Shown: positions 1 through 64,000, counted from the stretch's first letter. The stretch: DNA of 64,000 nucleotides from an uncultured Alphaproteobacteria bacterium (GCA_902537215.1 CACBAM010000002.1:124001-188000), one strand, 5' to 3'. Notes: generated by a model not told the origin, from the sequence alone. Made by a program: numbers and translations.

Positions 1-393
1 AGAAAATTCTGGAGTATTTGTTCTTCCAATAACAATTGCTCCATCTTTTTCTAAATTATCAACCACTGGAGCATTACCCGGTGCAATTAAGTTTTTTAGA
101 GCTTCCAATCCATTGGGCGTTGCATATCCCTTCTGATCTATATTTTCTTTGATGGTAATTGGAACCCCATGTAATGGTCCTTTAAACTTTCCTTTTTTTG
201 AAAGCTTGTCCAATTCGTGTGCTTTTTTTAGAGCAGACGCACTTAAATCATCAACTATCGCATTTATTTTATTGTTAGTTTGATTAACTCTTTCAACACA
301 GCTGGAAACAAGATCTTCCGCTAATATGCTGCCATCCTTTATTAGCTTAGCGCTGTCATAAGCACTAAGTTTCCAATAGTCATTCTTTGGCAT
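1..393 (-). CDS. Amidase (amidase signature family), truncated by window edge
   Basis: Reverse-strand translation from an ATG at 393 gives 131 residues with no stop before the window edge, so only the N-terminal quarter of a roughly 450-500-residue enzyme is present. It reads as an amidase signature hydrolase: the stretch GPLHGVPITIKEN carries the lysine of the Ser-cisSer-Lys triad, followed by the family's typical ...GAIVIGRTNTPEFS segment. Such enzymes hydrolyse amides, and the substrate cannot be told from this part. The start lies 9 bases after the stop of the acyl-CoA ligase upstream, so the two are probably one transcript. The two serines of the triad lie outside the window. Confidence 0.9.
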   Translation of the reverse strand, partial: MPKNDYWKLSAYDSAKLIKDGSILAEDLVSSCVERVNQTNNKINAIVDDLSASALKKAHELDKLSKKGKFKGPLHGVPITIKENIDQKGYATPNGLEALKNLIAPGNAPVVDNLEKDGAIVIGRTNTPEFS

Positions 394-402
394 TGCTTTA
401 TC

Positions 403-2034
403 CTATGAAGCTAGAGTGTAATTTTCGTATTTTTGTCTAAGTGTAAGCTTTGATACTTTACCTGTAGCTGTTAGAGGTAGCTCATCTTCATACACCACAT
501 CGTCAGGCATTTGCCACTTTGCAAAATGCCCTTCCAAGTGTTTAATTAATTCTTCTTTTGACGGTTTTTTGCCCTCTGCGGGAACGACAACTAATAATGG
601 TCTTTCATCCCATTTTTCATGAGGAATGGCAATCACAGCACAATTTTCTACATCTGGATGTGACATAGCTCTGTTTTCTAAATCAATTGAACTAATCCAC
701 TCTCCACCTGATTTGATCAAATCTTTTGCGCGGTCAGTTAATCTCAAAAAGCCTTGTTCATCAATTGAGGCAACGTCTCCCGTACCAAAATAACCTTCAT
801 CGTCTATAGCAGCTTTACTGGCTTCTTCATTATTGTAATAACCGCCTGCGATCGTGTTCCCTCGAATGTACAAATTACCTATATTGTTCCCATCTTCTGG
901 TAATCTTTTACCATTATCATCGACAATTTTAAGGTCAACCATAAAAATCTTTCGCCCTTGTGACGTCTGAAGATGCCTTTGTTCTTCAACAGGCAACTCA
1001 GAAAACGGTGATATAAGCCTACCCGAAGTGCCTAAAGGACTTGTTTCGGTCATACCCCATGCGTGGATCACTCTAACGCCCATATTTTCGAATGCTTCAA
1101 TGAGCGATTTGGCAGCAGCCGAACCACCAACAAGCATTTCTTCCAATCCATCTGGCTTTTTTCCCCCTCGTTGCGAAATTTCCTCGAGTAAACCCATCCA
1201 AACTGTTGGAACACCCCAAGCCGAATTAACAGAGTACTTTTCCAGCAAATCGTAGACACTTTTACCATCGAGGTTTGCTCCCGGAAAAACGAGCGACGTA
1301 CCACTTATTGGAGCACTGTAAGGTATTCCCCAAGCGTTAGCGTGGAAAAGAGGTACTATTGGTAAAATTTTCTTTTTTGGTGAAAAAGAACCTGCGTTGT
1401 AAAAGCACTGAATTAAAGCATGTAAAACAGTTGATCTATGGGAATATAGTACGCCTTTTGGGTTTCCGGTTGTGCCGGATGTGTAACAAAGGCCGGACGC
1501 GGTGTTTTCGTCAAATTCAGGCCATTCAAAGTCTGAACTTTCTTTTTCAATTAAATCTTCATAGCAAATAACATTCGGAATTTTACATTCAGGCATATGC
1601 TCTTTCTCAGCCATCAAAACATATTTTGTTGAGGATGGAAATTTATCCAAATGCGCCTCAATTATTGGAATAAATGTTAAATCTAGGAAAATTAGTTTGT
1701 CCTCTGCGTGATTGACTACATAAGTCATTTGTTCGCTTGAGAGGCGTGGATTAATAGTATGACAAATAGCACCAATTCCGGAGATAGCAAAATACAATTC
1801 TAAATGTCTAAAACCATTCCAGGCCAACGTAGCAATTCTGTCACCCATTTTTACACCTAGTGATATGAGTGCCTTAGACATTTGCCTCGATCTAAGCGCG
1901 ATCTCCGCATAATTGGTGGTATGGAGAGTTCCTTGAAGCGTTTTGGAAATTATTTCTTCATTTGGATGAATTTTTTCGGCTAGTGTTATTATGTCGGCAA
2001 TTCTTAAAGGCCGATTCATCATCATTCCATGCAT
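403..2034 (-). CDS. Acyl-CoA ligase, DmdB-like (3-methylmercaptopropionyl-CoA ligase or related)
   Basis: A 543-residue ANL-family adenylate-forming ligase that would activate a short or medium carboxylic acid with ATP and CoA. The AMP-binding P-loop YTSGTTGNPKG is at about residues 184-194, HAWGMTETSPLGT at about 328, the GTGD motif near 425, and the C-terminal catalytic lysine in TATGKV near 528. Length and several stretches (YSHRSTVLHA, GGSA, SGGEWIS) resemble the DmdB group, which makes methylmercaptopropionyl-CoA in DMSP demethylation; medium-chain fatty acyl-CoA ligases look very similar, so the substrate is inferred. GGGAG sits 8 bases before the ATG. The amidase gene follows 9 bases downstream. 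No dmdA, dmdC or dmdD is visible here. Confidence 0.85.
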   Translation of the reverse strand: MHGMMMNRPLRIADIITLAEKIHPNEEIISKTLQGTLHTTNYAEIALRSRQMSKALISLGVKMGDRIATLAWNGFRHLELYFAISGIGAICHTINPRLSSEQMTYVVNHAEDKLIFLDLTFIPIIEAHLDKFPSSTKYVLMAEKEHMPECKIPNVICYEDLIEKESSDFEWPEFDENTASGLCYTSGTTGNPKGVLYSHRSTVLHALIQCFYNAGSFSPKKKILPIVPLFHANAWGIPYSAPISGTSLVFPGANLDGKSVYDLLEKYSVNSAWGVPTVWMGLLEEISQRGGKKPDGLEEMLVGGSAAAKSLIEAFENMGVRVIHAWGMTETSPLGTSGRLISPFSELPVEEQRHLQTSQGRKIFMVDLKIVDDNGKRLPEDGNNIGNLYIRGNTIAGGYYNNEEASKAAIDDEGYFGTGDVASIDEQGFLRLTDRAKDLIKSGGEWISSIDLENRAMSHPDVENCAVIAIPHEKWDERPLLVVVPAEGKKPSKEELIKHLEGHFAKWQMPDDVVYEDELPLTATGKVSKLTLRQKYENYTLAS

Positions 2035-2294
2035 TTTTGAGCTCCCAATACAGTTTCATATATTTTGTAAAGTTATTTATACGAGTAATTATTATTAGTT
2101 ATTTCTAATCTGTCTATTATTAATTATAGGCAAAAATAATAAGTTTTGGCTTAGCAAGAACTTATTAGCGAAATAATTCGACTGTGTAAAAATTCTTTTA
2201 GCTTCTTTCTAAGAATGTAATTAAAATATTACATATTGTAAAGATTTTATTACATTAAGTATCTGATTTTTAAGCATTTTTATGTAATTAAAGA

Positions 2295-2322
2295 TTGTTT
2301 TTCACTTTATTCACTATATAAT
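2295..2322 (+). promoter_or_regulatory. Candidate sigma-70 promoter for the 2515 gene and its leader
   Basis: TTGTTT at 2295-2300 and a perfect TATAAT at 2317-2322 are separated by 16 bases, which predicts a start near 2329. This would give a leader of about 185 bases containing the GC-rich foldable segment. Sequence match only. Confidence 0.5.
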
Positions 2323-2346
2323 GAGTGCACCTTTATTCAGATTACA

Positions 2347-2406
2347 TCCTCTGGATAGGTCGGCTGCGTCCGTGGGGGGACTGCGGGCGCGGTTCATTTA
2401 CCCATC
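2347..2406 (+). ncRNA. Candidate structured leader RNA or small RNA, GC-rich with pseudoknot potential
   Basis: A short GC-rich island stands out in very AT-rich surroundings. Bases 2364-2371 can pair with 2385-2392 (8 pairs, some G-U). An outer helix 2354-2360 with 2400-2406 has one mismatch. The hexamer TCCTCT at 2347-2352 can pair with GGGGGA at 2375-2380 in the hairpin loop, which would make an H-type pseudoknot. It lies just downstream of a good promoter and about 110 bases before a small gene. I could not match it to a riboswitch consensus I know. It may be a leader element or an independent small RNA; pairing was worked out by eye. Confidence 0.4.
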
Positions 2407-2514
2407 AATCTTACATTTCTTAATATTTCACGTTTTGTCCAATTTTTTATAACAATTTGCTTTACGCTACGTCACAATGTGTTACTATTTATTGAAAATT
2501 ATGGAGTATATGAC

Positions 2515-2757
2515 ATGAGCAATAATATTATTGAGACGAACCTTGGTAAAAAAGTTGATCTGCAAAGAATTTCAGAGGGATCTGCATCGCCAATAACCAA
2601 AGCAGGCGCTTTTTATGTATTCTCTTTGAGAGTGGCAGGAGATGATGTTAGAGAATATTCCTTTACCAATAGAGACAGGGCTGTTTCCATGCGCTCGGTT
2701 TTGGTAAGTCACCTCGCACAGAAAATGCAATTAGATACAAAGAAAAAAGTTATCTAA
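2515..2757 (+). CDS. Small protein of unknown function (80 aa)
   Basis: The ATG at 2515 is preceded by GGAG 8 bases upstream, a better start than the GTG at 2479. The 80-residue product is soluble, with no signal peptide or membrane segment. It begins MSNNIIETNLGKKVDLQ and has a mixed charged composition (VAGDDVREYSFTNRDRAVSMRSVL). I do not recognise a family. Its 3' end overlaps by 4 bases the end of the convergent NTF2-like gene. The long, GC-rich leader is its most notable feature. Confidence 0.7.
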   Translation: MSNNIIETNLGKKVDLQRISEGSASPITKAGAFYVFSLRVAGDDVREYSFTNRDRAVSMRSVLVSHLAQKMQLDTKKKVI

Positions 2758-3176
2758 AGCTTACTACTTTTTTTTAAGCTTTTAAAAAAAGGATCATTGG
2801 AGGTAAGGAGATTCATAAATCTTCTCAATTCTCCTACCGACTTGTATGGTCTCATTACAACTTCAAATTTTTCAATTAAGCCTTGTTGATTTAGAGTTAT
2901 CATATCCACCCCAGTTGCATCGAGATCACCAATTTTGCAACTAAATTCCAAAAAATAGTCTGAGTCATTACATAATACGCGCTTATATTCTAAATTTTTG
3001 AATACTGAACCGACGTGGCTCAGTATCCTCGCTACAACTTCCTTTCCTTGCCACTCCTTCCAGTAGGTTGGTGGCTTGAAGAGTATATTTTCATCAAAAA
3101 TAGTTTCAAGGTGAACCACACTATTTGATTTGATGGCGATAAAAAACCTTTCGATTGTTGGGTGATGTGAATTCAT
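2754..3176 (-). CDS. NTF2-like / SnoaL-type small protein
   Basis: A 140-residue protein with the layout of the NTF2-like superfamily: an N-terminal helix region (HPTIERFFIAIKSNSVVHLETIFDENILFKPPTY), then beta-rich segments ending in GLIEKFEVVMRPYKSVGEL. Members include isomerases, hydratases and binding proteins, so no reaction is assigned. It is transcribed away from hmgA, sharing a 77-base intergenic region, which might link it to the aromatic operon. Its 3' end overlaps the small gene at 2515-2757. Confidence 0.6.
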   Translation of the reverse strand: MNSHHPTIERFFIAIKSNSVVHLETIFDENILFKPPTYWKEWQGKEVVARILSHVGSVFKNLEYKRVLCNDSDYFLEFSCKIGDLDATGVDMITLNQQGLIEKFEVVMRPYKSVGELRRFMNLLTSNDPFFKSLKKSSKL

Positions 3177-3206
3177 AATATTTTATATTTTTAACGAGTT
3201 ATGTTA

Positions 3207-3236
3207 TTGTAAACCAGGATATCAATCATTTAAAAT
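3207..3236 (+). promoter_or_regulatory. Possible promoter of the homogentisate operon
   Basis: TTGTAA at 3207-3212 and TAAAAT at 3231-3236 with an 18-base spacer lie just before hmgA (start 3254). The leader would be only about 10 bases long. It is a weak match in AT-rich sequence, listed because the 77-base gap must hold divergent promoters. Confidence 0.3.
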
Positions 3237-3253
3237 ATCAGATCGAGATAATA

Positions 3254-4612
3254 ATGCCAGACGGTAGTGTGAAATCTAAAAATAAATCATTTGAAACTAA
3301 TTTCAAATTTAAATATATGCCAGGTTTTGGCAATGACTTTGAAACTGAGGCTCTCCCCGGAGCATTACCACAAGGCATGAATAGTCCACAAAAGTGTGCT
3401 TATGGTTTGTATGCTGAACAATTATCAGGTACGCCTTTTACAGCACCTCGTTCTAGAAATGAAAGAACATGGTGTTATAGGATACACCCTTCAGTAAAGC
3501 ATCTTAATAAGTTAGAAAAAATTTGTCTCCCATTTTGGAAAAGTGCTCCTTGTATAAGTGAAGATATTATAAGCCTTGGTCAATATCGATGGGATCCGAT
3601 TCCTATTACTAAAAAAGGAGATACTTTTATTACTGGGATGCGTACTATTACAACCACGGGTGATGTCAGTATGCAAACGGGCATGGCATCACATGTCTAT
3701 GTTGCTGATAAGTCGATGGATAGAGACTATTTTTATTCAGCTGACAGTGAATTATTAGTTGTTCCGCAAATAGGTAGTTTAGTATTTAAAACGGAGCTTG
3801 GGTTAATTGACATTGCACCAGGTGAAGTGGCATTAATCCCACGCGGACTTGTTTTTTCAGTATTACTTCAAGATGAGATATGCCGTGGTTTTGTTTGCGA
3901 AAACTATGGTCAAAAGTTTGTTCTCCCGAACCGAGGCCCAATAGGGGCTAACTGTCTTGCAAATTCTAGAGATTTTAAGGTACCCCAAGCTTATTTTGAA
4001 GATAAAGAAGAAGAGGGCAACTTACTGGTAAAATGGTGCGGGTCATTTCACTCCTGTCGTTTAGAAAGGTCACCTCTAGATATTGTTGCCTGGCATGGAA
4101 ATTATTCACCATGGAAATATGATCTTAGGAATTTCTCTCCTGTAAGTGCCGTATTATTCGATCATCCCGATCCATCTATTTATACAGTTTTAACATCACC
4201 CTCTGGAATTGAAGGAACAGCGAATATAGACTTTATTTTATTTAGAGACAGATGGAATGTTGCAGAAAATACGTTTAGGCCACCTTGGTATCATAAAAAT
4301 GTTATGTCCGAGTTGATGGGAAATATTGTAGGTAAATATGATGCAAAGCCCACCGGGTTTATACCTGGGGGTATAAGTCTTCATAATATGATGCTACCCC
4401 ATGGTCCGGATAAAGATGCTTTTGAAGGGGCTTCAAAAACTGGTTTAAGACCTCAAAAATTAGAAAACACTATGACTTTCATGTTCGAGTCACGGTTTCC
4501 CCAACATCTTACCGAGTTCGCAGCAAAAGAAGCGCCACTGCAGGATGACTATGCAGAATGTTGGACTGGACTTGAGAAAAAGTTTAATGGAACCCCAGAA
4601 GGCAACTGGTAG
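3254..4612 (+). CDS. hmgA: Homogentisate 1,2-dioxygenase
   Basis: A 452-residue non-haem iron ring-cleavage enzyme that opens homogentisate to 4-maleylacetoacetate in tyrosine and phenylalanine breakdown. The N-terminus has the family signature ([36 protein letters not shown]). The iron-site region is intact: WHGNYSPW, then [10 protein letters not shown] with a His and Glu ligand, and [10 protein letters not shown]. Length matches the family. It is the first gene of a five-gene operon: its TAG stop shares a base with the GTG start of fahA. A GAG-rich weak ribosome site precedes the ATG. Confidence 0.96.
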
Positions 4613-5850
4613 TGACGCTTGATTTAATTAAGTCATTCGTTGAAACAGCGAATAATAGAGATTGTGATTTTCCTTTAAATAATCTTCCATTTGGCGTCTG
4701 TTACGAAAAAAACAAACAGAAGTGCTTTTCTGCTACTGCAATTGGCGATCAGGTTCTTAATCTTACTTATGCTGAGGAACTAGAACTTATACCTGACCTT
4801 GGATTTAAAAACGTTTTACTAAATGCTTTTATGTCGAAGGGGCCAAGCGCTCGAAAGCATATTCGTGAAATTTTGCAGGAATTATTAGCAGAAAACTCAA
4901 AAAAAATAAATGAAGTTCAGAGATGTCTTTTACCTCTGAAAAATTGTTACAATAGTAAAGCGTTTGAAATTTTAGAATATACTGACTTTTATTCATGTAA
5001 GAACCATGCTCTCAACGCAAGTAAAATTATACGGGGCAAGAATGCTGAATTATCAAAAAACTGGTATAACTTACCTGTTGCCTATAATGGACGTGCTTCA
5101 TCTATAGTGATAACCAATAGTGATATTCGAAGGCCAACTGGACAAATTTATGATCAAGATAATGGTATTGTAAAATTTGAGCCAACGAAGAAGCTTGACT
5201 TTGAACTTGAGATGGGGACAGTGATTGGTGGTAATCTGCCAATAGGTGCAACATTAGATTTTGAAGGAGCTGAAAATTTAATTTTTGGGTATGTTTTGCT
5301 CAACGATTGGTCTGCCAGGGACATACAGGCATGGGAATATCAACCGCTAGGCCCATTTTTGTCAAAGTCATTTGGAACAAGTATCAGTCCCTGGATAATT
5401 ACACCAGAAGCTCTAGAGCCCTTCAAGACAAAAACACCAGAGAGGGAATTACAATTGCTTTCACATTTTGAAGATAATAAAGCGTTTGTTTTCGATATAA
5501 ATTTAAAAGTAACGTTAATTGAAGCTGGCGGCATAGAAACTGATATAGTGGAAACCAATGCAAAAGAGCTTTATTATTCACCAGTTCAGCAAGTAATACA
5601 TCACGCATCAGCAGGTTGTGGTATTTCAACGGGAGATTTGATGGGCTCTGGCACAATATCAGGAACAGAGGAAGGAAGCTTTGGCTGTATGCTAGAGTTA
5701 TCATGGGGTGGAAAACAGAAAATAGTTTTAAGCTCTGGAAAAAAACGTGATTTCCTTCATGATAACGATACTGTTGTATTGAAAGGAACTGCGTCAGCAG
5801 AAAAGTATAAAATAGGATTTAGTTCGTGCTCGGGAAGAATTATCAACTAA
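4612..5850 (+). CDS. fahA: Fumarylacetoacetase
   Basis: A 412-residue hydrolase that splits fumarylacetoacetate into fumarate and acetoacetate, the last step of the homogentisate route. It shows the N-terminal SH3-like FAH domain followed by the catalytic fold, with DFELEMGTVIGG (metal-binding acidic residues), VLLNDWSARDIQAWEYQPLGPFLSKSFGTSISPW and the GDLMGSGTISG loop. The GTG start overlaps the hmgA stop by one base, so translation is coupled. No maleylacetoacetate isomerase gene lies in this operon; it must be elsewhere or replaced. Confidence 0.95.
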   Translation: MTLDLIKSFVETANNRDCDFPLNNLPFGVCYEKNKQKCFSATAIGDQVLNLTYAEELELIPDLGFKNVLLNAFMSKGPSARKHIREILQELLAENSKKINEVQRCLLPLKNCYNSKAFEILEYTDFYSCKNHALNASKIIRGKNAELSKNWYNLPVAYNGRASSIVITNSDIRRPTGQIYDQDNGIVKFEPTKKLDFELEMGTVIGGNLPIGATLDFEGAENLIFGYVLLNDWSARDIQAWEYQPLGPFLSKSFGTSISPWIITPEALEPFKTKTPERELQLLSHFEDNKAFVFDINLKVTLIEAGGIETDIVETNAKELYYSPVQQVIHHASAGCGISTGDLMGSGTISGTEEGSFGCMLELSWGGKQKIVLSSGKKRDFLHDNDTVVLKGTASAEKYKIGFSSCSGRIIN

Positions 5851-5860
5851 TAGGACAAAA

Positions 5861-6805
5861 ATGAAGAAATTTGCATCACAAAATGATTTAGATGAGAAAA
5901 ACATTCTATTTGAAGAAATCGGTAAAAAACTTTTTGCATTCACCGCGGAGGGAGATCCAAATTCCGGAATAATAATAGGTGATGAAAGCGTTATGGTCAT
6001 TGACGCTCAAGCAACACCAACTTTAGCCAGGAAAGTAATTGAGAAGGTTAGGTCAGTAACCGATAAACCAATTTCTCACTTAGTTTTGTCGCACTATCAT
6101 GCTGTGAGGGTATTAGGTGCATCTGAATATAAGGCAAACAATATAATTATGGGTAGTAAAGCAAGATCTATGGTGGTGGAGAGAGGACAAGAAGATTGGG
6201 ATAGTGAATTTGACAGATTTCCTAGATTATTTAAAGGACATCAAGAAATCCCCGGGCTCACTTGGCCTACTACAACATTTGAAAACAAAATGTCAGTCTT
6301 TTTAGGCAAACGAAGGGTCGATTTATTTTTTCTAGGTAGAGCGCATACTGCTGGAGATATTGTTATTCATGTGCCAGACTCAAATGTTTTATTTACTGGT
6401 GATATTGTTGAATATAAGTCGGCTTGTTATTGTGGGGATGCTCATTTACAGGATTGGCCTCAGACATTAGAAAAAATTGCAAAGTTTCAGGCTGTTTCCT
6501 TAGTTCCAGGGAGGGGTGATGCTCTAAAAGATCCAAGACAAATCGATGATGCAATTGAACTGACAGAGGACTTTGTTACGTCTACATTTAAATCAGTCTC
6601 AAAAATAGCTCATGCAGGTGGCGATTTAAAAGAAGCTATGTCATCTTGCAGAGATGAATGTGATAAAAAGTTTTCTGATTATGCTATATATGAGCATTGT
6701 TTGCCTTTTAATGTCTCAAGGGCTTTTGATGAAGCAAAAGGTATTGATAATCCGAGGATTTGGACAGCTCAGCGAGACAGAGAAATGTGGAATTTATTAC
6801 AGTGA
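5861..6805 (+). CDS. Metallo-beta-lactamase-fold hydrolase of the homogentisate operon
   Basis: A 314-residue MBL-fold protein. The metal motif reads SHYHAVRVLGAS: the first two histidines of HxHxDH are kept, but the Asp and third His are replaced by Val and Arg. A later GRAHTAGDIVIHV supplies another His/Asp and GDIVEYKSACYCGDAH follows. The family would normally be a dinuclear zinc hydrolase; this one may hold a single metal. I recall this same variant beside hmgA/fahA and the FAD monooxygenase in other proteobacteria, which suggests a step in aromatic acid catabolism. The reaction is unknown. It lies 10 bases after fahA and overlaps the next gene by 4 bases. Confidence 0.8.
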   Translation: MKKFASQNDLDEKNILFEEIGKKLFAFTAEGDPNSGIIIGDESVMVIDAQATPTLARKVIEKVRSVTDKPISHLVLSHYHAVRVLGASEYKANNIIMGSKARSMVVERGQEDWDSEFDRFPRLFKGHQEIPGLTWPTTTFENKMSVFLGKRRVDLFFLGRAHTAGDIVIHVPDSNVLFTGDIVEYKSACYCGDAHLQDWPQTLEKIAKFQAVSLVPGRGDALKDPRQIDDAIELTEDFVTSTFKSVSKIAHAGGDLKEAMSSCRDECDKKFSDYAIYEHCLPFNVSRAFDEAKGIDNPRIWTAQRDREMWNLLQ

Positions 6806-8415
6806 AGCGCGCAGCGAACTTTTCAAAAAACTACAACTATAAGGAATTTCCCTTCAAAACACCGCCAGAGATTTTGGAGGGAATTCAGAAAACTTATCCC
6901 GTAGTTATAGTAGGTGCAGGGCCTATTGGTTTATCCTTAGCAATTGATTTAGCGCAAAGGGGTATCAAAAGCGTCCTTCTAGATGATAACAATATTGTTT
7001 CAACAGGTTCAAGAGCAATCTGTTGGGCCAAGAGAACTTTAGAGATTTTCGATCGATTAGGGGTTGCCTCTAAAATGATGGCAAAGGGCATAACCTGGGA
7101 AACGGGTAGACTATTCAATGGCGATGAAGAAGTTTTCTCATTCAATTTGCTTCCTGACAAAGGCCAAAAATTTCCAGCATTTATAAATTTACAGCAGTAT
7201 TATGTAGAAGAATATTTGATTGAAAGATGCTTTCAGCTGAAAGACTATATTGATATTAGGTTTAATAGCGAAGTTATTGATCATGAACAAAATAAGGAAA
7301 CAGTCAATGTCACTGTCAGATGTCCTGAAGGCGATTATGGGTTGAAATCACTTTACATGATAGCTTGCGATGGTGCAGAGTCGCCAACTAGAAAAAGAAT
7401 GAATCTTTCTTTTGATGGTGAGGTTTTTGATGAGCATTTCTTGATTGTAGATATTTTTATGGAAACCCAGCCATTTGAGAGTGATCGGCCTGAGCGTTGG
7501 TTTTGGTTTACACCTACATTTCATGAAGGCCAATCTGCTTTATTACATAAACAAGCAGAAAATATTTACCGAATAGACTTACAACTTGAAGAACATATCG
7601 ATAAAAAAAAGGAGCTTGATCCTGAAAGGGTAAAGAAAAGAATAAAAAAAGTTGTAAAGTCCGACAATTTTGAAATTGACTGGATGAGTATTTACAAATT
7701 CAAGTGTGCTTCTTTAGATAAAATGGTGTTTGATAGAATTATTTTTGCTGGAGATAGTGCACATGTAGTAAGCCCATTTGGAGCAAGGGGTGGTAATGGT
7801 GGTATGCATGATGTGGATAATCTAGGGTGGAAACTTGCTTCGATCTTAAAAGATGATACATCATGTAAGATTTTAAATACTTACAATGATGAGCGAATTG
7901 AGGCTGCAAAGGAGAATATATTAAATTCCTCTAGAGCGACAAACTTTATGACTCCAAAAAACAAGATGGCTAAAGCTTTTCGTGATCAGGTTCTTAAGTC
8001 GGCAACTAGTAATCAATTTTCTAGAAACTTGATAAATTCAGGTAGGCTCTCTGTTCCATTTAAGCTTCGTGGTTTAAAGCTTGATAATGAGTATAGAAAT
8101 GATCCTCTGCTTGGATCGATCTATGTGGATTTTCCAATTCTTGATAAGAAAGGAAACCGTTTATTTCTGACAGATGTTATGGCTCTTAATTATAATTTAC
8201 TTTCGTTCTCTAAAACAAAAATTAGATTTTCTTGTGGTTTAAACTCAATAAGAATTGGTACAGAAAATAATGAAAATGTAGATTTTCTAGATTTTGAAGG
8301 TAAGGGGTTAGAAAGATATAGCGGGGGTCTAAATTACCTTATCAGACCAGATGGGTATATAGTAGGAATATTTAAAGAGATAAGTTCCAAAACATTAGAA
8401 AAATGTATGCTGTAG
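6802..8415 (+). CDS. FAD-dependent aromatic hydroxylase (class A flavoprotein monooxygenase)
   Basis: The GTG at 6802 overlaps the previous stop (GTGA) and gives 537 residues beginning MKRAANFSKNYNYKEFPF; an upstream TTG at 6760 is less likely. The dinucleotide fold VVIVGAGPIGLSLAIDLAQRG lies near residue 35. The second FAD motif IIFAGDSAHVVSPFGARGGNGGMHD is near 313-336, followed by NLGWKLA. The family hydroxylates phenolic rings using NAD(P)H and oxygen, as 3-(3-hydroxyphenyl)propionate hydroxylase does. Position in the operon suggests it feeds an aromatic acid into homogentisate, for example from a hydroxyphenylacetate; the substrate is inferred. Confidence 0.85.
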   Translation: MKRAANFSKNYNYKEFPFKTPPEILEGIQKTYPVVIVGAGPIGLSLAIDLAQRGIKSVLLDDNNIVSTGSRAICWAKRTLEIFDRLGVASKMMAKGITWETGRLFNGDEEVFSFNLLPDKGQKFPAFINLQQYYVEEYLIERCFQLKDYIDIRFNSEVIDHEQNKETVNVTVRCPEGDYGLKSLYMIACDGAESPTRKRMNLSFDGEVFDEHFLIVDIFMETQPFESDRPERWFWFTPTFHEGQSALLHKQAENIYRIDLQLEEHIDKKKELDPERVKKRIKKVVKSDNFEIDWMSIYKFKCASLDKMVFDRIIFAGDSAHVVSPFGARGGNGGMHDVDNLGWKLASILKDDTSCKILNTYNDERIEAAKENILNSSRATNFMTPKNKMAKAFRDQVLKSATSNQFSRNLINSGRLSVPFKLRGLKLDNEYRNDPLLGSIYVDFPILDKKGNRLFLTDVMALNYNLLSFSKTKIRFSCGLNSIRIGTENNENVDFLDFEGKGLERYSGGLNYLIRPDGYIVGIFKEISSKTLEKCML

Positions 8416-8442
8416 ATATTTAATTTTTGGAAAGAATTACCT

Positions 8443-8640
8443 ATGACGCTAAACGATCAACTATACTCAAAACTTGTAAATCTTTACCAAGGTCTAGATG
8501 ATGAACAAATTCACCAATTGAATGCTAGACTTATCTTACTCTTGTCAGAGGAGATATCAGACTCACTAGTTATAAAAAAAATTATTGATCAAATTGAAAC
8601 TGAAAATGAAAGCTCCAGCAATTCACTCTCTCCATATTGA
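8443..8640 (+). CDS. DUF2783 family small protein
   Basis: A 65-residue soluble acidic protein (LYSKLVNLYQGLDDEQIHQLNARLILLLSEEISD). I recognise the DUF2783 pattern from short proteins that follow the FAD monooxygenase in homogentisate clusters of other bacteria. It lies 27 bases after the monooxygenase and closes the operon. Function is unknown; a chaperone or subunit role for the hydroxylase would fit the constant pairing, but this is inference. Confidence 0.8.
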   Translation: MTLNDQLYSKLVNLYQGLDDEQIHQLNARLILLLSEEISDSLVIKKIIDQIETENESSSNSLSPY

Positions 8641-8643
8641 CTT

Positions 8644-8931
8644 TTAAAAGGGTAAAATCCCGCGCAAAGTCGATATCAGTGGAATAATCTTTTGAAATAA
8701 TGAAAGAAGGTTTATACCAAGTTTCGGCAAAAGCCATAAAAATAGAGCAAATAAAAGCATTGCTAAAATAATTATAAAAATAGCATTTGACTGCCTGAAG
8801 TTACTTTCATTGGGATTGAATATCTCTTCTAATTTGTTGTTTTTTTTGTTTCCGTTTTTTGTTTTTAGAAACGGCCACATAATCCATATTATGAATAAAA
8901 ATAGAACTAAAAAAAGAATAAGGCGAACCAT
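8644..8931 (-). CDS. Small membrane protein, unknown function
   Basis: From the ATG at 8931 the product has 95 residues with two hydrophobic segments: MVRLILFLVLFLFIIWIMWPF at the N-terminus and AIFIIILAMLLFALFLWLLPKLGINLLSLF near residues 50-80. A polar Lys/Asn-rich stretch lies between them. A longer form starting at 9015 would overlap the cupin gene and adds a Ser-rich non-hydrophobic tail, so I prefer the shorter one. It ends 3 bases from the stop of the convergent DUF2783 gene and is the last gene of a minus-strand group of three. Confidence 0.6.
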   Translation of the reverse strand: MVRLILFLVLFLFIIWIMWPFLKTKNGNKKNNKLEEIFNPNESNFRQSNAIFIIILAMLLFALFLWLLPKLGINLLSLFQKIIPLISTLRGILPF

Positions 8932-8981
8932 GAAAAGATACTTTCTATTTTTTGGTGAGACACTACTAGGACTGGAACTTA

Positions 8982-9374
8982 CTACTTTTGAAAAATATAT
9001 TCTACTTCTTCCCAACAGTCAGTAGGAAAAATCCACAATATTTCTAAATTCCCCTCGCCAGTATTTTTCAACCCGTGATCAACATTTTTAGGAATATACA
9101 CAAAACTATCTTTATAAACCTTCTTTGAACTTAAGGAAGACAGAAGCAGTCCTTCTCCTTCTCGAATGATGTAAACTTCTTGAGGTGTATGGTGATGAAG
9201 TGGTAGCTCTTCTCCAGGGGGTAAAACTAATATTCCACACGAAATTCCGTGGCTCATTAATTGTGTGCTATCAGCAATATACTTCCACTTAAGTTTACCT
9301 TGATTTTTATCCTCATTCCAAGTTTGGTCCTCCAAATGGGATACAACAATTTTCTCTTTATCGTTGAGTTTCAT
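8982..9374 (-). CDS. Single-domain cupin protein, possibly a metal-dependent lyase
   Basis: A 130-residue small beta-barrel protein. Cupin motif 1 is PPGEELPLHHHTPQEVYIIREGEG: His60, His62 and Glu66 are metal ligands and Tyr68 follows. Motif 2, VYIPKNVDHGLKNTG, gives His100. The C-terminus reads LWIFPTDCWEEVEYIF. These residues and spacings match what I remember for the iron-dependent DMSP lyase DddW (H, H, E, Y, H), but many unrelated cupins share most of them. No signal peptide. The reaction is unassigned; a DmdB-like gene lies 7 kb away. Confidence 0.75.
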   Translation of the reverse strand: MKLNDKEKIVVSHLEDQTWNEDKNQGKLKWKYIADSTQLMSHGISCGILVLPPGEELPLHHHTPQEVYIIREGEGLLLSSLSSKKVYKDSFVYIPKNVDHGLKNTGEGNLEILWIFPTDCWEEVEYIFQK

Positions 9375-9400
9375 TTTTTACTAAAGAGTTGAAAACATGT

Positions 9401-9598
9401 TCATCGCCACCATATCTTTCCAGTTTCTGGGTACTTATCTTTTAAATATTTTATTTTGTTGACTGTACTTTGGCTCATTTCAAACAACTGATCGATATTT
9501 TCAGACATGAATATATATATCTCTTCTTTTTCATTTTTTCTCAGAGACAAATCCCTCAAAAACTTTTTAACCAAATGTAATCTTTTATCCAGAGACAT
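9401..9598 (-). CDS. Short hypothetical protein (65 aa)
   Basis: The product is highly charged and helical-looking (MSLDKRLHLVKKFLRDLSLRKNEKEEIYIFMSENIDQLFEM), ending PETGKIWWR. No family recognised. It lies 26 bases upstream of the cupin gene on the same strand and would be first in that small operon. The reading frame is clean but short, so it is listed with modest confidence. Confidence 0.45.
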   Translation of the reverse strand: MSLDKRLHLVKKFLRDLSLRKNEKEEIYIFMSENIDQLFEMSQSTVNKIKYLKDKYPETGKIWWR

Positions 9599-10041
9599 AT
9601 AATAAAGCTTTCAGATATTTAATAGGCTCGCTAGCGTTTCCATATATAGTTCTTCTGCTCCCTGAATAGTTTATATTTTAAGCCTTTATCGTAGTACTCT
9701 TTTTCGTAAGTTTCGATCAAAAAGAGCTACAGAAGAGAAATATTTTTGACTGTCCAACATTCACAGTATTGTTATTGGCCTTAAAATCTTTATAAAAAAT
9801 TGCAGAATAAAGATTTCAAACTAATATGGGTTTTAGCCAAAAACTATTATCTTTCATATGTTTTTTTGTTCTTATCCTATTTACAATATTTAGCAACTTT
9901 TTATAATCAGCGCACTCCAGGACTAAACTCGTTTCAAACCGATTAAGCAATATATGAAACGCTAAAAAATAATATTCTTTAAGAGTTAAGATCAGCAGAA
10001 TCGATTGAATTTCTTATTATCACATAGCTTTATTTGACACT
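9599..10041. other. 443-base gap without a supported gene
   Basis: AT-rich sequence between the 3' end of the phosphonate operon and the cupin group. The only frame of note is 9826-9906 on the plus strand, 26 mostly hydrophobic residues with no ribosome site. The 7-base arms CGTTTCA and TGAAACG around 9928-9962 are separated by 18 bases. The promoter for the cupin group should be here. Nothing else seen. Confidence 0.5.
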
Positions 10042-10428
10042 TCAATTTGAAAGAATGATGTTTGCAGTTTTATAACGCAACTCGGAGCTTGAGATATCTG
10101 GTGTTCGAGGAAATATTATCACCTTACAAGCAGAGATATGATTGGAGTTATCATCGCCATGCACAAGTATATCAATCTTGTTTTCAATAATATATTTGTC
10201 TTCTATAAGCCAATTAGAAGGGATCACTTCAGAGACATATCTAATTGCTAGAAGAATTTCTCTACGATTTTCAAAAGACAGCTCAGGTGTATACCCTTTT
10301 TTCTTAAGTATTTCTTCATCTTTTGTTAGTGCAACGATAACTTTACCTAAATCGGCAGCTTTTTTTAAAAGACGTATGTGGCCATGATGAAGGAGTGTAC
10401 ATGACATATCAACCAATACTCTTTTCAA
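10042..10428 (-). CDS. Stand-alone cytidylyltransferase, probable 2-aminoethylphosphonate activating enzyme
   Basis: Best start is the TTG at 10428, with GGAG 8 bases upstream; it gives 128 residues beginning MKRVLVDMSCTLLHHGHIRLL. The GTG at 10455 lacks a ribosome site. All family motifs are intact: HHGH (the HxGH site), the VHGDD segment, and RTPDISSSEL (the RTxxIS-type motif). TagD and PntC relatives transfer CMP from CTP to a phospho- or phosphonoalcohol. As the last gene of a 2-AEP operon it likely makes CMP-2-AEP for transfer to a glycan. The adenylyl/cytidylyl choice cannot be read with certainty. Confidence 0.82.
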   Translation of the reverse strand: MKRVLVDMSCTLLHHGHIRLLKKAADLGKVIVALTKDEEILKKKGYTPELSFENRREILLAIRYVSEVIPSNWLIEDKYIIENKIDILVHGDDNSNHISACKVIIFPRTPDISSSELRYKTANIILSN

Positions 10429-10467
10429 ATTATTTTCTCCTACTATTTTTTGCACGATAAAGCGAAT

Positions 10468-11463
10468 TTAACTAATTGATAGACACTCATTTATTAATCC
10501 CTTTGCATTTGGACCGAGATGTATCTCGCCCAGGTGACACACAACGCTTTCATTTGGGGCAAGTGTGCGAGGCGAGTACAAGATCGCTTTAGGATCACTA
10601 GCTGCGATTGTTCCACGGACTCGAGTGCATAATAATGGTTGTTTCTCTATCGGGAAGAATAGATATTTGCCAAACTTACTTGTGAAATGCTTCTTGCAAG
10701 CTTCTACAGCATACTTAAAGTTATGATGATCTTTTATAATTTTATCTAGTGAGCAGATTGCATGATAAGGTCCTGTCATTTTTTTTTCAAGATGACTTTC
10801 AATAGATAAATTGAATGAAGGAATATTGAAGTTTGGCATATCATTAAAAGCCACAAAAGCAGCCCCGGTCAATCCAAAAAGGCCTTTGCAAGAACTATAA
10901 CTGATTGTGTCAGCCAATTCATGATGAGCTTCTAATCCAATTGAAGCTGTGGCGTCAAGCATCAATTTAGCGCCTAAGGAATTTGCAAATTTACGCATCT
11001 TCTCTATGTCAAGCTTAAGGGCAATGCTTGTCTCTGTATAACAACCAATGACCCAATCAAATCGCCCATTAATGCTTTCGAAACTTTGCCAATCGATCGA
11101 GCTCACTTCAGTAATTTGACCATATGCCTTGGAAGCAACTTTGGCCATCATTTCAGCACGTTGAGCATAGTAACCTGAGTCTATAATGAGTACCTTGCCA
11201 TATGCAAAGTTGCTAATCATAACTTCAAGACCAGTGCTACCACTTCCTTGTAATCGAGCTATATATTTATGGCCACTCAATTCTTTCAGAGTTGATAAAA
11301 CCCGATTTTCAATTTTACTATAATTTTCATCGCCTCGACCAAAACAAGGTTCTAGACCCAAGATATTTTCCTGTGCTAGCGATGCTGGGCCCGCAGTGAA
11401 AAGTTTTTTTTCGCTGTTTTTATTTTTTATTAAAATATTTAAACTTTCTTTGTTGTCATACAT
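10468..11463 (-). CDS. aepZ: 2-aminoethylphosphonate-forming aminotransferase (class V, PLP)
   Basis: A class V aminotransferase of about 331 residues from the ATG at 11463; a start at 11475 would overlap aepY more deeply. Motifs include LFTAGPASLA at the N-terminus, GSGSTGLEVM, the aspartate region AKLMLDATASIGLEAHH and the PLP lysine in SSCKGLFGLTGAAFVAF. In this position it should transaminate phosphonoacetaldehyde to 2-aminoethylphosphonate (2-AEP), as AepZ or PhnW (in reverse) does. It is short for the family (about 360 residues). Other class V substrates are possible; the assignment leans on the neighbours. Confidence 0.82.
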   Translation of the reverse strand: MYDNKESLNILIKNKNSEKKLFTAGPASLAQENILGLEPCFGRGDENYSKIENRVLSTLKELSGHKYIARLQGSGSTGLEVMISNFAYGKVLIIDSGYYAQRAEMMAKVASKAYGQITEVSSIDWQSFESINGRFDWVIGCYTETSIALKLDIEKMRKFANSLGAKLMLDATASIGLEAHHELADTISYSSCKGLFGLTGAAFVAFNDMPNFNIPSFNLSIESHLEKKMTGPYHAICSLDKIIKDHHNFKYAVEACKKHFTSKFGKYLFFPIEKQPLLCTRVRGTIAASDPKAILYSPRTLAPNESVVCHLGEIHLGPNAKGLINECLSIS

Positions 11464-12604
11464 TTTTGTTATCACACCTTAAAAATTTAATGAAGTCAGC
11501 AAGATTTTGTTTTGGAGGTTTGTCAGGACGTCCCAAGTCTTTTCTGTTTCCACGTTTGCATTGAATCTCAAGGAATATGCTTCCATATTGCCTCGACTGG
11601 AAGTGTTGTTCAATTTCATTTGAAGATATTGCTTTACAAACCTTTGTATATCCAAAACCATCCGCTATTCTTTGTAAATTTATTTGGAAAGCAGCAGTGG
11701 GTTGTCCTCCCACTGAGTCATGTGCTCCATTATTTAGTATAATATGCATCAAATTTGATTGGTATGCACATTCCGCCATCCCACCACTATGCATGAGTAA
11801 GGCACCGTCACCATCTAGGCAAATTACGCGTCTGTGGCTGAGTGTGGCAGCTATACGACATGCAATCTGTGAAGCGTGTCCCATACCTCCAACTGTCAAA
11901 AAATCACTATCATGAGGCAAATTTTTTAGTTTTCTGATCTCATAAAGCTCACGCCCAATCATTCCAGTCGACGCAACAAAAATATCGAGTGGGTGCGAAA
12001 GATTTATGATCAACTCAATAGCTTCTTCTCGCCGAAGTATGGGTCTCTGCACCGATTTTGTAAATTTTATTAAGGTTTCTTCAAATGTATTTTTTCGAAA
12101 CACTAAGGCAACAGGTCGTCTTTTTGTTTTCGCCAGTGTAACGAGATTGTGGATTTTTTCTTTCCAATCTTTTGATTTTTCGTGAATGATATCATAGGGG
12201 ACGTCTAGCGTCTTGAGAGTGCTCAAGGTAACTTGACCTTGTTTTACATGTTGTGGTTCATCATTAATTTGGTTGCCCTCATCATCAATTTCACCTCTCC
12301 AGCCAATTAGTAAAAGCATTGGTATACCATAAACTTCGGGATCAGCAAGTGAGATCAGAGGGTTATAAGCATTTCCCAAGCCTGAATTTTGCATATAAAC
12401 AGCGGCCAACTGCTCAGTTGCTGCAAAGTGTCCTATAGCATTAGCGACTGCACTCCCTTCATTGCTAGAAATTATGTGTTCATTTTCAGAGCAAGACTTG
12501 CTTATTTGATAATTCAGGCCCTTCATTAATGAATCGGGGATACCCACAAAAAAGTTAATCCCGTTAGACTTTAATTCGTCTAGAAAATTACTTGGTGAAA
12601 TCAT
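11456..12604 (-). CDS. aepY: Phosphonopyruvate decarboxylase
   Basis: A 382-residue thiamine-diphosphate enzyme that decarboxylates phosphonopyruvate to phosphonoacetaldehyde, making the unfavourable PEP mutase reaction run forward. The N-terminal part has GIPDSLMKGL and the SSNEGSAVANAIGH glutamate region. The C-terminal ThDP motif is GDGALLMHSGGMAECAYQ...NN, and GGQPT follows. Length matches the family. Its ATG overlaps the stop of aepX by 4 bases and its end overlaps the transaminase start region, so the three genes are translationally coupled. Confidence 0.94.
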   Translation of the reverse strand: MISPSNFLDELKSNGINFFVGIPDSLMKGLNYQISKSCSENEHIISSNEGSAVANAIGHFAATEQLAAVYMQNSGLGNAYNPLISLADPEVYGIPMLLLIGWRGEIDDEGNQINDEPQHVKQGQVTLSTLKTLDVPYDIIHEKSKDWKEKIHNLVTLAKTKRRPVALVFRKNTFEETLIKFTKSVQRPILRREEAIELIINLSHPLDIFVASTGMIGRELYEIRKLKNLPHDSDFLTVGGMGHASQIACRIAATLSHRRVICLDGDGALLMHSGGMAECAYQSNLMHIILNNGAHDSVGGQPTAAFQINLQRIADGFGYTKVCKAISSNEIEQHFQSRQYGSIFLEIQCKRGNRKDLGRPDKPPKQNLADFIKFLRCDNKNV

Positions 12605-13911
12605 CTTCCCGTGCTCGGTATTAATTTCAAGATTTCATTTATGCTGATGAGCTTATCCTCAATTTCCAGTGATCGATCATTCTTAAGTATTCCGCTAGCC
12701 GTATCATACATAGCTTTATAAGAGGCACGCATTAGATGATTAGCGTAGATAACAACATCAAAACCTGAGCTACCCAATTCTTCAGCTGTAATTTCGTTAT
12801 AGCTACTGGGAACACAAAACAACGGAGTATCAGGGAATTTGCTTTTGTGGAACTTTGCAAACTCTAACACTTCCCTAGGTGATTTTTGACGACTATGAAT
12901 CATTATACCATCTGCGCCAGCATTAATATAAGCACGACCACGACTGCATGCATCTGCCATACCTTTTTCAAGTATTAAGCTTTCAATACGAGCAATAATC
13001 ATAAAGTCTTTGCTTACTTGCGCAGCTTTGCCAATTTTAATTTTTTCGGCAAATTCATTCATTTCTGCTTGTGTTTGAACTACATCATTTCCAAATAAAG
13101 AGTTGCGCTTCAGTCCTGTTTTATCTTCAATGATTACTGCAGAGACTCCCAATCGGTCTAAGCGATTAACCGAGTGGACAAAGTGCTCAGGGATTCCTCC
13201 AGTATCTAAATCAATTATAAGTGGCTTGGTAGTGACATCAAAAATGTCAGAGATATTTTTTGTACGGTGGGATAAATCCAACACTTCAATGTCCGGTTTA
13301 CCCATTTCGGTAGAGTCTGTCAGTGAACTAGACCAAAACCCATCAAACCTACGACTGTTGTACTCGCCTTCAAAAAACATATTTTCTGAAATTAGCGCAG
13401 AAATCGGGCTATGTGCCTCCATAATTCTGACAATTTTTTTGCTATTAATTAAACGACGTAAGAGCTGTTGGCGCTGTGATGGAGAAGCACGATTGGAGTA
13501 TAGATCACGACCAAGTTGTATCGCTGATATGTCAGTTGTATAAGGAATTTCGATTAGCTTACCACCATATGAATTAAGTACCTTAATGCAGTTTTCACGG
13601 ATACGAGATTGAGAACCTTCTTGCCAATCATCACCATGCACGATGAAGTCTGGTTTTAGCAATTTTATAGTTATGGAGTCATCCCAGTTTTCTTGAGGAA
13701 CAACTTTTGATACTCCCTTAATGTTCTGTAAAACTTTTTTTCTATGCTGAAAGCTCAATATAGGTAGATTTTTAAATTCCGTAATAGCACTGTCTGTCAG
13801 ACATCCAACAGTAACAACTCCGTATTTTGAAGCTTCTTCAATAATGTTGATTATGCCATGATGGATAAAGTCGCCTGAAATGCTTACATATACGGACTTA
13901 TTAGCAACCAT
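12601..13911 (-). CDS. aepX: Phosphoenolpyruvate mutase with fused, degenerate nucleotidyltransferase domain
   Basis: A 436-residue two-domain protein. Residues about 1-130 are a cytidylyltransferase-like domain, and about 150-436 a PEP mutase of the isocitrate lyase superfamily with the defining EDKTGLKRNS motif. The mutase converts PEP to phosphonopyruvate, the committed step of C-P bond synthesis. In the N-terminal domain the HxGH motif reads HHGI and the RTxxISTT-type motif reads YTTDISAIQL, so CMP transfer is probably lost. AAGGA lies 7 bases before the ATG at 13911; a GTG one codon upstream is also possible. First gene of the phosphonate operon. Confidence 0.95.
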   Translation of the reverse strand: MVANKSVYVSISGDFIHHGIINIIEEASKYGVVTVGCLTDSAITEFKNLPILSFQHRKKVLQNIKGVSKVVPQENWDDSITIKLLKPDFIVHGDDWQEGSQSRIRENCIKVLNSYGGKLIEIPYTTDISAIQLGRDLYSNRASPSQRQQLLRRLINSKKIVRIMEAHSPISALISENMFFEGEYNSRRFDGFWSSSLTDSTEMGKPDIEVLDLSHRTKNISDIFDVTTKPLIIDLDTGGIPEHFVHSVNRLDRLGVSAVIIEDKTGLKRNSLFGNDVVQTQAEMNEFAEKIKIGKAAQVSKDFMIIARIESLILEKGMADACSRGRAYINAGADGIMIHSRQKSPREVLEFAKFHKSKFPDTPLFCVPSSYNEITAEELGSSGFDVVIYANHLMRASYKAMYDTASGILKNDRSLEIEDKLISINEILKLIPSTGR

Positions 13912-14225
13912 CACGTATTCCTTTTTTTCTTATGTTTGCAAAAAAAATAAGATTTTTTCCAAAAACTCTAACCGACCTAATTATTTCTGCTGATACAGAA
14001 TAACATGAATCAGTAGAAACTATTTTACAACTGCCATCCAGCATAAGATTTACACCATAAAAGTTATTTACGATCAAGCCCTAATTTATTACCAACAATA
14101 ACTAAAAAATGAAATTGAAAATGGGATAGGAATATGTAACTTGATGTTTATTATCTCTCAGGAATTTCAACAAATAAAGGCAGGTAAAATACTCTTTGAA
14201 TTCTGAATTCAATATTTAAATCCCT
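13912..14225. other. 314-base gap before the phosphonate operon
   Basis: It separates the glycosyltransferase at 14226 from aepX on the same strand and probably holds the aepX promoter. TCTTAT and ATAAGA at about 13929-13953 form a short inverted repeat near aepX, and a 17-base palindrome lies at 14196-14212. No gene seen. Confidence 0.5.
14196..14212. repeat. 17-base perfect palindrome downstream of the glycosyltransferase gene
   Basis: TTGAATTC at 14196-14203 and GAATTCAA at 14205-14212 are separated by one base. It starts 14 bases after the end of the GT4 gene (minus strand). It could be a weak end-of-operon hairpin or a protein site; there is no clear T-run after it. Confidence 0.35.
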
Positions 14226-15416
14226 TTATTCGTAATTGTTTTTAAGGCTAGCTTTGCAATTATTATATATATCTGAAGCCATCGCAGACATAATCTTGGA
14301 GCGGGTATACTTAGTTTTAAAATCATCTCTAACGGTCAAACCCAAATCAAGCTGACTATAAGCTTTTATACAGTCAGTTAAATCACTTGGTTCAAAAACT
14401 TCACAGTTCTCAACATTATCTTGAATGAATTTACGAGAGAAACCTCTCACGCCTGCTAATATTGGTTTGCCAGTCGCAGCATACTCAAATATCTTTGAAG
14501 GTATTACTTCATCGAAGGCATCAAAATCGTTTAGATGAATAAAAAGTATATCACATTCTTTATAGTAGTTTAAAAGGTCTTCCCTACCAACTGGTGGCAT
14601 GATATTTATGTTAAAGCAGCTTTGTGTCTTTATTTCCTTAAGCAAATCATTTCTGCAGCCTCCATCTCCTATTATTAGCAAATCGACGTTATCCTCAAGC
14701 ATTTTACCTAATTGAGGTATAATTTTATGTAATCCTTGGCCCTCTCCAATGTTTCCAGCATATAAAATTTGTAACCTATCTCGTTTCTTTCTTTTTTTTG
14801 TATAGTCAAAATTTAAAAAAATATCGTCAATACCATTAGTGTGGTAGCTCAATGATACGCCGGGGAATTTATTTTTCAAATATGGAGAAAAACCAGCTGA
14901 AACTAAATTTATTTTCGTCGCAGTTGAAAAAGCATATTTTTCTAACAGAAGTATCAGCAATTTCACATAGGTGATTTTTTTTTTGCGCAATATATGTTTG
15001 GTATTTTTTGAAAATATATCCCTTATATCAAGAAATAGAGGCTTCCTCTTCTTTCGAGAAATTTTTGCTCCCAAGACTGCGGTGAATAGTCTGGAAGATG
15101 TCGCAAACACAAAATCGTAGTCTCTGTTTCTTGTAAAGCTATATGCGGCACGAAAATAGTACATGAAAGTAATCATTTGATCCAGGAAACCACTTTTATG
15201 TGAAGGTATGTGCATGCGATACACCCGACAATTCTCACTTACCTTCTCAAAGGTCTGTGCGTTTTGTGCATATTGAGCGTATCTATTTGGTAGTGTCGTA
15301 ACAATGTCAATATCAATATCTTTATATTTTTTTAATTCTTTTATTAACGCAGAGGACCGGAAAGAGCCAGCACACAAGTCCGGTTCATAATAAAATGTAA
15401 GGAATAAGATCCTCAT
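14226..15416 (-). CDS. Glycosyltransferase family 4
   Basis: A 396-residue GT-B fold retaining glycosyltransferase. The N-terminus FLTFYYEPDLCAGSFRSSALIKELKK is typical of WbuB-like GT4 enzymes that expect a two-part domain. The acceptor-to-donor linker contains ILYAGNIGEGQGLHKII, and the donor site has EVIPSKIFEYAATGKPILAG with the conserved glutamate. It overlaps the upstream bidomain oxidoreductase by 4 bases and is last in the WecB-WecC segment, so it may add the ManNAcA-type residue. Donor and acceptor are inferred. Confidence 0.88.
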   Translation of the reverse strand: MRILFLTFYYEPDLCAGSFRSSALIKELKKYKDIDIDIVTTLPNRYAQYAQNAQTFEKVSENCRVYRMHIPSHKSGFLDQMITFMYYFRAAYSFTRNRDYDFVFATSSRLFTAVLGAKISRKKRKPLFLDIRDIFSKNTKHILRKKKITYVKLLILLLEKYAFSTATKINLVSAGFSPYLKNKFPGVSLSYHTNGIDDIFLNFDYTKKRKKRDRLQILYAGNIGEGQGLHKIIPQLGKMLEDNVDLLIIGDGGCRNDLLKEIKTQSCFNINIMPPVGREDLLNYYKECDILFIHLNDFDAFDEVIPSKIFEYAATGKPILAGVRGFSRKFIQDNVENCEVFEPSDLTDCIKAYSQLDLGLTVRDDFKTKYTRSKIMSAMASDIYNNCKASLKNNYE

Positions 15417-17524
15417 CTTTTAAGAAATTGGTTAAGTGCGATTGCAACTTCTGCAGACTGGTATATTTCGTCTAATTTAATTATTTGATTGTTTGAAGCT
15501 CTTAGGCTTCCCGAAAAGGCTTTAACTAAAGCTTTCTGTCCTTTATCCTGTCGCCATGTGCTCCTTTTTTTTCTACCACCTTTATTCCAAATTATTAAAT
15601 TTAGAAAGTTATTGATTTGGTATATTCTTCCCTCACAAAAAACTTCAATGCGTTCTTTAGGAAATATCTTCGATCCATGAGTAAGATAGTTAATTTGACA
15701 TATTGATCCGTCTTCAAACTTTAAATTTATTATAAAGTTGTCACACACTTCTGTAGAAAGTTTTGGCTCGGTTCGATTAATTGAATATTCAATGATTTTG
15801 CTTCCCGAAAGGTGAATTGCCAAATCAATAAAATGACAAGCTTCACCGATTAATCTACCTCCGCCAACTGTTGGGTCATGAATCCAATGACTTTTATCTA
15901 TTTGTCCCGCATTAATCGTCATTATTATCGTTTTAGAAGCATTCAAAAGCTTTAATTCATCTTTGAGATCCCTTATTAATGGAGCGAACCTGCGATTAAA
16001 TCCAATCATAAGCTGGAGATCGCGTTTTTGCGACTTGATTTCTTGTATTGAACGTAGTTGATCGATAGAGATACAGAGGGGCTTTTCACAGAATACATGC
16101 TTATTAGCCTGAAGAGCACTGATGATGAATTGTGAATGACTATCATGGGTTGTCGTAATTACAATGGTATTTAATTTTTTACTCTGAAAAATAGACGAAG
16201 TGTCATTAGTAGCTGACGTGAACCCAAATTTTTTTGCATTATGTGCTGCAGTTAGTCCAGACTTACTAGCTATAATCTCTAAGTTACAACCATTCTTTTT
16301 AAAGTTTGGAATCAGCGATTTAACTGCATAGTTACCAGCGCCGATCCAGCCTACACTAATGAGGTCTTCAGTTCTTGAGCCTATTTCAATGATTTCGTGT
16401 TTATGCTTCGCTTTTTTGCCAGGATATTTGATTAAAATGCCCAAGTTGTCATAATCTTCAAAAAGGGTACCTATTGCTTTTTCGCCCTCAGAAATATTGT
16501 ATCGATGAGTAATTAATTTATCCGTGATTAATTTTTCCTCATGCATAAGCTCCAATATAGCTTGAAAGTTTCTTTGCTCAGTCCACCTAACGTAGGCATA
16601 AGGATAGTCTATACCTGACTTTTCATATGATAGATCATATCTGCCAGGACCATAAGAGCATGAAACTTGAAATTTTATCTCTTTCTCATAAAAATCTGAC
16701 CGATTTATAGATAACCCAGCGGTACCAATTAGAATTATTCGTCCAAGCTTTCTACAGATTTTTGCAGCTAGTTGAATGGGCTCATTACTTGAAGTAGCTG
16801 TAGCAATTATGACCCCATCAACCCCGAAACCACTCGTGTGATCACTTACTAGATCGTAGAGTTGATCATGGTCTAATTCACTTTGATTAATACCAATAGC
16901 CCCGTAATCTTCAGCTAAATCAATCCTTTTCTGATTGAGATCAGAACAGATTACCTTGCATCCATTTGCTTTTAATAATTGAACAGTAAGTAAGCCAACC
17001 AATCCTAGTCCCATTACGAAAAATGTTTCCCCCATAGTTGGCTTTGATAATCTGATTCCTTGAAGTGAAATCGATCCCATAACCGTAAAAACAGCTGTTT
17101 CATTTTCAACATTATCCGGTATCTTCGCTACCAAGTGTTTGGGAACCGTTACAATTTCGGCGTGAGGGCCATTAGAAATTACTCTCTCGCCAACTTTAAA
17201 TTCTGAACAGCCACTTTCAATTACAATGCCCGAATTACAATATCCTAGCGGTATTGGTGAGTCTAATTTAGCTTTTATGCTCTCAAGAGTTGAAATTATG
17301 CCATCGGTGCGAACTTTGTTAAATACTTGTTTTACTCGATCTGGGTTTTTATATGCTTTAGTTAGGTAACTACTCTTCCCAAAGTCTACCAGCATTTTTT
17401 CAGTACCAGGCGAAATCAATGAGGTATTTGATGCAATTAATACCCCACCCGCTAAACACGTCGGTGCGGGAGTATCAATAACGCTCACAGAACCATCAAT
17501 AAAACTATTAAGAACTTGCTTCAT
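15413..17524 (-). CDS. Bidomain oxidoreductase: zinc-type alcohol dehydrogenase fused to Gfo/Idh/MocA
   Basis: From the ATG at 17524 the product has 703 residues. Residues about 1-350 are a medium-chain dehydrogenase (SLISPGTEKMLVDFGKSS, GLGLVGLLTVQLLKANG for NAD(P)). Residues about 375-703 are a Gfo/Idh/MocA oxidoreductase (VGWIGAGNYAVKSLIPNF, then the EKPL motif in HVFCEKPLCIS). This fusion recurs beside WecB, WecC and heparinase-family genes in surface polysaccharide loci. It probably oxidises or epimerises a sugar of the repeat unit; the reaction is not established. The start lies inside the end of wecC by 17 bases. Confidence 0.87.
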   Translation of the reverse strand: MKQVLNSFIDGSVSVIDTPAPTCLAGGVLIASNTSLISPGTEKMLVDFGKSSYLTKAYKNPDRVKQVFNKVRTDGIISTLESIKAKLDSPIPLGYCNSGIVIESGCSEFKVGERVISNGPHAEIVTVPKHLVAKIPDNVENETAVFTVMGSISLQGIRLSKPTMGETFFVMGLGLVGLLTVQLLKANGCKVICSDLNQKRIDLAEDYGAIGINQSELDHDQLYDLVSDHTSGFGVDGVIIATATSSNEPIQLAAKICRKLGRIILIGTAGLSINRSDFYEKEIKFQVSCSYGPGRYDLSYEKSGIDYPYAYVRWTEQRNFQAILELMHEEKLITDKLITHRYNISEGEKAIGTLFEDYDNLGILIKYPGKKAKHKHEIIEIGSRTEDLISVGWIGAGNYAVKSLIPNFKKNGCNLEIIASKSGLTAAHNAKKFGFTSATNDTSSIFQSKKLNTIVITTTHDSHSQFIISALQANKHVFCEKPLCISIDQLRSIQEIKSQKRDLQLMIGFNRRFAPLIRDLKDELKLLNASKTIIMTINAGQIDKSHWIHDPTVGGGRLIGEACHFIDLAIHLSGSKIIEYSINRTEPKLSTEVCDNFIINLKFEDGSICQINYLTHGSKIFPKERIEVFCEGRIYQINNFLNLIIWNKGGRKKRSTWRQDKGQKALVKAFSGSLRASNNQIIKLDEIYQSAEVAIALNQFLKR

Positions 17525-18776
17525 TTTTATTATTATCAATGTTTGGAATATTATTTAAACTATTTTCTTTTATTCCACAAAAATCAACAAAACTTAAATT
17601 TGAAAACTGTCCAGACTTTGCTATCCTTTTGAACTCGCGGTGTGCTACCAGCCCAAAAATTAGGTCACATTTAGCTATCAGATCATCGACACTAAGAATC
17701 TGAAATTCTTCTGAGCTTGAAACATTTGGGTCAGATACATACACTGCACCAGACTTTTTTTGTACCTCCCTAACTATAAATACAGCGGGGGATTCTCTTA
17801 GATCATCTATGTCAGGCTTGTAGGATAAGCCAAGAAATCCAACAATAGGGCTTTTATCTTGTATGGAAGTAAAAGTTTCTATTTTTTGGTAGATCTTCTC
17901 CAATATAAAATTAGTTTTATCTAAGTTTCTGTTTCGGGCTAATTTTATTATCTGTGCGTTTCGCTGATCATGTTCGACAATAAACCAAGGATCAACTGCA
18001 ATGCAGTGTCCACCAACTCCAATACCCGGTTGTAAAACGTTTACGCGCGGATGTTGATTGATTAAGTTTATTAACTCGTAGGCGTCAATTCCTGCTTCCT
18101 CACAAATTAACGAAAGCTCATTTGCGAACGCGATGTTTACGTCACGATACGCGTTTTCAGCAAGTTTACTTAACTCAGCGGTTTTAACATTGGTTGTATG
18201 TATTTGACCGATCACAAAAACACTATAAAAAGCCTTCGCTAGGTTTAAAGTATTAAGTTCTTTGCCACCAATTATCCTATCATTATTTTTCAACTCATAT
18301 AGGAGATTACCAGGTAAAACTCTTTCCGGACAATATACAATCTCTACTTTATTTACATTAGGAGTGAGAGCCTTCAACAATTTTTCCATTTTATCTGTTG
18401 CCCCAATGGAAACGGTAGATTCAACAATTACCAAGTCGCCATCTTGGTAGACAGTTGCAATGTTGCGAATTGCTGCCTCCACATACCTCAGATCGCTCTT
18501 GAAACTATCATCCTTCATTGTGATCGGCGTCGGAACGCAGATTATATGGATTTCTGCATAAGATGGTGAAGTTTGTGCGATTAATTTTTTATTTGAAATT
18601 GCGCTTTTCAGTAAATCATCCAAACCCTTTTCGACAATATGCAATCGTGCCATATTAACAGATCTGACTACATTTTCGTCTGTATCTACACCTGTTACAG
18701 TAAAATTATGATCAGCTAGTAATAAGGCGGTCGGCAATCCTATATACCCTAGTCCATGTACACAAACTCTTTTCAT
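17508..18776 (-). CDS. wecC: UDP-N-acetyl-D-mannosamine dehydrogenase
   Basis: A 422-residue UDP-sugar dehydrogenase that oxidises UDP-ManNAc to UDP-ManNAcA with two NAD+. The N-terminal Rossmann motif is VHGLGYIGLPTALLLADH. The helix region has SKLAENAYRDVNIAFANEL, and the catalytic cysteine lies in GIGVGGHCIAVDPWF, the WecC/VipA form rather than the Ugd form. The C-terminal NAD-linked domain includes GLSYKPDIDDLRESPA. It overlaps wecB by 4 bases; together they make an acidic amino sugar for the polymer. Confidence 0.93.
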   Translation of the reverse strand: MKRVCVHGLGYIGLPTALLLADHNFTVTGVDTDENVVRSVNMARLHIVEKGLDDLLKSAISNKKLIAQTSPSYAEIHIICVPTPITMKDDSFKSDLRYVEAAIRNIATVYQDGDLVIVESTVSIGATDKMEKLLKALTPNVNKVEIVYCPERVLPGNLLYELKNNDRIIGGKELNTLNLAKAFYSVFVIGQIHTTNVKTAELSKLAENAYRDVNIAFANELSLICEEAGIDAYELINLINQHPRVNVLQPGIGVGGHCIAVDPWFIVEHDQRNAQIIKLARNRNLDKTNFILEKIYQKIETFTSIQDKSPIVGFLGLSYKPDIDDLRESPAVFIVREVQKKSGAVYVSDPNVSSSEEFQILSVDDLIAKCDLIFGLVAHREFKRIAKSGQFSNLSFVDFCGIKENSLNNIPNIDNNKNEASS

Positions 18777-19918
18777 ATATTATTTTTACCTTCAATAATT
18801 TTTTCTAAAATTGATTGCGCTGATGTTCCATCTCCATAAATATCAAAGACTTTTGACATAGCTTTATATTTTGTAGCATCGGTTAATAATGTACTTACAG
18901 ACCTAATAATCTTTTTCGGATCAGTTCCAACAATTTCCATCATGCCAGCCTGAAGCACCTCAGGTCTCTCTGTTTCATCTCGCATTAAAACCACTGGTTT
19001 TCCTATACTTGGCGCCTCTTCTTGTATGCCTCCACTATCTGTTAATATTAACTTTGTATGTAACATTAGAAAAACAAAGTGCTCGTAATTTTGGGGGTCA
19101 ATTAATTTAATATTTGGCAAGTTTCTTAAGATATTTTTTACAGGTTTTTGTACATTTGGATTTAAGTGAACTGGGTAAACGAAACTTGTACTGGGAAATC
19201 GAATTGCTAACTCTTTAATTGCATAGCATATGTTTTCAAAACCTGTTCCAAAATTTTCTCTTCGGTGCCCAGTAATTAAAACATACTTATCATTGATTAA
19301 ATCAAATTTGCATATCTTGAAAAGTGAATCAGTTAAGGATCTTTGCAAACTTTCATCTTTTGCTATTTTATCCAATGCAAATTGAAGTGCATCAATAACT
19401 GTATTACCGACAAGAAATATTGAACTTTCTGGAATACCTTCGTTAATCAGGTTATTGAACGCAATCTGTGTGGGCGCAAAATGTATGTCCGCCACATTTG
19501 AGATTGTTCGTCTATTAAATTCTTCTGGGTATGGTACTTTACGATTTTCCGTTCTGAGACCTGCCTCAACGTGAGCAACAGATATTTTATTCATAAAAGC
19601 TGCGATGGCACCTGCTACTGCCGTGAGAGTGTCCCCTTGTACAATGATTTTTTCTGGTTCATAGGTTTCAATGACATCAATAATTTTTGATAGTAATTCT
19701 GCAAATTTTTTTCCAATCGATGCGTTTATTTTTTCAAGAAAAAGAGTCGTATCTGGCTTAATTTCAAAAAACTTTTCAATTGGTTCTAGCATTTCCTGGT
19801 GTTGTCCAGTTGAGCATACAATTAAATTTAACGATGTTTTTTTGTTTTCAATTGCCTTTATTATAGGAGCTAGCTTGATTGCTTCCGGACGAGTGCCATA
19901 AATTAGCAGTATTTTCAT
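18773..19918 (-). CDS. wecB: UDP-N-acetylglucosamine 2-epimerase (non-hydrolysing)
   Basis: It interconverts UDP-GlcNAc and UDP-ManNAc, feeding WecC. Start taken at the ATG giving MKILLIYGTRPEAIKLAP, the family's standard N-terminus; an ATG six codons upstream overlaps the heparinase stop. Signature stretches: GQHQEM, VQGDTLTAVAGAIAAFM, VAHVEAGLRT, ITGHRRENFG and LTDSGGIQEEAPSIGKPV. Length 381 residues is normal. It overlaps wecC at its 3' end by 4 bases. Confidence 0.95.
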   Translation of the reverse strand: MKILLIYGTRPEAIKLAPIIKAIENKKTSLNLIVCSTGQHQEMLEPIEKFFEIKPDTTLFLEKINASIGKKFAELLSKIIDVIETYEPEKIIVQGDTLTAVAGAIAAFMNKISVAHVEAGLRTENRKVPYPEEFNRRTISNVADIHFAPTQIAFNNLINEGIPESSIFLVGNTVIDALQFALDKIAKDESLQRSLTDSLFKICKFDLINDKYVLITGHRRENFGTGFENICYAIKELAIRFPSTSFVYPVHLNPNVQKPVKNILRNLPNIKLIDPQNYEHFVFLMLHTKLILTDSGGIQEEAPSIGKPVVLMRDETERPEVLQAGMMEIVGTDPKKIIRSVSTLLTDATKYKAMSKVFDIYGDGTSAQSILEKIIEGKNNI

Positions 19919-19929
19919 TTTACGCCGTT

Positions 19930-21561
19930 TTACCATTTTATAAGTATTTTTGCTTCAACATCTTTAATTAAATACTCGATACATTTCCCCTCACGTCTAT
20001 TGCCAAAGTCTGAGCAGAACCAATAATCATTTAATTTGAGAGTGCAACCAATGAAGTTTATACGCAAGGATTTGTTTTTATCAAGACGCAAATTAACTGT
20101 ATCTTTATCCAGAGCAATTTTCTTTACATCGGGGTGAATATGCAAGTTCCCACGAGCAGTAGTGAAAGATCCAGTGATTCTGTCGACAATCTTCAAATAG
20201 TCGATACTGTGTACAAAGCTTCTATTATGTATTGGACTGCCATTTAGATGTAAATATCCAGTATGTGATAGAGATATTTCACTTTTTTCAGGATAAAAAT
20301 TAACTATCTTGTCAATAATTTTTGCTCGACGACCAACACGAAAACTAGCCCAAACCTCAGATGAATTCTCATTATTAATTTCGACGGTATTATGAGAAGC
20401 GGTACCGCGCTCTCTAAGTCTAATAGAGTTTGCTTCGTATGTCGAAACCCCAGTATTCACAAAAACTCGCTGACCGAAGACGCATAACTCGAAAGATGAA
20501 GTATCGGCATGTGCATGTCCCGGTTGATATGATGCTCCAATTTCACCCCCGTCAATTAGTAGACTGGAAGCCCCTAATCTTGAGGCTACAAACCCACTCG
20601 AACTCAAATCCGATTGCGCATGTAAATGTTTTGGACACTTAACGCCCAAGGAGTTCGCATAGTTTTGTAAATCGGTTAAACCAACTGCTGCATCCATACT
20701 TGAATCATTGAAATGGGAGATCTGTCCATCTGGGTGTGAGAGATATGATAACCATTCGACCATTTTGCTGGCAATAGATTTTAAATGCGATGTATCTTCA
20801 AGGCGCTGATTAAATGAAGAATACAAATTTACAATATCTAACACATCTTCAAGAATTATAGACTGGTACATTGGACTCAACTCAAAATGTGCCCCATCAT
20901 TTAATACTTGCTTGCCGAGTTCTTTTAATAAAATGTTAGAACCAACATCTTCCCAGTCTTCTGCCTCAGTACCCTCGAAAACAATTCCAGCAAAAATTAA
21001 GGCCTTTGCATTAGCTAAAAGGTGATTGCCTTCTATGTGCCATTCTATTTTTTTCCTCAAATACCGGACTTGAATTACCAAACTTCTTTCTATTTCTTCT
21101 GAAACTCTATTCCCCAACAGAATCCATTTAATCATATTCACTATACGCAAAGAAATCGGATATGGTTCCCAAGGAACCCCTTTTCCAACTTCGTTCTTTT
21201 GGACCCAGTCTGATAATAAGTTATATACGTCAGAAGTTTCTGAATCAGATAAATCTTGCATCAAAAAGTCAAAATAATTCATGTGATACATCCAAAGTTT
21301 TGGATATCGATCATTATTCCAACCTGTTTCTTGAATACTCAAAACTCTAGATAAGAAGAGAAATTTGCCGTCACCGAGATAGCATCTTTTTCTTTCTAGA
21401 GGTGCGATAGCTAAGTTTGTTGAGTTTGAGAGGAGGGGCCAATTATTTTCCTGAATTCTTGGCTTGTAAAACAGATAATATAAACGCCAACAAAGTTGAC
21501 TCAGTTTCAAATACTTAATCGTATTCCAATATCTTTTACACTTATAAAATAAATTGAACAT
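19930..21561 (-). CDS. Heparinase II/III-family protein
   Basis: A 543-residue protein with the alpha/alpha toroid N-terminal part (WHIEGNHLLANAKALIFAGIVFEG, then ELSPMYQSIILEDVLDIV) and a C-terminal beta-sandwich of the heparinase II/III family (GEIGASYQPGHAHADTSSFEL, GVSTYEANSIRLRERGTASHNTVEI). Family members cleave uronate-containing polysaccharides by beta-elimination. No signal peptide is evident. Relatives often sit beside the bidomain oxidoreductase in polysaccharide loci, so it may edit or modify the polymer or a lipid-linked unit rather than feed on it. Its 3' end abuts wecB. Confidence 0.85.
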   Translation of the reverse strand: MFNLFYKCKRYWNTIKYLKLSQLCWRLYYLFYKPRIQENNWPLLSNSTNLAIAPLERKRCYLGDGKFLFLSRVLSIQETGWNNDRYPKLWMYHMNYFDFLMQDLSDSETSDVYNLLSDWVQKNEVGKGVPWEPYPISLRIVNMIKWILLGNRVSEEIERSLVIQVRYLRKKIEWHIEGNHLLANAKALIFAGIVFEGTEAEDWEDVGSNILLKELGKQVLNDGAHFELSPMYQSIILEDVLDIVNLYSSFNQRLEDTSHLKSIASKMVEWLSYLSHPDGQISHFNDSSMDAAVGLTDLQNYANSLGVKCPKHLHAQSDLSSSGFVASRLGASSLLIDGGEIGASYQPGHAHADTSSFELCVFGQRVFVNTGVSTYEANSIRLRERGTASHNTVEINNENSSEVWASFRVGRRAKIIDKIVNFYPEKSEISLSHTGYLHLNGSPIHNRSFVHSIDYLKIVDRITGSFTTARGNLHIHPDVKKIALDKDTVNLRLDKNKSLRINFIGCTLKLNDYWFCSDFGNRREGKCIEYLIKDVEAKILIKW

Positions 21562-21581
21562 AATTTTTTGTTTTATTAGCC

Positions 21582-21613
21582 ATATTTCATAGTTTCACGT
21601 TTATATGAAATAT
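21582..21613. repeat. Inverted repeat upstream of the heparinase-family gene
   Basis: Ten-base perfect arms ATATTTCATA at 21582-21591 and TATGAAATAT at 21604-21613 with a 12-base loop lie 20 bases before the start codon at 21561 (minus strand), in a 152-base break of the long operon. There is no T-run, so an operator, leader hairpin or mRNA processing site is likelier than a terminator. Confidence 0.4.
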
Positions 21614-21713
21614 CGGTAGGTGATCTCGAGTATTATTTAAAATCGACTGTAGAAAAAACAGTGATTACTTAGCTAATATGTACTTTTAGATTTTTTTGAA
21701 ATATTTATTCTGC

Positions 21714-22757
21714 TCAAAGCGCTAGCTCTGTCAAAACTTTTTGAATTTCCTCCTCCTCAAGGTCATACCAAATTGGCAAGCAGATATGTCGTTTGGCTAT
21801 TTCCTCTGGATCATTACCTAGATGATAGTCATAAACGGGTGATGTCCGTGAGTTTATCTTTTGAAAAAATTCAACTGGCTCTGCTTCATTTGTCTTGAGT
21901 ATAAATTTATAAAGATTAGATCTTTGCCCATCCCTCGCAGGATGTATGAAGTTCCATCCAAATTTTTCGCAACACGCAATATACTTTTGTGCAATTTGGT
22001 ATTTGTTTTCAATAATTTTTTTGATTTCTTTACAAACTGAATAGCTCAAAAGAGCACTGATTTCGGACATCCGAATATTCACACCTAAGTCAAGCTCTTG
22101 TTCGAAACGGTCATAGATTGAATACTTTTTTAGTTCCTTATATGCATTTTCATTATTGGTAACAATCAAACCACCTTCACCTGCTGGAATGGCTTTAGTG
22201 GCATATAAGGAATAAACCCCAGCGAACCCAAACAATCCACTATGTTTATTGTTTAAAGTGGAACCCAGTGAATGAGCACAATCCTCCACCAAAGTGATAC
22301 CTAATTTTTCACAGTATCTAGCAATTTCTTCAATCTCCGGGTTAATCCAACCACCGATATGCGTAATTAAAAAAACACTTTTTTCTGTTTCTTTCAGATT
22401 TTTAACAAAATCTTGAAGTTGCCTCAAAGTTGGCATCAAATAATCAAGCGAACAATCAACTGTTCCTACAAAATCTAGACCAGAAGTGATCGCAGTGGTT
22501 TTAACGCCATACATGGTATTACTTTGAATAAAAATTTTAGTTTTACCATATTTTTCCCGGAGCAGATTTAATATAGCTAAAACACCAGCTCCATTAGAAT
22601 TACAAGCTATTGAGAACTTTGCACCAGTATATTTTTCTGTCCAGAGCTCTAAGGTCTTATTCCAATTACCCTCTGCAAGGTGACCTGATGAAAAAATTTC
22701 TTTATAATTTCTGTCAAAAAAATTTTGTGACTCAATCGGTAATTTTATCATTCCCAT
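21714..22757 (-). CDS. DegT/DnrJ/EryC1/StrS sugar aminotransferase family protein
   Basis: The ATG at 22757, with AAGGA 7 bases upstream, gives 347 residues starting MGMIKLPIESQNFF; a longer frame to 22805 overlaps its neighbour. PLP-fold features: CNSNGAGVLAIL, LVEDCAHSLGS, and the PLP lysine in SLYATKAIPAGEGGLIV. The family transaminates keto-sugars bound to nucleotides. The opening is not the classic family N-terminus, and the substrate could be a non-sugar keto compound. It starts one base after the stop of the FAD oxidoreductase, so the two probably act in sequence. Confidence 0.88.
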   Translation of the reverse strand: MGMIKLPIESQNFFDRNYKEIFSSGHLAEGNWNKTLELWTEKYTGAKFSIACNSNGAGVLAILNLLREKYGKTKIFIQSNTMYGVKTTAITSGLDFVGTVDCSLDYLMPTLRQLQDFVKNLKETEKSVFLITHIGGWINPEIEEIARYCEKLGITLVEDCAHSLGSTLNNKHSGLFGFAGVYSLYATKAIPAGEGGLIVTNNENAYKELKKYSIYDRFEQELDLGVNIRMSEISALLSYSVCKEIKKIIENKYQIAQKYIACCEKFGWNFIHPARDGQRSNLYKFILKTNEAEPVEFFQKINSRTSPVYDYHLGNDPEEIAKRHICLPIWYDLEEEEIQKVLTELAL

Positions 22758-22758
22758 T

Positions 22759-24000
22759 TTAAAGGTCCTTTTTATGGCTAATTTCTGCCCAATAGGTAGG
22801 GGCAATTAAGTTACAATTCGAAACGGATTTTTCAAAAGTTGGAGCGATTACGGAATTTTTTTTGTAAGCACGCCGATAAAATTCAGCCGACAGGCTCGTG
22901 AAAAGAGAGAACTTACCAAGTACAACACTCCATTGTCGTTCTGAGTTCTGCTTAATATGATACTGATAGTTTCGAGCATTTTTTGTATCGATTAATTCTT
23001 TTTTTACACCAATGTAGGTTTCTAGCAGCCTCATGTTTGGGTTTTGTTTAACATGCTGGTTGTGTACATAATTGAAATAATCTTTTACGTCCTCAATTTT
23101 GTCCATTGTTATACCACCTGCTAGAGCTAGGCCATCTTTTTTTTTCAACAAGTTGATACAATTTCTTGTATTAAAATCTAGTTGTACAAAACTGCTTTGA
23201 TTTTCAGAAACGCCTTCATAAACCCCCATCGGAGCATATCCATACTTAATTTTTGCTCCAAACAAGCGAGCAATCAAATCAGGGCTGCAAAAGACAATAT
23301 TTTTGGCCCTATAATTTTGATTTTTTGTATAAACTCGGACATAGCTATTAAATTCTTCGATCTTTTCAAAGCCATTTTCACAAGTAATTTTTGATCCATT
23401 GCGAACTGCTGCTGAGATCAAGTCTGATAACAGTTTTCTAGAGTTTATCGTAAAATCGGGGCTCTTTACTGTGAGAAATTTTCTCGATTGAGCTAAGGTA
23501 CTTAACATTTTTTTTATAAAATCTCCTTTTGTTAACCGCCCTATTATCTCATCGCCACCCGCATGGCGACGTAACCAATCATGGTTGGAAATAGCCTTTG
23601 ACAATAATATTGATTTGGCTACCGAATACATCCAGAGAGGATTCATTGGAAGATTGCGGAATTTATAAATTATTGCATCATTATTGAACCATTCATTGTT
23701 CTTTATACTTATGCCATTTTCTAGTTTTTTAATATTCATTCCTTCAAAACCCGAATAGTACTCGAAGAGATCGTCCAAAGCACCGAGTAGATATCGGCTT
23801 GTTGAAAAATTATCTGGTACTAATGAAAACAAAACACCAGTATGCCACCACTCATGAAACTCTTTTGTTGTCTCCGATGCGAGTTTTGGGTTCTTTTCCA
23901 AAACTAAAACACTATTCCCATTGCGGCTAAGGATCTCAGCAATGCTGATACCCGCAATGCCACCGCCAACTACTATCCAATCGAAATCAGTTTCATCCAT
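22759..24000 (-). CDS. FAD-dependent oxidoreductase (D-amino-acid oxidase-like fold)
   Basis: A 413-residue flavoprotein with the N-terminal dinucleotide motif WIVVGGGIAGISIAEILSRNGNSVLVLEKN and a DAO-type substrate domain. It has no membrane or signal segment. The family oxidises amines or alpha-hydroxy acids. In this locus it directly precedes the DegT aminotransferase, with which it may make or recycle a keto/amino intermediate for a decoration. I do not know a characterised orthologue. Its start overlaps the end of the polymerase-like gene by 8 bases. Confidence 0.8.
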   Translation of the reverse strand: MDETDFDWIVVGGGIAGISIAEILSRNGNSVLVLEKNPKLASETTKEFHEWWHTGVLFSLVPDNFSTSRYLLGALDDLFEYYSGFEGMNIKKLENGISIKNNEWFNNDAIIYKFRNLPMNPLWMYSVAKSILLSKAISNHDWLRRHAGGDEIIGRLTKGDFIKKMLSTLAQSRKFLTVKSPDFTINSRKLLSDLISAAVRNGSKITCENGFEKIEEFNSYVRVYTKNQNYRAKNIVFCSPDLIARLFGAKIKYGYAPMGVYEGVSENQSSFVQLDFNTRNCINLLKKKDGLALAGGITMDKIEDVKDYFNYVHNQHVKQNPNMRLLETYIGVKKELIDTKNARNYQYHIKQNSERQWSVVLGKFSLFTSLSAEFYRRAYKKNSVIAPTFEKSVSNCNLIAPTYWAEISHKKDL

Positions 24001-25300
24001 TTCTTAAAAGCCTTGAATTTTTGTAAGTTCTTGCAAATGTATCTGTTGCAGCTGCTAATAAACCTAAACTAAAGTGTCCATAAATAGAAGTATCTGTAAG
24101 CATGTATGTGAATGCTCCGACACAACAGAAACTTATGCTACCAAGCATTGCATATAGTCTATGGTTACTTTTCTTAACTAAAAACGATAGCCTTAAGGAC
24201 GATTTAAAAACATATCCGATGAACAAAATATATAGCATAAGACCTATTAGACCATGCCTGAAATACAATGATGCCCATTCCATATGAATATGATGAACTC
24301 CACCTGATGCTCTGAAGTTTTCATGCGCTAACCCATGACCTAAATCTTCTGTTGGGAACCAAAGCGCCCCCGAACCAAGTCCTATCAAATATTGTAAGGG
24401 GTAATAAAATGAAGTGGATAATCCATATATTGCTTGCTTGACCTCAATTATTCTTGCAAAAGTACTATCGTCTATCCCAGCAGACATATTAACAGCATTC
24501 AATAAAATTACTGCCTCTCTGAAACGGTCAAAAATCAAAATAGAGTACTCAGAGAACACAAAGTAGCAAATGCCAATGCTCGCGAGTGACAAAATAAAAA
24601 GTCGCATTCGTATTTTTGCAAAAAATAAAAAATAAAGCAGTGTTGTTGAAGTTACAACCAGGAATGCTGCCTTAGAAACAGCTAAGATAGGAAATGAGAT
24701 AAAGAAAAAAACAATACAAGCATACCAAGTTTTAGTTTTCAAACTGACGGAGTGACAAGACAACATTAATAGGGCATAGCCAAATAAAAAAAATTCAACT
24801 TTGATCCCGCCCAAAGGGTAACTTATAAATGGTTCATTAAGTATAAATAATTTATATAGTTTCATGCTAAGGTTAATTGCAACAAATATCATTAATAATC
24901 TTGCTATTCCACTAGCTATGGCTTCAAAGTCATTGAAATCTGCGTGTCGTAACAAAACCATGCCTAAGGAATAAGCGAGAAAAGGAGCTATGAATCGTGC
25001 ACTGTCTCCTAATATATCTTTTAGCTCCCAAGAATTAATTAATCCTAAAACTAATGAAAAAATTGCATAACCTAAAGCTAATACAAAGAACCTGTTATAA
25101 AAAAAACCACTCTTCATGAAGTGACTAACGAGGTGAATCATGAAAACTATTGCAAAATACACTATCAGATAAAATGAATAATTGGGCTGAGGTACTAAGA
25201 AACCAAAAAATCCAAAGAAAAATTCAGAAATAAATATAAAAACAAAAAGTTTAGCTCCCAACTTACCGTAATTTTCGATGTTCATTGAGTCAAAATTCAT
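23993..25300 (-). CDS. Wzy-like O-antigen/EPS polymerase (multi-pass membrane protein)
   Basis: A 435-residue protein with about ten to twelve hydrophobic helices across its length and a long periplasm-type loop near residues 270-335 (FARIIEVKQAIYGLSTSFYYPLQYLIGLGSGALWFP...GLAHENFRASGGVHHIHMEW). That loop matches the usual layout of Wzy/WaaL family proteins, including the histidine-rich segment after it. It would polymerise lipid-linked repeat units in the periplasm. Ligase function cannot be excluded, but the partner Wzx gene and export genes favour a polymerase. Overlaps both neighbours by a few bases. Confidence 0.82.
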   Translation of the reverse strand: MNFDSMNIENYGKLGAKLFVFIFISEFFFGFFGFLVPQPNYSFYLIVYFAIVFMIHLVSHFMKSGFFYNRFFVLALGYAIFSLVLGLINSWELKDILGDSARFIAPFLAYSLGMVLLRHADFNDFEAIASGIARLLMIFVAINLSMKLYKLFILNEPFISYPLGGIKVEFFLFGYALLMLSCHSVSLKTKTWYACIVFFFISFPILAVSKAAFLVVTSTTLLYFLFFAKIRMRLFILSLASIGICYFVFSEYSILIFDRFREAVILLNAVNMSAGIDDSTFARIIEVKQAIYGLSTSFYYPLQYLIGLGSGALWFPTEDLGHGLAHENFRASGGVHHIHMEWASLYFRHGLIGLMLYILFIGYVFKSSLRLSFLVKKSNHRLYAMLGSISFCCVGAFTYMLTDTSIYGHFSLGLLAAATDTFARTYKNSRLLRNG

Positions 25301-26454
25301 CTCTTAGACTTTCTGGAAATTATATACTTGTAAAATAATGCGGCAGCTTGACTGTAGTTAAAAATATAATTCTTTCTTTCGACTGCTCTATTACGCAGAT
25401 TATTCAATAGTGAAGAATCATTATTTAAAGTAAGTATTTTTTTTCTTAAGTCGTCACCATCTAACGCGTCAAAATAAAGTGCTGCATCGCCACAAGTATA
25501 AGGTATCGCGGTCAATTTAGTAGTGATTATTGCGGTGCCGCAAGACATCGCCTCTATAAGGGTATACCCACTACTTTCAGCTAAAGAAGGAAATATCATG
25601 AATTTACACCTGGAATACGCGTATCTTAAATCTGCTCTATTGACGCCACCAGTGAAAATTATGTTTTCTTTATACTTTGATTGTTTTGCCAGCAAAACTA
25701 TTTTTTGGTAATAGTTATCGAATGTTGGCAAGCCACAAATAACCAACTTTACATTTTTATTTGCATTTTTCTCCATAAATGCATTGTACCCATATATTAA
25801 AGTTTCAAGATTTTTATAGGGATAAAAGTGTGAAACGCAAAGCAAGTCATTGGGTTGAATCTCAGAAACGCTTTCATTTTCGACAACCTCTTTATCCAAG
25901 CAGTTATAAAAAAAATCACTTCTGCCACACTCGATTAAATATTGGTAATTTTTATTGAGCTTATATTTATCCAAAAAAAGATCTAGTGAATATCTAGATT
26001 CATGAATAACAATGTTTGAACTCTTCATAGAAAATAGCATAAAGGCTTTATTGAGGTGTAGGATCATCCTCTCCTTAAATGTAAGCCCCAAGTAAACCTT
26101 TTCATCAAAGGGACCAATGGTGGCAACCCATTGAGCCTTTATATTAGCAGTCTTAATAATTGGGGAGATGTTTCCTGGTGAAAAAAGAACGTCACAGCCT
26201 AAAAACATAGCTTTAAAAGGAAGAATTAGTTGAACCCAGAGGATCCAAAAAAATCTATTTATTGAAGGAAGCACAACAACTTTTACGGCACAGTCAGCAA
26301 GAACATCTACCCCAATGAGCTCCATATTATCCTTCTTAGTAAAAATATAAAGTTTATTTGGACTAACAAGTTTTTTTAGATTTACAATAAACTCTTGTAA
26401 GTGAATAAGTGAACCACCATGGGGGTTAAAAGTCGCGTCTATTATAATCTTCAT
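25297..26454 (-). CDS. Glycosyltransferase family 4
   Basis: A 385-residue GT-B enzyme. The N-terminus IIIDATFNPHGGSLIHLQEFIVNL has the glycine-rich acceptor-side loop. The donor half contains LLCVSHFYPYKNLETLIYGY and the EX7E element in FPSLAESSGYTLIEAMSCGTAII, which binds the nucleotide sugar. The resemblance to mannosyl- or rhamnosyl-transferases such as WbaZ is general, and the sugar is not determined. It overlaps the polymerase-like gene by 4 bases. Confidence 0.9.
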   Translation of the reverse strand: MKIIIDATFNPHGGSLIHLQEFIVNLKKLVSPNKLYIFTKKDNMELIGVDVLADCAVKVVVLPSINRFFWILWVQLILPFKAMFLGCDVLFSPGNISPIIKTANIKAQWVATIGPFDEKVYLGLTFKERMILHLNKAFMLFSMKSSNIVIHESRYSLDLFLDKYKLNKNYQYLIECGRSDFFYNCLDKEVVENESVSEIQPNDLLCVSHFYPYKNLETLIYGYNAFMEKNANKNVKLVICGLPTFDNYYQKIVLLAKQSKYKENIIFTGGVNRADLRYAYSRCKFMIFPSLAESSGYTLIEAMSCGTAIITTKLTAIPYTCGDAALYFDALDGDDLRKKILTLNNDSSLLNNLRNRAVERKNYIFNYSQAAALFYKYIISRKSKR

Positions 26455-26480
26455 TATTACACTGGTCTTTCGATAAATAG

Positions 26481-27245
26481 TTATTTTCGGTAAATTATAA
26501 ATATTAACAACTTGTATACCTCGTAAGTTGAATACAAAAGTGATATTCCTAATTCCTTGATATTTGGGCGAGATCTCATTTTTATTATGAAAGCTGTGAA
26601 AATTCCTTTATAGGCTCTTTCTTTATCATACGAATAATATAAAAGCTCTTCTTGTAGATTGCCAAAGCAGCCTATATGCCTGCCACGTAACCAAAGATCA
26701 TAATCTTGCACTCTTCGAAGAACCTCATCGTAACCTCCAAGACTTTCCAAAAACTCTCTCTTCATCATTACTGTAGGATGGATAAAAGGAGTGGATTTAA
26801 ACATAAATTGGATTATATGTTCGTGGGTCTCTGGCATTTTGATTAACATGCCAGCATCCCATTTCTCTGGACTTACGTATCTTGCTCCAGTACCAAGCAC
26901 GCTTAGCGCTCTGTTAGCATTGAAATGTTTAATTTGTTTCTCAAAACGATCTTGAAACGACACATCATCAGCATCCATTCTGGCAATAAAGCGACCTTTG
27001 CAAGTTTGAAATGCTAAATTCAGACTATACGATAGACCTCTGTTTTTTCCATTCGTTAAGATTTTTATACGATTATCTTTTTTTAAAAAATATTGCAAAA
27101 TATTTGATGTGTCATCACTAGATGCGTCATCAACGATAATAAATTCAAAATCACGAAAAGATTGTTCTAAAATGCTTTCAACACTTTTGTGTAGTGTTAG
27201 CTCTCCATTATGAACTGACATTAAAACTGATACTTGAGGAGGCAA
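26481..27245 (-). CDS. Glycosyltransferase family 2
   Basis: A 254-residue GT-A inverting glycosyltransferase. VSVLMSVHNGELTLHKSVESIL opens the fold, FIIVDDASSDDTSNIL binds the nucleotide, and the metal-binding DXD appears in RFIARMDADDVSFQDRF. The base region is GYDEVLRRVQDYDLWLRG (QDYDLW, a frequent GT2 catalytic segment). It lacks membrane helices. It begins 1 base after the stop of the sulfatase-fold gene. Donor and linkage unknown. Confidence 0.9.
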   Translation of the reverse strand: MPPQVSVLMSVHNGELTLHKSVESILEQSFRDFEFIIVDDASSDDTSNILQYFLKKDNRIKILTNGKNRGLSYSLNLAFQTCKGRFIARMDADDVSFQDRFEKQIKHFNANRALSVLGTGARYVSPEKWDAGMLIKMPETHEHIIQFMFKSTPFIHPTVMMKREFLESLGGYDEVLRRVQDYDLWLRGRHIGCFGNLQEELLYYSYDKERAYKGIFTAFIIKMRSRPNIKELGISLLYSTYEVYKLLIFIIYRK

Positions 27246-27246
27246 T

Positions 27247-28416
27247 TTATCGGCCCATAACGCAGTACTTTATGAAATCCATGAATTTATAAAAATTTCT
27301 TTTTACAGATGAAATTTTTATTTGCCTATGGTCATAAATGTTATTTTTTTTAATAAAATCTTTTTTGACGGTTTTTTTATAGATATGACGCAATCTCTGC
27401 ACTTCCTGCACAAACCTAAATTCCGCATTGTCTAAAAGAATTTCATCAAAGCTTTTACAAATTATTGAATCAAATTTTCTTGCTTGAGGTTTTCTGCAAA
27501 ACCCAAAATCTGCATCTCTTATATAGTATGCAGTTTTAGTTTTTAGAGCCCAAAGCTCAATAGGATCATAAATGCCAACATTAAAAGATTTATGATCCTC
27601 GATTACTATATATTCTCTCTTTGGCAAAGTATAGTCGCGGTTACTTTTTCTCGTATCACTACATATATCATTTAGTAATTTTTTGAAGTCAACTAAGGAG
27701 CACAGCATGTTGTTATGTTTAAGCTTATTTTTGTCTTTCTGTTTATGTAAAAATAGCACATTCGTACGATCTTCATTCAGAATTGTATATATTGGATTTG
27801 TTCGTAATTCATAACTTAACTTAAACCCATGATCAGAAAATAAAAAAACATGATCAAATTCTTGGATATCGATCTCATCAAGCATAGTCTGCATGGCAAA
27901 AGAGATATTTTTATATCCCTGTCTTTCACCATAAGTTGATGCACCAAGTGCGTCAATTGTCCAATGGAACTGTGGGAAACAAGCGAAAACTAAATGTTTT
28001 TCTTTTAGTACCAATTTATTAAAGAATTCACGTACTGAATATTTTGTATTGTGATTATAATTATCCATAACAAATTGTGGGAAAATACCATTCATTCTCT
28101 CTACTGGGTCTGATAAAAAATCCATTGTATAGTCTTTGTCTGCCAAATCTTTAAATATGTTGTTAACATTTTTTTTTAAAAAGTGTTGAGGCCACTTGGT
28201 GTGTCTATCGCAGCCATTTAGCTGTGGTTCGACACCGGTATACAATGTCGCAAGACTTCTTGGGGTATCGGGAGCAACTGCAAAGCAATTTGTATAGAAA
28301 TCTCCACCAATCTTTTGAATAATCTGATCAAGTTCATTTGGCTGCGCATTTCCATCCGAAAAAGTGGAAAGCCGATTTCTTCTGATCATATCTGCGAACA
28401 AAATTAAAAGTTTCAT
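27247..28416 (-). CDS. Cytosolic sulfatase-fold (alkaline phosphatase superfamily) protein, possible transferase
   Basis: A 389-residue protein with the sulfatase/alkaline-phosphatase outline: LILFADMIRRNRL (first metal Asp9), the nucleophile region APDTPRSLATLYTG, in which Thr51 stands where sulfatases have Cys/Ser, and FLFSDHGF (the DHG metal motif). There is no signal peptide or membrane segment, unlike the EptA or LtaS transferases of this superfamily. Threonine nucleophiles occur in phosphoethanolamine and glycerolphosphate transferases. In a locus next to 2-AEP synthesis it might move a phospho- or phosphono-group to the glycan. Function is inferred; it overlaps wzx by 4 bases. Confidence 0.72.
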   Translation of the reverse strand: MKLLILFADMIRRNRLSTFSDGNAQPNELDQIIQKIGGDFYTNCFAVAPDTPRSLATLYTGVEPQLNGCDRHTKWPQHFLKKNVNNIFKDLADKDYTMDFLSDPVERMNGIFPQFVMDNYNHNTKYSVREFFNKLVLKEKHLVFACFPQFHWTIDALGASTYGERQGYKNISFAMQTMLDEIDIQEFDHVFLFSDHGFKLSYELRTNPIYTILNEDRTNVLFLHKQKDKNKLKHNNMLCSLVDFKKLLNDICSDTRKSNRDYTLPKREYIVIEDHKSFNVGIYDPIELWALKTKTAYYIRDADFGFCRKPQARKFDSIICKSFDEILLDNAEFRFVQEVQRLRHIYKKTVKKDFIKKNNIYDHRQIKISSVKRNFYKFMDFIKYCVMGR

Positions 28417-29882
28417 TTTCTCTTTCCCAACAGGGGGTATACCGAATATGCGAGTACGGTCAAATTAAGAATAAGTATAATCAAATGAAATGAAAAATTT
28501 GTATTAGTGTGGCTTATTCCCATTAAAATTAGAAATATAGGAAATGTAATTAACATGGTGCCATCTACACGACCCAAAAGAGATATGAAACTGATATCAA
28601 ACTCCGACTTGCTTTTAATGACAAAGTAAAAGGTTACAACAGCATGAGATATAATTAATGAGAAAACAATAGATAATATTGTTAATTGAACATTAAATAA
28701 TAAAAGACATATTACCAGAGATAAGGTGCCAACAAAGTATGGTAAAGTTGTCAACTCCGTCTTTTTCTCAGACTGATATAATATTAAAAACACGTTATTT
28801 ATTACCCTTCCAAATTCTATCAGCGCTGCAAGGGACGTTAATATAAAAACGTCGTGGAATTTGGCGTCAGTAAGAATTATCAGCAAAGTCTGTGAGCCGC
28901 ATATTACAAACATTGTTACACTCAGATAAACGAGTGCGGCTTTTTCGAAAATTTGTAACCATAACGTTACTCTCTCCCCTTTTTTTTTATTTACGATATC
29001 TCTTAATAATTTAGGATAAAAAAATTGGTTTAAAACTGATTCTACCATCGAAAAAATCGCTAATGACACGCCCAATGCCACAGCTAAATCACTCAACATT
29101 TCACTCCCGAGCTTCAAATCGGTTATAACACGATATGCATACATCTGTGACCAAATGAGTAAATTTGTGAGTGCTAAGGGACCAGAAAATTTAAGGACAG
29201 TTAAAGAAGATAACGGTAAGTACAACCGCTTAATTGAATCATCCGAAAGCTGTGAGGATTTCCTGAAGCTCAAATAAACGATAGGAAGCGCAAGAAATTC
29301 CCCTATAAGTAAGCCAATAAACCAGTTCAAAACTGATGCCTCAAAAGTTAAGGTGAGGAAAAGAGCAAAGGCGACGCCAGATGCCAAAGCAAATAAATTC
29401 ATAACTACAAATATTTTTACTTTTTTAAAAATATTTAAGCTCGTCAGTAGATTTCTTAAAACTGCTGATAAAGTAACATTCGCAAATATCACGCATATGA
29501 TTGCTATATTTTCATCAGATTGAGGATTTAGAAAGGAAGTCAAAAGAATAAAATTAATTGGGATTGCAAAAACTCCCAGCACCGTTGCTTGTCTAAAATA
29601 TCTCCAGAATTGGGAAAGAGGGTGTAAATCGCCTTCAACCAAATGCCTGTTGAAGTAATTTGAGAACCCACCTAATATAACGAATGTATAGAAAAAAATA
29701 ATCGAGTATATAATGTAATATTGAGCGATCTGTTCTTTTTCAAAAACAGATGTTATTACACGAAGAGTTGCAATTGAAAGTATAGCTTGAGCAAAACGAC
29801 CAACTACTATAAATAGAAGATCATCTTCCTTTAATTTTCTAAAGATTTGAGCGCTTTTACTCTTAATTTTAATTCGAAACAT
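28413..29882 (-). CDS. wzx: Wzx-type polysaccharide flippase (MOP superfamily)
   Basis: A 489-residue integral membrane protein with about 12-14 hydrophobic helices, for example FYTFVILGGFSNYFNRHL, ILSIVFSLIISHAVVTFYFVI and LIILILNLTVLAYSVYPLL. The N-terminal half has the weak MOP pattern (VVGRFAQAILSIATLRVITSVF). It would flip undecaprenyl-linked repeat units across the inner membrane. It begins a gene block that is separated from the fucosyltransferase by a 198-base gap with an inverted repeat. Confidence 0.82.
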   Translation of the reverse strand: MFRIKIKSKSAQIFRKLKEDDLLFIVVGRFAQAILSIATLRVITSVFEKEQIAQYYIIYSIIFFYTFVILGGFSNYFNRHLVEGDLHPLSQFWRYFRQATVLGVFAIPINFILLTSFLNPQSDENIAIICVIFANVTLSAVLRNLLTSLNIFKKVKIFVVMNLFALASGVAFALFLTLTFEASVLNWFIGLLIGEFLALPIVYLSFRKSSQLSDDSIKRLYLPLSSLTVLKFSGPLALTNLLIWSQMYAYRVITDLKLGSEMLSDLAVALGVSLAIFSMVESVLNQFFYPKLLRDIVNKKKGERVTLWLQIFEKAALVYLSVTMFVICGSQTLLIILTDAKFHDVFILTSLAALIEFGRVINNVFLILYQSEKKTELTTLPYFVGTLSLVICLLLFNVQLTILSIVFSLIISHAVVTFYFVIKSKSEFDISFISLLGRVDGTMLITFPIFLILMGISHTNTNFSFHLIILILNLTVLAYSVYPLLGKRK

Positions 29883-29979
29883 TTTTTGGATGAAATTGTA
29901 CTTTAAAAATTTTTAGTTTACTTCTTATTGGTACCTCAGGAGAGTGCTAATAATGGAATCCTTAAATGATTTAATTAAA

Positions 29980-30002
29980 TTATGCTTAAAATAAAAGCAT
30001 AA
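29980..30002. repeat. Inverted repeat between fucosyltransferase and wzx genes
   Basis: Eight-base perfect arms TTATGCTT at 29980-29987 and AAGCATAA at 29995-30002 with a 7-base loop lie in a 198-base gap between two minus-strand genes. No strong T-run follows on the minus strand. It may be a weak terminator or a leader element of the wzx block. Confidence 0.35.
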
Positions 30003-30080
30003 CAAATATGAGCTAAATAATATTTTTAAACCAAGTACTTGCTTTGCTTAGATGATTTCCAATGAATGTTTTAGTTTAAA

Positions 30081-30920
30081 TTAAAATTCAATCCAATCAT
30101 CTAGAGCCCATTTACATCCAGGGCGCCGTCTTGCCATCCATTTTTTTGGAGCGATAACAATTTTATTCGGGTTTTTATTTAGCCAAGCAGCCCACCAACT
30201 AAACGAACTATTAGCTATTATGTTATGGTCACATTCTTGCATCAGTTGAAAATCATCAATCTCGTTTTCAGTTTGGTCAACGAATACTGAGTTTTCAATA
30301 AATGCTAAATTTGTTCTGCACCAGTCGATATCATCCGAGAATATATAAAAAGTTGGGGTTTGGATTTGATTGTTAATATATTTAACTGCCCTCACATAGT
30401 ACGATAGCTCAAGTAATCCAATATCAGGATGACTAAGATAATCACCTCGTCTTACGTGTATTCCAACCGATTGATTAGCACGAATGGCTTGCATAAGTTT
30501 TAAACATAGAGAACTTAAATCTTTTTTTAACTTTAAATCTAATAGAATAAGATCTCTAATGTCTTTAAAATACCGTTCATTTTGCCAGTAACCATCTAGA
30601 TATAATTGACCTGAATTAAAAACAGATTCTTGGAAAATATTATTTTGGACCTCTCTAACATATGTTTTTTTTAATCCTAGTTTTCGTGTCATCTTACCCA
30701 AAAAGCCACTACCACCTTTTAAAAGTTTTACCTCAGCTTCAGAGGCTATTTGAAATTCAATGGAAAATTGATCTAAACGAAAACCACTATGCAGGAGATA
30801 TGTATCATAATCAAAGATATCTAATTTTAATGGCACGTTTTGATGAATAGAAGCTGCTTTCCCAACCGCATACTGAAATAGTTGATTTCCCAATCCACCA
30901 ATAATTCTCATTATAATCAT
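30081..30920 (-). CDS. Alpha-1,2-fucosyltransferase family protein (GT11)
   Basis: A 279-residue GT11 enzyme. Motifs in order: GGLGNQLFQYAVGKAAS at the start, HVRRGDYLSHP near residue 157 (nucleotide-binding), FSDDIDWCR and the C-terminal NSSFSWWAAWLN. The family transfers fucose from GDP-fucose to galactose in alpha-1,2 linkage; some members use other GDP-sugars. No gmd or fcl gene for GDP-fucose is in this window, so the donor must be made elsewhere or may be a GDP-mannose derivative. A second in-frame ATG three codons in is an alternative start. Confidence 0.9.
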   Translation of the reverse strand: MIIMRIIGGLGNQLFQYAVGKAASIHQNVPLKLDIFDYDTYLLHSGFRLDQFSIEFQIASEAEVKLLKGGSGFLGKMTRKLGLKKTYVREVQNNIFQESVFNSGQLYLDGYWQNERYFKDIRDLILLDLKLKKDLSSLCLKLMQAIRANQSVGIHVRRGDYLSHPDIGLLELSYYVRAVKYINNQIQTPTFYIFSDDIDWCRTNLAFIENSVFVDQTENEIDDFQLMQECDHNIIANSSFSWWAAWLNKNPNKIVIAPKKWMARRRPGCKWALDDWIEF

Positions 30921-30953
30921 ATTAGCTCTAACTTTGTTTCAAAATCTCGTTAA

Positions 30954-32402
30954 TCATCCTTTAGCTCCCTGACCACGAGAATAGATATCTTCATATCTAA
31001 TTATATCGTCTTCTCCAAGATATGTTCCCGTCTGTACTTCAATTAAAACCATAGGTAACTTGCCAGTATTTTCCATTCTGTGAATAGCGTTAAGTGGCAC
31101 ATAGACAGACTGTCCTTCAGATAAAAATTTCACTTTATCGTTTATTGTAACCTTTACCGTACCTTCGACAACCACCCAATGCTCTGAACGATATTTGTGG
31201 CTTTGAAGGCTAAGTGAAGCACCTGGCTTGACACATATCCGTTTGACCTGGAATTGATTTCCCATTGCTAAGCTTTCAAACCAACCCCAAGGTCGATGAT
31301 CTTTCGGAAAAATATCTGCCTGAGGTATTTTATTAAGTTTGAGCAAATCGACTGCTTTTTTTACATTCTGTGCCTCATTTTTATTAGCTACTAGCACTGC
31401 ATCAGCCATGGCAATTGCCATAATATTTTCTAAACCCAATCCTACAACTTGCTGACCCTCAGTTTCAGATCGGAGTAAAGTGTTTTTACAATCTACTACA
31501 TAAGCTCTTTCAGAGGTTACGTTACCGGTTGCATCTTTCGCACTTTCTGACCAAACTGCATCCCAACCACCGAGGTCAGACCACTTTGATGAGTAGGGAA
31601 CTGATACTAAATTTTGTGCTTTTTCCATAATAGCATAATCTATACTGATGTCTTCAAGTTGAGACCATGATTCAGAGTCCAATCTTAAAAATCCCAAATC
31701 GACCGTAGCACTATTTATCGCATTCGAAACTAGTTTAAAAGTTTTTGGAGCATATATTTGGAAAGCTTTAATCATATCTATCGCTTTAAACAAAAATATC
31801 CCTGCGTTCCAAAGATAATCTCCGGTTTTAAGCATTTCCTCTGCGCGTTCGCGATTAGGCTTCTCGATAAATGTTAAAACTCTTGATATTCCATATTTCT
31901 CAATATCATCACTTGATATTTGTAAATAACCGAAACCAGTTTCTGGATGTGTTGGTCTAATACCAAAGGTTATTAATTTCCCCTTATTTACTTGAGCAAG
32001 TCCGATATTAATTACATCGTGGAAATTTTCTTTGTCTGGCATTTGATGATCAGATGGAGACACCAGCAAAATTGCATTTTCTTCTTTTGAGTAAGAATAT
32101 ATGCTAGCAGCTAAGATTGCTGAGGCTGTATTTTTTGCTTCTGGCTCGATGAGAATGTGTCCAGGATCAATGCCAACTTCTTGTAATTGTTCGCCCACAA
32201 TGAATCGAAAATCCGAATTGGTAACAGTAATCTGAGAAGAAAATTTAACCCTATCTGAAGTTATCATTCTTAATGCAGATTGCTGAAATAAGGTTTTGTT
32301 GCCAATAAAATTTGAAAACTGTTTTGGATAAGATTTTCTAGACAAAGGCCAAAGACGAGTGCCAGACCCACCTGCTAATAAAACAGGATATATTGATGCC
32401 AT
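30954..32402 (-). CDS. manC: Mannose-1-phosphate guanylyltransferase / mannose-6-phosphate isomerase
   Basis: The ATG at 32402, one base after the galU stop and preceded by AGGA, gives 482 residues; an upstream frame to 32438 only overlaps galU. The N-terminal guanylyltransferase begins YPVLLAGGSGTRLWPLSRKSYPKQF with the pyrophosphorylase motif and FIEKPNRERAEEML. The C-terminal cupin isomerase domain reads RPWGWFESLAMGNQFQVKRI and LSLQSHKYRSEHWVVVEGTVKV. It makes GDP-mannose from mannose-1-phosphate for the polymer. Confidence 0.95.
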   Translation of the reverse strand: MASIYPVLLAGGSGTRLWPLSRKSYPKQFSNFIGNKTLFQQSALRMITSDRVKFSSQITVTNSDFRFIVGEQLQEVGIDPGHILIEPEAKNTASAILAASIYSYSKEENAILLVSPSDHQMPDKENFHDVINIGLAQVNKGKLITFGIRPTHPETGFGYLQISSDDIEKYGISRVLTFIEKPNRERAEEMLKTGDYLWNAGIFLFKAIDMIKAFQIYAPKTFKLVSNAINSATVDLGFLRLDSESWSQLEDISIDYAIMEKAQNLVSVPYSSKWSDLGGWDAVWSESAKDATGNVTSERAYVVDCKNTLLRSETEGQQVVGLGLENIMAIAMADAVLVANKNEAQNVKKAVDLLKLNKIPQADIFPKDHRPWGWFESLAMGNQFQVKRICVKPGASLSLQSHKYRSEHWVVVEGTVKVTINDKVKFLSEGQSVYVPLNAIHRMENTGKLPMVLIEVQTGTYLGEDDIIRYEDIYSRGQGAKG

Positions 32403-32403
32403 G

Positions 32404-33234
32404 CTAATCCTGTCCTCGTGCTCGTGCGTTGTATTCATGAGCGGAAGCCTTCATGAAACCCTCCACCGAGCCACAATCAAAACGCTGACCATTCAATGGA
32501 ACGATTTCCGCTAAGCCATTTTTTGCTTGGACATTAATCGCATCTGCTAACTGAATTTCATTATCTAATCCAGCTGACAATCTGCGTAATATTCCAAAAA
32601 TGTCTGGTGTTAATACGTATCGACCGATAGATGCTAACTTTGAAGGAGCGTCTAGCAACTTGGGCTTTTCAATTAGCCCCCTTATTGATAAACCATTTTC
32701 GTTTGGGATTACAACACCGTATTTTGAAATATCAGGTCCATTAACTTCCATAACTGAAAGTTGTGATTTCCCGGTTTCTTCAAATCTCGCCACAAGATCA
32801 GCAGTAACCCCTGGTGGATATCCTGTCAGAAAATCATCTGCTAATAAAACTGCGAATGGATCGCCGCTGACTGCACGTTCAGCACACAGTACAGCATGGC
32901 CAAGCCCCAGCTGCTCTGCCTGACGAACAAAAATACATTCAACACCCTCTGGTATAATGTTTCTAACCATATCTGCTTGCACTAATTTTCCCTGTGAACG
33001 TAACATAGCTTCTAGCTCATGGTTAGAGTCAAAGTGGTCTTCAATTGCGCGTTTATTTCGGCCAGTTATAAAAATTAGAGTGTCTATACCAGCTAAAATA
33101 GCCTCATCCGCTGCATATTGGATCAATGGCTTGTCGACAATTGGCAACAACTCTTTTGGCATTGCTTTGGTCACAGGCAGAAAGCGCGTTCCAAACCCTG
33201 CAACGGGAAATACTGCTTTTTTAACCTTTGTCAT
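32404..33234 (-). CDS. galU: UTP-glucose-1-phosphate uridylyltransferase
   Basis: A 276-residue nucleotidyltransferase making UDP-glucose. Signature stretches: KAVFPVAGFGTRFLPVTKAMPKELLPIVDKPLIQY, EQLGLGHAVLCAE, AVLLADDFL and GLIEKP. It supplies the substrate of the Ugd gene two genes upstream. Length and N-terminus are typical of bacterial GalU. It lies 14 bases after the uronate epimerase gene and ends one base before manC. Confidence 0.95.
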   Translation of the reverse strand: MTKVKKAVFPVAGFGTRFLPVTKAMPKELLPIVDKPLIQYAADEAILAGIDTLIFITGRNKRAIEDHFDSNHELEAMLRSQGKLVQADMVRNIIPEGVECIFVRQAEQLGLGHAVLCAERAVSGDPFAVLLADDFLTGYPPGVTADLVARFEETGKSQLSVMEVNGPDISKYGVVIPNENGLSIRGLIEKPKLLDAPSKLASIGRYVLTPDIFGILRRLSAGLDNEIQLADAINVQAKNGLAEIVPLNGQRFDCGSVEGFMKASAHEYNARARGQD

Positions 33235-33248
33235 AAAAAAGTCTCGAA

Positions 33249-34280
33249 TTAAACGTCATAGTAATTTCTGTACCATTTTACAAAATTTGTCACTCCATCT
33301 ACTAAATTCGTTTTCGGTTGGTACCCCGTTAATCTTTTAAGTAAAGAAGTATCTGCCCACGTAACAGAGACCTCCCCTGGCTGAATAGGCATTAAATTCT
33401 TTATAGCATCTACACCAATTGCTTTTTCAATAGCCGTTATGAAATCCGTCAACTTTTCCGGTTTAGAGTTACCAATATTTACAACGCGAAAGGGAGCAGT
33501 TTTCAACTCGTCATCATTAGAAGTGTCACTCTTATCGAGCACAGCAGAAAAATCTGGAACAGCATTAATTAATAAACATATTCCATTTACAAGATCATCT
33601 ATGTAGGTAAAGTCACGTTTCATTTCACCATAATTATATACATCGATTGGTTCGCCATTCAAAATAGCTTTTGTGAATTTAAATAGAGCCATGTCTGGCC
33701 GACCCCATGGACCGTAGACAGTAAAAAACCTCAGAACGGTAATTGGTAAATCAAATAAATGTGCATAACTGTGCGCCATATTTTCAGTTGACTTTTTTGT
33801 TGCGGCATAAAATGACATTTGATGATCTGTCTTCATCGTTTCTTTGTACGGCATGTTTTTATTTGCTCCATAAGCAGAGGAGGTGGACGCCAGAAGTATA
33901 TGTTTTGGTGGATTAGCACGCGCTGCTTCTAGAAGTTCAAAAGTACCAACAATATTGCTCTCAAGATAGGCTCTAGGTTTCTTTAACGAATGCCTTACGC
34001 CTGCCTGCGCAGCCAAATGAACTACAATATCTGGTTGTTCTTCCGAAAATATTCGTAGAAGGACATTCTCATTTTCAATTTTTTCGTGAATTGAACGGTA
34101 AGAAGCGTTTTGTAAAAGGATACTTTCACGTTTACTCTTTAGCGATACCTCATAATATGAAGACATACAATCTATTCCGATTACTCTCCATCCCTCGTCT
34201 AATAGTCTTTTACTTACATAGAAACCAATGAACCCCGCAGCTCCTGTTACGAGGGCCGTTTTTTTTTCTTTAATACTCAA
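33249..34280 (-). CDS. NAD-dependent UDP-uronate epimerase (UDP-glucuronate 4-epimerase type)
   Basis: A 343-residue short-chain dehydrogenase/reductase with TGAAGFIGFYVSKRLL (NAD-binding GxxGxxG), the catalytic Ser region STSSAYG and YAATKK (YxxxK). FFTVYGPWGRPDMALFKFTKAIL is characteristic of bacterial UDP-GlcA 4-epimerases. With Ugd next to it, the likely product is UDP-galacturonate. The gene starts 2 bases after the ugd stop. Other nucleotide-sugar epimerisations are possible. Confidence 0.9.
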   Translation of the reverse strand: MSIKEKKTALVTGAAGFIGFYVSKRLLDEGWRVIGIDCMSSYYEVSLKSKRESILLQNASYRSIHEKIENENVLLRIFSEEQPDIVVHLAAQAGVRHSLKKPRAYLESNIVGTFELLEAARANPPKHILLASTSSAYGANKNMPYKETMKTDHQMSFYAATKKSTENMAHSYAHLFDLPITVLRFFTVYGPWGRPDMALFKFTKAILNGEPIDVYNYGEMKRDFTYIDDLVNGICLLINAVPDFSAVLDKSDTSNDDELKTAPFRVVNIGNSKPEKLTDFITAIEKAIGVDAIKNLMPIQPGEVSVTWADTSLLKRLTGYQPKTNLVDGVTNFVKWYRNYYDV

Positions 34281-34282
34281 AA

Positions 34283-35449
34283 CTAGTCAGCTCCAAATAA
34301 GTCACGAGTAAAAACCTTTTCTTTTATTTTTTTTAGTTCGGGGGTCATCCGATTAGCTAATATTATATCAGATTTTTCCATAAAAGCATGAAAATCAGTT
34401 TCGACCCTTGAATTGAAAAAAGTGGTTTCTTTTAATTTTGGTTCATAAACAATAACATCAATTCCCTTAGCTTTGATACGTTTCATAATACCCTGAACTG
34501 AGCTCTCCCTAAAATTATCGCTTGATGTCTTCATTACCAACCGATGAATTCCAACAATTTTAGGTTGTCTTTTTATTATAACATCTGCAAGGAAATCTTT
34601 TCTAGTTGAATTAGCGTCAACAATTGCACGTATAATATTTTGAGGTACCATATCATAATTTGCAAGAAGCTGTTTAGTATCTTTAGGAAGACAATAACCG
34701 CCATATCCAAAAGAAGGGTTGTTGTAGTGATTTCCAATACGGGGATCAAGTGATACCCCTTCAATGATTTCTCGGCTATTCATGATACCGGCTAATGCAT
34801 AACTATCCAATTCATTAAAAAACGCGACACGCATCGCGAGAAATGTATTCGAGAATAGCTTTATCGCTTCCGCTTCGCGTGACCCGGTGAACAGTAAATC
34901 TATATCACTTTTTAAGGCACTTTGAGCCAGCAATTTTGCAAATACTTTAGCTCTCTTCGATTTTTCACCAACAATTATTCGGCTCGGATACAAATTATCG
35001 TAAAGTGCTTTACCTTCTCGTAAAAACTCTGGAGAAAATATTACCGAGTTTGTTGCGAGACGTTTGCTAACATCATCAATAAATCCAACTGGAACAGTTG
35101 ATTTTACCACAATGCAAGCATGAGGCTCATTACTAATAACCTCTGAAATAACAGCTTCAACTGATGTGGTATCAAAAAAATTTGTTTTTTCATCATAATT
35201 TGTTGGTGTTGATACAATCACATAATCTGCTCCAAAAAGTGATGATTTTAGATCGGTGCTTGCAGATAAATTCAAATCTTTTTTAGCTAAATATTTAGAA
35301 ATGTCTGAGTCAATAATGGGGGTTTGTCTCGCATTCAACATATCAACGCGCGTTTGAGATATATCAATACCAATTACTTCGTTTTGTTGAGCCAACAGAA
35401 CTGCATTCGAAAGCCCTACATATCCCAGACCTACAACAATAATCTTCAT
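34283..35449 (-). CDS. ugd: UDP-glucose 6-dehydrogenase
   Basis: A 388-residue UDP-sugar dehydrogenase with the N-terminal [26 protein letters not shown] motif, [23 protein letters not shown] and the catalytic cysteine in [15 protein letters not shown], which is the Ugd form. It oxidises UDP-glucose to UDP-glucuronate. Near 390 residues it belongs to the shorter bacterial group. It lies two bases upstream of the epimerase gene, so the pair makes UDP-GlcA and probably UDP-GalA. Confidence 0.94.
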
Positions 35450-35521
35450 AATTTTTACTTTCTAACCTATTTAACTAGACCTAAAACTGAACTTACATTC
35501 CCAGCACAATTAAAGGGTGAA

Positions 35522-36898
35522 TTATATTCGTTCACCACCCAGCAAATCTGCTATAGCATTTACCTTTTGATCCAAAATGTCCCTTCCACGCCTACTCTCA
35601 ATGTTTAGTCTTACAAACGACTCTGTGTTCGAACGACGTAAGTTAAACCGCCAATCAGTAAAAGATAGGCTCACGCCATCGGTCTCATCCAATGACTCAG
35701 CTTTATCTTGATAGGCCTCCAATACTCGCTTGATTGAAGCATTTACATCCTTAACTAAAAAGTTTGTTTCGCCAGAACTCGGAAATGCATTAAATCGATC
35801 ATGAACCCAATCTCCTAGTGATCGCTTGGAACGGGACACCAGCTCAGCAACCATAAGCCAAGGAATCATGCCACTGTCACAATAGGCAAAGTCACGGAAA
35901 TAGTGGTGTGCCGACATTTCACCCCCGTATATTGCTTTATGTGCACGCATTGCTTGCTTAACAAAGGTATGGCCTGTTTTTGATTGAACTGCGATGCCAC
36001 CTTTGTTAACAACTACATCTTTAGTATTCCAAATAACACGAGGATCATGTACGATCCTAGAGCCAGCCTCTCTGTCTAAAAATATACCAGCTAGAAGGCC
36101 GACTATATATTCACCAGGCACAAAAGCCCCATTCTCATCAAAGAAAAAACAACGGTCAAAATCCCCATCAAATGCAATTCCAAAATCAGCACTTACCTCT
36201 CTAACTACGTTTGCAGTAGCACTATGGTTCTCAGGTAAGAGCGGGTTAGGAATACCATTCGGAAACGTGTGATCTGGGGTATGATTTATTTTTATAAATT
36301 CGAGTGGGGTATTTGCTTTAGATAACTTTTTCGCAATAGCGTCGAATGTCGGTCCAGCAGCGCCATTCCCCGAGTTTACTACAATCTTAAGAGGTCTAAA
36401 TACGCTAATGTCTGCAAAGCTCAATACTTTCCTTACATAAGCCTCTCTTGCCCTAACTGAGCAATCAAGTTTTTCACCGCGCTTTCTTTCTGATACGTAT
36501 TTTTCTGTTTCTGCTATTTTTTTGATAATCTTGAAATCGGACTTTTCATCTATTGGTTGAGACTCTGACTTCACGATTTTCATACCACTGTAGTTAATAG
36601 GGTTATGAGATGCGGTAACTTGAATACCCGCACATGAGCCGAACTCACTAACAGCCCAATACATCTCTTCAGTACCTGCCAAACCAATATTAATGACATC
36701 AGCTCCTGAGTCTTGTATTCCTGCTGCCACAGCAGAAGCAAAAGTTGGACTGGTTTCACGAGCATCAAAGCCAATCACAATAGATTTTGCATTGAAATGT
36801 TGGCTTACAGCACGACCTATTCTATAAGAAATTGCTGAATCGATGTTGACATCTATCTCGCCTCGGATGTCATACGCTTTGAAACATGAAAGTTTCAT
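35522..36898 (-). CDS. manB: Phosphomannomutase / phosphoglucomutase
   Basis: From the ATG at 36898 the product has 458 residues beginning MKLSCFKAYDIRG, the standard N-terminus for this family; a start one codon earlier is equally possible, and the longer frame to 36949 adds nothing similar to homologues. The phosphoserine loop is VTASHNPINYSGMKIV, the metal loop is FDGDFDRCFFF, and GGEMSAHHYFRDF is the sugar-binding loop. It interconverts mannose-6-P and mannose-1-P, providing the substrate of ManC. First structural gene of the capsule operon. Confidence 0.94.
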   Translation of the reverse strand: MKLSCFKAYDIRGEIDVNIDSAISYRIGRAVSQHFNAKSIVIGFDARETSPTFASAVAAGIQDSGADVINIGLAGTEEMYWAVSEFGSCAGIQVTASHNPINYSGMKIVKSESQPIDEKSDFKIIKKIAETEKYVSERKRGEKLDCSVRAREAYVRKVLSFADISVFRPLKIVVNSGNGAAGPTFDAIAKKLSKANTPLEFIKINHTPDHTFPNGIPNPLLPENHSATANVVREVSADFGIAFDGDFDRCFFFDENGAFVPGEYIVGLLAGIFLDREAGSRIVHDPRVIWNTKDVVVNKGGIAVQSKTGHTFVKQAMRAHKAIYGGEMSAHHYFRDFAYCDSGMIPWLMVAELVSRSKRSLGDWVHDRFNAFPSSGETNFLVKDVNASIKRVLEAYQDKAESLDETDGVSLSFTDWRFNLRRSNTESFVRLNIESRRGRDILDQKVNAIADLLGGERI

Positions 36899-37231
36899 CA
36901 TTTTCTCAAATTTAATAAGAAGATCATCAACAGATATGAGGAGCTGCAAGCTATGTTTCGTATTTGGTGCTCCAAATACGACTTCAAACTTTTGACTTTA
37001 AACAATTGAATTTTTTGAACCTCTAATAATTGTAGCTAGAAAAAAATTACATCAGTTTAATTATAAGTTAAACCTTAAAAAAAAATTTTTAGTTAACGTA
37101 TATCTCAACTTATTTGTTATTTCATCCTCAAAAAGGTATATTTTGCATTGCAGGGAATTAATTTGAACTGATCTATCATGCACACAGTGGGTTTCCATAA
37201 AATAAAATTAATTTTGTTAATCTGACTAAAA
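36899..37231. other. 333-base leader between the MarR-type gene and manB
   Basis: AT-rich untranslated stretch in the minus-strand direction. It holds the hairpin at 36958-36981 and probably a manB promoter. No gene is supported, and no strong terminator was seen. Confidence 0.5.
36958..36981 (-). promoter_or_regulatory. Leader hairpin 60 bases upstream of manB
   Basis: Perfect ten-base arms TCGTATTTGG (36958-36967) and CCAAATACGA (36972-36981) with a 4-base loop lie 60 bases before the manB start, in the untranslated leader of the polysaccharide operon. No T-run follows, so termination is unlikely. A divergent RfaH-like gene lies close by, and RfaH-type factors load at a hairpin-forming element in the leader of their operons. 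A loading-site role is inferred. Confidence 0.45.
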
Positions 37232-37618
37232 TCAGCCTTCATTATTATTTTTAGGTTTTGACTCAGAAGTTAATTTGTCTATTAATCCAGCTTCTTCTTC
37301 AAGGGCTGCTATCTCATTTTTTAACTCTTTATATTCTTGTCTCTTGCGCTCAATGAAGTTGTGGGTCAATATAGACTTTTCACGAATGCCTTTAGGTGTC
37401 AAGAGATAAGCATAGCGACCCTTTCTCGGGTTTTTCTTAAAGTTTTCAAGCTTTACTAATCCCTTCTCAACAAGGGCAGTTAAAACATAATATGCAGAGC
37501 CATTTGATATACCGACGGCATCTGCCACTTGGCGAGAAGACATTTCAGGTATTTCTGAAATTAGACGCATTACTTTTAATTTTATTTCAGACTGCTGTTC
37601 TTGTCGACGACTAGCCAT
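37232..37618 (-). CDS. MarR-family EPS-associated transcriptional regulator
   Basis: A 128-residue winged-helix protein. The helix-turn-helix is EMSSRQVADAVGISNGSAYYVLTALVEKGLVKLENF, the wing is RKGRYAYLLTPKGIREK, and a C-terminal coiled-coil-like tail follows (ERKRQEYKELKNEIAALEEEAG). This form is the type I recall as EPS-associated MarR, found at the head of exopolysaccharide loci. It probably controls the minus-strand capsule operon and/or the divergent RfaH-like gene. GGAG precedes the ATG. A 6-5-6 palindrome lies in the shared upstream region. Confidence 0.88.
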   Translation of the reverse strand: MASRRQEQQSEIKLKVMRLISEIPEMSSRQVADAVGISNGSAYYVLTALVEKGLVKLENFKKNPRKGRYAYLLTPKGIREKSILTHNFIERKRQEYKELKNEIAALEEEAGLIDKLTSESKPKNNNEG

Positions 37619-37955
37619 TATTCATCTCCACTATAGCTACCGCACTGGGCTCTGATACTAAATACCAACCCGAACCAAAAGATCTAAAAAAAAAGTAATC
37701 ACACAACATAACTGTTCAAAATTGATTGATACCACAAAAAACGTAATTTGCAATTTAAAATATTCCTTACTTATTTAGCTTGAAACAGTGCATAACACTG
37801 TGTATTCAAGTCTAAGTTTTAGAATTATTTTTCTTTATATTAATGCTGAAGATCAATAGACACCTTATACTATGAGCGAAGAAAATCTTTACGCCATAAT
37901 CCATTTTTGATATTCTGCTCAAATATGAGCGATAATTTTTTAAAAGGGTAGATAC
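37619..37955. other. Divergent promoter region between the MarR-type and RfaH-like genes
   Basis: 337 AT-rich bases from which both transcripts must start. It contains the palindrome at 37785-37801. On the minus strand TTGCAA and TATCAA about 16 bases apart near 37729-37755 are a weak promoter candidate. No gene seen. Confidence 0.5.
37785..37801. promoter_or_regulatory. Palindrome, candidate operator of the MarR-type regulator
   Basis: ACAGTG at 37785-37790 and CACTGT at 37796-37801 are a perfect inverted repeat with a 5-base centre, a size typical of dimeric winged-helix operators. It lies about 165 bases from the regulator's start and 155 from the RfaH-like start. Binding is inferred. Confidence 0.4.
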
Positions 37956-38453
37956 ATGTTTAATTGGTACTTAGTCCAATTTAAACCAAACCACCACCGT
38001 GTTGCTGAACGAAATTTAAACCAGCAGGGCTTTAAAACTTTTTTGCCACTGCAAGAGACTACAAGTAGGGGTGTATCTAAATTTACTACGTGCTTAAAGC
38101 CTCTATTCCCGGGATATATGTTCGTAAGTATCGAACTAGACAGGTCCCCATGGCGCAAAATCAATAGTACGCTTGGAGTAGTCCGTTTGATCTGTCAAGA
38201 TGGTCTACCCAAAAGATTACCTTTTGAGATAGTGTCTGGTTTGATGTCTAGGTGTGATAGGATTGGTAAGCTACTCCCAACAAAATCACTGGAGACCGGA
38301 GACCCTGTAACTGTTGTTTCAGGTGCCCTAACAAATTTTGTTGCCACTGTGGAGACTATTGATAGTAAGCGCCGAATTTGGATTTTAATGGACATATTGG
38401 GGCATCGTACAAAAGTCCAAGTCGGCTTTGAACAACTAAAACTTTTAAGTTAA
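37956..38453 (+). CDS. RfaH-like NusG paralogue (operon-specific antiterminator)
   Basis: A 165-residue protein with an N-terminal NGN domain (WYLVQFKPNHHRVAERNLNQQGFKTFLPL, then CLKPLFPGYMFVSIELDRSPWRKINSTLGVVRLI) and a C-terminal KOW domain (LETGDPVTVVSGALTNFVATVETIDSKRRIWILMDILG). It resembles RfaH/transcription activators of EPS loci more than housekeeping NusG, being shorter and tied to the capsule locus. It should bind RNA polymerase and suppress pausing and Rho action across the long minus-strand operon. It is divergent from the MarR-type regulator. Confidence 0.88.
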   Translation: MFNWYLVQFKPNHHRVAERNLNQQGFKTFLPLQETTSRGVSKFTTCLKPLFPGYMFVSIELDRSPWRKINSTLGVVRLICQDGLPKRLPFEIVSGLMSRCDRIGKLLPTKSLETGDPVTVVSGALTNFVATVETIDSKRRIWILMDILGHRTKVQVGFEQLKLLS

Positions 38454-38581
38454 TTGCATTTGACAGCCTTTATAAAAAAATATCTCGATATTAAGTCACG
38501 TAAGAAATTTTTAGAGCGACCGAAACTTGACTATTAAATAGTTCAGCTTTATGAGATCTAAAAATAATTTATGGTGTACTA

Positions 38582-39352
38582 ATGGACAAGCTGAATTCTC
38601 GAAAAAAATATATGAGAGATGTATATTCTAAATATTGGACTAATGTAAGAAAAAGATACGGTATAATCCAATATGACAAAGATTTAATCAGTAAATTAGT
38701 TCAGATAACAAAGAGTGGAAAGGTTTTAGAGGTTGCCATCGGTGATGGGTATCCATATTCCCACGCTTTGACCGAAAAGGAATATGATTTGTATGGGATT
38801 GATATTTCACCTCAACACGTTGAAATGGTCAGAAAAGCGCTTCCGAGTATCAATGTGAGCGTTGGAGATGCTGAAAATATAAAATTCAGAGATCATTTTT
38901 TTGACCTTGTATTCTGCTTTCGTTCGACGTGGTATTTTTCTAATATAACGAAAGCGGTAAGTGAAATGTTAAGAGTGGTAAAAAAGGGTGGTTTAGTTAT
39001 GTTTGACGTGCAAAATATAAATCACCCTATTCATCTTAAATTTATTAAGGAGCAAATTAAGAGAGAAAAATCTTACACGTATGAGATAACAACTCGTTTT
39101 ATTAAAAATTTTATCAAATTAATAATCCGCCCTATCAGATTTTATCCCATTCATTGGTCTTTAGAAAAACATATAATACTTGAAACTCCTACTGACCCCA
39201 ACTTACTGAAGCAATTTTTCAAAGAAAATATGATTGTTTTCCAAGTTTATGGTGTTGAATGGAATAATAACAAATATGCTCTCAGAAAACTTGAAACTGG
39301 TAAAGATTTTGATAAGTATGACAGACTGGTTTATAAAGCCACAAAACCTTGA
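38582..39352 (+). CDS. Class I SAM-dependent methyltransferase
   Basis: A 256-residue protein. SAM motif I is VLEVAIGDGYPYSHAL, followed by YGIDISPQHVEMV and the FDLVFCFRSTWYFSN/LRVVKKGGLVMFDVQN segments of the Methyltransf_11 fold. Substrate unknown. It lies 128 bases after the RfaH-like gene and may belong to the same surface-glycan locus, possibly adding methyl groups to sugars. The ribosome site is weak (GGTG). Confidence 0.85.
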   Translation: MDKLNSRKKYMRDVYSKYWTNVRKRYGIIQYDKDLISKLVQITKSGKVLEVAIGDGYPYSHALTEKEYDLYGIDISPQHVEMVRKALPSINVSVGDAENIKFRDHFFDLVFCFRSTWYFSNITKAVSEMLRVVKKGGLVMFDVQNINHPIHLKFIKEQIKREKSYTYEITTRFIKNFIKLIIRPIRFYPIHWSLEKHIILETPTDPNLLKQFFKENMIVFQVYGVEWNNNKYALRKLETGKDFDKYDRLVYKATKP

Positions 39353-39535
39353 AGTAATAAAAATTGTTTACGATAAAACAAATCTAGTTCTAAGGAACAA
39401 TGATTTAATTCAATTGAGAATCTATTTCTGTGGCAAGTAATTATGAAACAGAAAAGTTAAGCATGAATCCAGAAGAAAACAACTGACATTCACCGATGTC
39501 TCAAAAACTTTCCAAACTTAAAAAAGGCATACAAT

Positions 39536-40246
39536 TTAATTTTTTCTCCAGTTCTCCCAAACAAACGTATAGCACCAAGTTCTCCGGTGTGTTTTTGATA
39601 ATTCGACTATTATTTTTTTTCGTAGTGCCTCAGCATCATTGATAAAATTATGAAACTGAATCTGATACTGTCTTATCAAATCAATTTTATTCATCGATGC
39701 CATATGCAGGAGTAAAGGATACTCCCCGCCCTCAATGTTAATTTTCATCAAATCAATACTTGGAATATTAAGTTCATTTAAAACGCTTACAATTTCTCTA
39801 ACTTGACAACAAACTCGTGGTTTGTTTTCTTGATTTGGATTTAAAAAAGATGACCCATCAACACTATCAGAGAGTGTAAAAACACCTTCCGCGTTTGACA
39901 AACCATAATTAAGGGGGATTACTTTTTTATTTTCAGAAAATCTATCTCTACAGATTTTATAGAACTTCGGATGTGGTTCAAATAAATAAACTTTACAATT
40001 ATATTTTTCGTTTATTGCTGAGGCAAAATCACCCAGATATCCTCCTAAATCAAAAACCACTGAGCTTTCATTCAGCTCTGGGTAGTCCAGTCTACGCGTT
40101 TCATCACCTTTGTCTTTAAACCACCTTGTTACCTCTATTGTGAATTTATCTCGTAAGATATACAGTTTAAACAACTGAGATGCCCGATTATATGATTTTT
40201 TCATAAATAAAAGTGGATCGGATAATAACAGTTTTATAGCTTTCAT
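39536..40246 (-). CDS. FkbM-family methyltransferase
   Basis: A 236-residue FkbM methyltransferase: VVFDLGGYLGDFASAINEKYNCKVYLFEPHP holds the SAM site, and LMKINIEGGEYPLLLHM is the characteristic downstream motif. FkbM enzymes methylate hydroxyls of sugars and polyketides. It is convergent with the preceding methyltransferase and stands alone on its strand, at the edge of the capsule locus, so O-methylation of the polymer is a reasonable guess. Confidence 0.87.
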   Translation of the reverse strand: MKAIKLLLSDPLLFMKKSYNRASQLFKLYILRDKFTIEVTRWFKDKGDETRRLDYPELNESSVVFDLGGYLGDFASAINEKYNCKVYLFEPHPKFYKICRDRFSENKKVIPLNYGLSNAEGVFTLSDSVDGSSFLNPNQENKPRVCCQVREIVSVLNELNIPSIDLMKINIEGGEYPLLLHMASMNKIDLIRQYQIQFHNFINDAEALRKKIIVELSKTHRRTWCYTFVWENWRKN

Positions 40247-40550
40247 ATCTTTCTCCTACTTCTTTCCATTGGTCCCGCTAAGTTCTTCATGTTGAGATTT
40301 AAAATTATCTACATTCATTCTCATTCTCCCATTAGGTTAAAATTCAAGCAGATACTCTGGGAAAGATTACTAATATTTTTTTTGAAATAATATACAAAAA
40401 ATAAACTATCTGGTTATTGTTATTTTGTTTAGTTACAAATAATAATTTCGTAAAAAATGCTTTTTGAAATAAAGAAAGTGTTTTACTTTCAGATAGTAGT
40501 ATCTGTATTAATTGTCACTTAGCATTTCTTAATTCTCTGAAATTAGTAGT
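40247..40550. other. 304-base gap between the FkbM gene and tRNA-Met
   Basis: AT-rich. It includes the FkbM promoter region on the minus strand and a small hairpin at 40474-40490 that may end the tRNA transcript. No coding frame is supported. Confidence 0.5.
40474..40490 (-). terminator. Weak intrinsic terminator candidate after tRNA-Met
   Basis: On the minus strand GAAAGT and ACTTTC (40485-40490 and 40474-40479 on the plus strand) form a 6-base stem with a 5-base loop, followed by the T-rich TTTATTTC. The stem is AT-rich, so termination would be weak. Confidence 0.3.
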
Positions 40551-40627
40551 TGGTAGCGGAGGAGGGACTTGAACCCCCGACACAAGGATTATGATTCCTC
40601 TGCTCTAACCGCCTGAGCTACTCCGCC
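40551..40627 (-). tRNA. tRNA-Met (CAT), elongator type
   Basis: The reverse strand folds as a full cloverleaf: acceptor GGCGGAG with CTCCGCT, D arm GCTCAGGCGGTTAGAGC, anticodon arm GAGGA-ATCATAA-TCCTT with anticodon CAT, and T arm CGGGGGTTCAAGTCCC. The 3' CCA is encoded. The sequence fits the elongator methionine tRNA of alphaproteobacteria better than the lysidine-modified isoleucine tRNA. Confidence 0.93.
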
Positions 40628-40719
40628 GAATAATCATGCCACTGTGTTTTAAACTTAACAGAAAAAAGTGCAAGCTATTTTTGTTGTGTAAATTCATCAC
40701 AAATCTGCACACCTAGCTA

Positions 40720-41757
40720 CTATCCGCCCGTTAGGCTCATATGCCTATTAATTTGTCCTTCAATAGCTTCTTTTGAGAAATCATATGCAAAAGAATGTTT
40801 TTCTGGTTTTTGCTTTATCGAACGACCGATCTTTTCTAGTAGATCTACGTTCGTAAAATTGGGGTCTCTAAGTATTTTTCTGAAATCTACACTTTCACTT
40901 TGCCCAAGACACTGATGCAGAATGCCAGTTGCATCCATCCTTACACGATTACAGCTCGAGCAAAAGTTATGAGATAGCGGAGTGATGAACCCCAATTTAA
41001 TATCTGCACCTCTAAATTTGCAGTATCTTGCGGGTCCTCCTGAGGAAAATGAAATATCTTCCAGTTCAAATTTTGATGAAATATTTTTTTTTAGTTCTTC
41101 TAAGGATAGAAAATGGTTCAGCCGGTTTTCATTTCCAATATCTCCCATTGGCATAGTTTCGATGAAAGTAAGATCGTAACCCTTTTGAATACACCAAGTT
41201 ATAAAGTCATCTACTTCATCTTCGTTGATATTTTTCAGTGCGACACAATTAATTTTTATTTTTAAATTAGCGTCCCTTGCTGCTTCAATTCCTAATAACA
41301 CATCTTGTAGCTTTCCGACTCTTGTAATACGTTTGAATTTTTCTGGGTCTAGAGTATCCAACGATATATTTATTCTTCTAACGCCATTAGCATAAAGTTG
41401 CCCAGCGTACTTTTGTAATTGTGTGCCGTTTGTAGTTAGTGTGAGTTCCTCTAGATCAGAAGCTAAATGTGGTTTTAGCATTTCGAAGAAATCAATTATT
41501 CCCTTTCGAACCAAGGGTTCTCCACCTGTTATTCTTATTTTTTTAATACCTAACTGAATAAATCCAGTGCATAGTTTGTACATCTCCTCAAAAGTGAGGA
41601 CTTCTTTTTTACTTAAAAAAGTCATCTTTTCAGACATACAGTAGGTGCATCTTAAGTCACAGCGATCCGTAACAGATAACCTCAAATAAGTTATATGTCT
41701 GTTAAAAGGATCTATAAGTCTAATTTTGTTTAATGATTTATCCACTTGACTAGTCAT
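40720..41757 (-). CDS. moaA: GTP 3',8-cyclase (molybdenum cofactor biosynthesis)
   Basis: A 345-residue radical SAM enzyme that starts molybdopterin synthesis from GTP. The N-terminal cluster motif is CDLRCTYC (Cys33, Cys37, Cys40), TGGEPLVRKG binds SAM, and the second cluster is in CSSCNRVRMDATGILHQC. The protein ends in the required Gly-Gly tail (LTGG). It overlaps the glmU stop by 4 bases, so it is co-transcribed with glmU although the pathways are unrelated. Confidence 0.96.
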   Translation of the reverse strand: MTSQVDKSLNKIRLIDPFNRHITYLRLSVTDRCDLRCTYCMSEKMTFLSKKEVLTFEEMYKLCTGFIQLGIKKIRITGGEPLVRKGIIDFFEMLKPHLASDLEELTLTTNGTQLQKYAGQLYANGVRRINISLDTLDPEKFKRITRVGKLQDVLLGIEAARDANLKIKINCVALKNINEDEVDDFITWCIQKGYDLTFIETMPMGDIGNENRLNHFLSLEELKKNISSKFELEDISFSSGGPARYCKFRGADIKLGFITPLSHNFCSSCNRVRMDATGILHQCLGQSESVDFRKILRDPNFTNVDLLEKIGRSIKQKPEKHSFAYDFSKEAIEGQINRHMSLTGG

Positions 41758-43100
41758 TTTCTAATTTTATAAGATATTTTTTGTAGTTTAAGCATAATTC
41801 TTTTGCCTAAGCCAATTTTATTTTGCTGTATTGGTCTTGCTATCGCTAAGCTTTCAGATGGCACATCTCTAGTTATTACTGACCCAGCAGCCACTATTGA
41901 TGCATTACCAATTATTAATGGGGCTACAATAGAGGTATTTGACCCGACAAAAACATTATCACCAACAACAGTATGATTTTTATTTTTCCCATCATAATTG
42001 CAAAATATAGTTCCAGCCCCGATATTTGAGTTCGCACCAATTTTTGCGTCTCCTACGTATGATAAATGGTTAGCTTTAGTTAGAGAAGCCAAAGTAGCGT
42101 TTTTAACCTCCACAAAATTTCCAATTTTTACTTCTTCTGAAAGATTGGTGCCTGGTCGAAGCCTTGCAAAAGGACCAATTTGGCAATGCTTCCCAATATG
42201 AGCCCCTTCTATGTAGCTATACGACTTTATGATAGTGGAGCTTTGAATTTTTACGCCTTTACCAAAAAAGACATTAGGCTCTATAATGCATCCAGCTTTG
42301 ATAATTGTATCATATGAAAAGAAACATGTTTCAGGTGCTCGCATAGATACACCGGACGCCATTAGTCTTTCCCTAAATTTATCTTGAAATTTCTTCTCAG
42401 CAATCGATAATTCAAGTTGAGAATTTACGCCAATACATTCATCTTCCTTGCACTCCACATAGGTTGAAGGGTGTCCATGTTTAGATGCTAATTTTACGAC
42501 ATCGGTTAGATAATACTCTCTCTTAGCATTATTGTCTTTAATTTTTTGTATTAGATCAGCGAGTGTAGGTGAACGAGCCAAAAGTACACCAGAGTTTGAT
42601 AGACTATTGGTAGAATTATACTCAGGCTCGTTTTTTTCTATGATATCAATTAGTTTTCCATCCGACCCAAGTTTGAATTTTCCGTAGCTATTTTTTTTTC
42701 TTGCATCAAAACCAAGGAAAATGAATTCAAAACCCCTATCTGCTTTTGATATCATTTTCTTTATTGTTTTATTTTTAATGAACGGAGTGTCACCATACAG
42801 TATAAGGGTGTACTTAGCTTTTATTTTAATACCATCCAACGCTATTTTGACAGCATTTCCCGTACCAAGTTGACTTTTTTGAGTGCAAAATTTTACCTTT
42901 TCACCTGCGAGAGCCACTTTTGTAGCATGTTCGTTTTCGTTGCCAACAACTACGATGGTTTCTTTGGATTTAATGGCTTTTGCCAAATCTACACCGAATG
43001 CTATAAGGTGCTTACCAGCAATTGTATGAAGGATCTTTGGATTAGGGCTTCTCATCCTTGTACCCTTTCCAGCCGCCAATATTATAGTTGAAACAGTCAT
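41754..43100 (-). CDS. glmU: Bifunctional GlcNAc-1-P uridylyltransferase / glucosamine-1-P acetyltransferase
   Basis: From the ATG at 43100 (AAAGG upstream) the product has 448 residues. The N-terminal pyrophosphorylase begins VSTIILAAGKGTRMRSP and includes LYGDTPFI. The C-terminal left-handed beta-helix acetyltransferase has repeated hexapeptides and the catalytic region ARLRPGTNLSEEVKIGNFVEVKNA, with NYDGKNKNHTVVGDNVFVGSNTSIVAP. It makes UDP-GlcNAc for peptidoglycan, lipid A and the WecB route. It diverges from gph. Confidence 0.95.
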   Translation of the reverse strand: MTVSTIILAAGKGTRMRSPNPKILHTIAGKHLIAFGVDLAKAIKSKETIVVVGNENEHATKVALAGEKVKFCTQKSQLGTGNAVKIALDGIKIKAKYTLILYGDTPFIKNKTIKKMISKADRGFEFIFLGFDARKKNSYGKFKLGSDGKLIDIIEKNEPEYNSTNSLSNSGVLLARSPTLADLIQKIKDNNAKREYYLTDVVKLASKHGHPSTYVECKEDECIGVNSQLELSIAEKKFQDKFRERLMASGVSMRAPETCFFSYDTIIKAGCIIEPNVFFGKGVKIQSSTIIKSYSYIEGAHIGKHCQIGPFARLRPGTNLSEEVKIGNFVEVKNATLASLTKANHLSYVGDAKIGANSNIGAGTIFCNYDGKNKNHTVVGDNVFVGSNTSIVAPLIIGNASIVAAGSVITRDVPSESLAIARPIQQNKIGLGKRIMLKLQKISYKIRK

Positions 43101-43167
43101 CAACACCTTTATTCTTTAAATATCACCTTAATTTATTTCATTTAATCTGATTATGTAAGGAAAAGTT

Positions 43168-43839
43168 ATGAAGGCGCTGGTATTTGACCTAGATGGGACA
43201 CTTGTGGACACAAAATATGATATGCTTGAAGCTGGAAATTTAGTCTTTGAAGGTCAGGGATGGGCAACAAGGCTTGAGGGTTTTAGTGGCCTGCAAATTG
43301 CAATTCAAGGAGGAAGAGCAATACTGCGTTATGGACTAAAAGAAGAGGGTATTAGTTTTAACGATAAGTTGTTAACGGATTATTATCAATTATATCTAAA
43401 CAAATATGATACAGTATTAGACAATAAGTCTGTCAATTATGATGGAGTAGTTGCCACTCTCGAGAAACTTCAATTAATGGGTGTGAAACTAGGGCTTTGC
43501 ACAAATAAACCTGAAAAACACGCGCGGGAACTGTCGAAAAGGTTAGGATTAATTGATTTTTTTAAAGATTCTTTTATTGGCTCGGATACCGTTGGGATTG
43601 CTAAACCTGATGCTAAGCCTCTTTTAGAAGCGATATCTAGACTGGATAAAAAACCTGAAGATGTTTTCTTTGTAGGTGATACAAATACAGACGCTGAAGC
43701 TGCTAAAAATGCTCGGGTGAATTTTATTTTTTGTAAATATGGTCATGGGAGTACTTATAAGTTAGCGAAGGGCGAGAATGCTACTATCAAAATTGAGACC
43801 TTTTCAGATTTAATCAGTATCTATGAAGATAAACCTTGA
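43168..43839 (+). CDS. gph: HAD-family phosphatase, phosphoglycolate phosphatase type
   Basis: A 223-residue HAD hydrolase with all four motifs: FDLDGTLVDT, the Thr in LCTNKPEKH, the Lys in GIAKPDAKPL, and FVGDTNTDAEAA. It most likely removes phosphate from 2-phosphoglycolate, as Gph does; related sugar-phosphate phosphatases look alike. It diverges from glmU with 67 bases between, and is followed by the beta-barrel-like gene, with which it may be co-transcribed. AAGGAAA precedes the ATG. Confidence 0.85.
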   Translation: MKALVFDLDGTLVDTKYDMLEAGNLVFEGQGWATRLEGFSGLQIAIQGGRAILRYGLKEEGISFNDKLLTDYYQLYLNKYDTVLDNKSVNYDGVVATLEKLQLMGVKLGLCTNKPEKHARELSKRLGLIDFFKDSFIGSDTVGIAKPDAKPLLEAISRLDKKPEDVFFVGDTNTDAEAAKNARVNFIFCKYGHGSTYKLAKGENATIKIETFSDLISIYEDKP

Positions 43840-43889
43840 AGTTACACTGTAATTTTAATATGACTAAAGAGAAATTTGCGGAGCTCGTT

Positions 43890-44549
43890 ATGAAAAAATT
43901 AAACCCATTAATAATCTTGGTTGCATTTTTATTTAGTACGGTGACAGCCTTCTCACAAGCTAGTATTAGCTCAGGAATATCTTATGGTTCCTTTAGTTAT
44001 GATAACTCAGGAACTAAATATAATGGTGATGGAGCTGTGATACATCTAGATGGCCAATTGGCAACTTCTATAACTTTTAGTGCAAGTATAAGCGACGGAA
44101 AATTTGATAATCAGGTATTAAGTAATAATGAAGGTACAATTACATATAATGTGCATCCAAATATTGGTGTGTACGTTATGTCATCTCAGATAAAGGTTGC
44201 AACTGTTAACGAGGCCACCACTTCTCTAGGTTTCTCATACAACATTAACTCGTCCTCGTTGGGACTTAAGGCATTTGTTGGAAGCTTCACAGATGATTAC
44301 GGCAAGTTTTATACTTACGGAACAAATATAAATTTAGGCGTGACCCAGGGCACTAGTTTAATCCTAAGCTACAAGACGGAAGATAGAAAACAAAAAGCTA
44401 CTACGATGGACGCCAGATTTGTATATGATCTATCATCGAACTTTGGATTGAACCTCGGTTATAAGTCAAGTGAAACTAAAGATGCAAACGGTTCGGCTGT
44501 CGTTCTAAAGGGCAACACAACATACGCCGGTATCGTGTACAGGTTTTAA
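43890..44549 (+). CDS. Secreted outer-membrane beta-barrel-like protein
   Basis: The ATG at 43890, with GGAG 6 bases upstream, opens a clear signal peptide (MKKLNPLIILVAFLFSTVTAFSQA) and leaves 219 residues; a longer frame beginning at 43836 has no signal at its N-terminus. The mature part alternates polar and hydrophobic residues in short strands with turns (ISYGSFSYDNSGTKYNG), and ends in aromatic YAGIVYRF, as outer-membrane barrels do. No named porin family recognised. A predicted role is an outer-membrane channel or structural barrel. Confidence 0.75.
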   Translation: MKKLNPLIILVAFLFSTVTAFSQASISSGISYGSFSYDNSGTKYNGDGAVIHLDGQLATSITFSASISDGKFDNQVLSNNEGTITYNVHPNIGVYVMSSQIKVATVNEATTSLGFSYNINSSSLGLKAFVGSFTDDYGKFYTYGTNINLGVTQGTSLILSYKTEDRKQKATTMDARFVYDLSSNFGLNLGYKSSETKDANGSAVVLKGNTTYAGIVYRF

Positions 44550-44554
44550 CTTAT

Positions 44555-44628
44555 GCGGGTGTAGCTCAATGGTAGAGCAGCAGCCTTCCAAGCTGAATAC
44601 GTGGGTTCGATTCCCATCACCCGCTCCA
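44555..44628 (+). tRNA. tRNA-Gly (TCC)
   Basis: Cloverleaf with acceptor GCGGGTG paired to CACCCGC, D arm GCTCAATGGTAGAGC, anticodon arm CAGCC-TTCCAAG-CTG type with anticodon TCC, T arm GTGGGTTCGATTCCCAT and encoded CCA. It begins 5 bases after the barrel gene's stop and lies just before the enoyl-CoA hydratase. Confidence 0.94.
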
Positions 44629-44648
44629 ATTTTTACTGCGTTAGAAAA

Positions 44649-45500
44649 TTGAGCAAAGTTGAATTAGAAATAGATGGCAAGATAGCCCGTATCTTTCTGA
44701 ACAGGCCTAAGGTCTTGAATGCAATTGATACTGAACTTCCCTGTCTTTTATCCAAAGCTGTTAAAGAAGCAAGTGATAATGACGAGGTCCACGTAATAAT
44801 TCTCGCCGGAAGGGGAGAGGCCTTCTGTGCAGGTTATGACCTAAACTCTTTTGCTCAAGAGAAAGATAATCCCCTAACACAAAAAATGCCCTGGGATTCC
44901 ATAAAGGACTACAGGTTCATGTGGGAAAATAACAAACATTTCATGTCATTATTTCATTGCCTAAAGCCGGTTATATGCAAAATTCATGGAATAGGTGCCT
45001 TGGCAGGAGGAACTGATATTGCGCTTTGTAGTGATTTTATTTTTATAGAAAATGATGCCCAAGTTGGTTATATGCCTTCACGCGTATGGGGCACGCCAAC
45101 CACTGCAATGTGGATGTATCGACTTGGTCCTGAAAAAGCTAAGAGAATGCTTTTCACGGGAGATAAAATTTCGGGTTTGGAAGCAGAAAAACTTGGTTTA
45201 GTCCTCAAAGCCATTTCCAAGGAAAAGCTTGACGATGAAGTTGATAGCTTTGCAATGCGTATGACTACCGTTCCTATCAACCAGTTAGCAATGCAGAAAA
45301 TATTGATAAATCAAGCAGTTGAGTCATCCGGATTATTGAACAGTCAAAAATTTGCTACTATTTTCGATGGAATATCAAGGCACTCTAATGAAGGATTAAA
45401 TTTTAAAAAAATGTCTGAAGAATATGGTTGGAAAAAAGCAGTCAAAGAAAGAGATAATGGAACTTACGATTGGACTAAAGATAGATCGTCTAACCAATAG
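44649..45500 (+). CDS. Enoyl-CoA hydratase/isomerase family protein
   Basis: The likely start is the TTG at 44649; earlier codons lie inside or beside tRNA-Gly. The 283-residue crotonase-fold protein has FLNRPKVLNAIDTEL, the oxyanion-hole segment AGRGEAFCAGYDLNSF, and IHGIGALAGGTDIALCSDFIF. The catalytic glutamate pair is not clearly the standard one (VWGTPTTAMWMY at the second site), so hydratase activity is not certain. Long insertions around residue 95 (DSIKDYRFMW) resemble a Rhodobacterales subgroup of unknown substrate. It converges with the DMT transporter gene. Confidence 0.82.
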   Translation: MSKVELEIDGKIARIFLNRPKVLNAIDTELPCLLSKAVKEASDNDEVHVIILAGRGEAFCAGYDLNSFAQEKDNPLTQKMPWDSIKDYRFMWENNKHFMSLFHCLKPVICKIHGIGALAGGTDIALCSDFIFIENDAQVGYMPSRVWGTPTTAMWMYRLGPEKAKRMLFTGDKISGLEAEKLGLVLKAISKEKLDDEVDSFAMRMTTVPINQLAMQKILINQAVESSGLLNSQKFATIFDGISRHSNEGLNFKKMSEEYGWKKAVKERDNGTYDWTKDRSSNQ

Positions 45501-46404
45501 TTTTTTTTCTCTCTCTGTAGAGAATAAATAGAGTTGAACCAACAATTAAAAATGTACCAATCAAAAAGTTCAAGTCGATTTTTTCATCAAATACTAATAA
45601 GCCTAGAAATATCCCTAAAGGAATAGTAGTGTAATGCACAGGCGCCAGAGAAGATGCGGACGCATAAGTATGGCTTAAAGCCATAAAAATTTGCTGTGCG
45701 CTTGCCATCACTCCAATGATAATTAGCATAGTCCATATCTCAGGTGAGATATTATCGAGCGTAAGTGTGGAAATACAATATAAGCTAAAGACAAATGAGC
45801 CAAATAAGTTGTACCAAAATGCAGTTGCGACAGCATTTTCAGTCATTCCCAGCCGTCTTAGTGCAACAAACATTATTGAGGCAAAAAGGGTCCCAAGAAA
45901 TATATACAATATACCAATATTATACCAGTTTTTTGAGTCTGGATTGATTATAATTACAGCACCTGTTAAGCCTACGAGTATTGCAGACCATCTAAAGATG
46001 CCCACTTTTTCGCCAAGAAAAAGAATTGAAAGGATACAAATAAAAATTGGCATAACTTGTGATAAAGCCAATGCTTTGCTAATATCAAAATGAATTACAG
46101 ATAGATACCAAAAGGATAAGCCTAATAAACCGGCAACACTACGAAGAGACATTACTTTTTTATTTTTTATTATAAAGTAACTTGTTCCACCAATCTGTAG
46201 ACCTACTACCACTAATACCGGTAAGCAAAATAAGTACCGAAACATTAACACGATAGATAAAGAAACATCACTTGAGAAGTATTTAATGATTGCAGCAATG
46301 AAAGTGCCCACTACTATTTCAAAAAATAAAAAAAGAGCACCTAGGAAATAAGAGTCGCGTGAATATTTTAACGATCCATTCAATTTTTTACCATTCGCAT
46401 TCAA
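45490..46404 (-). CDS. DMT-superfamily (EamA) transporter
   Basis: A 304-residue protein with ten hydrophobic helices in two EamA repeats (about residues 18-150 and 165-300). Features include LLGLSFWYLSVIHFDISKALALSQVMPIFICIL and TYASASSLAPVHYTTIPLGIFLGLLVFDE, both typical of the family. Substrate unknown; relatives export amino acids or metabolites. Its start overlaps the P450 stop by 17 bases, so the two are co-transcribed. Confidence 0.87.
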   Translation of the reverse strand: MNANGKKLNGSLKYSRDSYFLGALFLFFEIVVGTFIAAIIKYFSSDVSLSIVLMFRYLFCLPVLVVVGLQIGGTSYFIIKNKKVMSLRSVAGLLGLSFWYLSVIHFDISKALALSQVMPIFICILSILFLGEKVGIFRWSAILVGLTGAVIIINPDSKNWYNIGILYIFLGTLFASIMFVALRRLGMTENAVATAFWYNLFGSFVFSLYCISTLTLDNISPEIWTMLIIIGVMASAQQIFMALSHTYASASSLAPVHYTTIPLGIFLGLLVFDEKIDLNFLIGTFLIVGSTLFILYRERKKTIG

Positions 46405-47551
46405 GAGACTTTATGCCTCTGAAAGCCCAGCCATCAAACTCGTACTCTTTTTTGTCAACCAATTTCAAGTTAGGAAATGCTGAGAATAGTTTTGGTAACG
46501 CAACTAAGCTTATCATAGTACTCGCTATAGATGCTCCAGCGCAATAATGCGGTCCTGCACCAAAATGAATTGATTTAGAGCAATCTCTTTCTAACAGAAA
46601 CTTTTGAGGATTTGTGAAAACTTTTTCGTCTCGGTTAGCGGAGGAAAACATAAGGAACACTCTTTCTCCTTTTTTAAAATAAACATTTTTATATAAAAAA
46701 TCTTTCGCTATTTCTCTTGGAGACATACCAATAGGAGACATCCAACGACAAAATTCATTTAATAATTGATCCCAATTATTCTTGGTAAGTAATAGCTCTT
46801 TTAACCCAAAATTTAAAGCTGCCCATATACATCCGGCTATCGCGTCGCGAGGTTCATTTTGCCCTCCAGAAATTGCTAGCTTGATGTTCGCACTAATTTG
46901 ATCTGTGCTAAGATTGCCTTCTAGCATCGTACTAATCATTGAAAAATCATAGTCTCTGCTTTTTGTCCTGACTATTTCATTAATATGTGCATCAATACTT
47001 TCTGTACAGTTATTGCAGTACTCTTCAATATTTTTATCTCCAGTGTAATTAGAACATCCATCGATCATACCCTGGCTCACTCTGTCCATTTCATCTGCCG
47101 TCATGTTAGTAAGCCCAGTAACTATTTTAAGACATTCGGCTGAAAACTCTTTGGCATATAACGTGAGAAGGTCTCCAGATTTTAGCATCTTAATTTTATC
47201 AACTATCTTATCGGCGATAGTCTCAAATCTATATTTCCAATGGTCCCTAGATGTTTTAGGAGAAATTGTCTTAAATATGGTTTTTCTTTCGTCCATATGG
47301 TCTTTTCCATCTTTCCTCATCATGTTCTGCCCCATTAAAAGTGTCATAAGTCCTTCAGGCTGAACGGATGAAAATACATCTGTATTCTTTTCACACTCAT
47401 AGATTGACTCTCTATCACAAATCATTGTTGCTTTTACTTGGGGAACAAAACAAATAGGATTAAGCGTTCGCATTTCCTTTAGAACTGGATACGGATTACC
47501 GGTAAAACTGGAAATATCTATATTAAAGACTGGCTTTTCTTTCGTAATCAT
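46388..47551 (-). CDS. Cytochrome P450
   Basis: A 387-residue soluble bacterial P450. The haem loop is IHFGAGPHYCAGASIAS with the cysteine ligand. The K-helix ExxR is not obvious where expected, but MSPIGMSPREIAKDF is a likely equivalent of its surroundings. The I-helix reads SGGQNEPRDAIAG, with Asn-Glu-Pro in place of the usual acid-Thr pair, so proton delivery may differ. There is no redox partner gene nearby. Substrate unknown. It lies upstream of the DMT transporter, overlapping by 17 bases. Confidence 0.88.
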   Translation of the reverse strand: MITKEKPVFNIDISSFTGNPYPVLKEMRTLNPICFVPQVKATMICDRESIYECEKNTDVFSSVQPEGLMTLLMGQNMMRKDGKDHMDERKTIFKTISPKTSRDHWKYRFETIADKIVDKIKMLKSGDLLTLYAKEFSAECLKIVTGLTNMTADEMDRVSQGMIDGCSNYTGDKNIEEYCNNCTESIDAHINEIVRTKSRDYDFSMISTMLEGNLSTDQISANIKLAISGGQNEPRDAIAGCIWAALNFGLKELLLTKNNWDQLLNEFCRWMSPIGMSPREIAKDFLYKNVYFKKGERVFLMFSSANRDEKVFTNPQKFLLERDCSKSIHFGAGPHYCAGASIASTMISLVALPKLFSAFPNLKLVDKKEYEFDGWAFRGIKSLECEW

Positions 47552-47736
47552 TCTAGCAAACCATTAGTTTCAAACATGTATAATTAAAATCAGCAAAAAA
47601 ATTTTGTCTTGGATTCAAAAAATATTTCACTATTTCTCATTCAGCACCTACGAATATTATAATTATATATCTTTTTCGAAATGAGACCAACTCACTCGTA
47701 ACCTGTAAACTATACAATTTCAAAACTTATGGAAAA

Positions 47737-49512
47737 ATGAAATCAAAAACGATGGATAATAAGCGCGGCAATCCTCAGAGTCCAAAAGGCTATCAGGTGA
47801 ATCAGTTTTTTAAAAAAATTTTTATGCCACACTTATTTTGGGCATTGGGAGCCTTTATATTCCTTCTTGTTACAGTTCTTATAACTCTATCACTACCCAT
47901 AATGGTTCGCTATATTGTTGATGGGTATGTATTTAATATTGAAACCGGTCAAAAATACCTTTTTATAAGTTGTGTCTTAGTAACTGTTGCGGCTTTTGGC
48001 ACCGCTATTCGCTTTTATTTAGTAACATTACTTGGAGAACGATTAGTTTCTGATCTGAGGCAAGAGTTATTCGAAAAGATAATTAATTTGAGCCCAAATT
48101 TTTTTGAGAAAAATTTAACCGGTGATTTAGTGTCTAGAATAAATGCAGATACAACTCTTGTGCAAAGCGTTGCAGGATCCACTTTATCTCTTGCTATCAG
48201 AAATACATTGCTGTTTTTAGGGGGAATTATGTTAATGTTCTCTACATCGATCAAATTAGCGTCATTTTCTCTTCTAATTATCCCGTTGATAGTGTTTCCC
48301 CTACTGTACTTTGGAAGATTTTTACGTAAGCTAACCCGTCAAACACAGGATAAATTGGCCGATAGCGCTGGACTTGCATCCGAATATATTTTCGCTGCAA
48401 CAACAATTCAAACAAATAGCTATCAAGACCATTCGGTAGCAGAATATAAAGAATTAATAGAGGATAGTTACTTCAAATCTAAAACGCGTGTTGTTGCCAG
48501 ATCAATTATGGTTTTTTTAATAATTATATTAGTATTTTTAGCTATTTCTTTTGTTGTTTGGGCAGGCCTTAAGGATGTTGAGAGTGGTAGTTTTTCAATA
48601 GGTGAATTGCTTCAATTTTGTCTTTACTCGTTGGTTGTTGGAGTAAGTGTCGGAGCCATAACGGAGACTTATGGAGAGATAAGTAAATTTTTAGGTGCTT
48701 TGGATAGAATAGGAGAAATTTTTAATACGTTGGATCCGGTAGAGGAACCCAATGATCCAATCCTGATGAAAACGCCAATAAACGGATCTATCACTTTTAA
48801 AAAAGTAAAATTTTCTTACCCAATGAGAGAAGAATTCTCAGCTTTAGATATTCCCAAACTTACCATAAACAAGAACGAAAAAGTCGCATTGGTAGGTCTT
48901 TCAGGAGCAGGGAAGACTACTTTCTTCCAACTAATACAAAGATTATATGATACTGATAAAGGCTCTATTCTAATTGATACTTATCCTATTACCAAGGTGT
49001 CTAAATCTCATTTACGGCAACAGATAGCGTATGTTCCTCAGGAACCAGTTATTTTTTCAAAATCAGTGGTAGATAATATTCGCGTTGGAAGGGTTAATGC
49101 AACATTAGCTGAAGTTGAAAGGGCTGCAAAGCTAGCTTGTGCAGAGGAATTCATAAAAGATTTACCACATGGCTATAACACTCTTTTGGGTGAGAGAGGA
49201 TTATTGATCTCGGTTGGACAAAAGCAGAGGATAGCTATAGCAAGAGCGATATTAAGAGACTCTCCAATTCTTCTTCTGGACGAAGCAACTTCTTCTCTGG
49301 ATGCAATATCAGAAAACGCGATAAAGATGGCGATCGATAATATATCAGGTGATAAGACTATTATTGTTATTGCTCATCGACTTGCGACTGTAAAAAACGC
49401 TGACCGGATATTATTTCTTGAGAAAGGCAAGATAGAGAATGAGGGTTCCCACAAAGAATTAATGCGTATTAGTAATAAGTATAAAAAATTGGCCGAGCTA
49501 CAATTTTTGTGA
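47737..49512 (+). CDS. ABC transporter, fused permease-ATPase (MsbA-like exporter)
   Basis: A 591-residue half-transporter. The six-helix exporter domain spans about residues 30-325 (FFEKNLTGDLVSRINADTTLVQ is the standard coupling region). The ATPase domain has Walker A GLSGAGKTT, the Q-loop YVPQEP, signature SVGQKQRIAIARAIL and Walker B ILLLDEATSSLD, followed by the switch histidine AHRLAT. The signature is SVGQ rather than SGGQ, a variant also known in other ABC exporters. It may export lipid or peptide. A second ATG five codons in is an alternative start. Confidence 0.9.
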   Translation: MKSKTMDNKRGNPQSPKGYQVNQFFKKIFMPHLFWALGAFIFLLVTVLITLSLPIMVRYIVDGYVFNIETGQKYLFISCVLVTVAAFGTAIRFYLVTLLGERLVSDLRQELFEKIINLSPNFFEKNLTGDLVSRINADTTLVQSVAGSTLSLAIRNTLLFLGGIMLMFSTSIKLASFSLLIIPLIVFPLLYFGRFLRKLTRQTQDKLADSAGLASEYIFAATTIQTNSYQDHSVAEYKELIEDSYFKSKTRVVARSIMVFLIIILVFLAISFVVWAGLKDVESGSFSIGELLQFCLYSLVVGVSVGAITETYGEISKFLGALDRIGEIFNTLDPVEEPNDPILMKTPINGSITFKKVKFSYPMREEFSALDIPKLTINKNEKVALVGLSGAGKTTFFQLIQRLYDTDKGSILIDTYPITKVSKSHLRQQIAYVPQEPVIFSKSVVDNIRVGRVNATLAEVERAAKLACAEEFIKDLPHGYNTLLGERGLLISVGQKQRIAIARAILRDSPILLLDEATSSLDAISENAIKMAIDNISGDKTIIVIAHRLATVKNADRILFLEKGKIENEGSHKELMRISNKYKKLAELQFL

Positions 49513-49579
49513 TACCCAAACTTTATTCTTGAAACTGTCACAGATTGCTGTTTATTCTATATGTAAGGGGGACTGTATA

Positions 49580-51469
49580 ATGAAATGGGAAACACTTGCC
49601 AGCACAAAAGCTATAGAGAACGAAATGCCTTTCGAGAAGCGTCTCGAAGCGAAAACCATATACTCATTACTGTCTCGGACTGCAATGAAGTACTCTGGAA
49701 GACCTGCTGTATCTTTTCAGCTTGATTCTGACCCAAAGGCATCTGCTGAAACACTCAATTGGGGACAACTGCAGTCCAAAGTAACACAGGCAGCCAATGG
49801 CTTTAAATCCCTTGGGGTATCTGAAAATGCCACGATAGCTTACATTTTGCCCATATGCACTGAGGCAATAATTTCTTTTATAGCTGGAACAACAGCTGGT
49901 GTTGTTGTACCCATTAGCCCACTGTTAGAGCCCAAGCAGATGGCAGGAATCCTCAAGCTAGCAGGGGTAAAAGTAGTCGTAAGCATGAAAGCTCTTCCAA
50001 AAACTGATGTTGCACAAAAAGTTGCTAAGGCTCTAGAAGATTGCCCCGATGTATCTCACCTAGTTGAAGTTGATTTGGTTAGATATTTAAGCTTTCCAAA
50101 AAGTTGGATAGCACCTTTGATTAGACCAAAAGTAAAGACCAAGCACTCCGCTGAAATAATATCATTTGATGATATGTTGAAATCGCAATCAGGTTCCTCA
50201 TTGACGTTTAAGGATGATGTCAAAGATCGAACAGCTGCAATGTTTCATACCGGTGGTACAACAGGAGTTCCAAAACTTGCGCAACACTCTTTTATGGGTA
50301 TGCTATACCAAGGTTGGGCTATACCTGCGATCTTACCAGAGTGGAGTGATAAAGACACAATACTTTGCCCACTTCCCCTGTTCCATGTTTTTGCCGTCTA
50401 TCCTAATTTAATGACCTGTATTACATCAGGAGCACACATAGTCTTTTTGACACCGCAAGGTTATAGAGGAGATGGTGTTTTTGACAATTTTTGGAGATTG
50501 GTTGAAAGATGGAAACCAGCGTTCATTACTCTGGTGCCTACTGCGGCAGCAGAACTAATGCAAAGACCTGTGAATGCAGATGTTTCGTCTCTTCGCTTTG
50601 CTCTGTGTGGTTCAGCGCCAATGCCAAGTGAGTTGTTTAAAAAGTTTGAAAGTGCAACGGGTATAACGATTATGGAGGGTTATGGAATGACTGAAGCTCA
50701 TTGTAATATATCTTGTAATCCTATCGAGGGAGAACGAAAGATTGGTACAGTAGGGATTCCAGTTCCCTACACAAAAGTAAAGTTGGTAAAGCACGATGGT
50801 AACAAAAAAAATTTGGCAGAGTGTAAAACAGGTGAGGTAGGTGAAATTTGTGTTTCAGGCCCCGGCGTTTTAGCAGGCAAAACGTACACTGATCCAGAAA
50901 AAAATAAAGAATTATATTTTGAAGATGAGTTCTTAAGAACAGGTGATTTAGGCTTTCTGGATAAAGACGGTTATTTGAAGATAACTGGGAGAGCAAAAGA
51001 TTTGATTATTAGAGGTGGTCATAATATTGATCCCGCTATAGCCGAGGAGGCACTAGCATCTCATCCGTCTGTAGCGATGGTAGGTGTTATAGGCCAACCG
51101 GACGCGAGAGCCGGTGAAATGCCATGTGCTTATGTTGAACTAATTAAAGGGTCTGAAGTTGCTACCGGAGAATTGATTAAGCATGTAGAAAAGAATATTG
51201 GTGAAAAAGCGGCAATTCCTAAGCATTTTGATATTGTTGATGAAATGCCTAAAACGCCTATAGGTAAGATTTTTAAACCAGAATTAAGGAAGAGGGCGAT
51301 AAAGAGAGTTTATAATGAGGCATTAGAAAAATATGGAATCAATGCAAGGGTGCAAGAGGTTATTGATCATCCAATTAAAGGATTGACGGCTGTTATAGCC
51401 AAAAATGGTGTTAATGACGCAAAACAGATTGGTAAAGTATTGGACAAGTTTATTTTTTCTTGGGAGTGA
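49580..51469 (+). CDS. Acyl-CoA synthetase (long-chain or aryl type)
   Basis: The ATG at 49580 (AAGGGGG about 10 bases upstream) gives 629 residues; the frame to 49529 has no ribosome site. The ANL ligase has a P-loop read as HTGGTTGVPKLAQHS, MEGYGMTEAHC, RTGDLGFLDKDGYLKITGRAKDLIIRGG and the C-terminal catalytic lysine in TPIGKIFK. The first P-loop serine is Gly (HTGGTTG). Substrate not determined; the long form suits fatty acids. It lies 67 bases after the ABC exporter, so fatty acid processing with export is possible. Confidence 0.88.
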   Translation: MKWETLASTKAIENEMPFEKRLEAKTIYSLLSRTAMKYSGRPAVSFQLDSDPKASAETLNWGQLQSKVTQAANGFKSLGVSENATIAYILPICTEAIISFIAGTTAGVVVPISPLLEPKQMAGILKLAGVKVVVSMKALPKTDVAQKVAKALEDCPDVSHLVEVDLVRYLSFPKSWIAPLIRPKVKTKHSAEIISFDDMLKSQSGSSLTFKDDVKDRTAAMFHTGGTTGVPKLAQHSFMGMLYQGWAIPAILPEWSDKDTILCPLPLFHVFAVYPNLMTCITSGAHIVFLTPQGYRGDGVFDNFWRLVERWKPAFITLVPTAAAELMQRPVNADVSSLRFALCGSAPMPSELFKKFESATGITIMEGYGMTEAHCNISCNPIEGERKIGTVGIPVPYTKVKLVKHDGNKKNLAECKTGEVGEICVSGPGVLAGKTYTDPEKNKELYFEDEFLRTGDLGFLDKDGYLKITGRAKDLIIRGGHNIDPAIAEEALASHPSVAMVGVIGQPDARAGEMPCAYVELIKGSEVATGELIKHVEKNIGEKAAIPKHFDIVDEMPKTPIGKIFKPELRKRAIKRVYNEALEKYGINARVQEVIDHPIKGLTAVIAKNGVNDAKQIGKVLDKFIFSWE

Positions 51470-51471
51470 AG

Positions 51472-53604
51472 TTAAGACCCAATACCAAGTATTTCAAATA
51501 TTGCTCTTATGTCCTCTACTTGTCGTAACTTTTGAGCTGAAGACAATGCGCTACTGAAGACAAAAGGTTCGTTCATCTCTTTATTTTCTTGATCTGATAC
51601 ACCAGAGTTATTTGCTGCTGAAATTAATTGTACAGAGCCCTCATCCGACGGATCGTCACCCAACTCAGTGAGCATTCTGGTAATAGTTTCATTTATTACA
51701 TTATTAGTGGCTTCTGTTGTTTCAGCTACCAATTGAAGTTCTTGGTTAGTTATAATTGGAGCTTCTACTAATATGGGTAATGACGATTGTGGTACTAAAG
51801 CTTCATTTTGCTCTTGAAATTCAAAGTCAAAGCTCTTCAGCCTGTTGCTTTGGGTTCGTGATTGAAAGCTTTTGTTAACGCTTTTGTCTCCAGCAAGCTT
51901 TTCTTTCAGAGCATCTTTTATACTTTCGCCAATACCAACATTTACCTCGATAGCTGGAATTGCTTTATTAAGAGAGTTTTCACCTGCAGGTATAACACTA
52001 GGTATACTATTTATAAGATCAATTACTTCTGAAAAGCTTTTTATTTGATTAAATACTTTCTGGTTTAGGCTAGATTCAAAAAGAGCCTTGGAGGAATCTA
52101 TATTTTTTTGGAGAGGTTCATTAAGAAGGCCCGCCAATGTTTGGCTATCAGTTTTTGCGCCTAGTAAAGACAGGATTGGCATTAAATCGTTCTGCAGTTT
52201 AACTTGCTCCAGAATTTGATTAGCCTTATTTATGTTAGCAGAAAAATCAACTCTTTGGTTTCTCAAGGTATCATAACCTAAGTCAATCAAATCTGAGGAG
52301 AATTTATAAATGATAAGGTTATAGATTTTTGTTAAATCTTTCTGGGGTATATCCTTTCCTAGTAATAAATTTAATTGTGTTAGATCACTTAGTTTTGCAA
52401 ACTCGTTATCCAGAAACTCTTTTGGATCTCCTATCAAAGCAAATTTTTCGTTAGAATTTGCGGTATCTATAATTAGATCTATTAATTGATCTGAAATATT
52501 TGGATATTCTTTCTGAATGTTTCTTTTTGTTTCCAATAATAACTCGTTTGGGCCCTTTTGAACATCAGTTAAAATATTATTTAACTTTATTATTGCCTCT
52601 ATTCCCGGGTCCAAAGCCGGAGGTTCGTCTTCGTCATGTTTTGGATTGGCTGGCGCCTCTTTTGCTTTTTTTAATTCTTGTACTTTTTCAGATAAAACTG
52701 CTGCTTCTTCCTCCGGTATTGCAACAACCTGCATATTATCAGAGAATGTTTCTGCTTTAGCTGGTTCTATTTCATAGTTATAAACGCCATCGGCCAATAC
52801 AGGCATGACTATTTGGTTTGGCTCAAACCGTGATGCCGGAGCAGGGACATATACAGTTGTAACATAAACTTTTACTTCACCACTTGGTAAGGTGATAAGC
52901 TCTTCTCCTGGGGCTAAGATGGTAGTTATTATATCTTCATTAGACGATGAAAGGGGTTCATAGTCTGCTTCCTCGCTATCTACCTTCCTCACAACTGGAT
53001 TGTCAGGGATTGGTCTATCTATAAAAAATAAGTTCTTTTCATTATGCTGGTTTAAATATCCATTGGATGGTTCAACAAAAAACTCGATAATTTCTCCATC
53101 AGAAAGATTTTCCATATCAGAAGTGGTAGCATCATCTATAAGCTTTACGAATCCCATTTCGGGAGTGATTGCTTCACTACTCTCTGTGTCATATAAGTCT
53201 TTAAAGTCTATATTCAGTTTTTGTATTCCATCCCTTATCACTGGAAAGAATTCATCTGATGGGTCTAATGCTAAATCTTTAATTACGAATGCAGGTATTT
53301 CTATTGAAAGAGTTGTGCCTAACTCATTTTCAAGAAAAAACTCACTACCATAGTCTGTTCGACCAAATATAGATGGGTTTCCCGCAGGTTTTTCCACGAT
53401 GTCTCCATTTGAGTTCAAAATATTGTTAATTGAAAATCTAAATACATCCAGGTCACCCTCACTATATGAGTCTAAAATTTTTTGCGCCTCTACCGAATAT
53501 GATCCCTCCTGAGCATAGACTGGAATCAGAGAAGAAAGAGAAATAATACAAAAACATAATCTTGCTAGAAGAAAGTTGTGTAAATAGCAGTCTGTACTTT
53601 TCAT
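51472..53604 (-). CDS. Large secreted protein of unknown function (710 aa)
   Basis: A 710-residue protein with a plausible signal peptide (LARLCFCIISLSSLIPVYAQ, cleavage after AQ near residue 32). The mature part is acidic and beta-rich to about residue 290 (GDLDVFRFSINNILN, LAPGEELITLPSGEVKVYVTTVYVPAPAS), then has a Pro/Glu-rich linker (EAPANPKHDEDEPPALDPG) and a helical region with repeated Asn/Leu/Lys stretches. No family recognised. It may be a periplasmic or surface protein. Its stop is 3 bases from that of the convergent acyl-CoA synthetase. Confidence 0.8.
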   Translation of the reverse strand: MKSTDCYLHNFLLARLCFCIISLSSLIPVYAQEGSYSVEAQKILDSYSEGDLDVFRFSINNILNSNGDIVEKPAGNPSIFGRTDYGSEFFLENELGTTLSIEIPAFVIKDLALDPSDEFFPVIRDGIQKLNIDFKDLYDTESSEAITPEMGFVKLIDDATTSDMENLSDGEIIEFFVEPSNGYLNQHNEKNLFFIDRPIPDNPVVRKVDSEEADYEPLSSSNEDIITTILAPGEELITLPSGEVKVYVTTVYVPAPASRFEPNQIVMPVLADGVYNYEIEPAKAETFSDNMQVVAIPEEEAAVLSEKVQELKKAKEAPANPKHDEDEPPALDPGIEAIIKLNNILTDVQKGPNELLLETKRNIQKEYPNISDQLIDLIIDTANSNEKFALIGDPKEFLDNEFAKLSDLTQLNLLLGKDIPQKDLTKIYNLIIYKFSSDLIDLGYDTLRNQRVDFSANINKANQILEQVKLQNDLMPILSLLGAKTDSQTLAGLLNEPLQKNIDSSKALFESSLNQKVFNQIKSFSEVIDLINSIPSVIPAGENSLNKAIPAIEVNVGIGESIKDALKEKLAGDKSVNKSFQSRTQSNRLKSFDFEFQEQNEALVPQSSLPILVEAPIITNQELQLVAETTEATNNVINETITRMLTELGDDPSDEGSVQLISAANNSGVSDQENKEMNEPFVFSSALSSAQKLRQVEDIRAIFEILGIGS

Positions 53605-53691
53605 TAAGATATCTTTTTATTTTTACTACATCAGTCTAAATATATTTCGACTGAAATAGTGAAAATAATAGTAAAAACTTAACTTTTCTTT

Positions 53692-53952
53692 TTATAAACT
53701 CTTTGCTTTTAGCCAATAGGAACTAACACAACTTTCAATTCTTAGTTGGTCACCATTTACTATCTTTCTTTGACACTCTGAATAGTGGTATTTTTCTTGC
53801 GTTTCTTTCGTCGTTGTTCTGTAAAATAATTTTGATCCAGGTGTGCCAAGGTAATAATCCTCTAACATCAATCGATTGAGGTCATCGTCAAGGTTATTGC
53901 CGGAACACGAAGTGATAAAAAATAACGAAATGCCTATAAGTACTTTCTTCAT
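53692..53952 (-). CDS. Small lipoprotein, unknown function
   Basis: From the ATG at 53952 the product has 86 residues: MKKVLIGISLFFITSCSGNNL is a lipoprotein signal with the lipobox ending at the cysteine (residue 16). The mature part is about 70 residues with two further cysteines (YHYSECQRKI, LRIESCVSSY) that could form a disulfide. It lies 88 bases upstream of the 710-aa secreted protein gene on the same strand. No known family. Confidence 0.72.
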   Translation of the reverse strand: MKKVLIGISLFFITSCSGNNLDDDLNRLMLEDYYLGTPGSKLFYRTTTKETQEKYHYSECQRKIVNGDQLRIESCVSSYWLKAKSL

Positions 53953-53988
53953 AAAAGGGAAAATGCACATTTCGTGCCACGATTACAG

Positions 53989-54063
53989 TGGTGCTGCCGG
54001 AGAGATTTGAACTCTCGGCCTCTCCCTTACCAAGGGAGTGCTCTACCCCTGAGCTACGGCAGC
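53989..54063 (-). tRNA. tRNA-Thr (GGT)
   Basis: On the reverse strand the acceptor GCTGCCG pairs with CGGCAGC, D arm GCTCAGGGGTAGAGC, anticodon arm CTCCC-TTGGTAA-GGGAG with anticodon GGT, T arm GAGAGTTCAAATCTCTC and encoded CCA. All stems are complete. Confidence 0.94.
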
Positions 54064-54135
54064 AAGTAAGCCTTTAGTTTTTTTTAGTTGTATTATATAC
54101 ATATATCATTGGTGTAAAGTAAAAGGTTTCAATTG

Positions 54136-54273
54136 ATGATTGTTTCAAGCGCAAAGAATAGAAAAGAAAAAAATGAGAAGAAAATCAGAAAATTAACAAG
54201 AGAAGAAAAGTTAGCTAACGCTCTGAAAAAAAACATTAAATTGAGAAAAAAGTCCAAAAAACTCTGCTCATAG
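54136..54273 (+). CDS. Small basic protein upstream of murA (45 aa)
   Basis: Translation from the ATG at 54136 gives 45 residues, very rich in Lys/Arg and almost free of hydrophobic residues (KNRKEKNEKKIRKLTREEKLANALKKNIKLRKKSKKLCS). A short basic ORF with a similar REEKLANALKKNIKLRK stretch precedes murA in related alphaproteobacteria, as I recall. Its TAG stop lies within the TAGGAG ribosome site of murA, so translation of the two is coupled. Function unknown; an RNA-binding role is a guess. Confidence 0.7.
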   Translation: MIVSSAKNRKEKNEKKIRKLTREEKLANALKKNIKLRKKSKKLCS

Positions 54274-54281
54274 GAGCGCAA

Positions 54282-55547
54282 GTGAAAGAAAAAATTTTTA
54301 TTAAAGGTGGAAAAAGACTGGTAGGTTCTATACCGATTTCTGGTGCCAAAAACTCATGTCTAACTCTAATGCCTGTGGCACTATTGAGTGAAAATAGTTT
54401 GGTTTTACATAATGTACCTTTTCTATCTGATGTTGATACGATGAAGACACTTCTTGAAAGTCTTGGCTGTAGCGTAGTTTATGGTGGATCTGGAAAATGT
54501 ATAAGTTTGAAAATGGGCAATGAGGTTTCCTTTTTAGCAGACTATGAAATAGTAAAAAAAATGAGAGCTTCTATATTGGTTTTAGGCCCTTTATTAGCTA
54601 GGTTCGGACAAGCAATAGTTGCTCTCCCGGGGGGTTGTGCGATAGGCGCAAGGCCAGTTAATCTACACCTTATGGGCTTAGAAGCTCTTGGTGCGCGATT
54701 TACAATAGAAAATGGTTATGTAAAAGGTAAAGTTTCTGGTTCATTAAAAGGGTGTAAAATAATATTTCCGTTTGTTTCAGTGGGTGCAACAGCAAACACT
54801 ATAATGGCAGCGGTGCTTGCGAAAGGAACTACTGAATTGATTAATGTAGCTAAAGAACCGGAGATTATAGACTTATGTCAATGCTTGAAATCAATGGGTT
54901 GTAACATTGAAGGTGCTGGAGAAAATAGAATCGTAATTGAAGGGATAAAAAATCTTGAGAAAACAACACATAAAGTTGTAATGGATAGAATTGAACTAGG
55001 TACCTATATAATCGCAGGGGCGATCTCTAATGGAGATATCAAACTCACAGGAGGCAACATTGCCTTGCTAGAGAATTTCATTGAAAAGCTTAATGAGGTA
55101 GGTGTAGAGGTTAGCCAATTCGAAGACCATTTAAGAGTTCGACGAATAAATAGCTCTTCAATAAATTGTACTAATATCTATACGGAACCTTTTCCTGGTT
55201 TTCCAACTGATTTACAAGCCCAGATGATGGCCCTTTTGTCTATCGCTGATGGGGTTTCTAATATTGAGGAACAAATTTTTGAAAACCGATTTATGCATGT
55301 TCCAGAACTTGTTCGAATGGGAGCTAATATTGAGATAGAAGGTCGTAAAGCTAAAATCTCAGGTGTTGATCAATTAAGAGGAGCACCAGTCAAAGCTACT
55401 GACCTTCGAGCGTCTGTGTCGCTTGTATTGGCGGGTTTAGTTGCAGAGGGGGATACTGTAATTGATAAAATACACCATATTGACAGAGGGTATGAAGCTA
55501 TTATCCAGAAGCTTTCCTCTTGTGGTGCAATGATAGAAAGGCTTTGA
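54282..55547 (+). CDS. murA: UDP-N-acetylglucosamine 1-carboxyvinyltransferase
   Basis: A 421-residue enzyme of the EPSP synthase fold that adds enolpyruvate to UDP-GlcNAc, the first committed step of peptidoglycan synthesis. Start motif GGKRLVGSIPISGAKNSCL. The catalytic cysteine lies in ALPGGCAIGARPVNLHLMG (Cys119), so it is the Cys form and not the fosfomycin-resistant Asp form. The GTG start follows TAGGAG. It uses UDP-GlcNAc, the product of glmU at 42 kb. Confidence 0.95.
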   Translation: MKEKIFIKGGKRLVGSIPISGAKNSCLTLMPVALLSENSLVLHNVPFLSDVDTMKTLLESLGCSVVYGGSGKCISLKMGNEVSFLADYEIVKKMRASILVLGPLLARFGQAIVALPGGCAIGARPVNLHLMGLEALGARFTIENGYVKGKVSGSLKGCKIIFPFVSVGATANTIMAAVLAKGTTELINVAKEPEIIDLCQCLKSMGCNIEGAGENRIVIEGIKNLEKTTHKVVMDRIELGTYIIAGAISNGDIKLTGGNIALLENFIEKLNEVGVEVSQFEDHLRVRRINSSSINCTNIYTEPFPGFPTDLQAQMMALLSIADGVSNIEEQIFENRFMHVPELVRMGANIEIEGRKAKISGVDQLRGAPVKATDLRASVSLVLAGLVAEGDTVIDKIHHIDRGYEAIIQKLSSCGAMIERL

Positions 55548-55549
55548 AA

Positions 55550-56845
55550 TTGAGAAATATTTTTTTTTATGCTGATAAGGACTTTAACTATAACTTTACA
55601 AGTTTTTTAAAATGTAGGGAAAAAGAGAGTACGAAGATTGCGGAATCTGTAAAAAAAATAATTGAAGAAGTAAAGATCAATAAAGACGAAGCCGTCATTA
55701 AATACACAAAGAATTTTGACAGAATAGATTTAAGTGATGTTGGATTTTTTTTACAAACACATGAAATCAAAGAAAGTGTAGGTAAAGTTACTTTTGAGGA
55801 TCGACAAGCAATAGATTTAGCTATCTCTCGAATTATGGATTTTCATGAAAAACAAATGCCCGCAAATTTAAATTGGGAAGATGAGCTAGGGGTCCAGCTT
55901 GGATGGATATGGAGGCCAATGGATAGTATCGGGGTTTATGTGCCGGGTGGAAAAGCCTCATATCCATCTTCAGCTATCATGAATATTGCCCCAGCAAAGA
56001 TAGCCGGAGTAAAAAACATAGTCCTGGCTTCACCCAGTCCAGATGGGATTTACAATCCTCTTATGATTTATGCATCATATGCAATGGATATTTCAAAGAT
56101 ATTGCGCGTTGGGGGTGCTCAGGCTATAGCTGCTATGGCGTTTGGAACTGAAACAATTAAAGGGGTCAACAAGATTACAGGACCAGGAAATGAATATGTT
56201 GCAGAGGCGAAAAGACAAGTTTTTGGTAAAGTTGGTATAGACTCTGTAGCAGGACCATCAGAAGTCTTACTGATTTGTGATAAAAGTATGCCAGAAAAAA
56301 TTGCTGCTATAGATCTATTAGCACAAGCTGAACACGATGAAAATGCCCAATCGATATTAATAACAAATGATAAAGAATATGCCCTAAGGGTTGAAGGAGA
56401 AATTGAGAGTTATTTAAAAAATATTGATAGAAAAGAAGTTGCAAGACGTAGCTGGAAAAATTTTGGGGCAATTGTAATCGTCCCTGATTTTAAAAAATCG
56501 ATAGAGGTGTCAAATTTAATAGCACCAGAACATTTGCAACTTTGTTTTAAAAATTCTGAAAAATATCTGGACTCCATAAAAAACGCCGGCTCAGTCTTCA
56601 TAGGTTATTGGTCTCCGGAAGCGTTGGGTGATTATATTACTGGTTCAAACCATGTTTTACCTACCAATGGAACTGCAAAATTTTCTTCATCTCTTTCAGT
56701 TTTTGATTTTATGAAAAGAGTGTCTGTTACTAAAGTTAGCAAAAAGGGTTTTACAAAACTAGGGCCTGAAGTGATCAGATTAGCCAACTCTGAGGGTCTT
56801 CAAGCGCACGCTCTTTCTGTATCTGAAAGACTTAAGAATCTTTAG
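55550..56845 (+). CDS. hisD: Histidinol dehydrogenase
   Basis: A 431-residue zinc enzyme that makes histidine from histidinol in two NAD-dependent oxidations. The best start is the TTG at 55550, 3 bases after the murA stop, giving about the family length; an earlier frame runs into murA. Motifs: YVPGGKASYPSSAIMNIAPAKIAGV, GTETIKGVNKITGPGNEYVAEAKRQVFG and LAQAEHDENAQSIL with metal-binding residues. Its position directly after murA, with no intervening gene, is noted in the findings. Confidence 0.94.
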   Translation: MRNIFFYADKDFNYNFTSFLKCREKESTKIAESVKKIIEEVKINKDEAVIKYTKNFDRIDLSDVGFFLQTHEIKESVGKVTFEDRQAIDLAISRIMDFHEKQMPANLNWEDELGVQLGWIWRPMDSIGVYVPGGKASYPSSAIMNIAPAKIAGVKNIVLASPSPDGIYNPLMIYASYAMDISKILRVGGAQAIAAMAFGTETIKGVNKITGPGNEYVAEAKRQVFGKVGIDSVAGPSEVLLICDKSMPEKIAAIDLLAQAEHDENAQSILITNDKEYALRVEGEIESYLKNIDRKEVARRSWKNFGAIVIVPDFKKSIEVSNLIAPEHLQLCFKNSEKYLDSIKNAGSVFIGYWSPEALGDYITGSNHVLPTNGTAKFSSSLSVFDFMKRVSVTKVSKKGFTKLGPEVIRLANSEGLQAHALSVSERLKNL

Positions 56846-56857
56846 TACAAAATTGGA

Positions 56858-57325
56858 ATGTCAAAACTAATCTCGATAAATATCAAGCAAGATGACTTCA
56901 ATCTGCCCACTCCTGAAGTTCTGCAGGAACAAAATCTCGCTATATATGATTTACAGCAAAGTAATTTGTTTCAGCTAATCGGCTTTGAGGATTATAATGA
57001 AATTAAATTAAATATCTCACTTTCCGGCAACTCCCTTGTTTTTGAAATAAATTCTAAAGTTGATGAAAAATTAAAAACTTTTTTTCTTTCTTTAACTCCT
57101 TTAAAGCAAATTATTAACGACTATTACACAATTTGTGAAAGCTATTTCAATGCGGTAAAAAATCTTCCGATAGATAGGATTGAATCGATAGACATGGGGC
57201 GCAAGGGAATTCACAACGAGGGAGCTCGTATTATACTAGAAAGACTGGAAGGTAGAGTTAAAACAAACTTGGAAACTTCACGCCGAATTTTTACTCTGGT
57301 TTATGCTCTTACTTACGAAAGGTGA
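56858..57325 (+). CDS. UPF0262 family protein
   Basis: A 155-residue soluble protein with the UPF0262 pattern (FNLPTPEVLQEQNLAIYDL near the start, SIDMGRKGIHNEGARIILERLEGRVKTNLETSRRIFTLVYALT at the end). The family is confined largely to alphaproteobacteria and usually sits between hisD and a low-molecular-weight phosphatase gene, as here. Function unknown. It starts 12 bases after hisD. Confidence 0.9.
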   Translation: MSKLISINIKQDDFNLPTPEVLQEQNLAIYDLQQSNLFQLIGFEDYNEIKLNISLSGNSLVFEINSKVDEKLKTFFLSLTPLKQIINDYYTICESYFNAVKNLPIDRIESIDMGRKGIHNEGARIILERLEGRVKTNLETSRRIFTLVYALTYER

Positions 57326-57328
57326 AAG

Positions 57329-57781
57329 TTGAAAAATAGTATTATCCAATCTGTACTTTTTTGTTGCAATTACAACTCAGTTAGATCTCCAATGGCTGAA
57401 GGTATATTTAAAAATCTTTTTGGAAGAAAAATATTCGTCCAATCTGCAGGAGTTTTTGATACTCTTGAAATTGATGGATTTACCATCAAAGTTTGTGATG
57501 AGATCAACGTTAAATTAAGCGAACATCGAGTGCGGTCACTTAGAGAAATGGAAAAGGAGGGCGGCTTTATAGGAAGCTTTGATCTTATAATTCCGTTAAC
57601 AAAGGAGTCCTCAAGAGAAGCGTGCAAATATTCAACTTATTCTAGTGTAATGATCGAAGACTGGTTCGTAGATGAGCCAGTAAAAATTGAAAATGATATT
57701 GAACAAACCCTCTGTTCTTACAGAAAGACACGAGATATTATATTCGATAAGATACGTAATCGCTTTCAAGACTGCTTTTAA
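57329..57781 (+). CDS. Low-molecular-weight protein tyrosine phosphatase family
   Basis: A 150-residue protein with the P-loop CCNYNSVRSP, the CX5R motif with Cys13 and Arg19, and the SPMAEGIF extension. The C-terminal Asp of the general acid may be in IVEDWFVDEP-like context (MIEDWFVDEP). The family dephosphorylates tyrosine or reduces arsenate; the genomic place (before infA) is the usual one in Rhodobacterales, where it is annotated as either. The start is TTG, 3 bases after the previous stop, with AAAGGTGAAAG upstream. Confidence 0.87.
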   Translation: MKNSIIQSVLFCCNYNSVRSPMAEGIFKNLFGRKIFVQSAGVFDTLEIDGFTIKVCDEINVKLSEHRVRSLREMEKEGGFIGSFDLIIPLTKESSREACKYSTYSSVMIEDWFVDEPVKIENDIEQTLCSYRKTRDIIFDKIRNRFQDCF

Positions 57782-57845
57782 TGAGAAAAAATGGTTTATT
57801 TTTTTTGTAAAAAGACATATAAAGGCAAAAAGTATCGGAGTTTAG

Positions 57846-58064
57846 ATGGCAAAAGAGGAAATGCTGGAGTTTCCAGGTTTAGTTAAGGAACTACTTCCAA
57901 ATGCAACCTTTAGGGTGGAACTCGAGAATGGGCACGAGATCATTGCTCATACAGCTGGTAAGATGAGAAAAAACAGAATAAGAGTTCTTGCTGGTGATAA
58001 GGTTCAAGTTGAAATGACGCCCTATGACCTCACAAAAGGAAGAATCAACTACCGATACAAGTGA
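57846..58064 (+). CDS. infA: Translation initiation factor IF-1
   Basis: A 72-residue OB-fold protein: [67 protein letters not shown] matches IF-1 along its length. It binds the ribosomal A site during initiation. It lies 64 bases after the phosphatase gene and its last 41 bases overlap the annotated start of maf. Confidence 0.97.
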
Positions 58065-58632
58065 ATTGCTTATTTTAGGCTCAGGAAGTAGCGCTAGAAA
58101 AGAGTTGTTGAACTCGGTAGGTCTTTGTCCCGATAAAGTGGAAAAACCTAGTATTGATGAAAGTCCTAGACGGGACGAAAGTCCTAAGCAATACGTCAAA
58201 AGAATGGCAATCCAAAAAGCAAATGCTATTCCCTGTAAAAAGCAATCGTTCTTAATTACCGCTGATACAGTAGTCATTGTCGGTAGAAGGTTTTTAATGA
58301 AGACTTCTAACGAAACAATAGCTGAGGAATATTTGAGATTGCTCTCTGGTCGGAGACACAACGTTTTAACCGCATTTTGTGTTAAGCATAACGGGTTAGT
58401 TAATTTGAAATTAGTTAAGACGATTTTAAAAATGAGATTACTAACTGAGGTAGAGATAAGGACATATCTTACTTCAAGAGAGTGGGTAGGTTGTGCAGGA
58501 GGTTACAGTATTCAAGGTAAAGCAAAGTGTTTTTTCCCATTCATATCTGGTTGTTATTCAAATGTTATTGGCTTACCTTTGCCAAGTGTAATAAATGTTT
58601 TGAATATAAATGGATATTTTAAAAAAAAATAA
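58024..58632 (+). CDS. maf: Maf-like nucleoside triphosphate pyrophosphatase
   Basis: A 202-residue protein of the Maf/YhdE family: [20 protein letters not shown] at the N-terminus, the catalytic ITADTVV region, [13 protein letters not shown] and the C-terminal [15 protein letters not shown]. It hydrolyses non-canonical or methylated NTPs. From the ATG at 58024 the N-terminus overlaps infA by 41 bases and has a non-conserved extension of about a dozen residues; the TTG at 58066 would remove it but has no ribosome site. The start is therefore uncertain. Confidence 0.92.
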
Positions 58633-58633
58633 A

Positions 58634-59671
58634 ATGGGAAGGAAATTAATAATTGAAACGTATGGGCAAGGCAATGCAATTATAGTTCTTAAAGGCGGAA
58701 AAATTATTGATTTGTTCATTGATCCTCCCGCTAATTCAAAATTTTATCCCCCAAATACCTTTGTTGAAGCAAAAATACAAAGGAGAATATCTAAAAGAGG
58801 GGGCTATTTCGTAAAGTTACCTAATGGATGCCAGGGTTTTCTCAAATCAAAAACCAACTATTCAGAAGGATCCTTAGTGGTTTTGCTTTCAAAGGTTTTT
58901 TTTGATGAGTATAAGCCCCAGACTTTTACAGATAAACTGAAAATTATCTCCAAATATTTTATATTAAAGTTAGGCAAAAGCGGCTTTTCATTTTCAAGAA
59001 AAAACTCTAAGAATTTGAATAAAGAGGCTCTCTCACCAATTCTTGAAGCAAAGGTGAATGATCACAATGGAATTTTTATTATTTGCAGATCGCGAATAGC
59101 TGAAATTTGCACTAAACAGTTTGATAATGAGCTTGAAAAAATCCTAATACATCACAATTCAATAACGAAGAAATTATCCTTAAATAAAATATATTGTGAT
59201 GGCCTAGCAAAACGAATGGCATTAGACAGATACGATATTGGAGAGAAGAACATTGTTGAGGAAGAAGGGGTTTTTGAACGATTTGGTTTTTGGAATAAAA
59301 TAGATGAGCTTTGTCAAAAAAAATATTTTATTGGAAATGGTTCATATCTGATTCTAGAGCAAACCAGCTCGTTTTTTGCCATTGACGTAAATTCGGGGCA
59401 TGATCTAAAAATAAGCACTAGAGACCTAAATTTATTAGCCAGTGCTGAGATCTGTTGGATTATTAAAGTCTTAGGATTAGGGGGTAAGATCATAATTGAT
59501 TTTATACCATGTTCTAAATCAGAAAAAAGTGAAATATTTGAGTTTATCGCGAACTTTTTTTTTGATGACTTTATAAGAAATAAAATCTGGGGTTGGACAA
59601 ATGGAGGTGCATTTGAATTAGAACGGGAGAGAGACAAAAGCCCATTGAAACTATTAGTTCAGCATAATTAG
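58634..59671 (+). CDS. rng: Ribonuclease E/G family endoribonuclease
   Basis: The ATG at 58634, one base after the maf stop, opens MGRKLIIETYGQGNAII, in line with homologues; it gives 345 residues. Catalytic-site aspartates are in FFAIDVNSGHDL and KIIIDFIPC, as in the RNase E/G core. The protein is short, with no C-terminal scaffold or CPxCxGxG zinc link, which is usual for the compact Rhodobacterales enzyme. It would process rRNA or mRNA. The yacG gene I expect after rng in this order is not present before tRNA-Phe. Confidence 0.87.
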   Translation: MGRKLIIETYGQGNAIIVLKGGKIIDLFIDPPANSKFYPPNTFVEAKIQRRISKRGGYFVKLPNGCQGFLKSKTNYSEGSLVVLLSKVFFDEYKPQTFTDKLKIISKYFILKLGKSGFSFSRKNSKNLNKEALSPILEAKVNDHNGIFIICRSRIAEICTKQFDNELEKILIHHNSITKKLSLNKIYCDGLAKRMALDRYDIGEKNIVEEEGVFERFGFWNKIDELCQKKYFIGNGSYLILEQTSSFFAIDVNSGHDLKISTRDLNLLASAEICWIIKVLGLGGKIIIDFIPCSKSEKSEIFEFIANFFFDDFIRNKIWGWTNGGAFELERERDKSPLKLLVQHN

Positions 59672-59711
59672 GATTGGACAATTAATATAAGTTAAGGTAT
59701 CCAAGTTATGT

Positions 59712-59786
<75 letters not shown>

Positions 59787-60284
59787 TCTCTTTTGTTTCG
59801 TGGGCCATCGTTAAGACTTTTTACCCTATGTTTTTATAACACGTGGTTTATTTTTCCAATAGTGATGTTCAATACTGGGGACAAACTTGATTAGGCGAGA
59901 TCAAATCAATCTGGTTGTTTCTTTCTTTTAGGTTAACAAAAGCCTTTGTCAATTTGTCTTTACCAAACTGTCCCATTGTCCCACAAAATTAAAACCGAAT
60001 ACTGCTTTGAAGTTCAGGAATTATTTCGTCAAGTGGAAGCATAAAGCGTCACAAATGTGGGTGACTTAAATTATCGTAAGCAGGGAGATATTGATGTAAT
60101 CTCTGAATACAGTGCGTAAATTTTCGACCAAAGGCAAATTTTGCAGTTTTATCTTGTTTTGAGTAGAAATTTCAAATTGCTATTTACTTTGACTTCGATA
60201 TCCTTCATTGTTCGATTGTGTGTGAATGGTTCTTCGCTCGCTGAATAAATTGAAAAAATTAATCAATTAAGATCATAGATTGAT
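59787..60284. other. 498-base gap after tRNA-Phe, no gene seen
   Basis: Between tRNA-Phe and the Wzz-like gene. It is slightly less AT-rich around 59960-60060, where a GTCAC/GTGAC inverted pair lies near 60048-60065. The promoter of the export operon should be near 60200-60280. No complete ORF, tRNA or obvious terminator was found. Because it directly follows a tRNA gene, an integration scar is possible but no direct repeat of the tRNA end was seen. Confidence 0.45.
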
Positions 60285-62330
60285 ATGACCCAAAACCAAA
60301 ATGTATATCAAAATATAGAGCAAGAATTATATGACAATGAAATTGATTTAGGTCAATTGATACGGATCATGTGGGTAAACAAATATATAATTTTGTTCTT
60401 TTTTATAATCTCCATACCAATTTCTATAATATATGCTAATGCCATAATTCCGAACTTCGTCGGTGAAGTTGTGATAGAGAAGCCAGTTGAAGACTCACAG
60501 GGGTATAATCAACCTGCCAATCGGCCAGGGGGAGCTATTTTCTCTATATTTAATTCCGAGGATGCGGCTATGGGTAGTGCTAGCCATATATCTCTGATGA
60601 GGAGTGACTCTTTCCTGAAAACTGTGATTATGGATAATAATGCAATCGATCCAATAAGATTGAAAAGGGTTTGCCCGACATACGGACCCCCGGCTCCATA
60701 TTCGCTTGGCTCTTTATTGGTGATGCTTGGAATATCAGAAATAAGAACGCCAAATGAGGAGCAGAAGCTTGAATATTTAATAGATTGTCTCAAAGATAAA
60801 TTTTCTGTAGGTGCAGATAAACACGGGAAAGTCGAAACTTCAGCTGTAAAAATTAAAGTAAATAGTCCTGATCCTATTTTTTCTGCCAATTTTGCTAATG
60901 AACTTGCTAACAAGTATTTTGATTGGGAAGAAAAAAATAGTGAAACGGTGTTTGAAGATACTAAGTCTTTCTTTTTGGATACTATTTCTGAGGCTCAGAG
61001 TGAGCTTGTTGAAGCAAATAATGAGATGCAGAATTTTATTGTTCAGCACGCTCTTTTAGGAAATATAGCGCCAAATATAGATTCGTCTCAGAGAAGATCT
61101 TTAGGACCACAAGAAAGTCCTTTTCGATTGGAAATGAAAAATGAACTTGCTAAATTAGGTAAGATAGAAAAGAACCGAAAAGATTTCATACAAATTCGAT
61201 CAAGATTGGAAGCTCTCAGGAATAAAAATCAAGATGAAGTAACCATTTTTATTTCTTCAATCGAGACCCCGGCGATTATCTCAAGAAGTTTCATCTCATC
61301 GATTTTAGCTCTTAGTGAAAAGTCTAATTTTGCTGATACAAAACAAGCAGATTTAAGAAAAATAGTTGAGGAAGAATTAAGTAGGCTTCAAAACAAAATT
61401 ACAGGGCTTGATAGAAAAATTATGGAAAGAGAAAGTAAAACTCTAGAGCTGATAAAAATAGAAAATAAGTTTCAAGAACTTTCCATGGAAGTTGAAAAGA
61501 AGTTAATCGTATTCGAAGGTCTAAAAACTCAGCTTGACAGAAAAATTTTAGAGGCAGGATTAGAAAAAATAAATCAGCCAGTCTTGCTGGAAGAAGCCGT
61601 TCCCCCAATATTTCCCTCAACTCCTAATAAAAAAATTATTCTTGTTTTTGGAGTTCTTATTTTTTCAACGGCAGGGATCTTGTATATCTTCATTCGACAA
61701 AGATTTTTAAGGAAAATATACACAATTTCTCAAATTAAACGCATTAGTAAAACATTAAATGCTTATCAAATTAACTTAAATCATTTAAAGAAAGAAAATA
61801 GAAAAATTGATAATCCAATTTTTAGCCAACCTTTTTTTGGCAAGTTGTCAACATGTGGACAAGTGGGTTGTGTTATTGATATTTCAACGGAAAAATTTTC
61901 TATTAATTCAGCTTCTACACTAGTATCTGTCTGCTTAGGTAATATGCTATCTGAAAAAAGTCTAAATGTTATTTGCTTGAAGCCGGCTCTGAAGGCTCAA
62001 ACCTCAATTCCATTTAGTCAAATTGCTAGATCTTCCAATCTAAACCAAACTTTGGGAGAGAGTAGACCGACTATATTAGAAGATAAAAATGGTTTTATTG
62101 AATCTGCTAATTTCCCGGGATTAAAAAAAGAATTTTCATCATTTGATAAGATTGTGTGTTCCTTGGGAAGTAATGTAACTTCAATAAAAATTTTTGAAAT
62201 GCTGGATAAATGTGATTTTTACGTTTTGATAGGTAAAGTTGCTCAAATTGATGAGCATACCTTAAAAAACTTTTCTAACGAGACACTAGAAAGAGAAAAA
62301 AAATGCCTTGGCTTATTCCTGATAAACTGA
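60285..62330 (+). CDS. Wzz/GumC-like polysaccharide co-polymerase with degenerate tyrosine-kinase domain
   Basis: A 681-residue inner-membrane protein. A first membrane helix (YIILFFFIISIPISIIYANAI, about residues 33-53) and a second (KIILVFGVLIFSTAGILYIFI, about 452-472) flank a periplasmic region with long coiled coils (residues about 225-430), the Wzz layout. The cytoplasmic C-terminal part resembles a BY-kinase, but Walker A is replaced by CVIDISTEKFSINSAS, the Walker A' aspartates by VICLKPAL, and the Tyr-rich tail is missing. It should set chain length of the polymer. It overlaps the Wza-like gene by 28 bases. Confidence 0.85.
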   Translation: MTQNQNVYQNIEQELYDNEIDLGQLIRIMWVNKYIILFFFIISIPISIIYANAIIPNFVGEVVIEKPVEDSQGYNQPANRPGGAIFSIFNSEDAAMGSASHISLMRSDSFLKTVIMDNNAIDPIRLKRVCPTYGPPAPYSLGSLLVMLGISEIRTPNEEQKLEYLIDCLKDKFSVGADKHGKVETSAVKIKVNSPDPIFSANFANELANKYFDWEEKNSETVFEDTKSFFLDTISEAQSELVEANNEMQNFIVQHALLGNIAPNIDSSQRRSLGPQESPFRLEMKNELAKLGKIEKNRKDFIQIRSRLEALRNKNQDEVTIFISSIETPAIISRSFISSILALSEKSNFADTKQADLRKIVEEELSRLQNKITGLDRKIMERESKTLELIKIENKFQELSMEVEKKLIVFEGLKTQLDRKILEAGLEKINQPVLLEEAVPPIFPSTPNKKIILVFGVLIFSTAGILYIFIRQRFLRKIYTISQIKRISKTLNAYQINLNHLKKENRKIDNPIFSQPFFGKLSTCGQVGCVIDISTEKFSINSASTLVSVCLGNMLSEKSLNVICLKPALKAQTSIPFSQIARSSNLNQTLGESRPTILEDKNGFIESANFPGLKKEFSSFDKIVCSLGSNVTSIKIFEMLDKCDFYVLIGKVAQIDEHTLKNFSNETLEREKKCLGLFLIN

Positions 62331-63502
62331 TAGCGACTCCAAGTAGCTTAATTAGTAAAAACGGTAGAGCTTTTTCCTCATTTTTAATTCTAATTTGTTT
62401 GATTTTCAGCTCTTGTGGAAGGGTATATTTTCCTATTGAGCTTAACACGAGTTCAAGATCGGATAGATCAGAAAAACAGGAAAATAGTGTCGTAAAGGTA
62501 ATTCCAATGACCTCTAAGTCTATAAAACTGGCCAATGCAACCCCTTATAAGAGACAAATAACGGAAGCTGGCAATTTAAACGAGCCTGCGAAGCTGGTTT
62601 CTGCAAGCTCCGCTTTATTAGAAAATTTTCCTAAGACAAATGATCCTGGTCCATATTTAATTGGGGTAGGAGATGTAATTGGCTATGAAGAGGTAATAGC
62701 TGCCCCCGGCTCGCTCTCAACTAGCATAACAAGATCTTTAATTGTAAATGAGCAGGGTTTAATTAACTTCTTCCAGCTGGGAAGGATAAGAGCTAACAAC
62801 AAAACCCTTTCTGAATTGGAGGACTCGATATTAACTAAAGTGCTGGAAACAGGCGGAAATCAAAATTTCAATTTATTTATTCGAGAGTTCCGAAGTAAAG
62901 AAGTCTTGATATCTTCAGATGGTGTAAATATTGTGTCAATTCCCTATTCCTCTAATCCAATGTATATCGAGCAAGTGTTGAAAGATGTAAAAGTCTCTAA
63001 AAATTTAGATGCAAAGATTTCTATTTTTCGTGGTGGTGACGAGTATGTGTTTTCATATAAGAAACTCATAATGAGTACTGGAAATAGGGTCAGACTTTTT
63101 CCTGGAGATAAGATTTTTGTTAACATATTGAATTATAGACCTGAAAAGGTCTTGCTGGTTGGAGAAACTGGGGCACAAAGAGCGATAAGCATAAATTCAA
63201 TTGTGCGACCTTCCCTTTCAGATGCAATTTTTTCTGGAAACATTTTAAATTCTATAACATCAGACTTTAGCCAGATTTATGTTCTAAGAAAAAAGCCAAA
63301 GATGTTTCATGCTTATCATTTAGACATCACGAATCCCACGAGGGTAAGCTTAGCAAGTGAATTTGAGATGAGACCAGATGATATCGTGTTTGTTGCTACA
63401 CAACCGCTTTCTCTTTATAGCCGTACTCTATCACAAATACTGGGCTCTACAGGATTGACACTCCAAGCAAGAGATACTATCAGAACCGAAATTGGAAATT
63501 GA
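62303..63502 (+). CDS. Wza-like polysaccharide export lipoprotein
   Basis: A 399-residue protein. A long N-terminus precedes the hydrophobic lipoprotein signal FLILICLIFSSCGR, with the lipobox cysteine near residue 38. The PES domain begins with YLIGVGDVIGYEEV near residue 118, followed by SLBB-type repeats (VLISSDGVNIVSIPYS, KVLLVGETGAQRAISINSI). It should form the outer-membrane export channel. It starts inside the Wzz-like gene by 28 bases, so the two are co-translated. These two genes lie 23 kb from the locus whose polymer they may export. Confidence 0.85.
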   Translation: MPWLIPDKLIATPSSLISKNGRAFSSFLILICLIFSSCGRVYFPIELNTSSRSDRSEKQENSVVKVIPMTSKSIKLANATPYKRQITEAGNLNEPAKLVSASSALLENFPKTNDPGPYLIGVGDVIGYEEVIAAPGSLSTSITRSLIVNEQGLINFFQLGRIRANNKTLSELEDSILTKVLETGGNQNFNLFIREFRSKEVLISSDGVNIVSIPYSSNPMYIEQVLKDVKVSKNLDAKISIFRGGDEYVFSYKKLIMSTGNRVRLFPGDKIFVNILNYRPEKVLLVGETGAQRAISINSIVRPSLSDAIFSGNILNSITSDFSQIYVLRKKPKMFHAYHLDITNPTRVSLASEFEMRPDDIVFVATQPLSLYSRTLSQILGSTGLTLQARDTIRTEIGN

Positions 63503-63553
63503 CTTTTTGTGTGAGAAACGTCAGATTATAGTCAAAAAAGGGGTGTGGCTATA

Positions 63554-63582
63554 TTGCACTGTTTATTTAATTTTTTTTATAT
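63554..63582 (+). promoter_or_regulatory. Possible promoter of the nuo operon
   Basis: TTGCAC at 63554-63559 and TTATAT at 63577-63582 with a 17-base spacer lie 56 bases before the nuoA start. The match is moderate and the region is very AT-rich. Confidence 0.3.
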
Positions 63583-63637
63583 ATTTATTAGTTGTTTCGA
63601 TATATAAATAGTTGTGACAATTTTTTAGGGGGCTCTC

Positions 63638-64000
63638 TTGACTGGGTATCTAGAGGAATATTTTCCATTGGTCGTTTTTTTCGGTCTATCACTGGCCTTC
63701 GGTTTAATTCTGATGCTTGCGCCGCTTGTGACTGCTGTATCCAATCCTGATAATGAAAAAAACTCCGCATATGAGTGCGGTTTTGAGCCTTTTGAAAGCG
63801 CAAGATTAAAGTTTGACATAAGGTTTTATTTGGTCGCAATTCTTTTTGTTATATTCGATTTGGAGGTTGCTTTTTTATTTCCATGGGCGGTTGGTTTTCA
63901 GCATATAGGATCTTTAGGTTTTTGGTCAATGATGCTGTTTCTATTGATTTTGACTATAGGCTTTCTATATGAATGGAAGAAAGGGGCATTGGAGTGGGAA
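63638..64000 (+). CDS. nuoA: NADH-quinone oxidoreductase subunit A, reaching the window edge
   Basis: Reading from the TTG at 63638 (AGGGGG 5 bases upstream) gives 121 residues without a stop, so at most a few residues are missing. Three membrane helices are visible ([58 protein letters not shown]). The conserved [12 protein letters not shown], which forms the quinone-channel loop, is present. NuoA is part of the membrane arm of complex I and normally begins the nuo operon, which would continue beyond the window. Confidence 0.95.

Follow-up and report, generated by a model that had tools for sequence, protein, structure and literature searches.

Fom1 of Streptomyces wedmorensis is described in PMC6697681, after Cho et al. 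2017, as a fusion of a cytidylyltransferase (CyTase) and a PEP mutase that forms CMP-HEP (PDB ID: 5x3d), the substrate of its CyTase being 2-hydroxyethylphosphonate (HEP). Rice et al. 2019 (PMC6697681) proved that PntC forms CMP-AEP. In Atopobium rimae and Treponema denticola, PntC or PntC-AEPT is a cytidylyltransferase distinct from the ppm-fused domain that activates 2-aminoethylphosphonate (AEP), its gene lying beside ppm, ppd and aept; Tde-PntC, for which CMP-AEP formation is proven, forms one protein with the AEP transaminase (AEPT). According to the same paper, 23.6% of Ppm proteins carry a PF01467 fusion and about 2.8% are triple fusions, and three clusters, from oral anaerobes, combine a fused nucleotidyltransferase with a second one nearby. 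It also names PhpF, a stand-alone PF01467 (HxGH-type) cytidylyltransferase that acts on a phosphonate. The importance of the HxGH and ISST-type motifs was established for TagD and CCT (PMC8262930, PMC6060094); TagD requires His14, His17 and Arg113 (PMC8262930), and a Thr-to-Ala change in the ISST-type motif reduces GCT activity (PMC6060094).

The window analyzed here, a stretch of 64,000 nucleotides from an uncultured Alphaproteobacteria bacterium, encodes a fused PEP mutase (PepM) of 437 aa at 12601-13914 on the minus strand, as are all features below. Pfam and NCBIfam place a PF01467 CyTase domain at about aa 7-134 and a PEP mutase at about aa 150-437. The mutase half is intact, with a TIGR02320 score of 389.9 bits (cut-off 319.55) and the EDKxxxxxNS signature defined in PMC6697681 present as EDKTGLKRNS (aa 263-272, 13099-13128). 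The domain order is the same as in Fom1, whose CyTase domain (PDB ID: 5x3d) is the nearest solved relative of the N-terminal domain (E 1.8e-40). However, an alignment showed HPGH and ISST in Fom1 where the window's domain has HHGI (aa 18-21, 13852-13863, within GDFIHHGIINI) and ISAI (aa 129-132, 13519-13530, within YTTDISAIQL), so that an N-terminal PF01467 fusion is present but the HxGH and ISST-type motifs of an active Fom1-type CyTase are both missing. The sequence-only reading had reported these two altered motifs, and intact HHGH and RTPDISSS in a stand-alone protein, and translation of both ORFs confirmed them. Besides H21 and S131, the domain had lost M12, A14, Y47, R49 and G142, all of which are 99-100% conserved in 76 intact relatives. 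A sequencing error or pseudogene was rejected in view of the uninterrupted frame, the intact mutase half and the many separate codon changes, which also make a base-calling error unlikely. Judged by its sequence, the fused CyTase domain has very probably lost nucleotidyltransferase activity. A site that still catalyzes by a changed mechanism or on a changed substrate would fit the retention of the first His, Asp15, Lys48, Arg58, HGDDW (aa 93-97, 13624-13638), Thr126 and Ser130, but the second HxGH His is essential in TagD (PMC8262930) and several invariant positions were lost together, which makes such residual catalysis very improbable. The AlphaFold2 (AF2) model had a pLDDT of about 90 for most of aa 20-120, and the N-terminal domain is predicted with good confidence to fold. 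One plasmid-record row was left out of the alignment used for structure modeling. In a fold search with the whole model, the top 50 matches all belonged to the mutase superfamily and so do not bear on the N-terminal domain.

The fused PepM shares an operon with a stand-alone CyTase, and two genes lie between them. The first, at 11456-12604, encodes a phosphonopyruvate decarboxylase (Ppd; TIGR03297, 404.4 bits, cut-off 312.5). The second, at 10468-11475, is a divergent AEPT candidate, assigned by weak homology and context: it matched TIGR03301 with E 4e-16 but with 59.4 bits, below the 360.8 cut-off, and the PhnW chain 7e7g with E 1.8e-6, and its orthologue in a SAR86 locus (L129) is fused to a CyTase. 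In this respect, too, the locus differs from Fom1, as a transaminase is encoded in the window's operon and a reductase is not. The operon adjoins a polysaccharide locus and showed no GC anomaly. No PntC-like gene was found near it, the genome's PF12804 matches lying elsewhere or being sugar-nucleotide enzymes; LicD was considered as the AEP acceptor enzyme, and none is encoded in this genome. No full-length match to the fused PepM was found in 20 sampled congeners, and the sampled family of the organism contained one fused PepM, which was intact (G567); HHGI was sought in close relatives of the same genus or family and was not found there. Because fused PepMs were not found in the sampled congeners and occurred once in the sampled family, the operon was probably acquired as part of a variable polysaccharide locus.

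The stand-alone CyTase (10042-10428) was identified from PF01467, its homologues and an AF2 model. It starts with a TTG at 10428 and has AGGAG upstream, so the coordinates given in the sequence-only reading were right. It is an HxGH nucleotidyltransferase, with a PF01467 score of 47.5 bits against a threshold of 21, HHGH at aa 14-17 (10378-10389, within TLLHHGHIRLL) and PRTPDISSS at aa 107-115 (10084-10110, within PRTPDISSSEL). Homologues that were 46-61% identical were found in Balneolaceae (L063), Rhodospirillaceae (L069), Pelagibacteraceae (L071), Campylobacteraceae (L105) and SAR86 (L129). The gene order in the Balneolaceae locus, PepM-Ppd-AEPT-CyTase, is that of the window, and in the Campylobacteraceae and SAR86 loci the CyTase is N-terminal to an AEPT in one protein, the two separate fusions involving two different AEPT types. 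These AEPT fusions, which recall that of Tde-PntC, the shared gene order and the lack of a PntC-like gene nearby point to AEP as the substrate, and we consider the protein a candidate AEP cytidylyltransferase, PntC-like by genomic context. It differs from PntC itself in that PntC has the PF12804 (LicC/MobA-like) fold with GxG(T/S)R..PK whereas the stand-alone CyTase belongs to PF01467, so AEP activation by this enzyme would be convergent. PhpF is likewise an HxGH-type enzyme for a phosphonate, but its substrate is phosphonoformate in phosphinothricin biosynthesis, not AEP.

The enzyme might instead activate another molecule, such as glycerol-3-phosphate or a sugar phosphate, with no division of labor within the phosphonate pathway. 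Its best general family match is the GCT family TIGR01518, the nearest folds to its model (pLDDT 86) are GCT (1coz), which is the nearest, and the Fom1 CyTase (5x3d), both motifs are common to GCT/TagD, and it adjoins the polysaccharide locus. However, the TIGR01518 score was 77 bits against an equivalog cut-off of 165.4, the gene sits in a phosphonate operon, and the clade occurs fused to AEPTs or beside PepM-Ppd-AEPT, while a sample of 397 other Pseudomonadota genomes yielded no member of it. The clade is rare, and we regard activation of another molecule as improbable. The position of GCT Asp11 is Thr in the entire clade, a difference that calls for caution about the clade's presumed activity.

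To place the altered domain among its relatives, we collected the best 80 fused PepM matches to the window from an alignment-based scan of 84,980 species genomes, together with 29 viral-contig loci, mostly fused PepMs. Domains that kept both HxGH and xS[ST][ST] were scored as intact and all others as degenerate, and among the resulting 110 fused PepMs 76 were intact and 34 degenerate. M12, A14, Y47, K48 and R49, which lie outside the sorting motifs, were 99-100% conserved in the intact domains and 29-74% in the degenerate ones, and the window had lost four of the five. The second HxGH His was gone in the window, five spirochaete MAGs and one Bacteroidaceae MAG, and the first was gone in a Segatella triple fusion. 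We then scored a second nucleotidyltransferase inside the loci, which took in at most about 10 kb per side where contigs permitted; such an enzyme was defined as a PF12804 PntC-like protein of at least 180 bits (or partial and adjacent) or a CyTase closest to the window's stand-alone one. It accompanied 28 of the 34 degenerate but 2 of the 76 intact domains (Fisher p 4.6e-18, a raw value that overstates the evidence because independent origins are few). This count includes the Shimia locus (L125), the weakest assignment, which was added by hand because a genome search located a PntC-like gene some 12 kb downstream, scoring 139 on our profile and below the 180-bit threshold. After clustering of the mutase domains at 80% identity the proportions were 18/21 and 1/43 (p 7e-12), and at 70% identity 9/11 and 2/27. 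The co-occurrence of a degenerate fused domain with a separate nucleotidyltransferase, which the sequence-only reading had proposed to look for across genomes, was thus borne out.

Loss of HxGH alone was a weaker correlate, with a second nucleotidyltransferase in 5 of 8 loci against 25 of 102 (p 0.034), because three spirochaete MAGs with HPGI (L091, L092 and L114) had no second enzyme. Neither type was found in the genomes of these three or of L111, perhaps because the MAGs are incomplete; the HPGI MAGs count in favor of an altered site that still catalyzes.

We searched 114 loci with profiles of phosphonoacetaldehyde reductase and of two types of AEPT. Among the 78 intact loci lacking a second nucleotidyltransferase, 74 had the reductase, none an AEPT and four neither. 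Degenerate loci with a second nucleotidyltransferase had an AEPT in 19 cases, the reductase in seven and neither in two, and those without one had an AEPT in one case and neither in five. Seen from the other side, 20 of 21 AEPT loci were degenerate. Since the Fom1 CyTase uses HEP, the fused domain is most simply read as an HEP enzyme that escapes decay only as long as HEP is produced and nothing else activates it. Intact domains belong to HEP pathways and most degenerate ones to AEP pathways, so the decay is more likely due to a change of substrate. The switch alone is insufficient, since the seven degenerate loci that retain the reductase all carry PntC; replacement by another enzyme, besides the substrate change, goes with decay. 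Going by gene content, decay appears to recur where the pathway has a second nucleotidyltransferase, usually with AEP instead of HEP as product.

The explanation that we find likely derives the fused domain from a Fom1-like CTP:HEP cytidylyltransferase. It would have lost catalysis once AEP had become the product of the pathway and its activation had passed to a separate AEP cytidylyltransferase. HEP would no longer be made once an aminotransferase replaced the reductase, and AEP would be activated by the other enzyme. The four genes would form an operon that produces and activates AEP: the PEP mutase would make phosphonopyruvate, Ppd would convert it to phosphonoacetaldehyde, the divergent transaminase would yield 2-AEP, and the stand-alone CyTase would make CMP-AEP destined for the surrounding polysaccharide locus. 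The earlier proposal that a trans-acting enzyme had taken over activation agrees with the intact-looking CyTase in the operon, but the reaction is probably a different one.

Such a decay rule would read an intact CyTase in a fused PepM as a sign of the HEP pathway with activation in cis, and a degenerate one as a sign that activation, usually of AEP, falls to a second enzyme. It would mend the annotation that many 'bifunctional' PEP mutases receive automatically and account for clusters with two nucleotidyltransferases. It also names an uncharacterized PF01467 clade as candidate AEP cytidylyltransferase of marine bacteria; marine phosphonates supply the phosphorus and methane cycles (PMC8931226). 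The sequence-only reading put the split arrangement forward as one not known to be described. The presence of two nucleotidyltransferases is already known from the three oral anaerobes (PMC6697681), but the words 'inactive' and 'degenerate' are absent from the text of that paper, and no description of a pseudo-CyTase in PepM was found in the main texts of the open-access papers searched. Within that literature, the decay rule, its link to the switch between reductase and transaminase, and a PF01467-type candidate for AEP activation all seem to be new.

Next, the rate of change was compared in non-overlapping sister pairs with the motif columns left out. Degenerate pairs had a CyTase-to-mutase distance ratio of 1.76, against 1.05 for intact pairs (p 1.6e-5). 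Because the CyTase evolved relatively faster in degenerate pairs, its constraint is relaxed, which speaks further against an altered but working site. The relaxation is still partial, since core residues (Y9, G32, G37, R58, V71, Q74, P88, H93, G94, W97, G118 and R148) are invariant in all 34 degenerate domains. The suggestion that the fused domain is a relic agrees with its faster evolution, but the invariant core means that a binding or structural role may remain. Such a module might bind CTP, CMP-phosphonate or a phosphonate, modulate the mutase, or hold together an oligomer or a complex with the CyTase. The 12 invariant residues, the confidently predicted fold and the fact that the domain was not deleted, although PEP mutases without a CyTase domain occur (L037), argue for it; the faster relative evolution argues against it, and the invariant core might serve folding alone. 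On balance we find a module of this kind rather unlikely. A broader version, in which fused CyTase domains repeatedly became pseudoenzymes kept as phosphonate or nucleotide sensors that control the PEP mutase while catalysis moved to a separate enzyme with either of two unrelated folds, PntC (PF12804) or a new PF01467 family of AEP cytidylyltransferases, is in our estimate unlikely.

Finally, a tree was built on the mutase domain alone. Degeneration required about seven changes on this tree, at least five of them forced. In phylogenetically independent pairs, a second nucleotidyltransferase and decay agreed on average in 3.5 of 5 pairs with none opposite (p 0.125), and the pathway trait and decay in 2.9 to 0 (p 0.25); these tree-aware tests favor the decay rule without reaching significance, as about seven independent origins give too few pairs. 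The window's fused PepM, on a long branch, grouped with those of L063, L069, L071 and L125 with a support of 99. Within this clade the fourth motif reads VSSS in L063, VSSA in L069, ISSD in L071, FDTG in L125 and ISAI in the window. The Balneolaceae locus L063 is the sole AEPT locus with an intact motif, and it keeps this motif although a stand-alone CyTase adjoins.

The transaminase encoded in the window (10468-11475, minus strand) scored far under the equivalog cut-off for AEP transaminase (AEPT) and matched no Pfam family above cut-off. Orthologues of this protein were found in several PepM-Ppd operons, and they and the window protein are a candidate divergent AEPT family.

In the three spirochaete MAG loci (L091, L092 and L114), the fused domain reads HPGI and Ppd is present. 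Neither an AEPT nor a second nucleotidyltransferase was evident in the available genome sequence of each MAG, perhaps due to incomplete assemblies.

A triple fusion on a Segatella copri plasmid (L060, 7293-9302) joins a MobA-like nucleotidyltransferase, a degenerate CyTase and a PEP mutase, so that a dead-looking domain is flanked by two apparently live ones. A single Clostridiales locus (L137) carries two fused PepMs (6392-7690, minus strand, and 9986-11290, plus strand), both with a degenerate CyTase.

Intact fused CyTase-PEP mutases were present on more than 20 IMG/VR viral contigs (among L143-L171), in most cases followed by Ppd-like and reductase-like genes. This gene content suggests that HEP may be both made and activated by virus-encoded enzymes.

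In the polysaccharide locus of the window, a 389-aa protein (27247-28416, minus strand) without a Pfam match showed, by eye, a likeness to the alkaline-phosphatase/sulfatase fold.
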